From positions 1 to 38,102 of the forward strand of contig QIGL01000034.1 in assembly GCA_003228915.1 (NCBI GenBank): DNA of 38,102 nt. Reading direction: 5' to 3'. A program made the translations under genes and the position numbers. Below the pieces are notes generated by a model. It made no database searches, was not told where the DNA came from, and saw only the letters and a program-made list of their open reading frames with translations. Of this stretch, positions 1 through 38,102 are shown one piece after another (within the stretch, counting starts at the first letter, position 1; each line of letters opens with the position of its first letter). This stretch comes from Acidiferrobacteraceae bacterium (lineage in GTDB: Bacteria; Pseudomonadota; Gammaproteobacteria; Acidiferrobacterales; SZUA-150).

Positions 1-2
1 GC

Positions 3-110
3 CGGGCGATTCATGTTGTTTGCTCGCCTAAAAGAGATTATCTGGCTATAATTACAGCATACCAACCAACAATTGAGCAGTGGTCATCTGACTTTAAGAT
101 TCGGAGGTAA
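3..110 (+). CDS. DUF4258 domain protein, 3' end only (probable toxin)
   Basis: An open frame runs in from the window edge and stops at TAA 108-110. It encodes about 35 C-terminal residues, including the stretch IHVVCSPKRDYLAIITAY and the ending DFKIRR. This looks like the C-terminus of DUF4258 proteins, small RelE-like-fold proteins usually found directly upstream of a YgiT-type zinc-finger gene. The next gene starts 3 bp after the stop, and its ribosome-binding site (GGAGG, 103-107) lies inside this gene, so the two are translationally linked. The start and N-terminus are outside the window. A toxin role is inferred from gene order, not shown. Confidence 0.6.
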   Translation, partial: RAIHVVCSPKRDYLAIITAYQPTIEQWSSDFKIRR

Positions 111-113
111 CGA

Positions 114-332
114 ATGATGGAATGTTTACATTGTAAAGGAAAATTGACCAAAGGAAGTGCACCATTCAGTGCAGACCGAAATGGTTATCACATTGTCTGG
201 GAATCAATCCCTGCGTGGGTGTGCTCTCAATGCGGCGAAGCGCTTTTTGAAGAAAATGAAGTAAACCATATTCAAAAAGCACTACAGAAAATAGACCATG
301 AAACAATGGCATTAAAATCGGATATTGCCTAA
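114..332 (+). CDS. YgiT-type zinc-finger protein (probable antitoxin part)
   Basis: 72-residue protein with two CxxC pairs, C4-x2-C7 and C37-x2-C40, as in the zinc-binding N-terminal half of MqsA/YgiT. There is no room for the C-terminal HTH of full MqsA; the protein ends in a short helical tail. A strong Shine-Dalgarno (GGAGG, 103-107) precedes ATG 114; a second ATG follows at once at 117. It sits between the DUF4258 remnant (3 bp upstream) and a HigA-like HTH gene (23 bp downstream), a toxin-antitoxin-like layout. Small zinc-finger proteins of this kind are normally annotated as antitoxins; binding to the DUF4258 partner is inference. Confidence 0.75.
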   Translation: MMECLHCKGKLTKGSAPFSADRNGYHIVWESIPAWVCSQCGEALFEENEVNHIQKALQKIDHETMALKSDIA

Positions 333-355
333 ATAACAATCATTAGGTGATTGAT

Positions 356-661
356 ATGAGAGACAAAAAATTAGCCCCGATACATCCCGGTGAAATTCTA
401 CTGGAAGAGTTTCTTAAGCCTATGGATATAAGCCAGTACCGGCTTGCCAAATCTACAAGTGTGCCAGCACGACGTATTAACGAAATTGTCCATGGTAAGC
501 GCTCAATCACCGCTGATACAGCACTCCGCCTTTCGAAGTTTTTCGGCATGTCTGACCGTTTTTGGATGAATCTTCAGATTCGTTACGATCTTGAATTAGA
601 AAAAGATCGACTAGGTTCCCGGCTTGATAAGGAAGTTGAATTGTATAAAGAGGCCAGTTAA
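356..661 (+). CDS. HigA-family addiction module antitoxin (XRE HTH)
   Basis: About 101 residues with the HigA signature: IHPGEILLEEFLKP near the N-terminus, then a helix-turn-helix (SQYRLAKSTSVPARRINEIVHGKRSIT) and the family's ALRLSKFFGMSDRFWMNLQ block. The frame is open from a GTG at 347, but ATG 356 is preferred because AGGTG (344-348) gives a Shine-Dalgarno 7 nt ahead of it, while the GTG has none. HigA proteins are DNA-binding antitoxins that repress their own operon and usually pair with a HigB RNase. No HigB is present; the upstream partners are a DUF4258 gene and a zinc-finger protein. It may supply the DNA-binding half missing from the zinc-finger protein (inference). Confidence 0.85.
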   Translation: MRDKKLAPIHPGEILLEEFLKPMDISQYRLAKSTSVPARRINEIVHGKRSITADTALRLSKFFGMSDRFWMNLQIRYDLELEKDRLGSRLDKEVELYKEAS

Positions 662-714
662 GCAGGGCGCCAATAAATTTATTCAGCTAATGTTAGGGAA
701 AAAACACATTGCTA

Positions 715-1623
715 CTAATGCTTAAACGCCCAACTGGCAAAATGTTCCACTTCTTCCCGATTAACAACCACCAGCTGGTTGGCGTTGGGGTTCATGGAAT
801 GATCGGTGCTGGTATCTACCGAAAGATTCTTCAGTGTGTAACCAATTAACGATCGTCTTACCTCCAGTTCAATCACGCCATCTGTCGCATGATAATCCAG
901 CAACAGACTGGATTGTTTTTGTTCATCAAGTTTTGGGTGCGGCACCAGTTTCAGGGTCACCATTTCCATCCAGTCATCATCGTATTGCGGACTTGATTCG
1001 GCATTAGTGTCGAGCAGGGTGGTTTCCGCAAAACGCGACAACACGAAATCACGAAAATCATAAGTGTCTTCACTATAGGCCCGCAGGTGCCAGCGCAGGC
1101 CGGTATTGATTAAGGCATGGGGTTCGATAATGCGCTGTTGCTGACTGTCCCGGTCAGTGAGCGACTGGTAAACGGCCGCGACTTTCTTTTTTTGTTTAAT
1201 GGCGCGAATCAGCGGTGCCAGGATTTCTTTTGCGGGCAGTCGCTCGGGCAGGGGCAGGGACTCAATGGTAATGCCGTAAATTGAGCCGGCAGTGTCTGGG
1301 CCAGATACTTGCGGGCCACCGGCCACAGGCAGGTTTTCGGCCATCATGGGCAAAACGGTGCCCGGGGACAAATCGGCAAAAACCTCGTTAAATGTTTTGG
1401 TAGGGATAAAGCCGAAAACAGCTTGTTGATACACCAAATTGTCCGGCGCCAGCTCGCCATAGAGCTTCAGGTCTTTGGTGGCCGCCGCATCGGATATACC
1501 AAAGGCACGGGTCAGGTCGCTGCGGGTCACAACGCCGGTGTAATAGGCCATGAGCTCAATATATTGCAGCCGCTGGCGATTGCTCCATTTCAGGGTTTTT
1601 AAAGATTTGTTGTGTATGGCCAT
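715..1623 (-). CDS. WYL-domain transcriptional regulator, BrxR/CapW-like
   Basis: 302 residues. Residues 13-70 form a winged helix with the pattern RLQYIELMAYYTGVVTRSDL, FGISDAAATKDLKLY and LAPDNLVY, typical of the BrxR/CapW group. A WYL domain follows (about 135-205, with RWHLRAY and RDFVLSRF), then a C-terminal WCX-like domain. WYL proteins are ligand-sensing regulators, and the BrxR/CapW type is usually found beside phage-defence operons (BREX, CBASS). Here it stands alone, divergent from recA and convergent with the HigA-like gene, with no recognisable defence genes in the window. A palindrome over its likely start site suggests autoregulation. Family assignment is by sequence pattern; ligand and targets are unknown. 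Confidence 0.8.
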   Translation of the reverse strand: MAIHNKSLKTLKWSNRQRLQYIELMAYYTGVVTRSDLTRAFGISDAAATKDLKLYGELAPDNLVYQQAVFGFIPTKTFNEVFADLSPGTVLPMMAENLPVAGGPQVSGPDTAGSIYGITIESLPLPERLPAKEILAPLIRAIKQKKKVAAVYQSLTDRDSQQQRIIEPHALINTGLRWHLRAYSEDTYDFRDFVLSRFAETTLLDTNAESSPQYDDDWMEMVTLKLVPHPKLDEQKQSSLLLDYHATDGVIELEVRRSLIGYTLKNLSVDTSTDHSMNPNANQLVVVNREEVEHFASWAFKH

Positions 1624-1649
1624 GGTAGCGCTTTATCTTAGCATTCAAG

Positions 1650-1676
1650 GTGATAGTGTCACTACAATATATTATA
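1650..1676 (-). promoter_or_regulatory. Probable promoter -10 and operator dyad of the WYL regulator gene
   Basis: Read on the minus strand, TATAAT lies at 1676-1671. Just downstream is the perfect dyad TAGTG-T-CACTA (1654-1664), which also overlaps GTGA-N5-TCAC (1650-1662). The dyad would cover the first transcribed bases, a good place for repression. No convincing -35 was found. WYL regulators commonly repress their own gene from such repeats; which protein binds here is inference. Confidence 0.45.
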
Positions 1677-1707
1677 TAACTATAAAATACAAAGGTAGTA
1701 AAAAGTA

Positions 1708-1736
1708 TTGACATAGATAAATATACCCATTAATAT
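1708..1736 (+). promoter_or_regulatory. recA sigma70 promoter
   Basis: A perfect -35 (TTGACA, 1708-1713) is separated by 17 bp from a near-consensus -10 (TAATAT, 1731-1736), about 70 bp before the recA start. No CTGT-N8-ACAG LexA box overlaps it, although that is the usual gammaproteobacterial SOS operator. Confidence 0.75.
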
Positions 1737-1805
1737 CCTGATCACAAACTAAACACGACAGACAAAACACAAAACACAAAACATATAAAACAGGAGCACA
1801 AAAAG

Positions 1806-2957
1806 ATGGATGACAACAAAAAGAAGGCCTTGAGCGCGGCCCTGGGCCAGATAGAAAAGCAATTCGGTAAGGGCTCAGTGATGCGCCTTGGTGATGAGGG
1901 CGTGAACCAGAATATAGATGTGGTGCCCACCGGCTCACTGGGCCTTGATATTGCCCTGGGAATTGGCGGTCTGCCCCGTGGTCGGGTGGTTGAGATCTAC
2001 GGGCCTGAATCCTCAGGTAAAACGACTCTGACCCTGCAGGTGATTGCCGAGGCCCAGAAACTAGGCGGCACGGCCGCTTTTGTTGATGCTGAACATGCCC
2101 TGGACCCGTCTTACGCGGAAAAAATAGGCGTCAATGTGAATGACTTGCTGGTCTCCCAGCCTGACACCGGCGAACAGGCCCTGGAAATCACCGACATGCT
2201 GGTACGTTCCAGCGCGGTAGATATCGTTGTCATTGACTCTGTGGCCGCGCTCACGCCCAAGGCCGAGATCGAGGGTGACATGGGCGACCACCACGTCGGG
2301 TTACAGGCGCGCCTGATGTCCCAGGCCTTGCGTAAACTGACGGCCAATATCAAAAGATCCAATACCCTGGTGATATTCATTAACCAGATTCGTATAAAAA
2401 TTGGTGTCATGTTTGGCAACCCGGAAACCACCACCGGTGGTAATGCCCTGAAATTTTATTCTTCGGTGCGCCTGGATATTCGCCGAATTGGTGCCATCAA
2501 GCGCGGCGATGAAGTGGTGGGCAACCATACCCGGGTCAAGGTGGTTAAAAACAAGGTGGCACCACCCTTCAAACAAACCGAATTCGACATTCTTTATGAT
2601 GAAGGCATCTCGAAAGAGGGCGAGCTCATCGATCTTGGGGTGGAGCAGGAGATTGTTGATAAAGCAGGCGCCTGGTACAGCTATAAAGAGGATCGCATCG
2701 GCCAGGGCAAGGATAATGTCCGTCAATATCTGAAAGACCATCCGGACAGCGCGGCTGAAATCGAGAGCCATATTCGCAAGGCTTATGAATTACCTGGATC
2801 TGAGGACCCGGTTGCAGATAAGGCCAAGGACCCCGAAGCAAAGACCAGGGAATCAAAAGCTAAAAAATCTGGTGCTGGCAAAACAAAATCCGAAGACGGT
2901 GCCGAAGCCCCGGTTGACGGCAAGACTGAAGCACCAGCCAAAGAAACAGCGGCCTGA
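1806..2957 (+). CDS. recA: Recombinase RecA
   Basis: 383 residues. RecA polymerises on single-stranded DNA, drives strand exchange and triggers LexA cleavage. Visible features are the Walker A motif GPESSGKT (about residues 66-73), the block [12 protein letters not shown], the ATPase strand [12 protein letters not shown], and loop L2 with [28 protein letters not shown]. The Shine-Dalgarno AGGAG (1792-1796) is 9 nt from ATG 1806. The protein is about 30 residues longer than E. coli RecA (353): the C-terminal tail is a low-complexity run of K, E, A and D from about residue 333, of mixed charge rather than purely acidic. recX follows after 14 bp, the normal operon. Confidence 0.98.
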
Positions 2958-2971
2958 TAGAAATTGGCCAT

Positions 2972-3448
2972 ATGGATATTGGCATAGAGACCGAAACGGA
3001 CGCGCCCACGGCCCAGCAAGCACGTTGCTGGGCCCTGAATGCGCTGGCAAGAAGAGAACATAGCGCCCTCGAAATCAGGAGAAAATTACAACTCAAAGGT
3101 TGTGATGAAAGCCTGGCAGGCACAACGGTTACACAATTGCAGGCAGATGGACTGATATCCGATGTACGTTTTAGCGAAGGGTTGGTGCGTTACCGGCGCA
3201 ACCGGGGATTTGGCCCGAAACGCATTGCCATGGAGCTAAGAGAAAAGGGCATCGATGAGGCCATTACCGAGCAATGGATAGATCATAAACATCCTGCCTG
3301 GTTCGATGCAGCTGTTCAGGTAAAAGAAAAGAAATTTGGCGTCAGCTATCCCGACAGTTATGATGAGTGGGCACAACAGGCGCGTTTTTTGCAATATCGC
3401 GGATTTACATTTGAGCATATAAACCACGCACTGCGTTATACTGATTAA
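2972..3448 (+). CDS. recX: Regulatory protein RecX
   Basis: 158 residues, normal length for RecX, which binds RecA filaments and limits recombinase activity. The protein is built of three-helix repeats; recognisable pieces are ALNALARREHSALEIRRKL, LISDVRFSEGLVRYRRNRGFGPKRI and the final FLQYRGFTFEHINHAL. The gene starts 14 bp after recA and is most likely co-transcribed. An in-frame start further upstream would fall inside recA, so ATG 2972 is kept. Confidence 0.93.
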   Translation: MDIGIETETDAPTAQQARCWALNALARREHSALEIRRKLQLKGCDESLAGTTVTQLQADGLISDVRFSEGLVRYRRNRGFGPKRIAMELREKGIDEAITEQWIDHKHPAWFDAAVQVKEKKFGVSYPDSYDEWAQQARFLQYRGFTFEHINHALRYTD

Positions 3449-3488
3449 TATTCTGGCTGAGTTAAATTCTAAACAATAAAGCATTATT

Positions 3489-6233
3489 ATGAAAAGCGCC
3501 GAAATCAGACAGCGTTTCCTCGACTATTTTGTCCGTCACGGCCATGAGCTGGTTGCTTCCAGTTCCCTGGTGCCGATTAACGACCCGACACTGTTATTCA
3601 CCAATGCGGGCATGGTCCAGTTTAAAGATGTTTTCCTGGGTCAGGAGCAACGCGCCTATGTTCGGGCGACCAGTTCCCAGCGCTGTGTAAGGGCCGGGGG
3701 CAAACACAATGACCTGGAAAATGTCGGTTATACCGCGCGCCACCATACTTTCTTTGAGATGCTGGGCAACTTCAGTTTTGGCGATTATTTCAAACGTGAA
3801 GCCATCAATTATTCCTGGGAGTTTCTGACCGGGGAGCTCAAGCTAGACCCGGAAAAACTCTGGGTCACTGTTTACAAGGATGATGACGAAGCCGCCGATA
3901 TCTGGCTAAAAGAATTAAAAATAGACCCGGCGCGTTTTTCACGACTGGGCAAAAAAGATAATTTCTGGTCCATGGGAGATGTCGGCCCCTGCGGCCCTTG
4001 TTCGGAAATTTTTTATGATCATGGGCCGAGCATAACCGGTGGCCCGCCCGGGACCCCGGAGGAAGATGGCGATCGTTACGTAGAAATCTGGAACCTGGTT
4101 TTCATGCAATACGATCGTGATAATAATGGCAAGCTCACAGACCTGCCGAAACCCTCCGTTGATACCGGTATGGGCCTGGAAAGGCTGGCCGCTGTTATGC
4201 AGGGCGTACATACAAATTATGAGATTGATTTGTTCCAGGGCCTGATCACAGCGGCTGCAAAACTTTTAAATGTCAATGCGGCCGAGCACAAGGCTCTAAA
4301 TGTGATTGCAGACCACATTCGCTCAGTTGCATTTTTAATTATTGATGGTGTATTTCCGTCTAACGAAGGGCGCGGGTATGTCTTGCGTCGTATTATTCGT
4401 CGGGCAATACGACATGGCCATCACCTGGGCGCCAAGCAAGCATTCTTTTATAAATTAATTCCGGCGCTCATAGCGCAGATGGGCGAGGCCTATCCCGAAC
4501 TGGTGCAATCGCAAAAACAAATCGAGAAAGTGATACGCCAGGAAGAATCTCGTTTTGCCGAAACCCTGGATCACGGCATGGGTATTCTTGAAACCGACAT
4601 CAGTAATTTAAAAGGAAAGATAATTTCAGGCAAAACATTGTTTCAACTTTACGATACTTATGGTTTTCCCGTGGATTTAACGGCAGACATAGCTCGCGAG
4701 AGAAATCTCGAAGTGGACTTGGCCGGCTTCGAAAAAGAAATGGAAAACCAGCGAGCGCGGGCCCGGGCCGCTTCAGGGTTTAAAAGTGAACAATTAACCG
4801 CCCTGGATGAGGGTCGGGAAGATGCCGAATTTACCGGTTATGAAAAACTGCAGGACGAAGCGACAATTTTATCCATACGGGTGGGCGAACACTGGGTGAC
4901 AGAAGCCGGGAAGGGCGATGAAGCCATTGTTTATCTCGATCGAACCCCTTTTTATGCCGAATCCGGTGGCCAGGTGGGTGATCGCGGCGGCCTGGCTGTT
5001 AACGGAAATGAATTTAGCGTCTCCGACACTTTAAAAAATCACGCCCATATCGGCCGGGTGACCAAGGGAACCCTAAAGGTAGGCGAAAAAGTAAATTGTG
5101 CAGTTGATCCTGACAAACGACAAGCCACCGCCCGCAATCATTCTGCTACCCATTTGTTACATGCCGCCTTGAGAAAAGTACTGGGTGATCATGTCAGCCA
5201 AAAAGGATCACTTGTCGATGAAAAACGGCTACGTTTTGATTTCACCCACTTTGAACCGGTGACTGACGAGGAGCTGGTTCGTATTGAAGCATTGGTGAAC
5301 GAAGAAATTCGCAATAAAAATGACGTCAAAACAAATGTTATGGATTATGACGCCGCTGTCAATGCTGGTGCCATGGCCTTGTTTGGGGAGAAGTATGGCG
5401 ACGAGGTACGTGTCGTCGGCATGGGTTCGTTTTCAACCGAACTTTGTGGTGGCACCCATGTACAAAATACAAATGAAATAGCGTTGCTTAAAATAATTTC
5501 GGAAAACGGGGTGGCTGCGGGAGTGCGTCGTATTGAGGCATGTACCGCTGACGGCGTTAATGTTTTTCTGGCGTCAGATCTAAGTGAGTTAGCAGCAAGA
5601 GATTCCCGGTTAATCGATGAAAATAATAATCTTGTAAGTGAAATAAATAATATCGATGCGTCAAGTGCGAATAAAGAACTTGTCAAAGAAAATGCTAATA
5701 GAGATGGTGCTGTAAAATTACCAGGTCTTGATGGTTTATCAGGTGCCGGGTTACTTGAGCAGTACAATAAAGGTAAAGACGAACTGGTCGCAAGTATTGC
5801 TCAAACAACCGAGCACAATAAAAAACTAAAAAAAGAGCTGGATCGGCTGAAACAAAAAAATGCCAGTTCAGCAGGTGATGACCTGGTCGCCAGGGCTACA
5901 GAGATCAGTGGCATCAAGGTCCTGGCCGAAGTGGTCGATGGCGCAGATAACAAATCATTACGAGATACCCTGGATCGTTTAAAAGACAAACTGGGTAAAG
6001 CCGCCATTGTCCTGGCCGCAGTCAATGACGGCAAAGTGACCCTGGTGGCTGGCGTCACCAAAAACCTGGCAGATCAAATACATGCCGGTGAACTGATTAA
6101 ATCCATTGCCGAACAAGTGGGCGGCAAGGGCGGCGGTCGACCGGACATGGCCCAGGCAGGTGGAAATAATCCTGCCAACCTGGCAAGTGCACTGGCAGGT
6201 GTCCCGGAATGGGTGAAGCAGCAGCTCTCCTGA
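3489..6233 (+). CDS. alaS: Alanine--tRNA ligase
   Basis: 914 residues. It charges tRNA-Ala and edits mischarged Ser/Gly. The class II catalytic core is at the N-terminus ([20 protein letters not shown]), followed by the editing domain with zinc ligands HSATH (near residue 551) and CGGTH (Cys653), and the C-Ala domain ([15 protein letters not shown] near the end). E. coli AlaS is 876 residues, yet Cys653 aligns with its Cys666, so the extra length lies after the editing site. About 50 additional residues, rich in Asn, Asp, Ser and Glu, occupy the linker/coiled-coil at about residues 690-760. The coding DNA there (about 5560-5770) is visibly more AT-rich than its flanks. The reading frame is intact and the catalytic and editing residues are present. 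Confidence 0.98.
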
Positions 6234-6375
6234 TAAAATCGGCCAGCCGGCTAGTTTCGATTTAGATTATCTCACTTTTGGGCAGCAACACTTCATTGAA
6301 GGTTTACACACTCTTGTAAAGCAGGTTTAATCAGCCGCGCTTGGTTAAAACAGTTTAAAAAAACAATTTCGTTTA

Positions 6376-7602
6376 ATGTCATTGATTGTACAAAAATACG
6401 GCGGCACTTCTGTCGGCTCGCCTGAAAAAATAGAGGCGGTTGCCGAGAAAATTGCGCACATGCACGGCCAAGGCCACCAACTGGTTGTGGTGGTATCGGC
6501 CATGAGCGGTGAAACCAATCGATTACTAAAGCTGTCAGCCGAAGTGCATGAACAACCTTCTGCCCGGGAGATGGATGTCTTGTTGTCTACCGGCGAACAG
6601 GTAACCATTGCGTTACTATGCATGGCACTTCAAAAAAGAGCCGTCGAGGCGCGTTCCTATACGGGACAGCAAGTCCATATATTGACCAATAATGTCCATG
6701 GCAAGGCCCGTATTCAGAGTATTGAGGCCGACCGTGTCCGCAAAGACCTGGCTAAGGGCCGGGTAGTGGTGATTGCTGGTTTCCAGGGGGTAGATAGCGA
6801 GGGCAATATCACGACCCTGGGAAGAGGCGGCTCTGACACCACTGCTGTCGCCATGGCGGCGACCCTGAGTGCTGATGAATGCCAGATTTATACTGATGTA
6901 GACGGCGTCTATACCACGGATCCACGTATTGTCCCCGAGGCGCGCCGGCTCGATCGCATTACCGTTGAAGAAATGCTGGAGATGTCCAGCCTGGGCGCGA
7001 AAGTGCTACAAATCCGGTCTGTGGAATTTGCCGGGAAATACAAAGTTCCCTTGCGTGTCCTGTCGGCATTCGAGGACGGCCCTGGCACGTTGATTACTTA
7101 TGAGGAAAAAGAAATGGAGCAAGCACAAATTTCCGGAATTGCATTTAATCGTGATGAAGCCAAGCTGACGATACTGGGCGTCCCTGACCAACCCGGTGTG
7201 GCATACAATATCCTGGGCGCCGTTGCCAATGCCGATGTCAACGTGGACATGATTGTGCAAAACGTGGGCGAAGATGGCACCACTAATTTTACATTCACGG
7301 TCCATCGCTCTGAATTTCAGCAGGCGCAAACCATCTTGCAAAAACTGGCCAGGGATCTCAAGGCTCGCGAGGTCTCGGGCGATGACAAGATTGTAAAAAT
7401 TTCGGTCGTGGGTGTCGGCATGCGCTCCCATGCCGGGGTCGCTAGCACTATGTTTAAGGCTCTGGCTGACGAAGGCATCAATATTCAAATGATTTCCACC
7501 TCTGAAATCAAGGTTTCTGTCGTGGTTGATGAGAAATACCTCGAGCTTGGAGTGCGGGCACTGCATACTGCTTTTGAATTGGATCAGGTAGTCGAAAAAT
7601 AA
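6376..7602 (+). CDS. lysC: Aspartate kinase
   Basis: 408 residues, the size of the monofunctional aspartokinase that phosphorylates aspartate at the head of the Lys/Thr/Met pathway. The start VQKYGGTSVGS is the kinase signature; LGRGGSDTTAVAMAA and DVDGVYTTDPR are the core blocks. Two ACT domains follow from about residue 265 (LTILGVPDQPGVAYNILGAV and KISVVGVGMRSHAGVASTMF), the usual site of lysine/threonine feedback. There is no clear Shine-Dalgarno before ATG 6376. Position between alaS and csrA is as in Pseudomonas. Confidence 0.97.
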   Translation: MSLIVQKYGGTSVGSPEKIEAVAEKIAHMHGQGHQLVVVVSAMSGETNRLLKLSAEVHEQPSAREMDVLLSTGEQVTIALLCMALQKRAVEARSYTGQQVHILTNNVHGKARIQSIEADRVRKDLAKGRVVVIAGFQGVDSEGNITTLGRGGSDTTAVAMAATLSADECQIYTDVDGVYTTDPRIVPEARRLDRITVEEMLEMSSLGAKVLQIRSVEFAGKYKVPLRVLSAFEDGPGTLITYEEKEMEQAQISGIAFNRDEAKLTILGVPDQPGVAYNILGAVANADVNVDMIVQNVGEDGTTNFTFTVHRSEFQQAQTILQKLARDLKAREVSGDDKIVKISVVGVGMRSHAGVASTMFKALADEGINIQMISTSEIKVSVVVDEKYLELGVRALHTAFELDQVVEK

Positions 7603-7837
7603 TAATAGTAAAAACCTTCCAATAGTGGCACAGAAACTGCATCTCAGTGTGTAGGTGAGCTGAATTAGAGCATGCCGGCATTTCAAAAATGTTGGCATAC
7701 CGCGTAAAACACCCATAATTGACACTTTATGGTCAAATATATTAGGTGTAGTATGTTCTCTAATATTCAGCAAATTAGTGACTTGGGCTGCCAATAAACG
7801 GCAGACGATAATAGACCAGGCATCACATCCACCTAAG

Positions 7838-7884
7838 GGATTGTGTGGAAATGGACACAATATGACGAGGAACATATTTAGGAG
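7838..7884 (+). promoter_or_regulatory. csrA leader with five GGA motifs and a hairpin (probable CsrA autoregulation)
   Basis: Five GGA motifs lie within 46 nt ahead of csrA: at 7838, 7847, 7853, 7869 and 7881, the last being the Shine-Dalgarno itself. The second and third sit in or at the edge of the 8-nt loop GGAAATGG of a hairpin with perfect 7-bp arms (ATTGTGT 7840-7846, ACACAAT 7855-7861). CsrA binds GGA in hairpin loops and is known to repress its own mRNA in E. coli by covering several such sites including the Shine-Dalgarno. The layout is directly visible; binding is inference. Confidence 0.65.
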
Positions 7885-7893
7885 TACAGCAAG

Positions 7894-8088
7894 ATGCTGA
7901 TTTTAACGAGAAGAATTGGGGAAACGCTCAATATTGGTGACGAGGTCAGAGTCACAGTTCTTGGTGTAAAAGGTAACCAGGTGAGAATAGGGGTAACGGC
8001 TCCCAAGGAAATTCCGGTGCATCGGGAAGAAATCTACGACAGGATCAAAAAAGAGCAAGAAGAAGGCAACTCTGTTCTGGAAAAGTAA
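7894..8088 (+). CDS. csrA: Carbon storage regulator CsrA/RsmA
   Basis: 64 residues; near-identical in pattern to CsrA/Rsm[52 protein letters not shown]. It is a homodimeric RNA-binding protein that blocks or stabilises mRNAs with GGA motifs, controlling carbon metabolism, motility and biofilm. The conserved Leu4 and Arg44-region RNA-binding residues (VHREEI) are present. The Shine-Dalgarno AGGAG (7880-7884) is well placed. The gene is followed by tRNA-Ser and tRNA-Arg, as in E. coli and Pseudomonas. Confidence 0.98.
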
Positions 8089-8150
8089 ATACTGAATACT
8101 TAATCAATAGTTCTGCTTTACCCCGCAAAGCCCAAACGGTATTCTTGCGC

Positions 8151-8164
8151 CGACTGAAAAGTCG
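8151..8164 (+). other. GNRA-type hairpin just before tRNA-Ser
   Basis: CGACT-GAAA-AGTCG is a perfect 5-bp stem with a GAAA tetraloop, ending 5 nt before the mature tRNA. No terminator stands between csrA and the tRNA, so the hairpin would be in a csrA-tRNA precursor. It could be a processing or stabilising element (inference). Confidence 0.35.
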
Positions 8165-8169
8165 AGCCA

Positions 8170-8262
8170 GGAGAGATGGCCGAGCGGCTGAAGGCGCTCC
8201 CCTGCTAAGGGAGTATGGGGTTTATAGCTCCATCGAGGGTTCGAATCCCTCTCTCTCCGCCA
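8170..8262 (+). tRNA. tRNA-Ser(GCT)
   Basis: 93-nt class II tRNA. The acceptor stem GGAGAGA (8170-8176) pairs with TCTCTCC (8252-8258), with discriminator G 8259 and encoded CCA 8260-8262. The anticodon stem CTCCC/GGGAG holds the loop CTGCTAA, anticodon GCT, reading AGC/AGU. A long variable arm follows, then the T arm with GGTTCGAATCC. Equivalent to serV beside csrA in E. coli. Confidence 0.97.
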
Positions 8263-8263
8263 A

Positions 8264-8294
8264 TTAAAAAAGACCCCATCGGGGTCTTTTTTAA
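8264..8294 (+). terminator. Rho-independent terminator after tRNA-Ser
   Basis: Perfect 14-bp inverted repeat: TTAAAAAAGACCCC (8264-8277), loop ATC, GGGGTCTTTTTTAA (8281-8294). It begins 2 nt after the CCA end and has A and T tracts on both sides, so it could act in either direction. Confidence 0.92.
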
Positions 8295-8414
8295 TGATTT
8301 GGGGTTAGTTTAGGCATGAGAACCCGTAGGGAAAGAATCTGCCGCACATGGCAAGGATTGTTCCAGACAATCCTATTGCATATAAAAAGGGCCCCAATCG
8401 GGCCCTTTTTATAT
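8295..8414 (+). ncRNA. Candidate small RNA between the two tRNA genes
   Basis: This stretch lies between the terminator of tRNA-Ser and the promoter of tRNA-Arg, yet it ends in its own strong terminator (8380-8414). It also holds a second perfect hairpin, AGGATTGT (8354-8361), loop TCCAG, ACAATCCT (8367-8374), six bases before the terminator stem. No protein frame explains it. No good promoter was found, so it may instead be residual transcription control or the tail of an antisense transcript. Confidence 0.3.
8380..8414 (+). terminator. Strong hairpin terminator in the tRNA intergenic region
   Basis: Perfect 15-bp stem: ATATAAAAAGGGCCC (8380-8394), loop CAATC, then GGGCCCTTTTTATAT (8400-8414), with a T run on one strand and an A run on the other. 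It comes about 85 bp after the terminator of tRNA-Ser and before the promoter of tRNA-Arg, so it does not belong to either tRNA unit. Confidence 0.85.
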
Positions 8415-8472
8415 AAAGAATTGGCTGAATCTTGCTTTTGGCACCTAAAATGCGAAAGCATACGAACTTTTC

Positions 8473-8501
8473 TTGACACTTCCAGCTTTACTAAGAATAA
8501 T
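8473..8501 (+). promoter_or_regulatory. Promoter of tRNA-Arg
   Basis: TTGACA (8473-8478), 17-bp spacer, AATAAT (8496-8501), 17 bp before the mature tRNA start. Placement and match to the sigma70 consensus are good. Confidence 0.7.
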
Positions 8502-8518
8502 CCACCGCCTTCATTATT

Positions 8519-8595
8519 GCGCCCGTAGCTCAGCTGGATAGAGTACTCGGCTACGAACCGAGCGGTCGGGAGTTCGAATCTCTCCGGGCGCGCCA
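8519..8595 (+). tRNA. tRNA-Arg(ACG)
   Basis: 77 nt. The acceptor stem GCGCCCG (8519-8525) pairs with CGGGCGC (8585-8591), discriminator G 8592, encoded CCA 8593-8595. The anticodon stem CTCGG/CCGAG carries the loop CTACGAA, anticodon ACG (A34 normally becomes inosine to read CGU/C/A). Equivalent to the argV family next to serV in E. coli. Confidence 0.97.
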
Positions 8596-8635
8596 TAAAT
8601 AAAAATGCCCCTATTTAAGGGGCATTTTTATTTAT
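8595..8635 (+). terminator. Rho-independent terminator after tRNA-Arg
   Basis: Perfect 17-bp stem, ATAAATAAAAATGCCCC (8595-8611) with its complement at 8619-8635, and a 7-nt loop. It starts on the last base of the CCA end. Confidence 0.92.
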
Positions 8636-8724
8636 TGTGTTCAGAGTCCTGAGCTCCCGACGAATCAGGATAATAAGCAGGCTCGTACGGTTAGAGTGCG
8701 GCGGTGCAGGCAAGCAAACCTGAG

Positions 8725-9567
8725 TTAGCGCAGAGATTGGGCGGGGACTGCAAATACAAAATAAATAGTATTACCATCAACCATTTTGTTGCCTTCCCAG
8801 CGCCTGGCAACAATTTTACCGCCTGCATCGGTAATCATTTTATCAATATTATGAATCCATGTTTTGTCACTTTCGCGTGTAACTGATGTCTCCAGTTTTG
8901 CATTATCGAGATCGGGGTGTGCCAGGCCTGTAAACGCCAGCATGGTACTCGTGTGATTCATCATTTTTGCTACAAGTTTATTTGCCTGGTCTTGTTTCAA
9001 ATAAAGCAGGATGCCTGCGCCAAAAACTACATCGTATTTTTTATCGCCAATAATATTTTCCAGCGCTTCCATATCGGCATGGATGAGATTTGCTTTTGAT
9101 TTACATGAAGCCAGAAATTCTTTCCCCTGTTCAATGGTGTATTTATCAATATCATTACCGTCTAGCACAGAGGCATTTGGAAAAACATCTGTTTCTATAT
9201 AACGCAGGAGATAACCAAGTGAGCAACCAACATCAAGCACTGATTTTATCTCTGATTCAGGGTTGATGCCTTGTTTTTTTAAGTGCTCCACCAGGTCGGA
9301 TAAAAAGAATTTTCTGGTTTCGTTTAAATTGTCATAACCGAACCTGAGATTAGTTTCGTAACTTTCCGCATAAGAGAGGTGATGGCGCCAGAGAAATTTG
9401 TGGTAGGAGCTGACATCTTTTTCAGCAAAATCAACTATGATCTGGGTTGCCCACCAGCCACGCTTGTCTGAATCCAGCCATGTTTGACGGTTGATCAAAA
9501 TGGCAAGCCACTTGCGAATGGTAAGTGGTATAAAGGCGTAAATCAGTTTCTTCGCGCGTGGCTTCAC
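8725..9567 (-). CDS. Class I SAM-dependent methyltransferase, target unknown
   Basis: 280 residues. The Rossmann methyltransferase core is at about 108-220: motif I SVLDVGCSLGYLL (109-121), the motif II region GNDIDKY (137-143), HADMEAL (163-169) and motif IV DVVFGAGILLYL (179-190). The N-terminal 100 residues are helical and rich in aromatic and basic residues (IYAFIPLTIRKWLAILINR), possibly peripheral to the membrane. The substrate cannot be told from sequence. It is divergent from an ATP-grasp ligase across a 418-bp gap, and both genes are lower in GC than the lysC-csrA region. The two may form a small biosynthetic or modification module (inference). Confidence 0.8.
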   Translation of the reverse strand: MKPRAKKLIYAFIPLTIRKWLAILINRQTWLDSDKRGWWATQIIVDFAEKDVSSYHKFLWRHHLSYAESYETNLRFGYDNLNETRKFFLSDLVEHLKKQGINPESEIKSVLDVGCSLGYLLRYIETDVFPNASVLDGNDIDKYTIEQGKEFLASCKSKANLIHADMEALENIIGDKKYDVVFGAGILLYLKQDQANKLVAKMMNHTSTMLAFTGLAHPDLDNAKLETSVTRESDKTWIHNIDKMITDAGGKIVARRWEGNKMVDGNTIYFVFAVPAQSLR

Positions 9568-9985
9568 AATAATTTTGTCCCTAAAGCGTCACAGATGATG
9601 TAGAAAAGTAAGCACAGCTAGCGAGAAACTTTACCATGCGTGTTCTAATATCACCATGATTATTCATTAGTTGCTGGATACTCACGCGAGGCATGGAGTG
9701 GACGATATTTTTTTGATTTCGACAGCGATCAATAATAACATCAAACCAATAATTAATTATTATCAAAAGACAGAGAAAATACATGATAAGTGTTTACACC
9801 TAAATTATATTGCCCAAAGGTATTTTCACCAGTTTATGACGTGATCAATGCGGGGTTGTCAGGTTTGGCATAGTTATAAAAATTGGCATCAGGCCAGATT
9901 CAGACTATACATAACAATGCGTTATAAAGTTTTAGAAAAAGAAAAAATTTAATCAACAGGAAATAATAAACACATTAGGTAACAT
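9568..9985. other. AT-rich intergenic region between divergent methyltransferase and ATP-grasp genes
   Basis: No convincing gene. It holds an AT palindrome AATAATTAATTATT (9748-9761), a probable promoter for the ATP-grasp gene (TTGGCA 9883-9888, 17 bp, TATACA 9906-9911) and a short Shine-Dalgarno, AGGT (9977-9980). A minus-strand open frame (9581-9784) has a composition that looks non-coding. Confidence 0.5.
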
Positions 9986-11086
9986 ATGGCAACGAATCAC
10001 AAGCTTGGCATTGGACTGCGCATATTAAAAATTTATTATTTATTGCGCCGCCTGTTCCGGAGAATTACCGGAACAGAAAAAACTACATATGTATGGACTC
10101 GCACCGAAGGTTACAAAAAAGCATGGCAGACAGCCGCTGATGAAATTGGCGCCGATCTGAAAGAGCTTTATACCGGTATCTGGGAAGTCAGTAAGGGTAA
10201 TAAATCAACACGGACTTGTTTGCATCTTACGGAGTTCGATAACCCGGTCACTTTAAAAATTGCCGGCAATAAACCCTTGAGTTATCAGTTAATGGCAGAC
10301 AAAGGCGTGCCAGTTCCCGCACACATGAATTTTAATTTGAATGAGCTTGATAAAGTAAAACAGTTCATGATGGACAACACCGGAATGGTTGTGGTTAAGC
10401 CATCAAGTGGTACGTCATCAGGCATGGGTGTGACCACACATATTAAGACCATTAGTGAGGCTCGTCGTGCTGCGGTGCTGGCTGCCAGTTATGGCAAGGA
10501 ATTATTAATAGAGCGCCTTGTGCCTGGAGAAGTTTATCGTTTACTTTTTCTGGGCGGTGAAATGTTGCATGCCTCTCGACGCAATGGCATGAAAATTACA
10601 GGAGATGGACAATCCACTGTAGTACAATTATTTGATAAGGAGAACGAACGTCGCGGGCGGGGTGGTGAAGGCGCGCGCCAGGTCGTTGGCAAGGATCGTG
10701 ATTATGAAGCTACACTGGAAGCACAGAACCTGGAGGAGCGCTCGGTGTTAGCAGAAGGCCAGACAGTATTGGTTAAATCTGTGGATGCCCCATTATTTGA
10801 TAATGAGGAGATTCGAACTGTTTACGATGAAAATGCCACGAATGATATTTGTGATGCTATACGTGAAAGTTCGCGACTTGCATGCGAGGCCGTACACTCT
10901 GAATTTACCGGTGTTGATATCATTACGATGGACCCAACGGTGTCACTTGCAGTAAGCGGTGGCGTTATTGGTGAAATTAATACTACGCCGGGTTTACATC
11001 ACCACCACAATTTGCGTAATGATCCTGAAAAGCCATATGCGTGGATGAAAACACTGCAATATTTGCTGGATAAATCTCCTTACTGA
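9986..11086 (+). CDS. ATP-grasp ligase, cyanophycin-synthetase-like
   Basis: 366 residues. It resembles the central ATP-grasp domain of cyanophycin synthetase (CphA) without the Mur-ligase half. Visible parts: an entry helix pair (NKPLSYQLMADKGVPVPAH, 95-113), the ATP-binding lysine and glycine-rich loop VVVKPSSGTSSGMGVT (135-150), LLIERLVPGEVYRLLFLGG (173-191), the CphA-type block ITGDGQSTVVQLFDKEN (204-220), and metal-binding residues in FTGVDIITMD (307-316) and GEINTTPGLHHHH (329-341). ATP-grasp ligases join a carboxylate to an amine through an acyl-phosphate. The N-terminus is strongly basic and hydrophobic (LRILKIYYLLRRLFRR), suggesting membrane association. The substrate is unknown; the divergent methyltransferase is a possible partner. 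Confidence 0.75.
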   Translation: MATNHKLGIGLRILKIYYLLRRLFRRITGTEKTTYVWTRTEGYKKAWQTAADEIGADLKELYTGIWEVSKGNKSTRTCLHLTEFDNPVTLKIAGNKPLSYQLMADKGVPVPAHMNFNLNELDKVKQFMMDNTGMVVVKPSSGTSSGMGVTTHIKTISEARRAAVLAASYGKELLIERLVPGEVYRLLFLGGEMLHASRRNGMKITGDGQSTVVQLFDKENERRGRGGEGARQVVGKDRDYEATLEAQNLEERSVLAEGQTVLVKSVDAPLFDNEEIRTVYDENATNDICDAIRESSRLACEAVHSEFTGVDIITMDPTVSLAVSGGVIGEINTTPGLHHHHNLRNDPEKPYAWMKTLQYLLDKSPY

Positions 11087-11110
11087 TTTTTTAATTATAC
11101 GACCATTTTT

Positions 11111-11298
11111 GTCGACTTCAGTATTTACTTCATTTTAGGGAGCATTGCCGGTGCTATGTTATAGCAGCTGCGCTGGATGCGTTGCCTGCACTAAAAAGTG
11201 ATATTAATACTGCAATCAATCTCTTTGGTTTTGAAAGTGAAATCGACTTTGCAATTTCTGACTACCATGACATAAATCCTGACAGGTCAGCATGTTAA
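11111..11298 (+). pseudogene. Broken fragment resembling the LarC (nickel insertion) N-terminus
   Basis: One frame reads GSIAGAML then stops (TAG at 11160-11162). Shifted by one base, the neighbouring frame continues VIAAALDALPALKSDINTAI and NLFGFESEIDFAISDYHD before TAA 11296-11298. Joined, this resembles the N-terminal pattern of proteobacterial LarC/DUF111 proteins (GGIAGDM-x-AA-x-LDA-P-L). The usual first residues are altered and nothing after about residue 60 is recognisable. It appears to be a decayed, frameshifted remnant in the 371-bp gap between the ATP-grasp gene and the membrane protein gene. The match is from memory of the family, so it is tentative. Confidence 0.4.
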
Positions 11299-11457
11299 TT
11301 ACTGCTAACCCAGGCATAGTTGCACGATGTTTTTTAGACAAGTTATTCGATGGTATACTCACCGCCGTACCGGCAGCTGGTGGTTGCGGAGTCTATGCCG
11401 GTGGTAAAACGGCTTTAAATGCAATACATTGTTGTAACAGGGAGACAGGAGTAAGTA
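11299..11457. other. Remainder of the gap before the membrane protein gene
   Basis: A short frame starting at 11292 runs through here but looks non-coding. The only clear signal is the Shine-Dalgarno AGGAG (11447-11451) for the GTG start at 11458. Short GC-rich repeats of GCCGGT/ACCGGC at about 11369-11402 could fold. Confidence 0.4.
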
Positions 11458-12426
11458 GTGTTTTATTTATTAAAGATTTTCGTATTTTTAGTCAGTGTTG
11501 TCGCCGCAGCCGGTGGCGCTTACCATCTTATATTTTTTAAAAGTGAGAATATATACACTAGTTTTTGGTATGGCGTGGCAATCATGCTCGTATTCTCTGG
11601 CCTTGTTTACTTATGGTTCAGTCTGTACCGAAAACATAAAGCAAATAATAGTTGGGACGTAAGGCTGCGGTTTTTAGGTTATTTTGTCACAGGGCTGCCT
11701 GCACTTATTTATATTCTGATTGTTGTCCAGCAAACCTACCACCTGGTACAGGCTAAAATTTTTATAAGCCAAACAGTCATCAGTGAATATCAGGAGCAAC
11801 CAATAATATGGCAGGGTTTCGACAGCCCGGTTGGAATCAGGATTTCTCTAACACTGGATTATCCACTGGTACTTCCTGGCTACATGCGCTATCCAAAGCT
11901 GGTGATGGGCAAGATGGGATCAGAAATTCCCGCTGATCTTGATAGCGCATACTGGAAATATTGTAGCGAGCCTGTGGTGGATGAAAGCAGTTGCCTGACT
12001 ACCCCAATCTGGCCGGTGAAAGATTTTCCAGTGTTGCCTGAAGATTCTCCTGCAGTGTTATCTTTTGATTTGTTTCCATCCAATCTTTACTACATGGAAA
12101 ATGAAAACAGGGTGTGCCTGAAAAAACGCAACCCGTATTCAGAGGTCAGTTTTGTTGGTCTCGACAAAATAGTCCTTTGGCACTTTCTTGGTAATGAGCA
12201 TAAACTGGAACTGACTGACATGATCACCACTACTGTCAGAGAAAAATCAATACTCCTGAAAGATATAGACCTGGTCCAGAAAATGTACCGCAATGCTGAG
12301 TCTGGTGCTTTTCTTGCGGCAGGCTACCAGGGCTGTGAAATCAAGCGAGCCATCCCTTTTGCCAGTGAAAGCGAATGTTTTTGCAAAGAAAGTACTGAAA
12401 ATAACAAACCAAAAGCGTTAGAGTAG
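11458..12426 (+). CDS. Hypothetical membrane protein with three N-terminal helices, upstream of the kinase
   Basis: 322 residues, not recognised. It starts at GTG 11458, supported by AGGAG 6 nt upstream. Three hydrophobic helices lie at about 1-25, 33-55 and 70-92 (the last LGYFVTGLPALIYILIVVQQ). A soluble domain of about 230 residues follows, with WQGFDSPVGIRISLTLDYPL and several cysteines (CSEP, SSCL, RVCL, GCEI, ECFC), which suggests a folded extracytoplasmic domain if topology places it outside. The Ser/Thr kinase gene begins 32 bp after its stop, so the two are very likely co-transcribed. The protein could be a sensor, anchor or substrate of that kinase (inference). Confidence 0.7.
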   Translation: MFYLLKIFVFLVSVVAAAGGAYHLIFFKSENIYTSFWYGVAIMLVFSGLVYLWFSLYRKHKANNSWDVRLRFLGYFVTGLPALIYILIVVQQTYHLVQAKIFISQTVISEYQEQPIIWQGFDSPVGIRISLTLDYPLVLPGYMRYPKLVMGKMGSEIPADLDSAYWKYCSEPVVDESSCLTTPIWPVKDFPVLPEDSPAVLSFDLFPSNLYYMENENRVCLKKRNPYSEVSFVGLDKIVLWHFLGNEHKLELTDMITTTVREKSILLKDIDLVQKMYRNAESGAFLAAGYQGCEIKRAIPFASESECFCKESTENNKPKALE

Positions 12427-12458
12427 CCAGACAGGAAAAAATAACCGGATAATCAAAA

Positions 12459-13976
12459 ATGGCGCAGGCATATCATCATGCATTGGAACCCGGTACTCGA
12501 ATTGAGAATTTTGAGGTTAAGGGCGTGCTTGGTGTTGGTGGTTTCGGTATTACTTACAAAGGGTACGATCATAGCCTTCATTGTGATGTTGCTATTAAAG
12601 AATACCTTCCCAATGAGCTGGCCCTGCGAACAAAAGACGGCAGCACAGTTGTCCCAAAATCAAACAATGATAAAAAAAGTTACGAGTATGGCCTGAAGCG
12701 CTTTCTTGATGAGGCGCGGACACTGGCTATGTTTCGTGAACCAAACATTGTCCGTGTTACCAGGTTTTTGGAATCTAATGGCACCGCCTACCTGGTAATG
12801 GATTATGAGGATGGCCAGTCACTATCACAGTTCTTGCACAATCGCGATAAATTAACAGAAGATCAAATCCGGGCAATTTTTATCCCATTGCTCAACAGCC
12901 TGCGTAGTGTTCATGCTAAAAATTATTTGCACCGCGACATTAAACCAGCAAATATTTATCTACGAAAAGCGGGGTCTCCGGTTTTGCTGGATTTTGGTGC
13001 CGCCCGTGCCGCCCTTGGTGGCCAGACCAAAACTATAACCGGTATGGTCACACCGGGCTACGCACCTTTTGAACAGTATCATACCCGGGTACGACAGGGT
13101 CCCTGGACGGACCTTTATGCAATGGGCGCAACTATCTATCGTTGCATAACTGGTAATACCCCTGTTGATGCAACTGAAAGGGTGGCTGCGCTTCATGAAG
13201 GGGATCAGGATCCACTGGTAGCTGCATCACTTATATGCCACGGAAAATATTCACAGTCGTTGCTTGAGATGGTGGACTGGATGCTCAAGCCCAACGCCAA
13301 GGACAGGCCCCAGGATGTACGGGATGTACTTGTAAAATTACTTGATACATTAAAAGGGGATGGTGACGGCAAAGACACAAATGATGTAATAGAAGCGCTC
13401 GAGAAAACAATGGCGATTGATTCATCGACGGGTGAACCATCTGTCATGATTGATGATCATAGTACGTCCGATCAAATTAAAGCTGCAGAACTAACAAAAA
13501 GAATCGCCAAAGAAGGAGATTCCCTGGCACAGTTAAAAATGAGCGCCATGTATGCACGAGGTCGGGGTGTCACCAAAAATACCGAAGAGGCGGCTAACTG
13601 GTGCCAAAAAGCCGCACAACAAGGCAATGCCCTTGCCCAGTATAAGCTTGCCATGTTGTATGCACATGGTTATGGCATGGATCAAAATAAAATGGAGGCT
13701 TACCGGTGGTGCAAATTAGCGGCAGATCAGGGTAACGCGCCTGCCCAGTTTAATCTTGGTCTTATGCTGGGCCATGGCATTGGTACAGAAAAGAATAGTA
13801 CGGCGGCAGCACTCTGGTATAAAAAAGCTGCGGAGCAGGGGCACATGGATGCAAGAAACAACCTTAGTGTCGCAAGTGTTCAAGGCGGTAAAAATACCGG
13901 GATCAGGATTTCTGCATTTATTATTTTGCTTTTAGGTGTGCTGGCAACAGGTTATTATATATATAACTATAAGTAA
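12459..13976 (+). CDS. Serine/threonine protein kinase with Sel1 repeats and C-terminal membrane anchor
   Basis: 505 residues. The Hanks-type kinase domain spans about 18-290: glycine loop GVGGFG (25-30), ATP lysine in VAIKEYLP (Lys47), catalytic loop HRDIKPAN (158-165), DFGAA (178-182), and the activation segment TPGYAPFEQY (198-207), all intact. A linker follows, then about three Sel1 repeats (about 345-470) with patterns such as AQLKMSAMYARGRGV and AQYKLAMLYAHGYGM, which normally bind proteins. One hydrophobic helix lies near 483-501 and then YNYK, so the kinase and repeats should face the cytoplasm on a tail anchor. It is paired with the unknown membrane protein just upstream. Substrates cannot be told from sequence. 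Confidence 0.92.
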   Translation: MAQAYHHALEPGTRIENFEVKGVLGVGGFGITYKGYDHSLHCDVAIKEYLPNELALRTKDGSTVVPKSNNDKKSYEYGLKRFLDEARTLAMFREPNIVRVTRFLESNGTAYLVMDYEDGQSLSQFLHNRDKLTEDQIRAIFIPLLNSLRSVHAKNYLHRDIKPANIYLRKAGSPVLLDFGAARAALGGQTKTITGMVTPGYAPFEQYHTRVRQGPWTDLYAMGATIYRCITGNTPVDATERVAALHEGDQDPLVAASLICHGKYSQSLLEMVDWMLKPNAKDRPQDVRDVLVKLLDTLKGDGDGKDTNDVIEALEKTMAIDSSTGEPSVMIDDHSTSDQIKAAELTKRIAKEGDSLAQLKMSAMYARGRGVTKNTEEAANWCQKAAQQGNALAQYKLAMLYAHGYGMDQNKMEAYRWCKLAADQGNAPAQFNLGLMLGHGIGTEKNSTAAALWYKKAAEQGHMDARNNLSVASVQGGKNTGIRISAFIILLLGVLATGYYIYNYK

Positions 13977-14045
13977 TAAGAACTATCTGGCTACAATTGC
14001 TCGCTCTGCCCCTAATATTTTTTATTTCTCTAAATATTTCTCTTT

Positions 14046-14351
14046 CTAGGTGTTTTGGCTCTCTGCAGGTGTACTGGCCTTAATGCTTAATGCATGGATT
14101 TCATCTGGCATCAGCTCGGCAAGGGCATCATAGATCAAACGATGGCGGGCGACAGTGTTCATCCCGTCAAAGGTTTTGGCAATGATATTAACGGTAAAGT
14201 GTCCCGCACCGCCCTGGGCACCGACATGGCCGACATGGAGATGGCTATCGTCAGTAATATCAAGTGTCACAGGATTTAAAGCAGCCTGTAGATTATTACG
14301 AATTTTTTCAATTCGTTTATTGCCAGGAGTCATGTTGTTACCGGACGTCAT
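14046..14351 (-). CDS. bolA: BolA family protein
   Basis: 101 residues with the BolA fold pattern: IRNNLQAALNP, DDSHLHVGH, HFTVNIIAKTF, RHRLIYDALAELM, IHALSIKA. BolA proteins work with monothiol glutaredoxins on Fe-S cluster handling and affect cell shape under stress. The invariant His in RHRLIY is present. It is the last gene of a minus-strand set yciB-yciI-bolA, 2 bp after yciI. The first Met (MTSGNN) may be preceded in use by the second (MTPGNK) five codons on. It faces the kinase gene tail to tail. Confidence 0.92.
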   Translation of the reverse strand: MTSGNNMTPGNKRIEKIRNNLQAALNPVTLDITDDSHLHVGHVGAQGGAGHFTVNIIAKTFDGMNTVARHRLIYDALAELMPDEIHALSIKASTPAESQNT

Positions 14352-14353
14352 AT

Positions 14354-14653
14354 TTAAGGCAGTACCTTTTTAAATGGCTTAACAGTGACATCACTATATA
14401 CACCGGCTTCAATATAGGGGTCTGCCTTCGCCCAGTTTTCTGCATCGTGCAAATTTTTAAATTCTGCGACTATCAGGCTACCGGTGAACCCGGCCTGACC
14501 CGGGTCATTGCAGTCAACAGCAGGAAATGGCCCGGCAAGAACCAGGCGACCCTCTTTTTTTAATTCTGTGAGTCGTGCTACATGGGAAGATCTGACCAGG
14601 AGTCGTTTTTCCAGGCTGTTCTCAACATCTTTGGCAAATATTACATATAACAT
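14354..14653 (-). CDS. yciI: YciI family protein
   Basis: 99 residues. Matches Yci[43 protein letters not shown], and [15 protein letters not shown], with the conserved His and Asp (SHVARL, ADPY). The fold is a ferredoxin-like dimer; the cellular role is not firmly known. Its place between yciB and bolA, with 20 bp and 2 bp gaps, is typical of gammaproteobacteria. Confidence 0.93.
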
Positions 14654-14673
14654 AGATGTGTAAACTTATTTGT

Positions 14674-15237
14674 TTAAGTTTTTTTTTCTTCGGGCATATA
14701 TTTTGCCATGTACATCGCCTGCATAATAACAAATATAAAAGTTAATCCAGTTAATCCGAAAACTTTGAAATTAATCCAGTTATCGGTCCTGGTTTGTTCA
14801 TCCAGATCAAGCCGGTAATAGAATGCAACATAAAGATTTAATCCGCCCATTAGCAGGAAAAAGAAACTCCAGCTCATATTGAGTTTGTCCCAAACGTGAT
14901 TAGGCAGCTCAATTTTACTTGATAACAAGTGTTCGATAATTGTTTTACTGCCGATCCAGTGACTACCAAAGAGTATGACTGCAAAAATCCAGTTTACAAT
15001 TGTTGGCTTCCATTTAATGAAAGTGTCGTCGTGCAGTAAAAGCGTCATGCCACCAAAAACAACCAGCACACCCAGCGTGACCAGATGCATTGTCTCGGAT
15101 CGTTTATGGCGAAAATAATACCAGGCTACCTGTACCGCCGATGCAGCAATGGCGACAGCCGTGGCCACGTAAATGTCGTAGATTTTGGCTGCTGAAAAAA
15201 ACAGAATCAGGGGAAAAAAATCGTATAAAAACTTCAT
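14674..15237 (-). CDS. yciB: Inner membrane septation protein YciB (IspZ)
   Basis: 187 residues, almost entirely hydrophobic helices (five or so), beginning KFLYDFFPLILFFSAAKIYDIYVATA as in YciB/IspZ. Conserved features are the FFP start, KPTIVNWIFAVILFG and the NMSWSFFFLLMGGLNLYVAF block. It acts at the inner membrane and is linked to septation and cell-envelope synthesis in Shigella and E. coli. First gene of the yciB-yciI-bolA unit, divergent from the PHP-domain gene. Confidence 0.93.
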   Translation of the reverse strand: MKFLYDFFPLILFFSAAKIYDIYVATAVAIAASAVQVAWYYFRHKRSETMHLVTLGVLVVFGGMTLLLHDDTFIKWKPTIVNWIFAVILFGSHWIGSKTIIEHLLSSKIELPNHVWDKLNMSWSFFFLLMGGLNLYVAFYYRLDLDEQTRTDNWINFKVFGLTGLTFIFVIMQAMYMAKYMPEEKKT

Positions 15238-15371
15238 ATTGAGAAAATTATCTGGATGTTTGGGTTAAATGAACTGGGCCCTATTTTCACATTTGCACTG
15301 ACTCTGCGCAAATTCTTCTGCACTGGTCTGAAACCGGCATAAGCTGGCCGGTATTTTTGAGCTGGAGGCGC

Positions 15372-15389
15372 TACAATCATATAATTGTA
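15372..15389. promoter_or_regulatory. Dyad in the yciB/PHP divergent region
   Basis: TACAAT-N6-ATTGTA is a perfect inverted repeat, 26 bp before the PHP gene start. It could be an operator or overlapping promoter elements for the two divergent genes. No known regulator is recognised. Confidence 0.25.
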
Positions 15390-15414
15390 AATCAAAGAAA
15401 AAGCATTAAAATTC

Positions 15415-16245
15415 ATGACTATATCAATTGACCTGCATGCCCATACCCTGTGTTCTGACGGTGATCTTTCGCCAGCAGAGCTTGTATTAAGGGCTAAACA
15501 GCAAAACCTTCAGGTATTGGCAGTCACGGACCACGACACGACTGAGGGTATAGCTGCAGCCAGTCAGGTCGCCGGTGAGAATCAAATAAAACTGATTGCG
15601 GGTGTAGAAATCTCGGTTACCTGGGAAAATAAAACATTTCACATTGTAGGGCTAAATATCGACCCGGAGAATAAACAACTGGCAAATGGCCTGGCCAGTC
15701 TCAGGGTACTGCGAGATCAGCGAGCAATAGAAATTGCTGAAAAACTTGCCAAAAAGAATGTTGATAATGCACTGGCGGGCACGCAGGCCCTGGTCAAAGG
15801 CAGTATTGTTAGCCGTACTCACTTCGCCCAGTTCCTGGTTAATAATGGTTATAGTAAAAACCTGCAACAGGCGTTTAAGCGTTACCTGGGAGATGGCAAA
15901 CCTGGCTACGCTAAGGCCCATTGGGCCAGCCTGGAAGAAGCGGTATCGTGGATTCATGATGCAGGTGGTTTGGCTGTGATTGCCCATCCCGGCCGCTATA
16001 AAATAGGGCGGGCACGGATGCATGCCTTGTTGAGCCATTTTAAGGAATGTGGTGGTGATGCCATTGAAGTGATTTCCGGCAGCCAGCGCCCCGATGTGAC
16101 ACCACATTTCGCCCGCCTGGCCGCAGAATATGAATTGTTTGCGTCGGTCGGTTCAGATTTTCATAGTCCCAGCCAGCGCTGGCTTGAGCTCGGCCGTTTG
16201 CCGGCATTGCCCGAAAATTGTAAGCCCGTCTGGAATTGCTGGTAA
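15415..16245 (+). CDS. PHP-domain phosphoesterase (RNase AM / YciV type)
   Basis: 276 residues. PHP metal-binding motifs are DLHAHTLCSDG (6-16), VTDHDTTEG (about 39-47), a Glu in IAGVEIS, AVIAHPGRY and SVGSDFHSPSQRW near the C-terminus. E. coli YciV was shown to be RNase AM, a 5'-3' exonuclease that trims 5' ends of rRNA and acts on 3',5'-bisnucleotides; this is the likely role. It starts the plus-strand run that continues with yciO and trpS, as in E. coli where yciV-yciO lie together. Confidence 0.9.
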   Translation: MTISIDLHAHTLCSDGDLSPAELVLRAKQQNLQVLAVTDHDTTEGIAAASQVAGENQIKLIAGVEISVTWENKTFHIVGLNIDPENKQLANGLASLRVLRDQRAIEIAEKLAKKNVDNALAGTQALVKGSIVSRTHFAQFLVNNGYSKNLQQAFKRYLGDGKPGYAKAHWASLEEAVSWIHDAGGLAVIAHPGRYKIGRARMHALLSHFKECGGDAIEVISGSQRPDVTPHFARLAAEYELFASVGSDFHSPSQRWLELGRLPALPENCKPVWNCW

Positions 16246-16361
16246 CAACGTTGACAAGAGAATGGTCGACGCGCAGGATTCAAAACACGATCTAATGATT
16301 TTGATGGCATAATTATTCAGAGCGACAATAATTATTTAAAATATAAATGAGGGGACTGTAA

Positions 16362-17045
16362 ATGGACCAGGTTAATGTTGTATTAGATACCTTTCAATTA
16401 TTCTGGATACAGCTTGGGGAGTTTCTGCCAAAATTTATTGCGGCCATTATTATTCTTGTGGCAGGCTGGATGTTGGCCAAGGCCCTGCATTTTGCCGTTG
16501 TCAGAGGGTTAAAACTGGTTAACTTCGCTACGTTAACCGATAAGGCTGGCATCGATAAATTTCTCAAACAGGGCGGAATTCGCAAAACTACAACCGATAT
16601 ATTGGGTATCCTGGTTTACTGGCTGGTGATTTTATTTACCTTGCTGGGCGCCTTTAATATTCTTGGCTTAACAGTCGTGTCTGACCTGGTCAGCCGAATC
16701 ACCCAGTTTATTCCCAATGTGATTGTTGCCATACTGATTTTGACAATTGGTCTTTATTTCGCCAGGTTCATATCAGAATCCGTTGTCGCTTATGGTCGCA
16801 ACGTTGGTCTGGAAGATTCTGAGCTAATGGGAACCTTGGCAAGGTATTCCATTATTGGTTTTGTCATTATCGTGGCCCTGGGGCAAATGAATATTGGTGA
16901 AGCGATTCTCTACCCGGCTTTTTTGATATTGTTCGGCGGAATAGTTTTTGCATCGTCACTAGCATTCGGTTTGGGTGGTCAAAAGTGGGCAGCGACCCAG
17001 TTAGAAAAGTTTTTTCGCAAAACCACCGGCCGTCGAAAAAAATAA
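16362..17045 (+). CDS. Small conserved-TM-helix membrane protein, mechanosensitive-channel-like
   Basis: 227 residues with four or five hydrophobic helices carrying the conserved TM-helix repeat of MscS-related proteins: LPKFIAAIIILVAGWMLAKA, FIPNVIVAILILTIGLYFAR and the closing FGGIVFASSLAFGLGGQKWA, the last like the pore-end of MscS (FGLGG). The beta and C-terminal domains of true MscS are absent, so channel activity is uncertain. A strong Shine-Dalgarno (GAGGGG) precedes ATG 16362. It sits between the PHP gene and yciO. Confidence 0.75.
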   Translation: MDQVNVVLDTFQLFWIQLGEFLPKFIAAIIILVAGWMLAKALHFAVVRGLKLVNFATLTDKAGIDKFLKQGGIRKTTTDILGILVYWLVILFTLLGAFNILGLTVVSDLVSRITQFIPNVIVAILILTIGLYFARFISESVVAYGRNVGLEDSELMGTLARYSIIGFVIIVALGQMNIGEAILYPAFLILFGGIVFASSLAFGLGGQKWAATQLEKFFRKTTGRRKK

Positions 17046-17202
17046 GCATGGTTATATTCGCGCTAGTAAAAATAATTTAATTTTCATCTAAAAACCAAAA
17101 CTAGTCCTGGTCACGGTATCATGGCGCTGGACTTCGGGCGTATTTTACAGGCCTCAACATTCGTTTATATCGCAAAAATTCCCCAGCCGGTCTATTTAAT
17201 CT

Positions 17203-17844
17203 ATGGCGCAGTACTTTCAAATTCATCCTGACAATCCGCAGCAGCGGCTTGTCAAGCAGGCGGTCGAAATTGTCCAAAGTGGTGGCGTGATCGCTTACCC
17301 AACGGATTCCAGTTATGCCCTGGGCTGTCATATTGGTGACAAGACGGCCATGTCTCGTATTCGTCAAATCCGGCAGCTTGATGACAAGCACAACTTTACC
17401 CTTGTTTGTCGAGATCTGTCTGAGTTGGCAGTTTATGCCAAGGTGAGCAATGCAAATTACCGATTAATAAAATCAGTCACCCCGGGCGCCTACACGTTTA
17501 TATTGCCGGCCACCCGCGAGGTGCCCAGGCGCTTGCAAAATCCGCGACGCAAGACCATAGGTTTGCGAGTTCCTGACCATCCGATAACCCAGGCACTTTT
17601 GGCGGAACTGGGCGAGCCCCTGATGAGTAGCACCCTGATTTTGAAGGGAGAGTCTCTGCCCATGAGCGACGCCCATGATATCCGGGAAATGCTGGAACAC
17701 CAGCTGGACCTGGTGATCGATGGCGGCTTATGTGGTCTTGAGCCTACGACCGTCGTGGTACTGAATGACGATCTGATGGCCGTGGTGCGCAAGGGCCGGG
17801 GTGATATTTTACCTCTTGGCCTGCCAGAATATGACCAGAATTAA
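17203..17844 (+). CDS. yciO: YciO, Sua5/YrdC/YciO family protein
   Basis: 213 residues. Sua5/YrdC fold: QAVEIVQSGGVIAYPTDSSYALGCHIGD, RIRQIRQLDDKHNFTLVCRDLSEL, TPGAYTFILPATREVPRR, and KTIGLRVPDHPITQALLAELGEPLMSSTL. TsaC/YrdC makes threonylcarbamoyl-adenylate for tRNA t6A; the YciO branch has at most weak activity and its role is unsettled. The residue pattern (YPTDSSYALGC and the KHNFTLVC loop) fits YciO rather than TsaC. Next to the PHP gene as in E. coli. Confidence 0.92.
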   Translation: MAQYFQIHPDNPQQRLVKQAVEIVQSGGVIAYPTDSSYALGCHIGDKTAMSRIRQIRQLDDKHNFTLVCRDLSELAVYAKVSNANYRLIKSVTPGAYTFILPATREVPRRLQNPRRKTIGLRVPDHPITQALLAELGEPLMSSTLILKGESLPMSDAHDIREMLEHQLDLVIDGGLCGLEPTTVVVLNDDLMAVVRKGRGDILPLGLPEYDQN

Positions 17845-17885
17845 CCACCCGGACACAATCCAGACCTGATACAATCGAGCCCTGA

Positions 17886-18542
17886 ATGACAGCACTTACC
17901 ACACCCCAAATTATTGCCGTAGCGGCACTCCCGATCTTGTTTGCGATAACCGTCCATGAGGCAGCCCATGGCTGGGTTGCCAAGCGGTTGGGTGATCCCA
18001 CTGCCGATCGACTTGGGCGAGTGACGTTGAACCCGCTCAAACACATAGACATGGTAGGGACAGTGCTGGTGCCAGCATTGTTGATTGCTACTGCCGGGAT
18101 AGCCATTGGCTGGGCCAAGCCAGTGCCCGTCACCTGGGAAAACCTGCGTCACCCAAAACGTGACATGGCTTTGGTTGCATTAGCGGGTCCCGCATCAAAC
18201 TTGCTCATGGCAATTTTCTGGGGCCTGGTGATTAAAATAACACTTAGCTTGCCCGTTTCAGCACAGTGGATTGTTGAGCCGCTCATTTATATGGGTAAAT
18301 TCGGAATATTAATTAATGTGATACTAATGGTTTTTAATCTTCTACCTATTCCGCCCCTGGACGGTGGCAGGATTGCCACGGGTTTATTGCCAGGCCCGTG
18401 GGCCTGGCAACTGAGCAGGCTGGAGCCCTATGGATTTTTTATCATCATTGGTTTGCTCATGACCGGCGCGCTCTGGTTTATTCTTGATCCTATCAGGATG
18501 GTTGTTACCCGGCTTGTTGTCGCGTTGGTGGGGCTAAGCTAG
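17886..18542 (+). CDS. Site-2 protease family (M50) membrane metalloprotease
   Basis: 218 residues with several membrane helices. The zinc site HEAAH is at 24-28 (ITVHEAAHGWVAKRLGD), and the second motif NLLPIPPLDGGRI is near 153-165, giving the third metal ligand (Asp). The blocks TLNPLKHID and GWAKPVPV are typical of the short, PDZ-less YfhB/Rip3-like branch of S2P proteases. Substrate is not known. It overlaps trpS by one base, an arrangement common in gammaproteobacteria. Confidence 0.9.
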   Translation: MTALTTPQIIAVAALPILFAITVHEAAHGWVAKRLGDPTADRLGRVTLNPLKHIDMVGTVLVPALLIATAGIAIGWAKPVPVTWENLRHPKRDMALVALAGPASNLLMAIFWGLVIKITLSLPVSAQWIVEPLIYMGKFGILINVILMVFNLLPIPPLDGGRIATGLLPGPWAWQLSRLEPYGFFIIIGLLMTGALWFILDPIRMVVTRLVVALVGLS

Positions 18543-19759
18543 TGAATATCCCCCAAAGCAAAAATAACCGCGTTTTGTCCGGCATGCGACCTACAGGCAA
18601 ATTACATCTCGGTCATTATCACGGCGTACTGCGTAACTGGTTACGATTACAACACGAGTTTGAGTGTTTCTTTTTTGTCGCGGACTGGCACGCGTTAACG
18701 ACTCATTACGAAGATACTAAAATTATTGAAGAAAGTGTTTGGGATATGGTCATTGACTGGTTGGCAGCCGGTGTTGACCCGGAAAGTACCACGCTTTTTT
18801 TGCAAAGCCGGGTTCCCCAGCATGCTGAGTTATATACGTTGTTATCCATGATCACACCCTTGCCATGGCTGGAGCGGGTGCCCACCTACAAGGACCAGCA
18901 GCTTAAGCTCAAAGATAAAGATTTAGCGACCTTTGGGTTCCTGGGTTATCCCTTGTTACAGTCTGCTGATATCCTGATTTATCGCGCTGGCCAGGTTCCT
19001 GTGGGCGAGGACCAGGCGGCCCACGTGGAGTTAACCCGGGAAATTGCCCGTCGTTTTAATCATTTTTATGGTCGTGAGCCCGGGTTTGAAGAAAAAGTAA
19101 CGGCAGCCATCAAAAAACTTGGCAAAAAAGCGGCCAAACTCTACCAGCAACACCGGAAATCTTTTGTTGAGCAGGGGGATCGCGAGGCATTGGAAAAAGC
19201 CCAGGAAATTCTGGAGAACCAGCAAAATATCTCCCTGGGAGACAAGGAGCGCCTGCTGGGTTACCTGGAGGGCGGTGGCCGTATTATTTTGCCGGAACCC
19301 AGTGTCTTGCTGACACCTGCAGCCAAAATGCCGGGCCTAGATGGTCAGAAAATGTCAAAGTCCTACAACAACACCATTTCACTGCGAGATGAGCCTGAGG
19401 TCATTGAGAAGGCGATCCGCACCATGCCCACGGATCCGGCCCGGGTGCGGCGTACAGATCCCGGCGACCCTGAGAAATGCCCTGTATGGGAGTTTCATCA
19501 GGTTTATAGTGATAATAAAACACGAGAATGGGTGCAGGCGGGCTGTAAAAGCGCTGAAATAGGCTGTATTGATTGTAAAAAGCCGGTTATTGAGGCTGTT
19601 TTAGCAGAATTGGAGCCCATTCAGGCCCGCGCCAGGGAATTCGCTTCTGATCCGACCCTGGTTCGTAATATCATTACCCGTGGCAATGCCCATGCTCGTG
19701 AGGTAGCCGAAGAAACAATGACAGAAGTACGAGAGGCCATGGGACTGGAGTACCACTAA
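18542..19759 (+). CDS. trpS: Tryptophan--tRNA ligase
   Basis: 405 residues, class Ic synthetase. The HIGH-type motif is in MRPTGKLHLGHYHGVLRNW and KMSKS in GLDGQKMSKSYNN. E. coli TrpS is 334 residues. The extra length is mainly a charged insert of about 65 residues between the Rossmann core and KMSKS, from GREPGFEEKVTAAIKK to SLGDKERLLGYLEGGGR. Longer TrpS forms of this kind are known in Pseudomonas. The start is a GTG overlapping the stop of the M50 gene (TAGTG at 18540-18544), with a G-rich stretch ahead. scpA follows after 2 bp. Confidence 0.95.
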   Translation: MNIPQSKNNRVLSGMRPTGKLHLGHYHGVLRNWLRLQHEFECFFFVADWHALTTHYEDTKIIEESVWDMVIDWLAAGVDPESTTLFLQSRVPQHAELYTLLSMITPLPWLERVPTYKDQQLKLKDKDLATFGFLGYPLLQSADILIYRAGQVPVGEDQAAHVELTREIARRFNHFYGREPGFEEKVTAAIKKLGKKAAKLYQQHRKSFVEQGDREALEKAQEILENQQNISLGDKERLLGYLEGGGRIILPEPSVLLTPAAKMPGLDGQKMSKSYNNTISLRDEPEVIEKAIRTMPTDPARVRRTDPGDPEKCPVWEFHQVYSDNKTREWVQAGCKSAEIGCIDCKKPVIEAVLAELEPIQARAREFASDPTLVRNIITRGNAHAREVAEETMTEVREAMGLEYH

Positions 19760-19761
19760 AT

Positions 19762-20610
19762 ATGAACACTGAAAGTAAAAATAATCACGGAATCGAACCA
19801 ACGGACGGGGTCGATAAAACACAGCAGCCGGCACAGAGTGAGATGCCCTTTGCCATTGTTGGTGGTGAGGCAGTGACTGAATTGCCTCGGGATTTGTATA
19901 TTCCACCTGATGCCCTGGAGGTGTTCCTGGAGGCCTTTGAAGGGCCGCTGGACCTGCTGTTATACCTGATACGCAAACAGAACCTGGATATTCTTGATAT
20001 CCCGATCGCCGAAGTCACTAAACAGTACATGGGTTACGTGGACTTAATGAAAGAATTGCAATGGGACCTGGCTGCTGAATACCTGGTCATGGCCGCCATG
20101 TTGGCCGAGATTAAATCACGCATGTTATTGCCGCGCCCTGTTACTGAAGAAGAAGCAGGTAACGATCCCAGGGCCGAACTGGTACGACGGTTGCAGGAAT
20201 ATGAACGCTATCGGAAGGCCGCTGAGGATATTGAAACATTACCGCGCCTGGAACGTGACTTGCACGTTGTTAAAGTCAAATACGAAGGTGAGCGAGCCAC
20301 ACGGCCACAACCAAATGTTAATATGGATGATGTTTTCAAGGCCTTTGCCGATGTCATGCGACGCCATGATATGTACAGCCATCACCACGTAACACGCGAG
20401 GTCTTGTCAATACGTGAACGCATGACTCAGGTGCTGGAGCGGGTCAAGGGCGAGGAGTTTGTTGATTTCCAAAACCTGTTTGATATTACTGAAGGCCGCA
20501 TGGGCGTGGTTGTTACTTTTGTTGCAATTCTTGAATTACTCAAGGAGCAGCTATTAACCGTGATACAGCCAGAGCCATTCGCACCCATACATGTAAAGGC
20601 AGCAGCTTAA
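19762..20610 (+). CDS. scpA: Segregation and condensation protein ScpA
   Basis: 282 residues. The kleisin subunit of the SMC-ScpAB condensin. The N-terminal signature VFLEAFEGPLDLLLYLIRKQNLDILDIPIAEVTKQYM starts near residue 53, after an acidic low-complexity leader. The middle holds YLVMAAMLAEIKSRMLLP; the C-terminal winged helix (about 215-275, FQNLFDITEGRMGVVVTFVAILELLK) binds the SMC head. It lies 2 bp after trpS. The presence of ScpAB implies a Smc protein rather than, or beside, MukBEF. Confidence 0.95.
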   Translation: MNTESKNNHGIEPTDGVDKTQQPAQSEMPFAIVGGEAVTELPRDLYIPPDALEVFLEAFEGPLDLLLYLIRKQNLDILDIPIAEVTKQYMGYVDLMKELQWDLAAEYLVMAAMLAEIKSRMLLPRPVTEEEAGNDPRAELVRRLQEYERYRKAAEDIETLPRLERDLHVVKVKYEGERATRPQPNVNMDDVFKAFADVMRRHDMYSHHHVTREVLSIRERMTQVLERVKGEEFVDFQNLFDITEGRMGVVVTFVAILELLKEQLLTVIQPEPFAPIHVKAAA

Positions 20611-20667
20611 AATAATTAGCAAAAATTTGATTTATTGATTTTAAATAGTATTAATATCAAAAATATT

Positions 20668-21381
20668 ATGAGCAAAAAAGTTAACACAGAAATGAAGAAT
20701 ATTATCGAGGCGGCACTAATGATTGCCAATCAACCCGTTACGATTGATAGATTGATTGCACTATTTCCAGAAGGCGCCAGACCGGCCCGTGAAGAAATTC
20801 GCCACGCGCTTGATGTGTTAATGGATGATTATAAAGGCCGTGGTATTGAGCTTAAAAAAATAGATAAAAGTTATCGCTTGCAAAGCAAAACAGAATATTC
20901 AGACTGGTTGTCCAGGTTGACCGAGGAAAAACCGCCTCGTTATTCGCGGGCGGCCCTGGAAACCCTGGCAATTATTGCCTATCGTCAACCCGTTACCAGG
21001 GGAGATATTGAAGATATACGTGGCGTGACTGTGAGTACGGATATCATCAGGAATTTGATTGATCGGGAATGGATCAGGCAAGTAGGCTCAAGAGATGTAC
21101 CGGGTAAGCCGTCGTTGTACGGTACCACCAAGGTATTTCTAGAATACTTTAACTTGTCGGGTTTGAGTGAACTGCCCTCGCTGTCAGAATTAAGAGACCT
21201 GGAAGAGATTGGCAGGGAATTAAACCTGTCGTTAAACCTGGAGCAGGCAAAGGATAAAAAAGAAGTTAACAACCAGGAGCAGGATGAGACACCTGTAGAA
21301 ATGGTAACACCTGAACAGGAATTGGCAGAAGACGAAATTGATCAACCAATAGAGGCAAAAGTCGGCCAACTCAATCAATGA
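20668..21381 (+). CDS. scpB: Segregation and condensation protein ScpB
   Basis: About 237 residues. It binds ScpA as a dimer of winged-helix domains. Recognisable parts are MKNIIEAALMIANQPVTIDRLIALFP, YRLQSKTEYSDWLSRL, the signature RAALETLAIIAYRQPVTRGDIEDIRGV, and FLEYFNLSGLSELPSL. The frame is open from a TTG at 20635, but ATG 20668 gives a normal N-terminus and is preferred; neither has a clear Shine-Dalgarno. The C-terminus is an acidic tail. The stop overlaps the start of rluB (ATGA). Confidence 0.93.
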   Translation: MSKKVNTEMKNIIEAALMIANQPVTIDRLIALFPEGARPAREEIRHALDVLMDDYKGRGIELKKIDKSYRLQSKTEYSDWLSRLTEEKPPRYSRAALETLAIIAYRQPVTRGDIEDIRGVTVSTDIIRNLIDREWIRQVGSRDVPGKPSLYGTTKVFLEYFNLSGLSELPSLSELRDLEEIGRELNLSLNLEQAKDKKEVNNQEQDETPVEMVTPEQELAEDEIDQPIEAKVGQLNQ

Positions 21382-22268
21382 GTTTTAAAAATCCCGATAG
21401 TCCCGCTGCGACTGGAGAAAAGCTACAAAAAATATTGGCCCATAGCGGTTTAGGCTCGCGCCGCGAAATGGAGACCTGGATTGAAGCAGGTCGTGTCTCG
21501 GTGGATGGCAAAATTGTTTCTCTTGGCAAACGTGTGACCAGCTCACAAACAATACGTGTTGATGGCAAAGTAATTTCTACGGCCCGTCTGCAACCGCGCA
21601 GAAAAATTATTATTTATCACAAACCCGAGGGCGAAGTTTGTACTCGTTCTGATCCCAAGGGGCGACCCACGGTATTTGATCGCTTGCCCCAGATTCGCGG
21701 TGGCCGCTGGATTTCGGTAGGCCGCCTGGATTTTAATACCTCTGGTTTACTGTTGTTCACAAATGACGGCGAGCTGGCCAACCTGCTGATGCACCCGCGT
21801 TATGGTATCGAGCGTGAATATGCAGTCAGGGTTGCCGGTAATGTAAACCAGAAAAAAATAACAGCATTAAAAGATGGCATTGAGCTGGAGGACGGCCTGG
21901 CCAAATTTGAGAGCATCCGTGATATTGGCGGCGAAGGCACAAATCACTGGTATCACGTGATATTGACCGAGGGCCGTAACCGGGAAGTGCGGCGAATGTG
22001 GGAATACGTGGGCGCCAAGGTGAGCCGGTTAACAAGAATACGTTTTGGTATGTTGACTTTGCCGCGGCAAGTGAGAGCGGGTCGCTGGATATATCTGCCA
22101 GACTACGAAACAAAAAAATTATTAAGCCTGGTCGGTCTCCATGGCGATCAACCTGATAAAAATAATGATCGTTCACGGAATAAAAGAGGTCTGTTCAAAT
22201 CGGCCAAATCGGCCAAATCAACCCGGCCTGGCTCCAGGCCACGAAATACCGGCCGTCGAAAAAAATGA
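21378..22268 (+). CDS. rluB: 23S rRNA pseudouridine synthase RluB
   Basis: 296 residues. RluB modifies U2605 of 23S rRNA. An S4 domain is at the N-terminus (EKLQKILAHSGLGSRREMETWIEAGRVSVDG), followed by the RsuA/RluB catalytic core with GRLDFNTSGLLLFTNDGELANLLMHP (catalytic Asp in GRLDFNTSG) and EGRNREVRRMWE. The C-terminal tail is basic, low complexity (KSAKSAKSTRPGSRPRNTGRRKK), typical of the family. The ATGA overlap with scpB indicates translational coupling. Confidence 0.95.
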   Translation: MSFKNPDSPAATGEKLQKILAHSGLGSRREMETWIEAGRVSVDGKIVSLGKRVTSSQTIRVDGKVISTARLQPRRKIIIYHKPEGEVCTRSDPKGRPTVFDRLPQIRGGRWISVGRLDFNTSGLLLFTNDGELANLLMHPRYGIEREYAVRVAGNVNQKKITALKDGIELEDGLAKFESIRDIGGEGTNHWYHVILTEGRNREVRRMWEYVGAKVSRLTRIRFGMLTLPRQVRAGRWIYLPDYETKKLLSLVGLHGDQPDKNNDRSRNKRGLFKSAKSAKSTRPGSRPRNTGRRKK

Positions 22269-22281
22269 GCTCTAAGCGTGA

Positions 22282-22983
22282 TTGCTGGCGATACATGGCG
22301 AAGCTGAGTTGAAGGCCGGGCAGGGAAAAATAACCTGTGAGTCTGTTTACAAAAGCCTGTTCGAATTTCACGGTAAACGGAATTGGTGGCCAGGTGATAC
22401 TCGTTTTGAAATTATGGTGGGTGCTATTCTTACCCAGAACACGGCATGGTCTAATGTTGAGAAGGCAATCAATAACCTGAAACAGGCAGATGTGCTTAAT
22501 CCAGAGGCGATACTGAAACTTCATCACAAGCGCCTGGCATCCTTGTTACGCCCATCCGGTTATTACAATGTAAAAACCAAAAGGGTCAGGGCCTTTTGCC
22601 AGTGGTTGTTACAGCATAATGGTGTTAGCGGCCTGGAGAAATGGACAACAGTGAGGCTTCGCAAGGCTTTGTTGGCGGTACATGGGATAGGCCCGGAAAC
22701 AGCCGACGATATTCTGCTATATGCATTCAGCAGAAAAGTGTTTGTGGTTGATGCCTATACCCGGCGAATTTTTTCAAGGCTGGGCGTGCTGACGGGCAAC
22801 GAAACCTACGAAGAAATTCGAGCCATGTTTGAGAAGGCCTTAAAAAGTAATATCAGCAAAAGTAGCGTCAGCTTGTTCAACGAATATCATGCGCTTATCG
22901 TGATACACGGTGCCAGTATTTGTAAATCGCGGCCAGATTGCCAGAATTGTGTATTGAGCAATCAATGTAATTACAATTCATGA
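22282..22983 (+). CDS. Endonuclease III-like DNA glycosylase (HhH-GPD, Fe-S)
   Basis: Up to 233 residues. HhH-GPD fold with WWPGDTRFEIMVGAILTQNTAW (36-56), hairpin HGIGPETADDILLYA (134-148) and catalytic Asp157 in FVVDAYTRRIF. Cys ligands for a 4Fe-4S cluster are at the C-terminus (C-x5-C-x2-C-x5-C). True Nth has a lysine in the hairpin (GVGRKTA); here that position is Glu139, so a plain glycosylase without lyase activity is expected, as in mismatch or alkylation repair relatives. The start is unclear: the frame begins at TTG 22282, a second TTG lies at 22309, and no ATG fits. It follows rluB by 13 bp. Confidence 0.85.
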   Translation: MLAIHGEAELKAGQGKITCESVYKSLFEFHGKRNWWPGDTRFEIMVGAILTQNTAWSNVEKAINNLKQADVLNPEAILKLHHKRLASLLRPSGYYNVKTKRVRAFCQWLLQHNGVSGLEKWTTVRLRKALLAVHGIGPETADDILLYAFSRKVFVVDAYTRRIFSRLGVLTGNETYEEIRAMFEKALKSNISKSSVSLFNEYHALIVIHGASICKSRPDCQNCVLSNQCNYNS

Positions 22984-22990
22984 TTGAAAA

Positions 22991-23138
22991 TTAAGGAACC
23001 ACTGATTAATCCCTGAAGTGGCGCTGGCTGTGTTAAAAAGGAACTCGAATTGCTCATTTACTACCGTGTAAACTCCGCTTTCTCGTTCCTTTTTGCTTTG
23101 CCATCATCCACTTGATGAATTAATCAGAGGCTCCTTAT
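22991..23138. repeat. MITE-like inverted-repeat element (about 148 bp)
   Basis: The outer 20-bp arms match at 17 of 20 positions: TTAAGGAACCACTGATTAAT at 22991-23010 against the complement of 23119-23138. The match continues inward through AAGTGG (23016-23021) and CCACTT (23108-23113). A second, perfect 10-bp pair, AAAAAGGAAC (23035-23044) and GTTCCTTTTT (23085-23094), is nested inside. The whole unit can fold into one long interrupted hairpin and has no coding frame. This is the look of a non-autonomous mobile element or a repeated intergenic unit; copies elsewhere cannot be checked here. Confidence 0.6.
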
Positions 23139-23145
23139 TTATTTA

Positions 23146-23496
23146 CTATTCGTCTTCGATCTCTTTTGTTTTTAGTCCTTTCTTTTTGGCATTTTTGACC
23201 AGTGGTGCGATTCTTGCGCGACCCCGGGTTGTTTTATCAATGCAACCTTTAAAGCGACCAAATTGATAACCTATTGAGGCGCCAGCAAGCAAGGAGGTGG
23301 CATGGCTGATCGGGCCAGCATCAGCAATAATGTCTGCCTGGGCCAATTCCAGGTCCCGGTCAAGGAGCCTAAGTAACTGGGCGCAGCGGGCCTTGTCTTT
23401 CTCTTTTTGAGTTTGCTCAGCTGCAAATGAGGCGTTAGCAACAAGCATTGTAAATACAACTAACAATGTGCTCACGGGCCCTTTAAATTTTTTCAT
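23146..23496 (-). CDS. Small secreted protein, unknown function
   Basis: 116 residues. A clear signal peptide (KKFKGPVSTLLVVFTMLVANASFAAEQ, cleavage probably after ASFA-A near residue 25) is followed by a charged mature part of about 90 residues with two cysteines (CAQLL and GCIDKT). It contains a hydrophobic glycine-rich stretch, HATSLLAGASIGYQFGRFKG, and a lysine-rich C-terminus. No family is recognised. It is probably periplasmic and is divergent from the cupin gene; the inverted-repeat element lies immediately downstream. Confidence 0.65.
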   Translation of the reverse strand: MKKFKGPVSTLLVVFTMLVANASFAAEQTQKEKDKARCAQLLRLLDRDLELAQADIIADAGPISHATSLLAGASIGYQFGRFKGCIDKTTRGRARIAPLVKNAKKKGLKTKEIEDE

Positions 23497-23564
23497 GATT
23501 TAACATCCTTAATGGTAATTTGTTATTTTATGTGCAAAATTGTATTTTTGCCTATCCCGGATAC

Positions 23565-23584
23565 GGTATTCTTTATGGAATACC
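23565..23584. promoter_or_regulatory. Dyad in the divergent region before the cupin gene
   Basis: A perfect inverted repeat, GGTATTC-N6-GAATACC, lies midway between the secreted-protein gene and the cupin gene, 59 bp before the cupin start. It could be an operator for either gene. No regulator is recognised. Confidence 0.35.
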
Positions 23585-23642
23585 TGTACATAAGTTATCT
23601 ATATAAGCTTTCCGGGTTGTTTGTCAAATACAGGAGAACTCC

Positions 23643-24044
23643 ATGAGTTTTATCACTCATTTCAACGACGTTTTGCCCTACGAAACCAAAGATGGTTCCC
23701 GAATTTATGAATTAATGCACCCGGCAAAACAAAAAAATAAAAATCAGAGTCTGGCATTGGCGGTAATATCCCCGGGGGAGAAAACGAAATTACATGCCCA
23801 TCAGAAAAGTGAAGAGTTGTATTATATACAATCTGGAACTGGCCAAATGACCCTGGGAGATGATCAGTTTGAAATAAAGCCTGGTGATACAATTTGTATT
23901 CTTCCCCGTGTTCATCATTGCGTTGAGAATACAGGCCAGTCAGATTTGAAAATATTATGCTGTTGCGCGCCAGCCTATGACCATGGCGATACGAAAATAA
24001 AAGATAATAGTCAGGTCACTGCTGTCCCGTTAACCCGAACTTGA
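23643..24044 (+). CDS. Cupin-domain protein
   Basis: 133 residues forming one cupin barrel. Motif 1 is in KLHAHQKSEELYYIQSGTGQMTLG (metal ligands His-x-His and Glu), motif 2 in KPGDTICILPRVHHCVENTG. The protein is the size of small single-cupin proteins whose ligands vary widely, so no reaction can be assigned. A good Shine-Dalgarno (CAGGAGA) precedes ATG 23643. The C-terminus has a CCC run (ILCCCAPAYDH) that could bind metal, though this is speculation. Confidence 0.85.
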   Translation: MSFITHFNDVLPYETKDGSRIYELMHPAKQKNKNQSLALAVISPGEKTKLHAHQKSEELYYIQSGTGQMTLGDDQFEIKPGDTICILPRVHHCVENTGQSDLKILCCCAPAYDHGDTKIKDNSQVTAVPLTRT

Positions 24045-24120
24045 TATGCAGTAAGCCTTTGATTATCGAATCGGTCATGGAAAGTGAAGACATGAAATCA
24101 GCTTAGTCGCTAATCAGAGT

Positions 24121-24219
24121 TATCCCTTCTCCCTCAGGGAGAAGGCCAGGATGAGGGGCAAATAAAACAATGTGTTATCTCCCCTCACCCCAGCCCTCTC
24201 CCGGAGGGAGAGGGAGTTA
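24121..24219. repeat. REP-like palindrome pair between cupin and tsaB
   Basis: Two short hairpins face each other. One is CCTTCTCCCT-C-AGGGAGAAGG (24124-24144). The other is CCCTCTCCC-GGA-GGGAGAGGG (24194-24214). Between them GATGAGGGG (24150-24158) is the near-complement of CCCCTCACC (24181-24189). This is the familiar GGGAGAGGG/CCCTCACCC intergenic palindrome seen many times per genome in a range of proteobacteria. It has no coding frame. Confidence 0.65.
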
Positions 24220-24278
24220 GCGTAACTGTAATATAGTCAGGTATAAAAAAGATCATATTCAGAAAAGATAAAAAATAA

Positions 24279-24983
24279 ATGAATAAAATTAAAAATAAGG
24301 ATATTCAAGCAGTACCTACACTGCTTTCTCTTGATACCTCAACCGAGGCATGCTCTGTTGCATTGCAATACCAGGGCCAGGTAACAGAAGCATTCGAAAC
24401 CGGCATTCGTCATTCTGAAATAATCCTGTCCATGATCGAAAAAATATTAATCGATAACGGACTCGTTGTTTCACAGCTTGACTGCATAACCTTCGGACGT
24501 GGTCCCGGTATGTTTACCGGTTTGCGTATTGGTGCAGGTGTCGTACAGGGCATTGCCTTTGCTGCCGATTTGCCAGTGTTGCCAGTCTCGTCCCTGGCAA
24601 TTCTTGCCCAGGGGCAAAAGTCGAATAAAGTCATGACCGCGCTCGACGCAAGAATGAACCAGGTTTATTGGGGGTTGTTCGAAAAAGACAATCAGGGACT
24701 CGCTCGGCCCTGCATTGATGAACAGGTCATTTCCCCGGAAGCTATTCAGCTCCCGGAATCATTAGGTTGGTCAGGTGCTGGCAGCGGTTGGGATCAATAT
24801 GGTGACATGCTTGTTCGTGTTACGGGAACACATTTGGATAACTGGCAGGCCAATCAATTTCCATGTGCCCGCCATATTCTGCCAATTGCCAATGCGTTAT
24901 ATAATTCAGGCAAGCAAGTAGATGCCGATCAGGCGATACCGGTTTATTTACGAGATAACGTGGCGGTTAAGCGCTCGGGTTAA
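24279..24983 (+). CDS. tsaB: tRNA threonylcarbamoyladenosine synthesis protein TsaB
   Basis: 234 residues. TsaB binds TsaD and TsaE to make t6A37 in ANN-decoding tRNAs. The ASKHA-type start TLLSLDTSTEACSVALQYQG and the blocks ITFGRGPGMFTGLRIGAGVVQGIAFA and MTALDARMNQVYWG are the family signature. Length is normal. The N-terminal 12 residues (MNKIKNKDIQAV) precede the fold, and no Shine-Dalgarno is visible before ATG 24279, so the true start may be slightly different. It converges with nhaD. Confidence 0.93.
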   Translation: MNKIKNKDIQAVPTLLSLDTSTEACSVALQYQGQVTEAFETGIRHSEIILSMIEKILIDNGLVVSQLDCITFGRGPGMFTGLRIGAGVVQGIAFAADLPVLPVSSLAILAQGQKSNKVMTALDARMNQVYWGLFEKDNQGLARPCIDEQVISPEAIQLPESLGWSGAGSGWDQYGDMLVRVTGTHLDNWQANQFPCARHILPIANALYNSGKQVDADQAIPVYLRDNVAVKRSG

Positions 24984-25008
24984 CGCCATGCAAAATAGCA
25001 ATCCGAAA

Positions 25009-26457
25009 TTATAACTCAACCGCCCTGGAAAACAGTGAATCATTCACCCACATGTGAGCACCAATAGCGGCAGCGTAACCAAGGGCGATGACAGGTGTCC
25101 ATTTTAGATGAACAAAAAAAGTATACTGGCCGCGCGCCTGACCCATTAATGCAACGCCAGCAGCAGAACCAATTGAGAGCAAACTGCCGCCAACACCAGC
25201 GGTAAGTGTTACCAGTAGCCATTGACCTTGTGACATTTCAGGGTTCATTGATAAAACTGCAAACATCACAGGAATGTTATCAACAACCGCCGAAAGCAGG
25301 CCAACGATCACATTGGAATAGGTCGCGCCCAGGTTGACATACATGGTCTCGGAAACAAGGGCCAGGTAACCGAGAAAACCAAGGCCACCAACCGACAACA
25401 CAACGCCGTAGAAAAAAAGCAATGTATCCCACTCGGCACGTGCCAATCGATGAAACACATCAAACGCCTCATGGCTGTCTTTTGTGACGGGCAACACGTC
25501 ACCAATGGTCCCGTATTTTTTGGTATATTCTTTGGTTCGGGTATGGGTTTTTTTCAGGTAATAACCAAAAAACTTGAGATAAGCCAGGCCCGTCATCATG
25601 CCCAACATTGGCGGGAGATGCAGGAAAGTGTGAAAACTCACTGCTGTTATTATGGTGGCAATGAAAAGAAATATAATTACGATGGCGCCGCGTCTCATTG
25701 GTACCTGGTCTCCCGAAATGTCAGGGATTTTATTTGGAACTGCAAAATTTATAATCAAAGCAGGCACCAGGTAGTTAACAGCAGCAGGAATAAATAAGGC
25801 AAAAAATCCAGCAAAACTTATTATGCCTTTTTGCCAGACCATCAAGGTTGTAATGTCGCCGAATGGGCTAAATGCCCCGCCCGAATTCGCAGCAACCACA
25901 ACATTAATACTGGCCAGCCCAACAAATCGAGGATTGTCTTTTCCAACCGCCAGGATAACGGCACCCAATACCAATGCAGTCGTCAAATTATCAATAACAG
26001 GTGACAGGAAAAAAGCCAGGGTGCCCGTCAGCCAAAATAGCTTTCGATAACTGAAACTTTTGCGTATCAACCATGATCGCAGTGCCTGAAAAACCTGCCG
26101 CTCACTCATGGCATTTACATAAGTCATGGCGACCAGTAAAAACAGGAACAATTCGGCAAAATCCAGCAAGTTATGTTTAAACGCAAGCTCAGCCAGCTCA
26201 GGAATGCCCCGTGAGGTATAAATGTAACCGATCATCCCCCAAATAATGCCTGCAGCCAGTATAACTGGTTTTGACTTTCGTAATTCGGTAAATTCCTCAG
26301 CCATAACCAGGAGGTAGGAAAGAAGAAATACCAGGAGAGAGAAATAACCAACTGGATGAGATGTCAGATCAAGCAATTCTTTTGATTCGGCAGCAAAAAC
26401 TGCACCGGGTAACAACACCGAAGAAATAATTATGCCAATAACAATGGACTTGTTCAT
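25009..26457 (-). CDS. nhaD: NhaD-type sodium:proton antiporter
   Basis: 482 residues and about 12 membrane helices, of the ion transporter superfamily NhaD branch. Features are a cleavable-looking N-terminus (IVIGIIISSVLLPGAVFAAE), FLLSYLLVMAEEFTELRKSKPVI, FFLSPVIDNLTTALVLGAVIL, NVVVAANSGGAFSPFGDITTLMVWQ and NIPVMFAVLSMNP with VGGSLLSIGSAAGVALMG. NhaD expels Na+ or Li+ in exchange for protons in marine and alkaliphilic gammaproteobacteria. It is the last gene of the minus-strand set ypjD-CNNM-nhaD, 40 bp after the CNNM gene. Confidence 0.93.
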   Translation of the reverse strand: MNKSIVIGIIISSVLLPGAVFAAESKELLDLTSHPVGYFSLLVFLLSYLLVMAEEFTELRKSKPVILAAGIIWGMIGYIYTSRGIPELAELAFKHNLLDFAELFLFLLVAMTYVNAMSERQVFQALRSWLIRKSFSYRKLFWLTGTLAFFLSPVIDNLTTALVLGAVILAVGKDNPRFVGLASINVVVAANSGGAFSPFGDITTLMVWQKGIISFAGFFALFIPAAVNYLVPALIINFAVPNKIPDISGDQVPMRRGAIVIIFLFIATIITAVSFHTFLHLPPMLGMMTGLAYLKFFGYYLKKTHTRTKEYTKKYGTIGDVLPVTKDSHEAFDVFHRLARAEWDTLLFFYGVVLSVGGLGFLGYLALVSETMYVNLGATYSNVIVGLLSAVVDNIPVMFAVLSMNPEMSQGQWLLVTLTAGVGGSLLSIGSAAGVALMGQARGQYTFFVHLKWTPVIALGYAAAIGAHMWVNDSLFSRAVEL

Positions 26458-26497
26458 AATGATTACATGCTATGCCTTAACAGGTAATTTCAAAGAA

Positions 26498-27784
26498 TTA
26501 TTTTTTCTCGTCACTGTTGATAATTAATGATTGAACTTTGGCTGTTTGTACAGTCGCACCCCGGGCCCGTATTATTTCCACCAGGTAGTCGCCGATTCTC
26601 AGGCTTGTTCCGGGAGCGGGGATATCTTCAAGATACTCAACAATCAAACCATTAAGGGTACGAGAATCTTTTGTAGGCAGGCTCCATTTAAGTTGCTTGT
26701 TCAGGTCACGTAAATTGGCATTGCCTTTTATGATATAGGTATTTTCACCAGTTTTCTGGAATGCCTCGTTCAGGCTTGTCGTTTGGGAAGTAAAATCACC
26801 CACAATTTCTTCGAGAATTTCTTCAAGTGTTACCAGCCCCTGTATGTCACCGTATTCGTCTACCACCAGGCCATGTTGTCGTTTTACGGCCCTGAAATTT
26901 AATAATTGTGTTGTCAGGGCAGTGCCTTCGGGAATGAAGTAAGGTTCAGCGACTATCTTTTCGAAAACCGCTTTACTTAACCCGCCCTTGCGCATCAGGT
27001 TCAGTACTTTTCTCATATGGACAGTGCCGATAATTTTATCAAGAGTGCCTTTATAAACAGGTAAACGCGTATATCGGCTGCTGCTTACCTGGTTGACGAT
27101 GTCATCCCAGTCTCCCTCTATATCAATGCCGACGATTTGTGGCCTCGGAATCATGACATCTTCAACCGTCATTTTTTCAAGGTCGAGAATATTAAGCAAC
27201 ATGGTTTGATGGGATTCAGGTATTAGTCGACCTGCTTCCAAAACCGCTACCCGTAATTCTTCGCTACTTAATGCATTTGAATTCGATTGCGCCTGCACGC
27301 CAAAAATACGCAATATCTGGTTGGAAACAAGATTAACAATCCAGACAAGCGGGTAAAGTATCCTGAGCAGCCAGTAAAGAATAAATGCCGCGGGAAAAGC
27401 AACACGTTCCGGATAAGAAGCGGCAAGCGTTTTTGGTGTTACTTCAGCAAATATTAAAAGCACGATCGTTAATACCAGGGCAGTGATACCCGTAGCAGCC
27501 ACTGCTGCATCTTTTCCCAGGAAGTGTAAAACGATGAGCATTGAAATTGATGATGCCGCAACATTGACTGCGTTATTCCCGAGCAGGATTATGCCAAGGA
27601 GACGATCTGGATTTTTTAATAATTTATCGATAAGTATTGCCGGACGATGACCCGACTCTACCAGGTGTTTCAGGCGATAACGATTTATTGCCATCATGCT
27701 TATTTCAGAAGCTGAAAAAAAAGCAGATAGAATTATTAAAAAAATAAGGACACCAATGAGTGTGCCGAGCGGGATAATGTCCAA
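26498..27784 (-). CDS. CNNM/CorC-type membrane protein (DUF21-CBS-CorC domains)
   Basis: 428 residues. A DUF21 (CNNM) membrane domain of three or four helices lies at about 5-180 (FFSASEISMMAINRYRLKHLVE), two CBS domains at about 205-335 (VEDVMIPRPQIVGIDIE and KRQHGLVVDEYGDIQGLVTLEEILEEIVGDF), and a C-terminal CorC/HlyC domain at about 345-425. Relatives (YfjD, CorB, MpfA) act in Mg2+/Co2+ efflux or resistance. The start is a TTG at 27784; the N-terminus it gives (MDIIPLGTLIGVLIFLI) aligns with YfjD, and no ATG or GTG fits better. The gene lies between ypjD and nhaD on the minus strand, next to ffh as in Pseudomonas. Confidence 0.92.
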   Translation of the reverse strand: MDIIPLGTLIGVLIFLIILSAFFSASEISMMAINRYRLKHLVESGHRPAILIDKLLKNPDRLLGIILLGNNAVNVAASSISMLIVLHFLGKDAAVAATGITALVLTIVLLIFAEVTPKTLAASYPERVAFPAAFILYWLLRILYPLVWIVNLVSNQILRIFGVQAQSNSNALSSEELRVAVLEAGRLIPESHQTMLLNILDLEKMTVEDVMIPRPQIVGIDIEGDWDDIVNQVSSSRYTRLPVYKGTLDKIIGTVHMRKVLNLMRKGGLSKAVFEKIVAEPYFIPEGTALTTQLLNFRAVKRQHGLVVDEYGDIQGLVTLEEILEEIVGDFTSQTTSLNEAFQKTGENTYIIKGNANLRDLNKQLKWSLPTKDSRTLNGLIVEYLEDIPAPGTSLRIGDYLVEIIRARGATVQTAKVQSLIINSDEKK

Positions 27785-27874
27785 TAGTTTATATGACCGT
27801 GTATGTGTTTGTTGCCATGGAAATAATTCTAAACAGGCAGCCGAAATGCTGCAATATATGAATCAAGACAAAAA

Positions 27875-28690
27875 TCAACGGCCAAGTATTATCTCCAGGA
27901 TAAATTTTGTCCCGAGAAAACCAAGCGCTAACAGCGTGATTCCGCTTAACACCCATATAGCTGCATTGCGACCGCGCAGTCCAAGTCGCCACCTGGCAAC
28001 AAGATAACCGCCAAACACCAGCCAGCCAAGACCCGAGAGTAGAATATGATGGTTAAACTTAAAAGCCTGGCCAAAAATTGCCTCTGAAAAAAATACGCCC
28101 GTGACCACGGTCAGTGTTAATAAGAGAAAACCTACGCCTATCATTTGTGTCATCAGGTATTCCATGGTCTCCACAGGGGGCAGGACATTGATGAAACGAC
28201 CGGGTTGGTGGGTGCGTAGCTGGTGATTCTGTAACAACAAAATCAGTGCCTGGGCAGCTGCCAGGGATAGTAGCGAGTAGGACAGCAACGATATAATGAT
28301 ATGCAAGCCCTGGTAGGGGGGCACCGTGTGCATGATTAGAAATTGGCCAGGCCAAACCCACTGGTAAATAATAGTCAAGGCTGCTATGGGTAAAATAATA
28401 ATACCAAGATTTTCCAGGGGGGTGCGAATGGATGTCAGGATAAAAATAATAGCCACAGCGAATGAAACCAGCCCGACGGCATTGCTAAAAGAGAGATTCA
28501 TACCGTTCGCTAACCACAGGTTATGGTGGATTGACACGCCATGAAAAATCACGGCTGCAATGGCAAGCCCCAGTATCAATTGCTTTCTTTTAGCGGTTAT
28601 TGACTGGCGCTGCATAAGATTTTGCACAAGCAGGCCACTTGCCACAAAGTAGAGAATTAGGGCTAAACTATTAAGGGTATTTATCAGCAT
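27875..28690 (-). CDS. ypjD: CcsA-like inner membrane protein YpjD
   Basis: 271 residues with eight hydrophobic helices. It matches the cytochrome c assembly (CcsA/CcmF-C) family: NLSFSNAVGLVSFAVAIIFIL, PGQFLIMHTVPPYQGLHIIISLLSYSLLSLAAAQALIL, GFLLLTLTVVTGVFFSE and FNHHILLSGLGWLVFGGYL. YpjD stands beside the CNNM/CorC gene and ffh in many gammaproteobacteria; its function is not settled, though heme-related membrane transport is suspected. First gene of the minus-strand set, divergent from the cAMP-phosphodiesterase-like gene across the CRP-type palindrome. Confidence 0.9.
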   Translation of the reverse strand: MLINTLNSLALILYFVASGLLVQNLMQRQSITAKRKQLILGLAIAAVIFHGVSIHHNLWLANGMNLSFSNAVGLVSFAVAIIFILTSIRTPLENLGIIILPIAALTIIYQWVWPGQFLIMHTVPPYQGLHIIISLLSYSLLSLAAAQALILLLQNHQLRTHQPGRFINVLPPVETMEYLMTQMIGVGFLLLTLTVVTGVFFSEAIFGQAFKFNHHILLSGLGWLVFGGYLVARWRLGLRGRNAAIWVLSGITLLALGFLGTKFILEIILGR

Positions 28691-28760
28691 ATTTCAGTAA
28701 TTATGGATTATTGTATGTTATGAGCTTGATGATTAACCGGCACCAGATCTGTCCTTGTTA

Positions 28761-28778
28761 ATGTGAACTGGTTCACAT
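28761..28778. promoter_or_regulatory. CRP/Vfr-type binding site
   Basis: ATGTGAAC-TG-GTTCACAT is a perfect 18-bp palindrome and contains the full CRP core TGTGA-N6-TCACA (28762-28777). It lies 100 bp before the cAMP-phosphodiesterase-like gene. With the likely promoter (TTGAGC 28793-28798, TATAAA 28817-28822) the start site would be near 28829-28831, placing the palindrome centre near -60, the class I activator position. It is also upstream of ypjD on the other strand. Confidence 0.75.
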
Positions 28779-28792
28779 ATTTATATCTGTTA

Positions 28793-28822
28793 TTGAGCCA
28801 CACTGTCCTAATTTACTATAAA
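28793..28822 (+). promoter_or_regulatory. Probable promoter of the cAMP-phosphodiesterase-like gene
   Basis: TTGAGC (28793-28798), 18-bp spacer, TATAAA (28817-28822). The weak -35 and the CRP-type site about 60 bp ahead of the predicted start are what a class I CRP-dependent promoter looks like. Confidence 0.45.
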
Positions 28823-28877
28823 TGATTCAATAATGTCTAAATGACTCAGAAATGACACAAATTACAATAAAAATTTT

Positions 28878-29651
28878 ATGACTACTACGAGCATTAAAGT
28901 CCTTGGTTGTAGCGGGGGCGTGGGCGGTATTGCCAGGACAACCTCCTTCCTGATTGACCAGGATGTACTGCTGGATGCGGGCACAGGGGTGATGAACCTG
29001 GCATTACATCAGTTAGCCGCTATCGACCACGTTCTTATTACCCATGCCCACCTGGATCATATTGTCAGCTTACCATTATTACTCGATTCAGTTGCAGCAA
29101 TGCGCAAAAAACCTTTGCAGGTTTATGCCCAGGCAGACACTATCGAGGTTTTACGGACGCATATATTTAACTGGCAAATTTGGCCGGATTTTTCTCAAAT
29201 CCCCGATGCTAAAAACCCTTATTTGCAATTCAATACTATCGCCGTCAATGAGCCCGTGGTGATCGGCGGTCGCGAGATAAAACCTGTTGCGGTTGAACAT
29301 ACCGTGCCAGCCGTGGGTTACATTATCAAAGGCGAGCAGGGGAGTTTTGCGTTTAGTGGCGACATGACTGAAAACGATCATTTTTGGCAAGTCTTGAATC
29401 AGTATTCAGATCTAAAGTATTTGGTTGTTGAAACCACTTTTCCTGACGAGCAAATTGAGCTGACAAAACTTTCCAAACACCTTTGCCCTGCAATGCTAAC
29501 CAGCGAACTTGCTAAACTGCAACTAAACCCCGATATTTTTATTACCCATTTAATGCCAGGTGGTGAAAAAACCATCATGGATCAGATAAAAGGCCACATG
29601 CCGGATAAAGGACTACATCAGCTGCAGGCTGATCATATTTTTAAAATTTAG
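28878..29651 (+). CDS. Metallo-beta-lactamase-fold protein, class II cAMP phosphodiesterase-like
   Basis: 257 residues. The MBL zinc motif THAHLDH is at 55-61; further metal ligands are in VEHTVPAVGY (about 137-146), FSGDMTEND (Asp at about 160) and FITHLMPGG (near 225). The layout, with GTGVMNLALHQL and GCSGGVGGIARTTSFLI, resembles class II 3',5'-cyclic nucleotide phosphodiesterases (CpdP/PDE1 type). Such enzymes hydrolyse cAMP or cGMP. A CRP-type palindrome lies directly upstream, which fits a role in lowering cAMP (inference). The exact substrate cannot be told from sequence. The next gene on this strand is ffh. Confidence 0.8.
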   Translation: MTTTSIKVLGCSGGVGGIARTTSFLIDQDVLLDAGTGVMNLALHQLAAIDHVLITHAHLDHIVSLPLLLDSVAAMRKKPLQVYAQADTIEVLRTHIFNWQIWPDFSQIPDAKNPYLQFNTIAVNEPVVIGGREIKPVAVEHTVPAVGYIIKGEQGSFAFSGDMTENDHFWQVLNQYSDLKYLVVETTFPDEQIELTKLSKHLCPAMLTSELAKLQLNPDIFITHLMPGGEKTIMDQIKGHMPDKGLHQLQADHIFKI

Positions 29652-29793
29652 GATCACACCACTTCACCCCCCTGTCATCGGCGTATTCCAGTCAGTACGC
29701 ATAATATTTATCAAGCTCAGAACGGTAATAACTGTCAATTACTGGTAAAATGATGACCCACAATTCATTTTTATTAAAAAGGATAGATGCACA

Positions 29794-31143
29794 ATGTTTG
29801 ACGGATTAAGTGGTCGTTTGCAACAAACCGTTAAGCGACTCAAGGGTCAGGGCCGGTTAACTGACGAGAACATGAGCCAGACCTTGCGTGATGTACGTAT
29901 GGCGCTGCTGGAGGCAGATGTTGCCTTGCCCGTTGCAAAAGATTTTATTGAACAAGTTCGGACACAGGCCCAGGACCAGGAAGTCCAGCAATCATTAACA
30001 CCTGGCCAGGCCCTGATAAAAATCGTCCAGGATGAGTTGACCCGGCTAATGGGCCAGCATAATGATGGCCTCAACCTGTCTGCCCGTCCCCCCGTGGTTA
30101 TTTTAGTGGCCGGTCTGCAGGGTGCCGGCAAGACCACTTCGGTTGCCAAGCTAGCCAAGCGCCTGATTGACCAAGATCGTAAACGGGTGTTATTGGTGAG
30201 TGCTGATATCTACCGGCCGGCTGCGATTGAACAGCTCAAGCACCTGGCAGGGCAGGTAAAGGCCGATTTTTTCCCCAGCACCAGCGAACAAAAACCTGTC
30301 GATATTGTGACAGCAGCACTTGATAGTGCAGCTAAACAGTCAGTCGATGTGCTGATTGTCGATACAGCAGGGCGCCTGCATATTGACCAGGAAATGATGG
30401 CTGAAATTAAAGCAATTCATGCCGCTGCTAAACCGGTCGAGACGCTTTTTGTTGTTGACAGCATGACCGGCCAGGATGCCGTGAACACTGCCAAGGCGTT
30501 TGATGAGGCGTTGCCCCTGACCGGCATTATTCTAACCAAGACTGATGGCGATGCCCGGGGTGGAGCCGCGCTATCGATCCGACAGGTAACCGGCAAACCG
30601 ATTAAATTTTTGGGCGTCGGTGAAAAGGCGGATGCCCTCGAAGCTTTTCACCCGGAACGAGTTGCTTCCCGGATACTTGGCATGGGAGATGTGCTGAGTT
30701 TAATCGAGGAGGTCGAGCAAAAAGTCGATCACGAGCAAGCACAAAAGCTGGCTAAAAAATTAAAAAAGGGCAAGGGTTTTGACCTGGTGGATTTTCGCGA
30801 CCAAATGACCCAAATGCAGTCCATGGGCGGTATCAGCAGCCTTATGGAGAAGATGCCTGGCATGGCGAATCTTGGTCAGGCTGCGCAAGGGCAACTGGAT
30901 GACAAGCAGACAACGCAGGTGATCGCCATAATCGATTCAATGACCGGCCATGAGCGTCAGTTCCCCGCCATTATCAAGGGTGCGCGCAAGCGCCGAATTG
31001 CCGGCGGGTCGGGTACCCAGGTTCAGGATGTTAATCGACTATTAAAACAGTTTATGCAAATGCAGAAAATGATGAAAAAAATGCGCAAGGGCGGAATGGC
31101 TAAAATGATGCGTAGCATGAAAGGACAACTACCAGGATTTTAG
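29794..31143 (+). CDS. ffh: Signal recognition particle protein Ffh
   Basis: 449 residues, normal length. N domain 1-95; G domain with GLQGAGKTTSVAKLA (107-121), VDTAGRLHID, and the TKTDGDARGGAALS block; the methionine-rich M domain from about 325, ending FMQMQKMMKKM, with RIAGGSGTQVQDVNRLLKQF for 4.5S RNA binding. Ffh binds signal sequences on ribosomes and delivers them to FtsY at the membrane. In many gammaproteobacteria rpsP-rimM-trmD-rplS follow; here the next genes are rsd and tetR instead. Confidence 0.97.
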   Translation: MFDGLSGRLQQTVKRLKGQGRLTDENMSQTLRDVRMALLEADVALPVAKDFIEQVRTQAQDQEVQQSLTPGQALIKIVQDELTRLMGQHNDGLNLSARPPVVILVAGLQGAGKTTSVAKLAKRLIDQDRKRVLLVSADIYRPAAIEQLKHLAGQVKADFFPSTSEQKPVDIVTAALDSAAKQSVDVLIVDTAGRLHIDQEMMAEIKAIHAAAKPVETLFVVDSMTGQDAVNTAKAFDEALPLTGIILTKTDGDARGGAALSIRQVTGKPIKFLGVGEKADALEAFHPERVASRILGMGDVLSLIEEVEQKVDHEQAQKLAKKLKKGKGFDLVDFRDQMTQMQSMGGISSLMEKMPGMANLGQAAQGQLDDKQTTQVIAIIDSMTGHERQFPAIIKGARKRRIAGGSGTQVQDVNRLLKQFMQMQKMMKKMRKGGMAKMMRSMKGQLPGF

Positions 31144-31327
31144 TTATGTTAAATCATTGACTTAAAAGCGACCATGAATTGTGCTATTAATCAAGCGGTT
31201 TATTTCAGTGTTAACAAAGAAAATGGTTTGGCTGCAAGGGTGACATTGGGTAAAGTAGACACAGGCAAACCAATAATTTGTGAAAAACAAATACAATAAT
31301 AATACCCAACTACCGGAAGACTAAATA

Positions 31328-31792
31328 ATGATCGATACCACCATTCCTGATGAAACTGCGATCGCCGAAAGACGGGGGCTGTCTAACAGCTTAACCGAAA
31401 AAATGGTCAATGAACGCGGCGAAATGCTGGTGCTTTTTTGCCGAGTAGCGGGACTGGAGACTTTCTCGGCGCCAATTAGCAGTGAAGACACACCAAAAAT
31501 GGTTCAGGAATTTTGCCAGGTCATGGTTGATTATATTGCTGCCGGGCACTTTCTATTGTACGAACGTATTATTAGCGGACAGGAACGGAGAAAAAGTCTG
31601 GCGAATACAGCCGAGAAAATATTACCAAAAATTTCTGTAACGACTGAAATAGCACTGGAATTCAACGACAAATACGATACAGAATCTACTAAATCGTTAT
31701 TAAGCGATCTGGAAAAAGATTTATCCATCCTTGGCGAGGCCCTGGCAAACCGCATTGAGCTGGAAGACCAGCTAATAAGAGCATTAGCTTAG
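31328..31792 (+). CDS. rsd: Rsd/AlgQ anti-sigma70 family regulator
   Basis: 154 residues, the normal length. Recognisable Rsd/AlgQ blocks are MVNERGEMLVLFCRVAGLE, FCQVMVDYIAAGHFLLYERII and TTEIALEFNDKYD. Rsd binds sigma70 region 4 in stationary phase and redirects RNA polymerase; AlgQ in Pseudomonas affects alginate, pyoverdine and virulence genes. Assignment is by pattern over the whole length; which of the two named roles applies is not visible. A GGAAG Shine-Dalgarno is 10 nt before ATG 31328. The gene stands alone between ffh and the tetR operon. Confidence 0.85.
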   Translation: MIDTTIPDETAIAERRGLSNSLTEKMVNERGEMLVLFCRVAGLETFSAPISSEDTPKMVQEFCQVMVDYIAAGHFLLYERIISGQERRKSLANTAEKILPKISVTTEIALEFNDKYDTESTKSLLSDLEKDLSILGEALANRIELEDQLIRALA

Positions 31793-31875
31793 GTAAGTGC
31801 ATTTTACTTTGATATTGATGCCTTGGTTACCAACCAGTCTCGACCCTGCAATCTAACTACTCTAACCTATATAAA

Positions 31876-31899
31876 CCGAACAAATATCCCTGGGTTCGG
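31876..31899 (+). terminator. Possible weak terminator or dyad after rsd
   Basis: CCGAAC (31876-31881) and GTTCGG (31894-31899) form a 6-bp inverted repeat with a 12-nt loop, followed by AAAATTT. It lies 84 bp after rsd. Too weak to be sure. Confidence 0.25.
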
Positions 31900-31932
31900 A
31901 AAATTTATCTGCAAGCAATTAATCCAGCAGGA

Positions 31933-31986
31933 TTGACAGTCCCCTCTGAAGGGTATTAAATAAATAACTATCTGGTCAGTTATTTA
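31933..31986 (+). promoter_or_regulatory. Promoter and TetR operator of the efflux operon
   Basis: TTGACA (31933-31938), 17 bp, TTAAAT (31956-31961) form a good promoter. A perfect inverted repeat TAAATAACT (31961-31969), 8-bp spacer ATCTGGTC, AGTTATTTA (31978-31986) begins at the end of the -10 and covers the expected start site near 31968. A repressor bound there would block transcription. Autoregulation by the TetR protein encoded just downstream is the obvious reading (inference). Confidence 0.65.
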
Positions 31987-32003
31987 CTAAATCTTACTTA
32001 TTC

Positions 32004-32651
32004 ATGTTTAAAAACCCTAAATACTCGTGCCCTGTTGTTCGCTGGCAACGCCGCAAAGAAGCGCGTCCAGGCGAAATTATTGATGCCGCCCTTGAGCTGT
32101 TTTGTGAAAAGGGTTTTGCTGGTACGCGCATGGACGATGTCGCTCGTCGAGCCGGTGTCACAAAAGGGACCGTCTATTTATATTTTAAAAATAAAGAGGC
32201 CCTGTTTTATGCCCTTGTAAATGAAATGGTTGTACCGCAAGTGGAACGGGCTGAAAATATGATTACAAATCATGCAGGTTCAGCTGCTTCCTTAATCGAG
32301 GTCCTGATCCAGCAATGGCAACAAAATATTATCAAGACAAAATTGTCAGGTATTCCAAAGTTAATTATTTCCGAGTCGGGGAATTTCCCGGAACTGGCCA
32401 AATTTTATATTGAAACTGTGATACAGCGTGGCAGAAAAATGATGGCGCGCGTGATCGAAAAGGGGATTGAGCGTGGCGAGTTTATAAAGTGTGATGCTGA
32501 TTACGTCAGTCGTGTATTACTTGCGCCAATGGTATTTACTGCTATATGGGAACGTTCTTTAGCCAGTCTTGACAATGAAACTTATGATGTCGAAAAATTT
32601 TTTAAAATTCAGCTTGAAATAATGTTACACGGTTTAACAAAAACTAATTAA
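32004..32651 (+). CDS. TetR-family repressor of the efflux operon
   Basis: 215 residues. The TetR/AcrR DNA-binding domain is at about 20-70: EIIDAALELFCEKGFAGTRMDDVARRAGVTKGTVYLYFKNKEALF. The C-terminal helical domain, which binds a small ligand in this family, is about 75-210. It is followed 18 bp downstream by the TolC-like gene and then the RND pump, and has a clear operator in front, so it should act as local repressor of tetR-tolC-RND. Ligand unknown. ATG 32004 has no Shine-Dalgarno and may be translated from a short leader. Confidence 0.92.
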   Translation: MFKNPKYSCPVVRWQRRKEARPGEIIDAALELFCEKGFAGTRMDDVARRAGVTKGTVYLYFKNKEALFYALVNEMVVPQVERAENMITNHAGSAASLIEVLIQQWQQNIIKTKLSGIPKLIISESGNFPELAKFYIETVIQRGRKMMARVIEKGIERGEFIKCDADYVSRVLLAPMVFTAIWERSLASLDNETYDVEKFFKIQLEIMLHGLTKTN

Positions 32652-32669
32652 TAATAATTAGAAAATATC

Positions 32670-34145
32670 ATGAAGAATATTAATTATTTCAAAACAAAAA
32701 AAATCTTTCATTTTATTTTGCCAGTAGTGGTATTTATTTATACTGTGCCCGTAAGCGCGGCTTCACTTTCGCTTGAGGCAGCACTTTCAAATATGGTAAA
32801 GCTGCACCCCCTGGTAAAAATCAAAAGCCTTGAGCAGGAAAGTGCTGTTTATGAGTTAAATAAGGCAGAAAGCCAGTTAGGCTGGTATTTAAATGGAGGC
32901 ACAGGCGCCTCCCATGATCTTTCTTCTTTTGGTACGCCGACAGATAAAGCGAATGCTGGTCTGGGCCTGGAGAAGACATTTGGTTTTGGTGGCAGAGTCA
33001 ATCTTGATGGCTCGTATGTGTACCAGGATTCTGATTTTACTATTAGCCCGCAAATACCTAATCCCTCGGCCTCGACCAACTTTGACCTTAAGTATATTCA
33101 TCCCCTTGGTCGTGGATCTGGCAACCCTCTTTACCAGACAGGCGTTAAAGATGCAAAAGCAAATCAAATCATTTCAGATGCAAACTGGCAGGAAAACCGT
33201 GACGAACTAAGCAAGCAAATAATTGATTTATTTTTTGGACTTGCCAAAACGGATGCACAAATTGCGAATACCGATCTTGCAATCAAAAGGGCAAAACTTC
33301 TTAAGGCCTACACCAACAAGAATATCAAGCTTGGTGTTTCAGAAAAAAAAGATATATTACAGGCCGAAGCAAGGTTGCAGTCGAGCATAGCCGACAAACG
33401 TTCTTTAAAGGTAATCAGGGAAAGGCAGCATATTGCTTTAAACAGGGTATCAGCATTTCCGTGGAATCTACGCGCCAAACTTGTAACAAAAATTACAATT
33501 AACAATAATAAACAACAAGAATTTGATGATTTATTTGGCGTGGTGAAAAATAATAGCTGGAGACTGAAAAGAAGCAACGCAAATATAACCATTGCTGAAT
33601 CAATTATCGAAAAAAGTCGGGATTTAAATCGCGATGATATTAATCTTACTCTTTCAGCAGGATCCAGAAACAGGAACGGCAAGGTAACGGATGGTAATTT
33701 TAATCAATCAGATTATGCGGCAGGCATCCAGCTTGAATACAGGCGCGCACTTGACAGGCAGGGCCTTGAAGGTGAATTAACACAGGCACAAATTAACAAG
33801 TCTATTGGTTACCAGGAAATTGAAGCCGTTACACTTGACCTGGGGTATCAGTTATCGACACTGCTGGCTGAAATTCAGGAAACAAAGAGGTCATTGGCGA
33901 GAAGCAAAAAAAGATTACAAGCAGAAAATAAGAAACTTGACGAAGCCACAGAAAGATACAGGAACGGCAGGGCAGATACGTCTGAATTATTACAATTCGA
34001 AAGGGACCTGCGTTTGGCAGAGTTTACTGTCACCAATAAACAACTGGAGTTGAAGCGCATGAGCGCGCGATTTGATTTGTTAACTGGAAACCTGTGGCAA
34101 CGCATTAATTCCAGCTATCAAACTGTTGTGGGGCAGAACAAATGA
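32670..34145 (+). CDS. TolC-family outer membrane efflux protein
   Basis: 491 residues. A signal peptide (hydrophobic IFHFILPVVVFIYTVPVSA, cleavage about residue 30) is followed by an OEP/TolC fold with long coiled helices: KLGVSEKKDILQAEARLQSSIAD and, near the C-terminus, ATERYRNGRADTSELLQFERDL (the typical Y-x-x-G-x-x-x-x-x-x-L-L signature). Such proteins form the trimeric outer-membrane tunnel of RND or ABC exporters. Its stop overlaps the RND start by 4 bp (ATGA), so the pair is coupled. GC is lower than in the ffh region. Confidence 0.9.
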   Translation: MKNINYFKTKKIFHFILPVVVFIYTVPVSAASLSLEAALSNMVKLHPLVKIKSLEQESAVYELNKAESQLGWYLNGGTGASHDLSSFGTPTDKANAGLGLEKTFGFGGRVNLDGSYVYQDSDFTISPQIPNPSASTNFDLKYIHPLGRGSGNPLYQTGVKDAKANQIISDANWQENRDELSKQIIDLFFGLAKTDAQIANTDLAIKRAKLLKAYTNKNIKLGVSEKKDILQAEARLQSSIADKRSLKVIRERQHIALNRVSAFPWNLRAKLVTKITINNNKQQEFDDLFGVVKNNSWRLKRSNANITIAESIIEKSRDLNRDDINLTLSAGSRNRNGKVTDGNFNQSDYAAGIQLEYRRALDRQGLEGELTQAQINKSIGYQEIEAVTLDLGYQLSTLLAEIQETKRSLARSKKRLQAENKKLDEATERYRNGRADTSELLQFERDLRLAEFTVTNKQLELKRMSARFDLLTGNLWQRINSSYQTVVGQNK

Positions 34146-37100
34146 GGTCCATTATTGATTTTCTTGTTCACCGCGGCCTGGTTGTAAATCTGATTTCTAT
34201 TAGTATTCTGCTAATGGGTGCTGTCGCAATATTATCAATTAATCGCGAAGCTTTTCCCAATGTAAATCTGGATGTAATACAGGTTGACACCTATTATCCT
34301 GGCGCCACTCCTGTTGAAATTGAAAGATTGGTTATAACGCCTATAGAAAGAGAGCTGAAGTCGTTAACCGGTATCGACAAAATGACCTCAGTGGCTTTCC
34401 CTGGTTCTGGCCGTATAAAACTTGAGCTTAACCCCTACGCAACAAATCGAGAAAGACTGGTCAGTGACGTACAGCTCGCGGTCGGTCGTGCTGAATTACC
34501 AACAGATTTACCTAGTGACCCGGTGGTAACCGAAGTTGATGGTACGGTCTTTCCCGTAATAAGGCTGGCAATTTCAGCACCTCTATCCAATCTTGAAATG
34601 AAACGTTTGGGCGATAAGATTGAAGATGATTTATTAAGCCAGAAGGGAATAGCCAAGGTTATTATACAGGGCGATCGTAAGGCTGAAATCAGAATTGTTG
34701 TTGATCCTGAAAAGATGCGTTTACACAGGGTATCTGTTGGCGAAGTAGCTGCTTTGCTAAAGAACTGGAATATCAATGCATCGGGCGGTGAAATCGAAAC
34801 CAAAGAGGGCCAAAAGTCGATACGTATTGTAGGCGAGTTCAAAACACCTGATGATGTATCCAGTCTGGTTATCAGGGCAAACGAGCAGGGCAAGGGAATT
34901 ACTGTTGGTGATATTGCAACTGTCTCAGAAAATCTTGTAAATGCAACAGTGTATTACGATGTAGAAGGAAAGAATGCGCTAAGCTTTCTTGTCCTAAAAA
35001 AATCAGAGGCAGATATAATATCTACGGTTGATAACTTAAAAGCTTACCTGGATAAAATACCCGAGCGATACGGTGAAGATATAAAGGTCAGTACATTCCA
35101 GGATTTTTCGCATTTAGCGAGATTAAGGTTAAGTGTGTTAACCAATAACGGTATGGTGGGGCTCATATTCGTTTTTATATCACTGATACTTTTTCTAAGG
35201 CCCTCGGTTGCATTCACCACCACTCTTGGTTTGCCTATCGTGTTTCTTGGTGGCTTGTATTTTCTTTATGCATCAGGAATGACCTTAAATCTTATATCGA
35301 TGATGGCTTTTATTATCGTGCTGGGCATGATTGTGGATGATGCAATCATTATTGGTGAAAATATCACCTACCACATGGAGCAGGGCGAGCCGCCATTAAA
35401 AGCAGCAACCATAGGTGCTATCGAACTACTGGGGCCGGTAACAACAACTGTTTTGACGACAATGGTCGCTTTTCTGCCAATGTTATTTATGACCGGTATT
35501 ATTGGCAAGTTTATTATTTCCATCCCGATTGTGGTTATGTTGTTATTATTTATTTCATGGCTGGAGTCATTCCTGATTCTGCCAAGCCATGTAGCAAGCT
35601 TCGCCAATACCAAAAAGAAACCACCGGAACGAAAGTGGCTTACCAGGCTTGAGGATAGTTACACCAATTTACTTGAAAAGGTAATCAGGCATCATTGGGC
35701 AACCGTTGGTATAGGTGTGTTAATTGTAATATTAACCGGCCTCTTGATATTTTCTGGAAAAATGTCCTTTCAGTTATTCCCGTCGGCGGGGGTGAATGAG
35801 TACCTTATCAGGGTTACTGGGCCCGCGGGTACCAGCCTGGAAAATATGCAAAAGCATTTGATATCAATTGATCGCACTGTCAGGGAAAATATCAAGCCAG
35901 AATACCTTGAGACTACGTTGCTAGGCAGTGGCCAGATTGCTGTTGACGAAGGAGACCCCTTGACGCAAAGAGGTGGTCGTTTTGGTCAAATAAGGGTTAT
36001 TTATATCCAGGCCGTAAGCAGGCCTGATCATGATGCGCTGGACGATATGCGCAAGCTCTCAAAAATAATCCCCAGCCTCCATCCTGATCTGGAAATTGCG
36101 TTTAATGAGCTCAAGCCAGGTCCACCGACAGGCAGGCCACTCCAGGTTGAGATATCCAGTTATGATGACAATGTCACAGATGCCACCGCCAGGCGCCTTG
36201 TTGATTTTCTGAAAACAGTTAAAGGTGTGACTGCCGTCGACAGCGGTCTAAAACCTGGCGACCCGGAAATTCATATCATATTTGATAAAGGTCTTTCCGC
36301 CTACGCAGGAATAGATTTAGCCACGGCAGCCAGTCACATCCGGGCGGCGGTGGACGGACTGCGTGTTACCACAACCCGCCAGGGTACCCGTGAAGTTGAT
36401 GTAACAATACGTTTTCCAAAAAATAAAAAATCCGAACTAACGTATTTAAAGGAATTACAAATACCAAATAACCGTGGCGGCCTGGTGCCATTGCAAAGTA
36501 TCGCGCGTTTTGAGCAGCGTAACGGTTTTACCACAGTCCGCCATAAGGCTGGCATCAAGATCCAGAGTGTTGTTGCTGATATTGATTCTTCTATTATTAC
36601 TAGCGGACAAATAAACAAACTTGTCGCAGAAAAACAAACAGACTGGGTTGGCGAAGATGCGAAAAATGTCAAAATTCATTTCGGCGGTGAAGAAGAAAAG
36701 AATGTTGAATCGTTTAAGGGCTTAATGCTTTCATTTTTATTGGCGCTTGTAGGTATATTTTTTATCCTGGCAATACAATTCAATAACCTGGCATACCCAA
36801 TTCTTGTGATGTTGGCGATACCATTTGGGGCCGTCGGGATCATTATCAGTTTTTATCTTCATGACATTTTTTGGCGACCTATGCCGTTGTCATTCTTTTC
36901 CATGCTCGGCATGGTTGCCATGTCAGGTGTAGTCGTTAACAGCTCCTTAATATTACTGGTTTTTGTTCAAAGAGCGGTAAAAGAGGGCATGGAAATAAGA
37001 GCGGCCGTTTTGTTGGCTGGCAGGCGACGCCTGCGGGCAGTTTTATTAACGGCAGTCACAACCGTGGTGGGATTATTGCCGACGGCCTATGGCTGGGGCG

Positions 37101-37312
37101 GTATGGATCTTTTTGTTTCACCGATGGCGCTGGCGCTATCATCTGGATTAATATTTGCTACTCTCATAACTCTCCTGGGTTTGCCGTCGATGTACCTGGC
37201 GGCCCACGATATTCGTAACTGGTCGCGTAAGTATATAGGCAAGCCCATAGCCAGGAAATTTGGAACAGTTGTTGATACAGTCAAATCCAGAGAAAAAATA
37301 CGCGAGCAATAG
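34142..37312 (+). CDS. RND efflux transporter permease
   Basis: 1056 residues, the size of AcrB-type pumps with twelve membrane helices. The N-terminus has the RND start (LVVNLISISILLMGAVAILSI, INREAFPNVN, VDTYYPGATPVEIERLVITPIE). The proton-relay aspartates are present in GMIVDDAIIIGENI (near 398-402). The second half repeats the layout, with LLTAVTTVVGLLPTAYG near 980. It is directly coupled to the TolC-like gene, with the TetR gene upstream. No periplasmic adaptor (HlyD/AcrA-like) is encoded in this operon or elsewhere in the window, so the pump must borrow one from another locus or work without. Substrate is unknown. Confidence 0.93.
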   Translation: MRSIIDFLVHRGLVVNLISISILLMGAVAILSINREAFPNVNLDVIQVDTYYPGATPVEIERLVITPIERELKSLTGIDKMTSVAFPGSGRIKLELNPYATNRERLVSDVQLAVGRAELPTDLPSDPVVTEVDGTVFPVIRLAISAPLSNLEMKRLGDKIEDDLLSQKGIAKVIIQGDRKAEIRIVVDPEKMRLHRVSVGEVAALLKNWNINASGGEIETKEGQKSIRIVGEFKTPDDVSSLVIRANEQGKGITVGDIATVSENLVNATVYYDVEGKNALSFLVLKKSEADIISTVDNLKAYLDKIPERYGEDIKVSTFQDFSHLARLRLSVLTNNGMVGLIFVFISLILFLRPSVAFTTTLGLPIVFLGGLYFLYASGMTLNLISMMAFIIVLGMIVDDAIIIGENITYHMEQGEPPLKAATIGAIELLGPVTTTVLTTMVAFLPMLFMTGIIGKFIISIPIVVMLLLFISWLESFLILPSHVASFANTKKKPPERKWLTRLEDSYTNLLEKVIRHHWATVGIGVLIVILTGLLIFSGKMSFQLFPSAGVNEYLIRVTGPAGTSLENMQKHLISIDRTVRENIKPEYLETTLLGSGQIAVDEGDPLTQRGGRFGQIRVIYIQAVSRPDHDALDDMRKLSKIIPSLHPDLEIAFNELKPGPPTGRPLQVEISSYDDNVTDATARRLVDFLKTVKGVTAVDSGLKPGDPEIHIIFDKGLSAYAGIDLATAASHIRAAVDGLRVTTTRQGTREVDVTIRFPKNKKSELTYLKELQIPNNRGGLVPLQSIARFEQRNGFTTVRHKAGIKIQSVVADIDSSIITSGQINKLVAEKQTDWVGEDAKNVKIHFGGEEEKNVESFKGLMLSFLLALVGIFFILAIQFNNLAYPILVMLAIPFGAVGIIISFYLHDIFWRPMPLSFFSMLGMVAMSGVVVNSSLILLVFVQRAVKEGMEIRAAVLLAGRRRLRAVLLTAVTTVVGLLPTAYGWGGMDLFVSPMALALSSGLIFATLITLLGLPSMYLAAHDIRNWSRKYIGKPIARKFGTVVDTVKSREKIREQ

Positions 37313-37341
37313 TATGACTAGCCCTTCAAGAAGAGCAGTTA

Positions 37342-38085
37342 TTAATCTTTAATTGTAAGTTTTTGACCCCGGATATTTTTGCTATCACTACCCATTAGGT
37401 AAAGATACATGGGTGTCACACTTTCGGGTTTTGGTAATTTGTCGGAATCTTCACCGGGATAAGCATTGGCTCGCAGTTTTGTTAAGACTGGCCCTGGATC
37501 CAATGTATTCACCCGAAAATTCTTTTGATCTTCAAGTTCATCCGACCAGGTTGTTGCCAGATTTTCCAGGCCTGCCGCCGCGACACTGTAAGCCCCCCAA
37601 TAGGCACGTGGCTTGCGACCCACATCTGCTGTGGTAAAAAGCACTGAAGCATTTTCTGCTTTGGAAAGTAAGTCAAAACAGGCCCGCGTAAGCCAGTAGG
37701 GCGCTTGCAAATTAATCACTATTACCTTTGACCAAACTTCATCATTAAAAAGTTGCAGGGGCGTTAAAGTGCCAAGCCAGGCAGCGCAGTGTGTGATGCC
37801 ATCAAGATGATCAAATTCCTTTTTAATGCTATCGGCTAACGCTTCAAATTGTGGCGGGCCTGATTTCAGAAAATCCATTGGCGCAAGAATTGGCTCTGGC
37901 CATTTGTTTTTCTGAATTTCATCGAATGTTTGTTCCAGGCATTTTTCATCTTTATCTACCAGGATAACAGTGGCGCCATGTTGGGCATAACTCATGGCGA
38001 CCGCTTTGCCGATACCGTTGGCGGCACCCGTAACAAGTATTATTTTATTGGCCAGCAAGTTTGGTGGGGCAGAATAGTTTTTCAT
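37342..38085 (-). CDS. yciK: YciK-like short-chain dehydrogenase
   Basis: 247 residues. Rossmann NAD(P)-binding motif TGAANGIGKAVA (about 20-31); VDKDEKCLEQTFDEI after the second strand; the catalytic area is unusual, with TTADVGRKPRAYWGAYSVAAAGLENLA holding the YxxxA-like active-site stretch (Tyr, no downstream Lys: YSVAAAG in place of YSASK). The blocks DGITHCAAWLGTLTPLQLFNDEVW and LDPGPVLTKLRANAYPGED match YciK of gammaproteobacteria. Substrate is not known. It is convergent with the RND gene and ends 29 bp after it; the window closes 17 bp past its start. Confidence 0.88.
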   Translation of the reverse strand: MKNYSAPPNLLANKIILVTGAANGIGKAVAMSYAQHGATVILVDKDEKCLEQTFDEIQKNKWPEPILAPMDFLKSGPPQFEALADSIKKEFDHLDGITHCAAWLGTLTPLQLFNDEVWSKVIVINLQAPYWLTRACFDLLSKAENASVLFTTADVGRKPRAYWGAYSVAAAGLENLATTWSDELEDQKNFRVNTLDPGPVLTKLRANAYPGEDSDKLPKPESVTPMYLYLMGSDSKNIRGQKLTIKD

Positions 38086-38102
38086 AATTGTTTATTTATT
38101 TA

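Follow-up and report, generated by a model that had tools for sequence, protein, structure and literature searches.

Very probable origin of an ATP-grasp ligase and methyltransferase gene pair of an Acidiferrobacteraceae bacterium in a nickel-pincer-nucleotide operon

Layout and conservation of the locus

The window, by which we mean the whole stretch of 38,102 nucleotides analysed from an Acidiferrobacteraceae bacterium (genome G000), carries two divergent and intact open reading frames encoding a methyltransferase and an ATP-grasp ligase, with decayed pieces of two further genes downstream from the ligase gene (Table 1). A previous sequence-only reading had proposed two divergent genes for enzymes of these kinds, and their positions, orientation and nature all held. 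It had also described them as genes of lower GC content that sit alone, and neither statement could be upheld. The GC content of the ligase gene is 45.0%, against a window mean of 45.5%, and that of the methyltransferase gene (41.6%) lies inside the spread of the window genes, low GC being confined to the intergenic stretch (33%). As for the isolation of the pair, the scar of a lar operon at 11135-11426 had been missed. Upstream of the ligase gene, promoter-like matches in the intergenic region remained at chance level, and searches of this region for remnants of LarA, LarB, LarC or LarE gave scores equal to those of shuffled sequences.

Table 1. Features of the ligase-methyltransferase locus (positions in the window)
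Feature	Position	Strand	Basis or remark
tRNA-Ser and tRNA-Arg	8170-8595		
SAM-dependent methyltransferase, 280 aa, GTG start, basic N-terminus	8725..9567	-	Pfam Methyltransf_25
Divergent intergenic region, 418 bp	9568..9985	.	no LarA remnant detectable
Stand-alone CphA-type ATP-grasp ligase, 366 aa, basic amphipathic N-terminus, clade-specific DNEEIRTVYDE loop	9986..11086	+	
Decayed larC N-terminus: LGSIAGAM, frameshift, IAAALDALPALKSDINTAI...	11135..11271	+	shuffle-tested score
Decayed larB C-terminus LFDGILTAVPAAGGCGVYAGGKTALNAI	11343..11426	+	tblastn, shuffle-tested score

Comparison of G000 with a sister species of the same genus (G001) gave dN/dS values of 0.064/0.738 and 0.052/0.568 for the two genes, each about 0.09, the values of the neighbouring genes being similar or slightly lower. 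Both are therefore real and functional genes under purifying selection. Farther downstream, the window encodes a 322 aa membrane protein without family and an adjoining Ser/Thr kinase with Sel1 repeats (11458-13976), both of which are conserved in the sister species and have a low dN/dS.

The two enzymes and their distribution

The best sequence matches of the ligase are the ATP-grasp domains of cyanophycin synthetase and of N-acetylglutaminylglutamine (NAGGN) synthetase. The cyanophycin synthetase models (134-141 bits, cutoffs 850-877) are matched from about 185 to 454 of 862-871 positions, that is over the ATP-grasp part only, so that the protein has neither the Mur-ligase domain nor the N-terminal domain of CphA; the NAGGN synthetase model gave 103.5 bits for a cutoff of 569, without the GNAT region. 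Residues K96, K138, E176, D311, E330 and N332 are conserved with CphA, GshAB and NAGGN synthetase, and the ligase thus keeps the ATP-binding Lys and the metal-binding Asp, Glu and Asn of the ATP-grasp superfamily. It shares these catalytic positions with CphA (7lgm, 7lg5), from which it differs in its domain content, its substrate loops and its place in a separate clade; with NAGGN synthetase and GshAB it likewise has a related ATP-grasp domain in common, but not their fused GNAT or glutamate-cysteine ligase domain, nor their clade. The basic N-terminus LKIYYLLRRLFRR has a hydrophobic moment of 0.67 and a charge of +5, which places it in the top 0.06% of window segments. Both the CphA pattern without Mur-ligase domain and the amphipathic N-terminus, as first read from the sequence, are in agreement with these data. 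Basic amphipathic segments are also present in the methyltransferase and in the LarA proteins described below, and this suggests that all three proteins may act at the membrane surface. AlphaFold models built from two-sequence alignments had a pLDDT of 34 for the ligase and the methyltransferase alike.

In phylogenetic analysis, four ligases of lar type form one clade (support 100/99), whose sister clade (99/97) consists of six ligases from other gammaproteobacteria and from one genome outside the class. The two clades are separate from CphA, GshAB and NAGGN synthetase (100/100), and a constraint grouping the ligase with CphA was rejected (p-AU 5.7e-5). The ligase is thus not within any clade of known function, an outcome on which the earlier reading had made its proposal depend. 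The sister-clade ligases adjoin an RraA-like aldolase, a second ATP-grasp protein and often a malate/lactate dehydrogenase, with polysaccharide genes nearby; their setting is one of polysaccharide loci that contain hydroxy-acid enzymes. Clusters of the RraA-like aldolase, the CphA-like ATP-grasp and the second ATP-grasp lie at L032 6201-10274, L033 1763-5856, L034 4580-7798, L016 2-2998 and L044 5837-9903; a malate/lactate dehydrogenase belongs to those of L032, L033 and L044 and is missing from the stretch covered for L016 and L034, and polysaccharide genes are found near those of L032 and L044. A more distant stand-alone CphA-like ATP-grasp, on a Legionella adelaidensis plasmid (L058, 2920-6849), has as neighbours an aldolase, a dehydrogenase of isocitrate/isopropylmalate type and RraA.

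These results bear on the idea, put forward in the earlier reading, that the pair makes a soluble product of peptide, osmolyte or storage type, such as an NAGGN-like dipeptide, a cyanophycin-like polymer or a polyamine conjugate. The identity of the top ligase matches speaks in its favour, but the separate clade and the rejected CphA grouping, the lack of a fused Mur-ligase or GNAT domain, and the presence of relatives in polysaccharide loci do not. Moreover, where CphA has the loop TANLSTGGT, the ligase has DNEEIRTVYDE and an insertion of six residues, and PGLHHH stands in place of PGFRMH. We therefore consider a soluble product unlikely.

The methyltransferase matches Pfam Methyltransf_25 (PF13649; E 2.6e-9, 38.1 bits for a cutoff of 27) and reached none of the equivalog models; by its sequence, it is a class I SAM enzyme. 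Among 96 relatives searched for both genes, it was found in the sister species (91% identity) and, within an intact lar operon, in a genome of another order (G091, 57%). The ligase was found in the same two genomes (88%, at the same locus, and 55%), with a weaker match of 31% in G003. When the sample was widened to 369 genomes of the class, G000 and G091 alone had the lar-type ligase, and these two alone also had the methyltransferase (Fisher p 1.5e-5, a statistic that ignores phylogenetic kinship). The distant, RraA-associated ligase type accounts for two genera with three further genes, in G122, G212 and G356. In one scan of contigs, the sole genome returned was that of the sister species, and plasmid searches with both proteins gave no matches. 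The pair is thus linked in relatives, as anticipated, and the description of the locus as an uncharacterised module is supported, in that it is a genuine linked unit whose ligase stands outside the clades of known function. Since few genomes carry the family, the co-occurrence may however reflect shared inheritance of one unit.

Intact lar operons and the scar in the window genus

LarB, LarE and LarC make the nickel-pincer nucleotide (NPN) cofactor of LarA. Complete lar operons that include the same ATP-grasp gene, in the arrangement larA(-larA)-ATP-grasp-larC-larE-larB, are found in two genomes from another order. In G091, the genes for LarA, LarA, ligase, LarC, LarE, LarB and methyltransferase follow one another on one strand; LarC (196 bits), LarE (249 bits) and LarB (252 bits) all score above their NCBIfam cutoffs, and both LarA proteins score above the Pfam Lar_N cutoff. 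In G424, tblastn detected LarA, ligase, LarC, LarE and LarB (50-67% identity) before the end of the contig, and no methyltransferase was found in this genome. In G423, LarC-LarE-LarB is followed by the same downstream neighbour as in G091, with no methyltransferase between, and in G422 the methyltransferase and a G091-type flank stand at a contig end. G091 therefore has the only complete operon that contains the methyltransferase, and this gene, absent after larB in G423 and not found in G424, is a frequent but not an obligatory member of the lar operon.

Equivalents of Asp72, Arg75, His108, Lys184, His200 and Lys298 are present in all three LarA proteins encoded by the intact operons, but Gln occupies the position of the second catalytic His (His174) in each of them, so that only one of the two catalytic His is retained. 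The Gln-LarA motif YPQ[HN]TTGF, together with a basic amphipathic C-terminal insertion, is seen in L012 (G091:C85, 301-3082) and L037 (G424:C477, 215-1648). As in lactate racemase operons, where LarA occurs with LarB, LarC and LarE (PMC7583248, PMC11770544), the G091 and G424 operons combine LarA homologues with the full NPN set, above curated cutoffs in G091; they differ by the ATP-grasp ligase, by the methyltransferase in G091 and by the Gln at His174. LarA homologues without His174 are known, their function being unknown (PMC7583248), they include Asn variants (PMC12611868), and they are suspected of catalysing a reaction other than simple racemization (PMC7583248, PMC12611868). The single-histidine homologues with Asn at His174 (PMC12611868) have also lost the second catalytic His and kept the first, but the proteins described here carry Gln rather than Asn and resemble LarA/Mar2 (112 bits) far more than they do the Asn branch (45 bits). 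In the open-access papers searched, we found no description of a Gln-variant LarA or of a ligase-containing lar operon, and none of them names both lactate racemase and ATP-grasp.

In the window genome, no LarA homologue with Lar_N accompanies the ligase, as one does in G091 and G424. The 371 bp that follow the ligase gene contain no gene but decayed pieces of LarC and LarB in operon order. The LarB piece (tblastn E 2e-5, 61% identity) scored 83 against 29±4 for shuffled sequences, a value reached by 0 of 300 shuffles and about 15 standard deviations away; the LarC piece, weak alone, scored 41-44 against 30±4 (7/300 and 1/300). At the same place in G001, a LarC fragment scored 49-51 (0/300) and a LarB fragment, NAILTSSVPGISVMNIDNGYGAA, which extends further, scored 106 (0/300). 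A genome-wide search of G001 with the LarB HMM recovered this scar (C11:19985-20056), the deletions of which are independent of those in G000. Neither of the two genomes encodes LarA or LarC anywhere, and, apart from the scar, LarB is represented only by PurE-like paralogues below the cutoff. As the two assemblies are 96% and 90% complete, absence of LarA and LarC from both by chance is unlikely, and without LarA the window holds a remnant only.

The intact operons elsewhere and the LarB and LarC scars behind the ligase gene thus identify the pair as what is left of an NPN operon, and we are confident that it derives from a lar operon. This origin, overlooked in the sequence-only reading, explains the source of the two genes and narrows their possible function. 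The simplest history is one in which larA disappeared and the larC-larE-larB stretch collapsed through internal deletion; the same rearrangement would have carried the methyltransferase gene across to the opposite side of the ligase gene.

Such a collapse could also have left two functionally unrelated neighbours that now have separate roles, as the methyltransferase is missing from some lar operons and its G423 copy lies in an exopolysaccharide locus instead. However, the two genes have stayed adjacent in two species after a rearrangement that inverted one relative to the other, both are constrained, and the same two of 369 genomes carry both; separate roles are thus improbable in our view. 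A role of the pair in modifying not the racemase product but the LarA protein or the NPN cofactor, which might for instance be amidated or methylated, would fit the presence of both genes inside the cofactor operon of G091, but it is largely refuted and was rejected as very unlikely, because both genes persist under purifying selection in G000 and G001, where, with LarA and LarC lost and LarB reduced to a scar, no NPN is expected, and because the sister-clade ligase loci have no lar genes. To our knowledge, the known lar operons function without such a ligase or methyltransferase.

Surface-glycan loci and possible function of the pair

No glycan gene adjoins the window locus itself. One further methyltransferase paralogue (47-50% identity) is present in each of G000, G001 and G091, and the paralogues in exopolysaccharide loci have as neighbours glycosyltransferases, the sulfolactate enzymes ComA and ComB or MBOAT/SGNH genes. 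In G000 and G001, the paralogue sits between a UDP-sugar dehydrogenase gene and an ATP-grasp-ComB-ComA-glycosyltransferase run. For the G001 paralogue (L014, G001:C20, 4975-5826), the genome search reports one in-frame TAG, yet a 283-aa open frame is listed. By percent identity, the G423 methyltransferase, whose gene adjoins MBOAT and SGNH-like genes, comes nearest to the lar-type copies, but the tree does not place it firmly; the SGNH-like label comes from reading the sequence, and no Pfam family was matched. The ComA-ComB-ATP-grasp triplet also occurs in G091 and G422, where the surrounding loci include MBOAT, SGNH-like, O-antigen-ligase-like and glycosyltransferase genes, and its conservation suggests sulfolactate as a glycan decoration. 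The triplets of the exopolysaccharide loci are at L013 (G000:C20) 9637-13419, L066 (G091:C12) 4687-7467 and L067 (G422:C176) 8004-10804. The UDP-sugar dehydrogenase, ComA/ComB and MBOAT/SGNH genes of these loci connect the methyltransferase family with surface glycans and with the chemistry of hydroxy acids. A literature search for ligases of sulfolactate or of hydroxy acids within polysaccharide loci returned nothing usable. A functional precedent is the C-terminal domain of Cj1438, which catalyses the ATP-dependent amidation of capsular glucuronate (PMC11800397): there too an amide-forming enzyme acts on a polysaccharide of the cell surface, and sugar methylation belongs to the same system, although the acid, the amine and the genes differ and the likeness drawn here is one of function.

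The pair probably attaches an organic acid, whose identity is putative, to a cell-surface molecule and methylates it. Of the membrane-bound ligase and methyltransferase first imagined to build or cap a peptide-like or polyamine product, the membrane association remains plausible given the amphipathic segments, whereas the product is less likely, as the status of the two genes as accessory members of a lar operon points to alpha-hydroxy acids rather than to polyamines or peptides. At the expense of ATP, the ligase would convert the carboxylate of a 2-hydroxy acid, or of a related one, into an acyl phosphate and then couple the acid, as an amide, to an amino group of a membrane- or lipid-linked precursor, a surface-glycan precursor being the most likely. 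The conjugate would next be methylated by the methyltransferase, probably at the hydroxyl of the acid. LarA, where present, would set or invert the stereochemistry of the acid. In the window genus, where ligase and methyltransferase have stayed adjacent and under purifying selection while larA was lost and larC-larE-larB was reduced to a scar, this step would now be dispensable, for instance if the acid came by another route. From gene context, we propose only tentatively that an alpha-hydroxy acid is joined as an amide to a precursor of the membrane or of a surface glycan and the product then methylated, a scheme in which substrate, amine acceptor and direction of the bond are putative; taken with these hedges, the combined statement of a lar-operon origin and a hydroxy-acid decoration seems to us evenly poised. 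It is possible, though doubtful, that these genes represent an undescribed pathway in which a single-histidine nickel-pincer enzyme of Gln-LarA type, a CphA-type ligase and a methyltransferase decorate a surface glycan or lipid with the methylated amide of a hydroxy acid whose stereochemistry has been edited, and of which the window genus would have dropped the nickel step and kept the other two enzymes. Many LarA homologues are without known substrate, and the partner ligase and methyltransferase offer a concrete class of candidate products for them; the window genome, in which the partners are kept without the nickel enzyme, constitutes a natural experiment.
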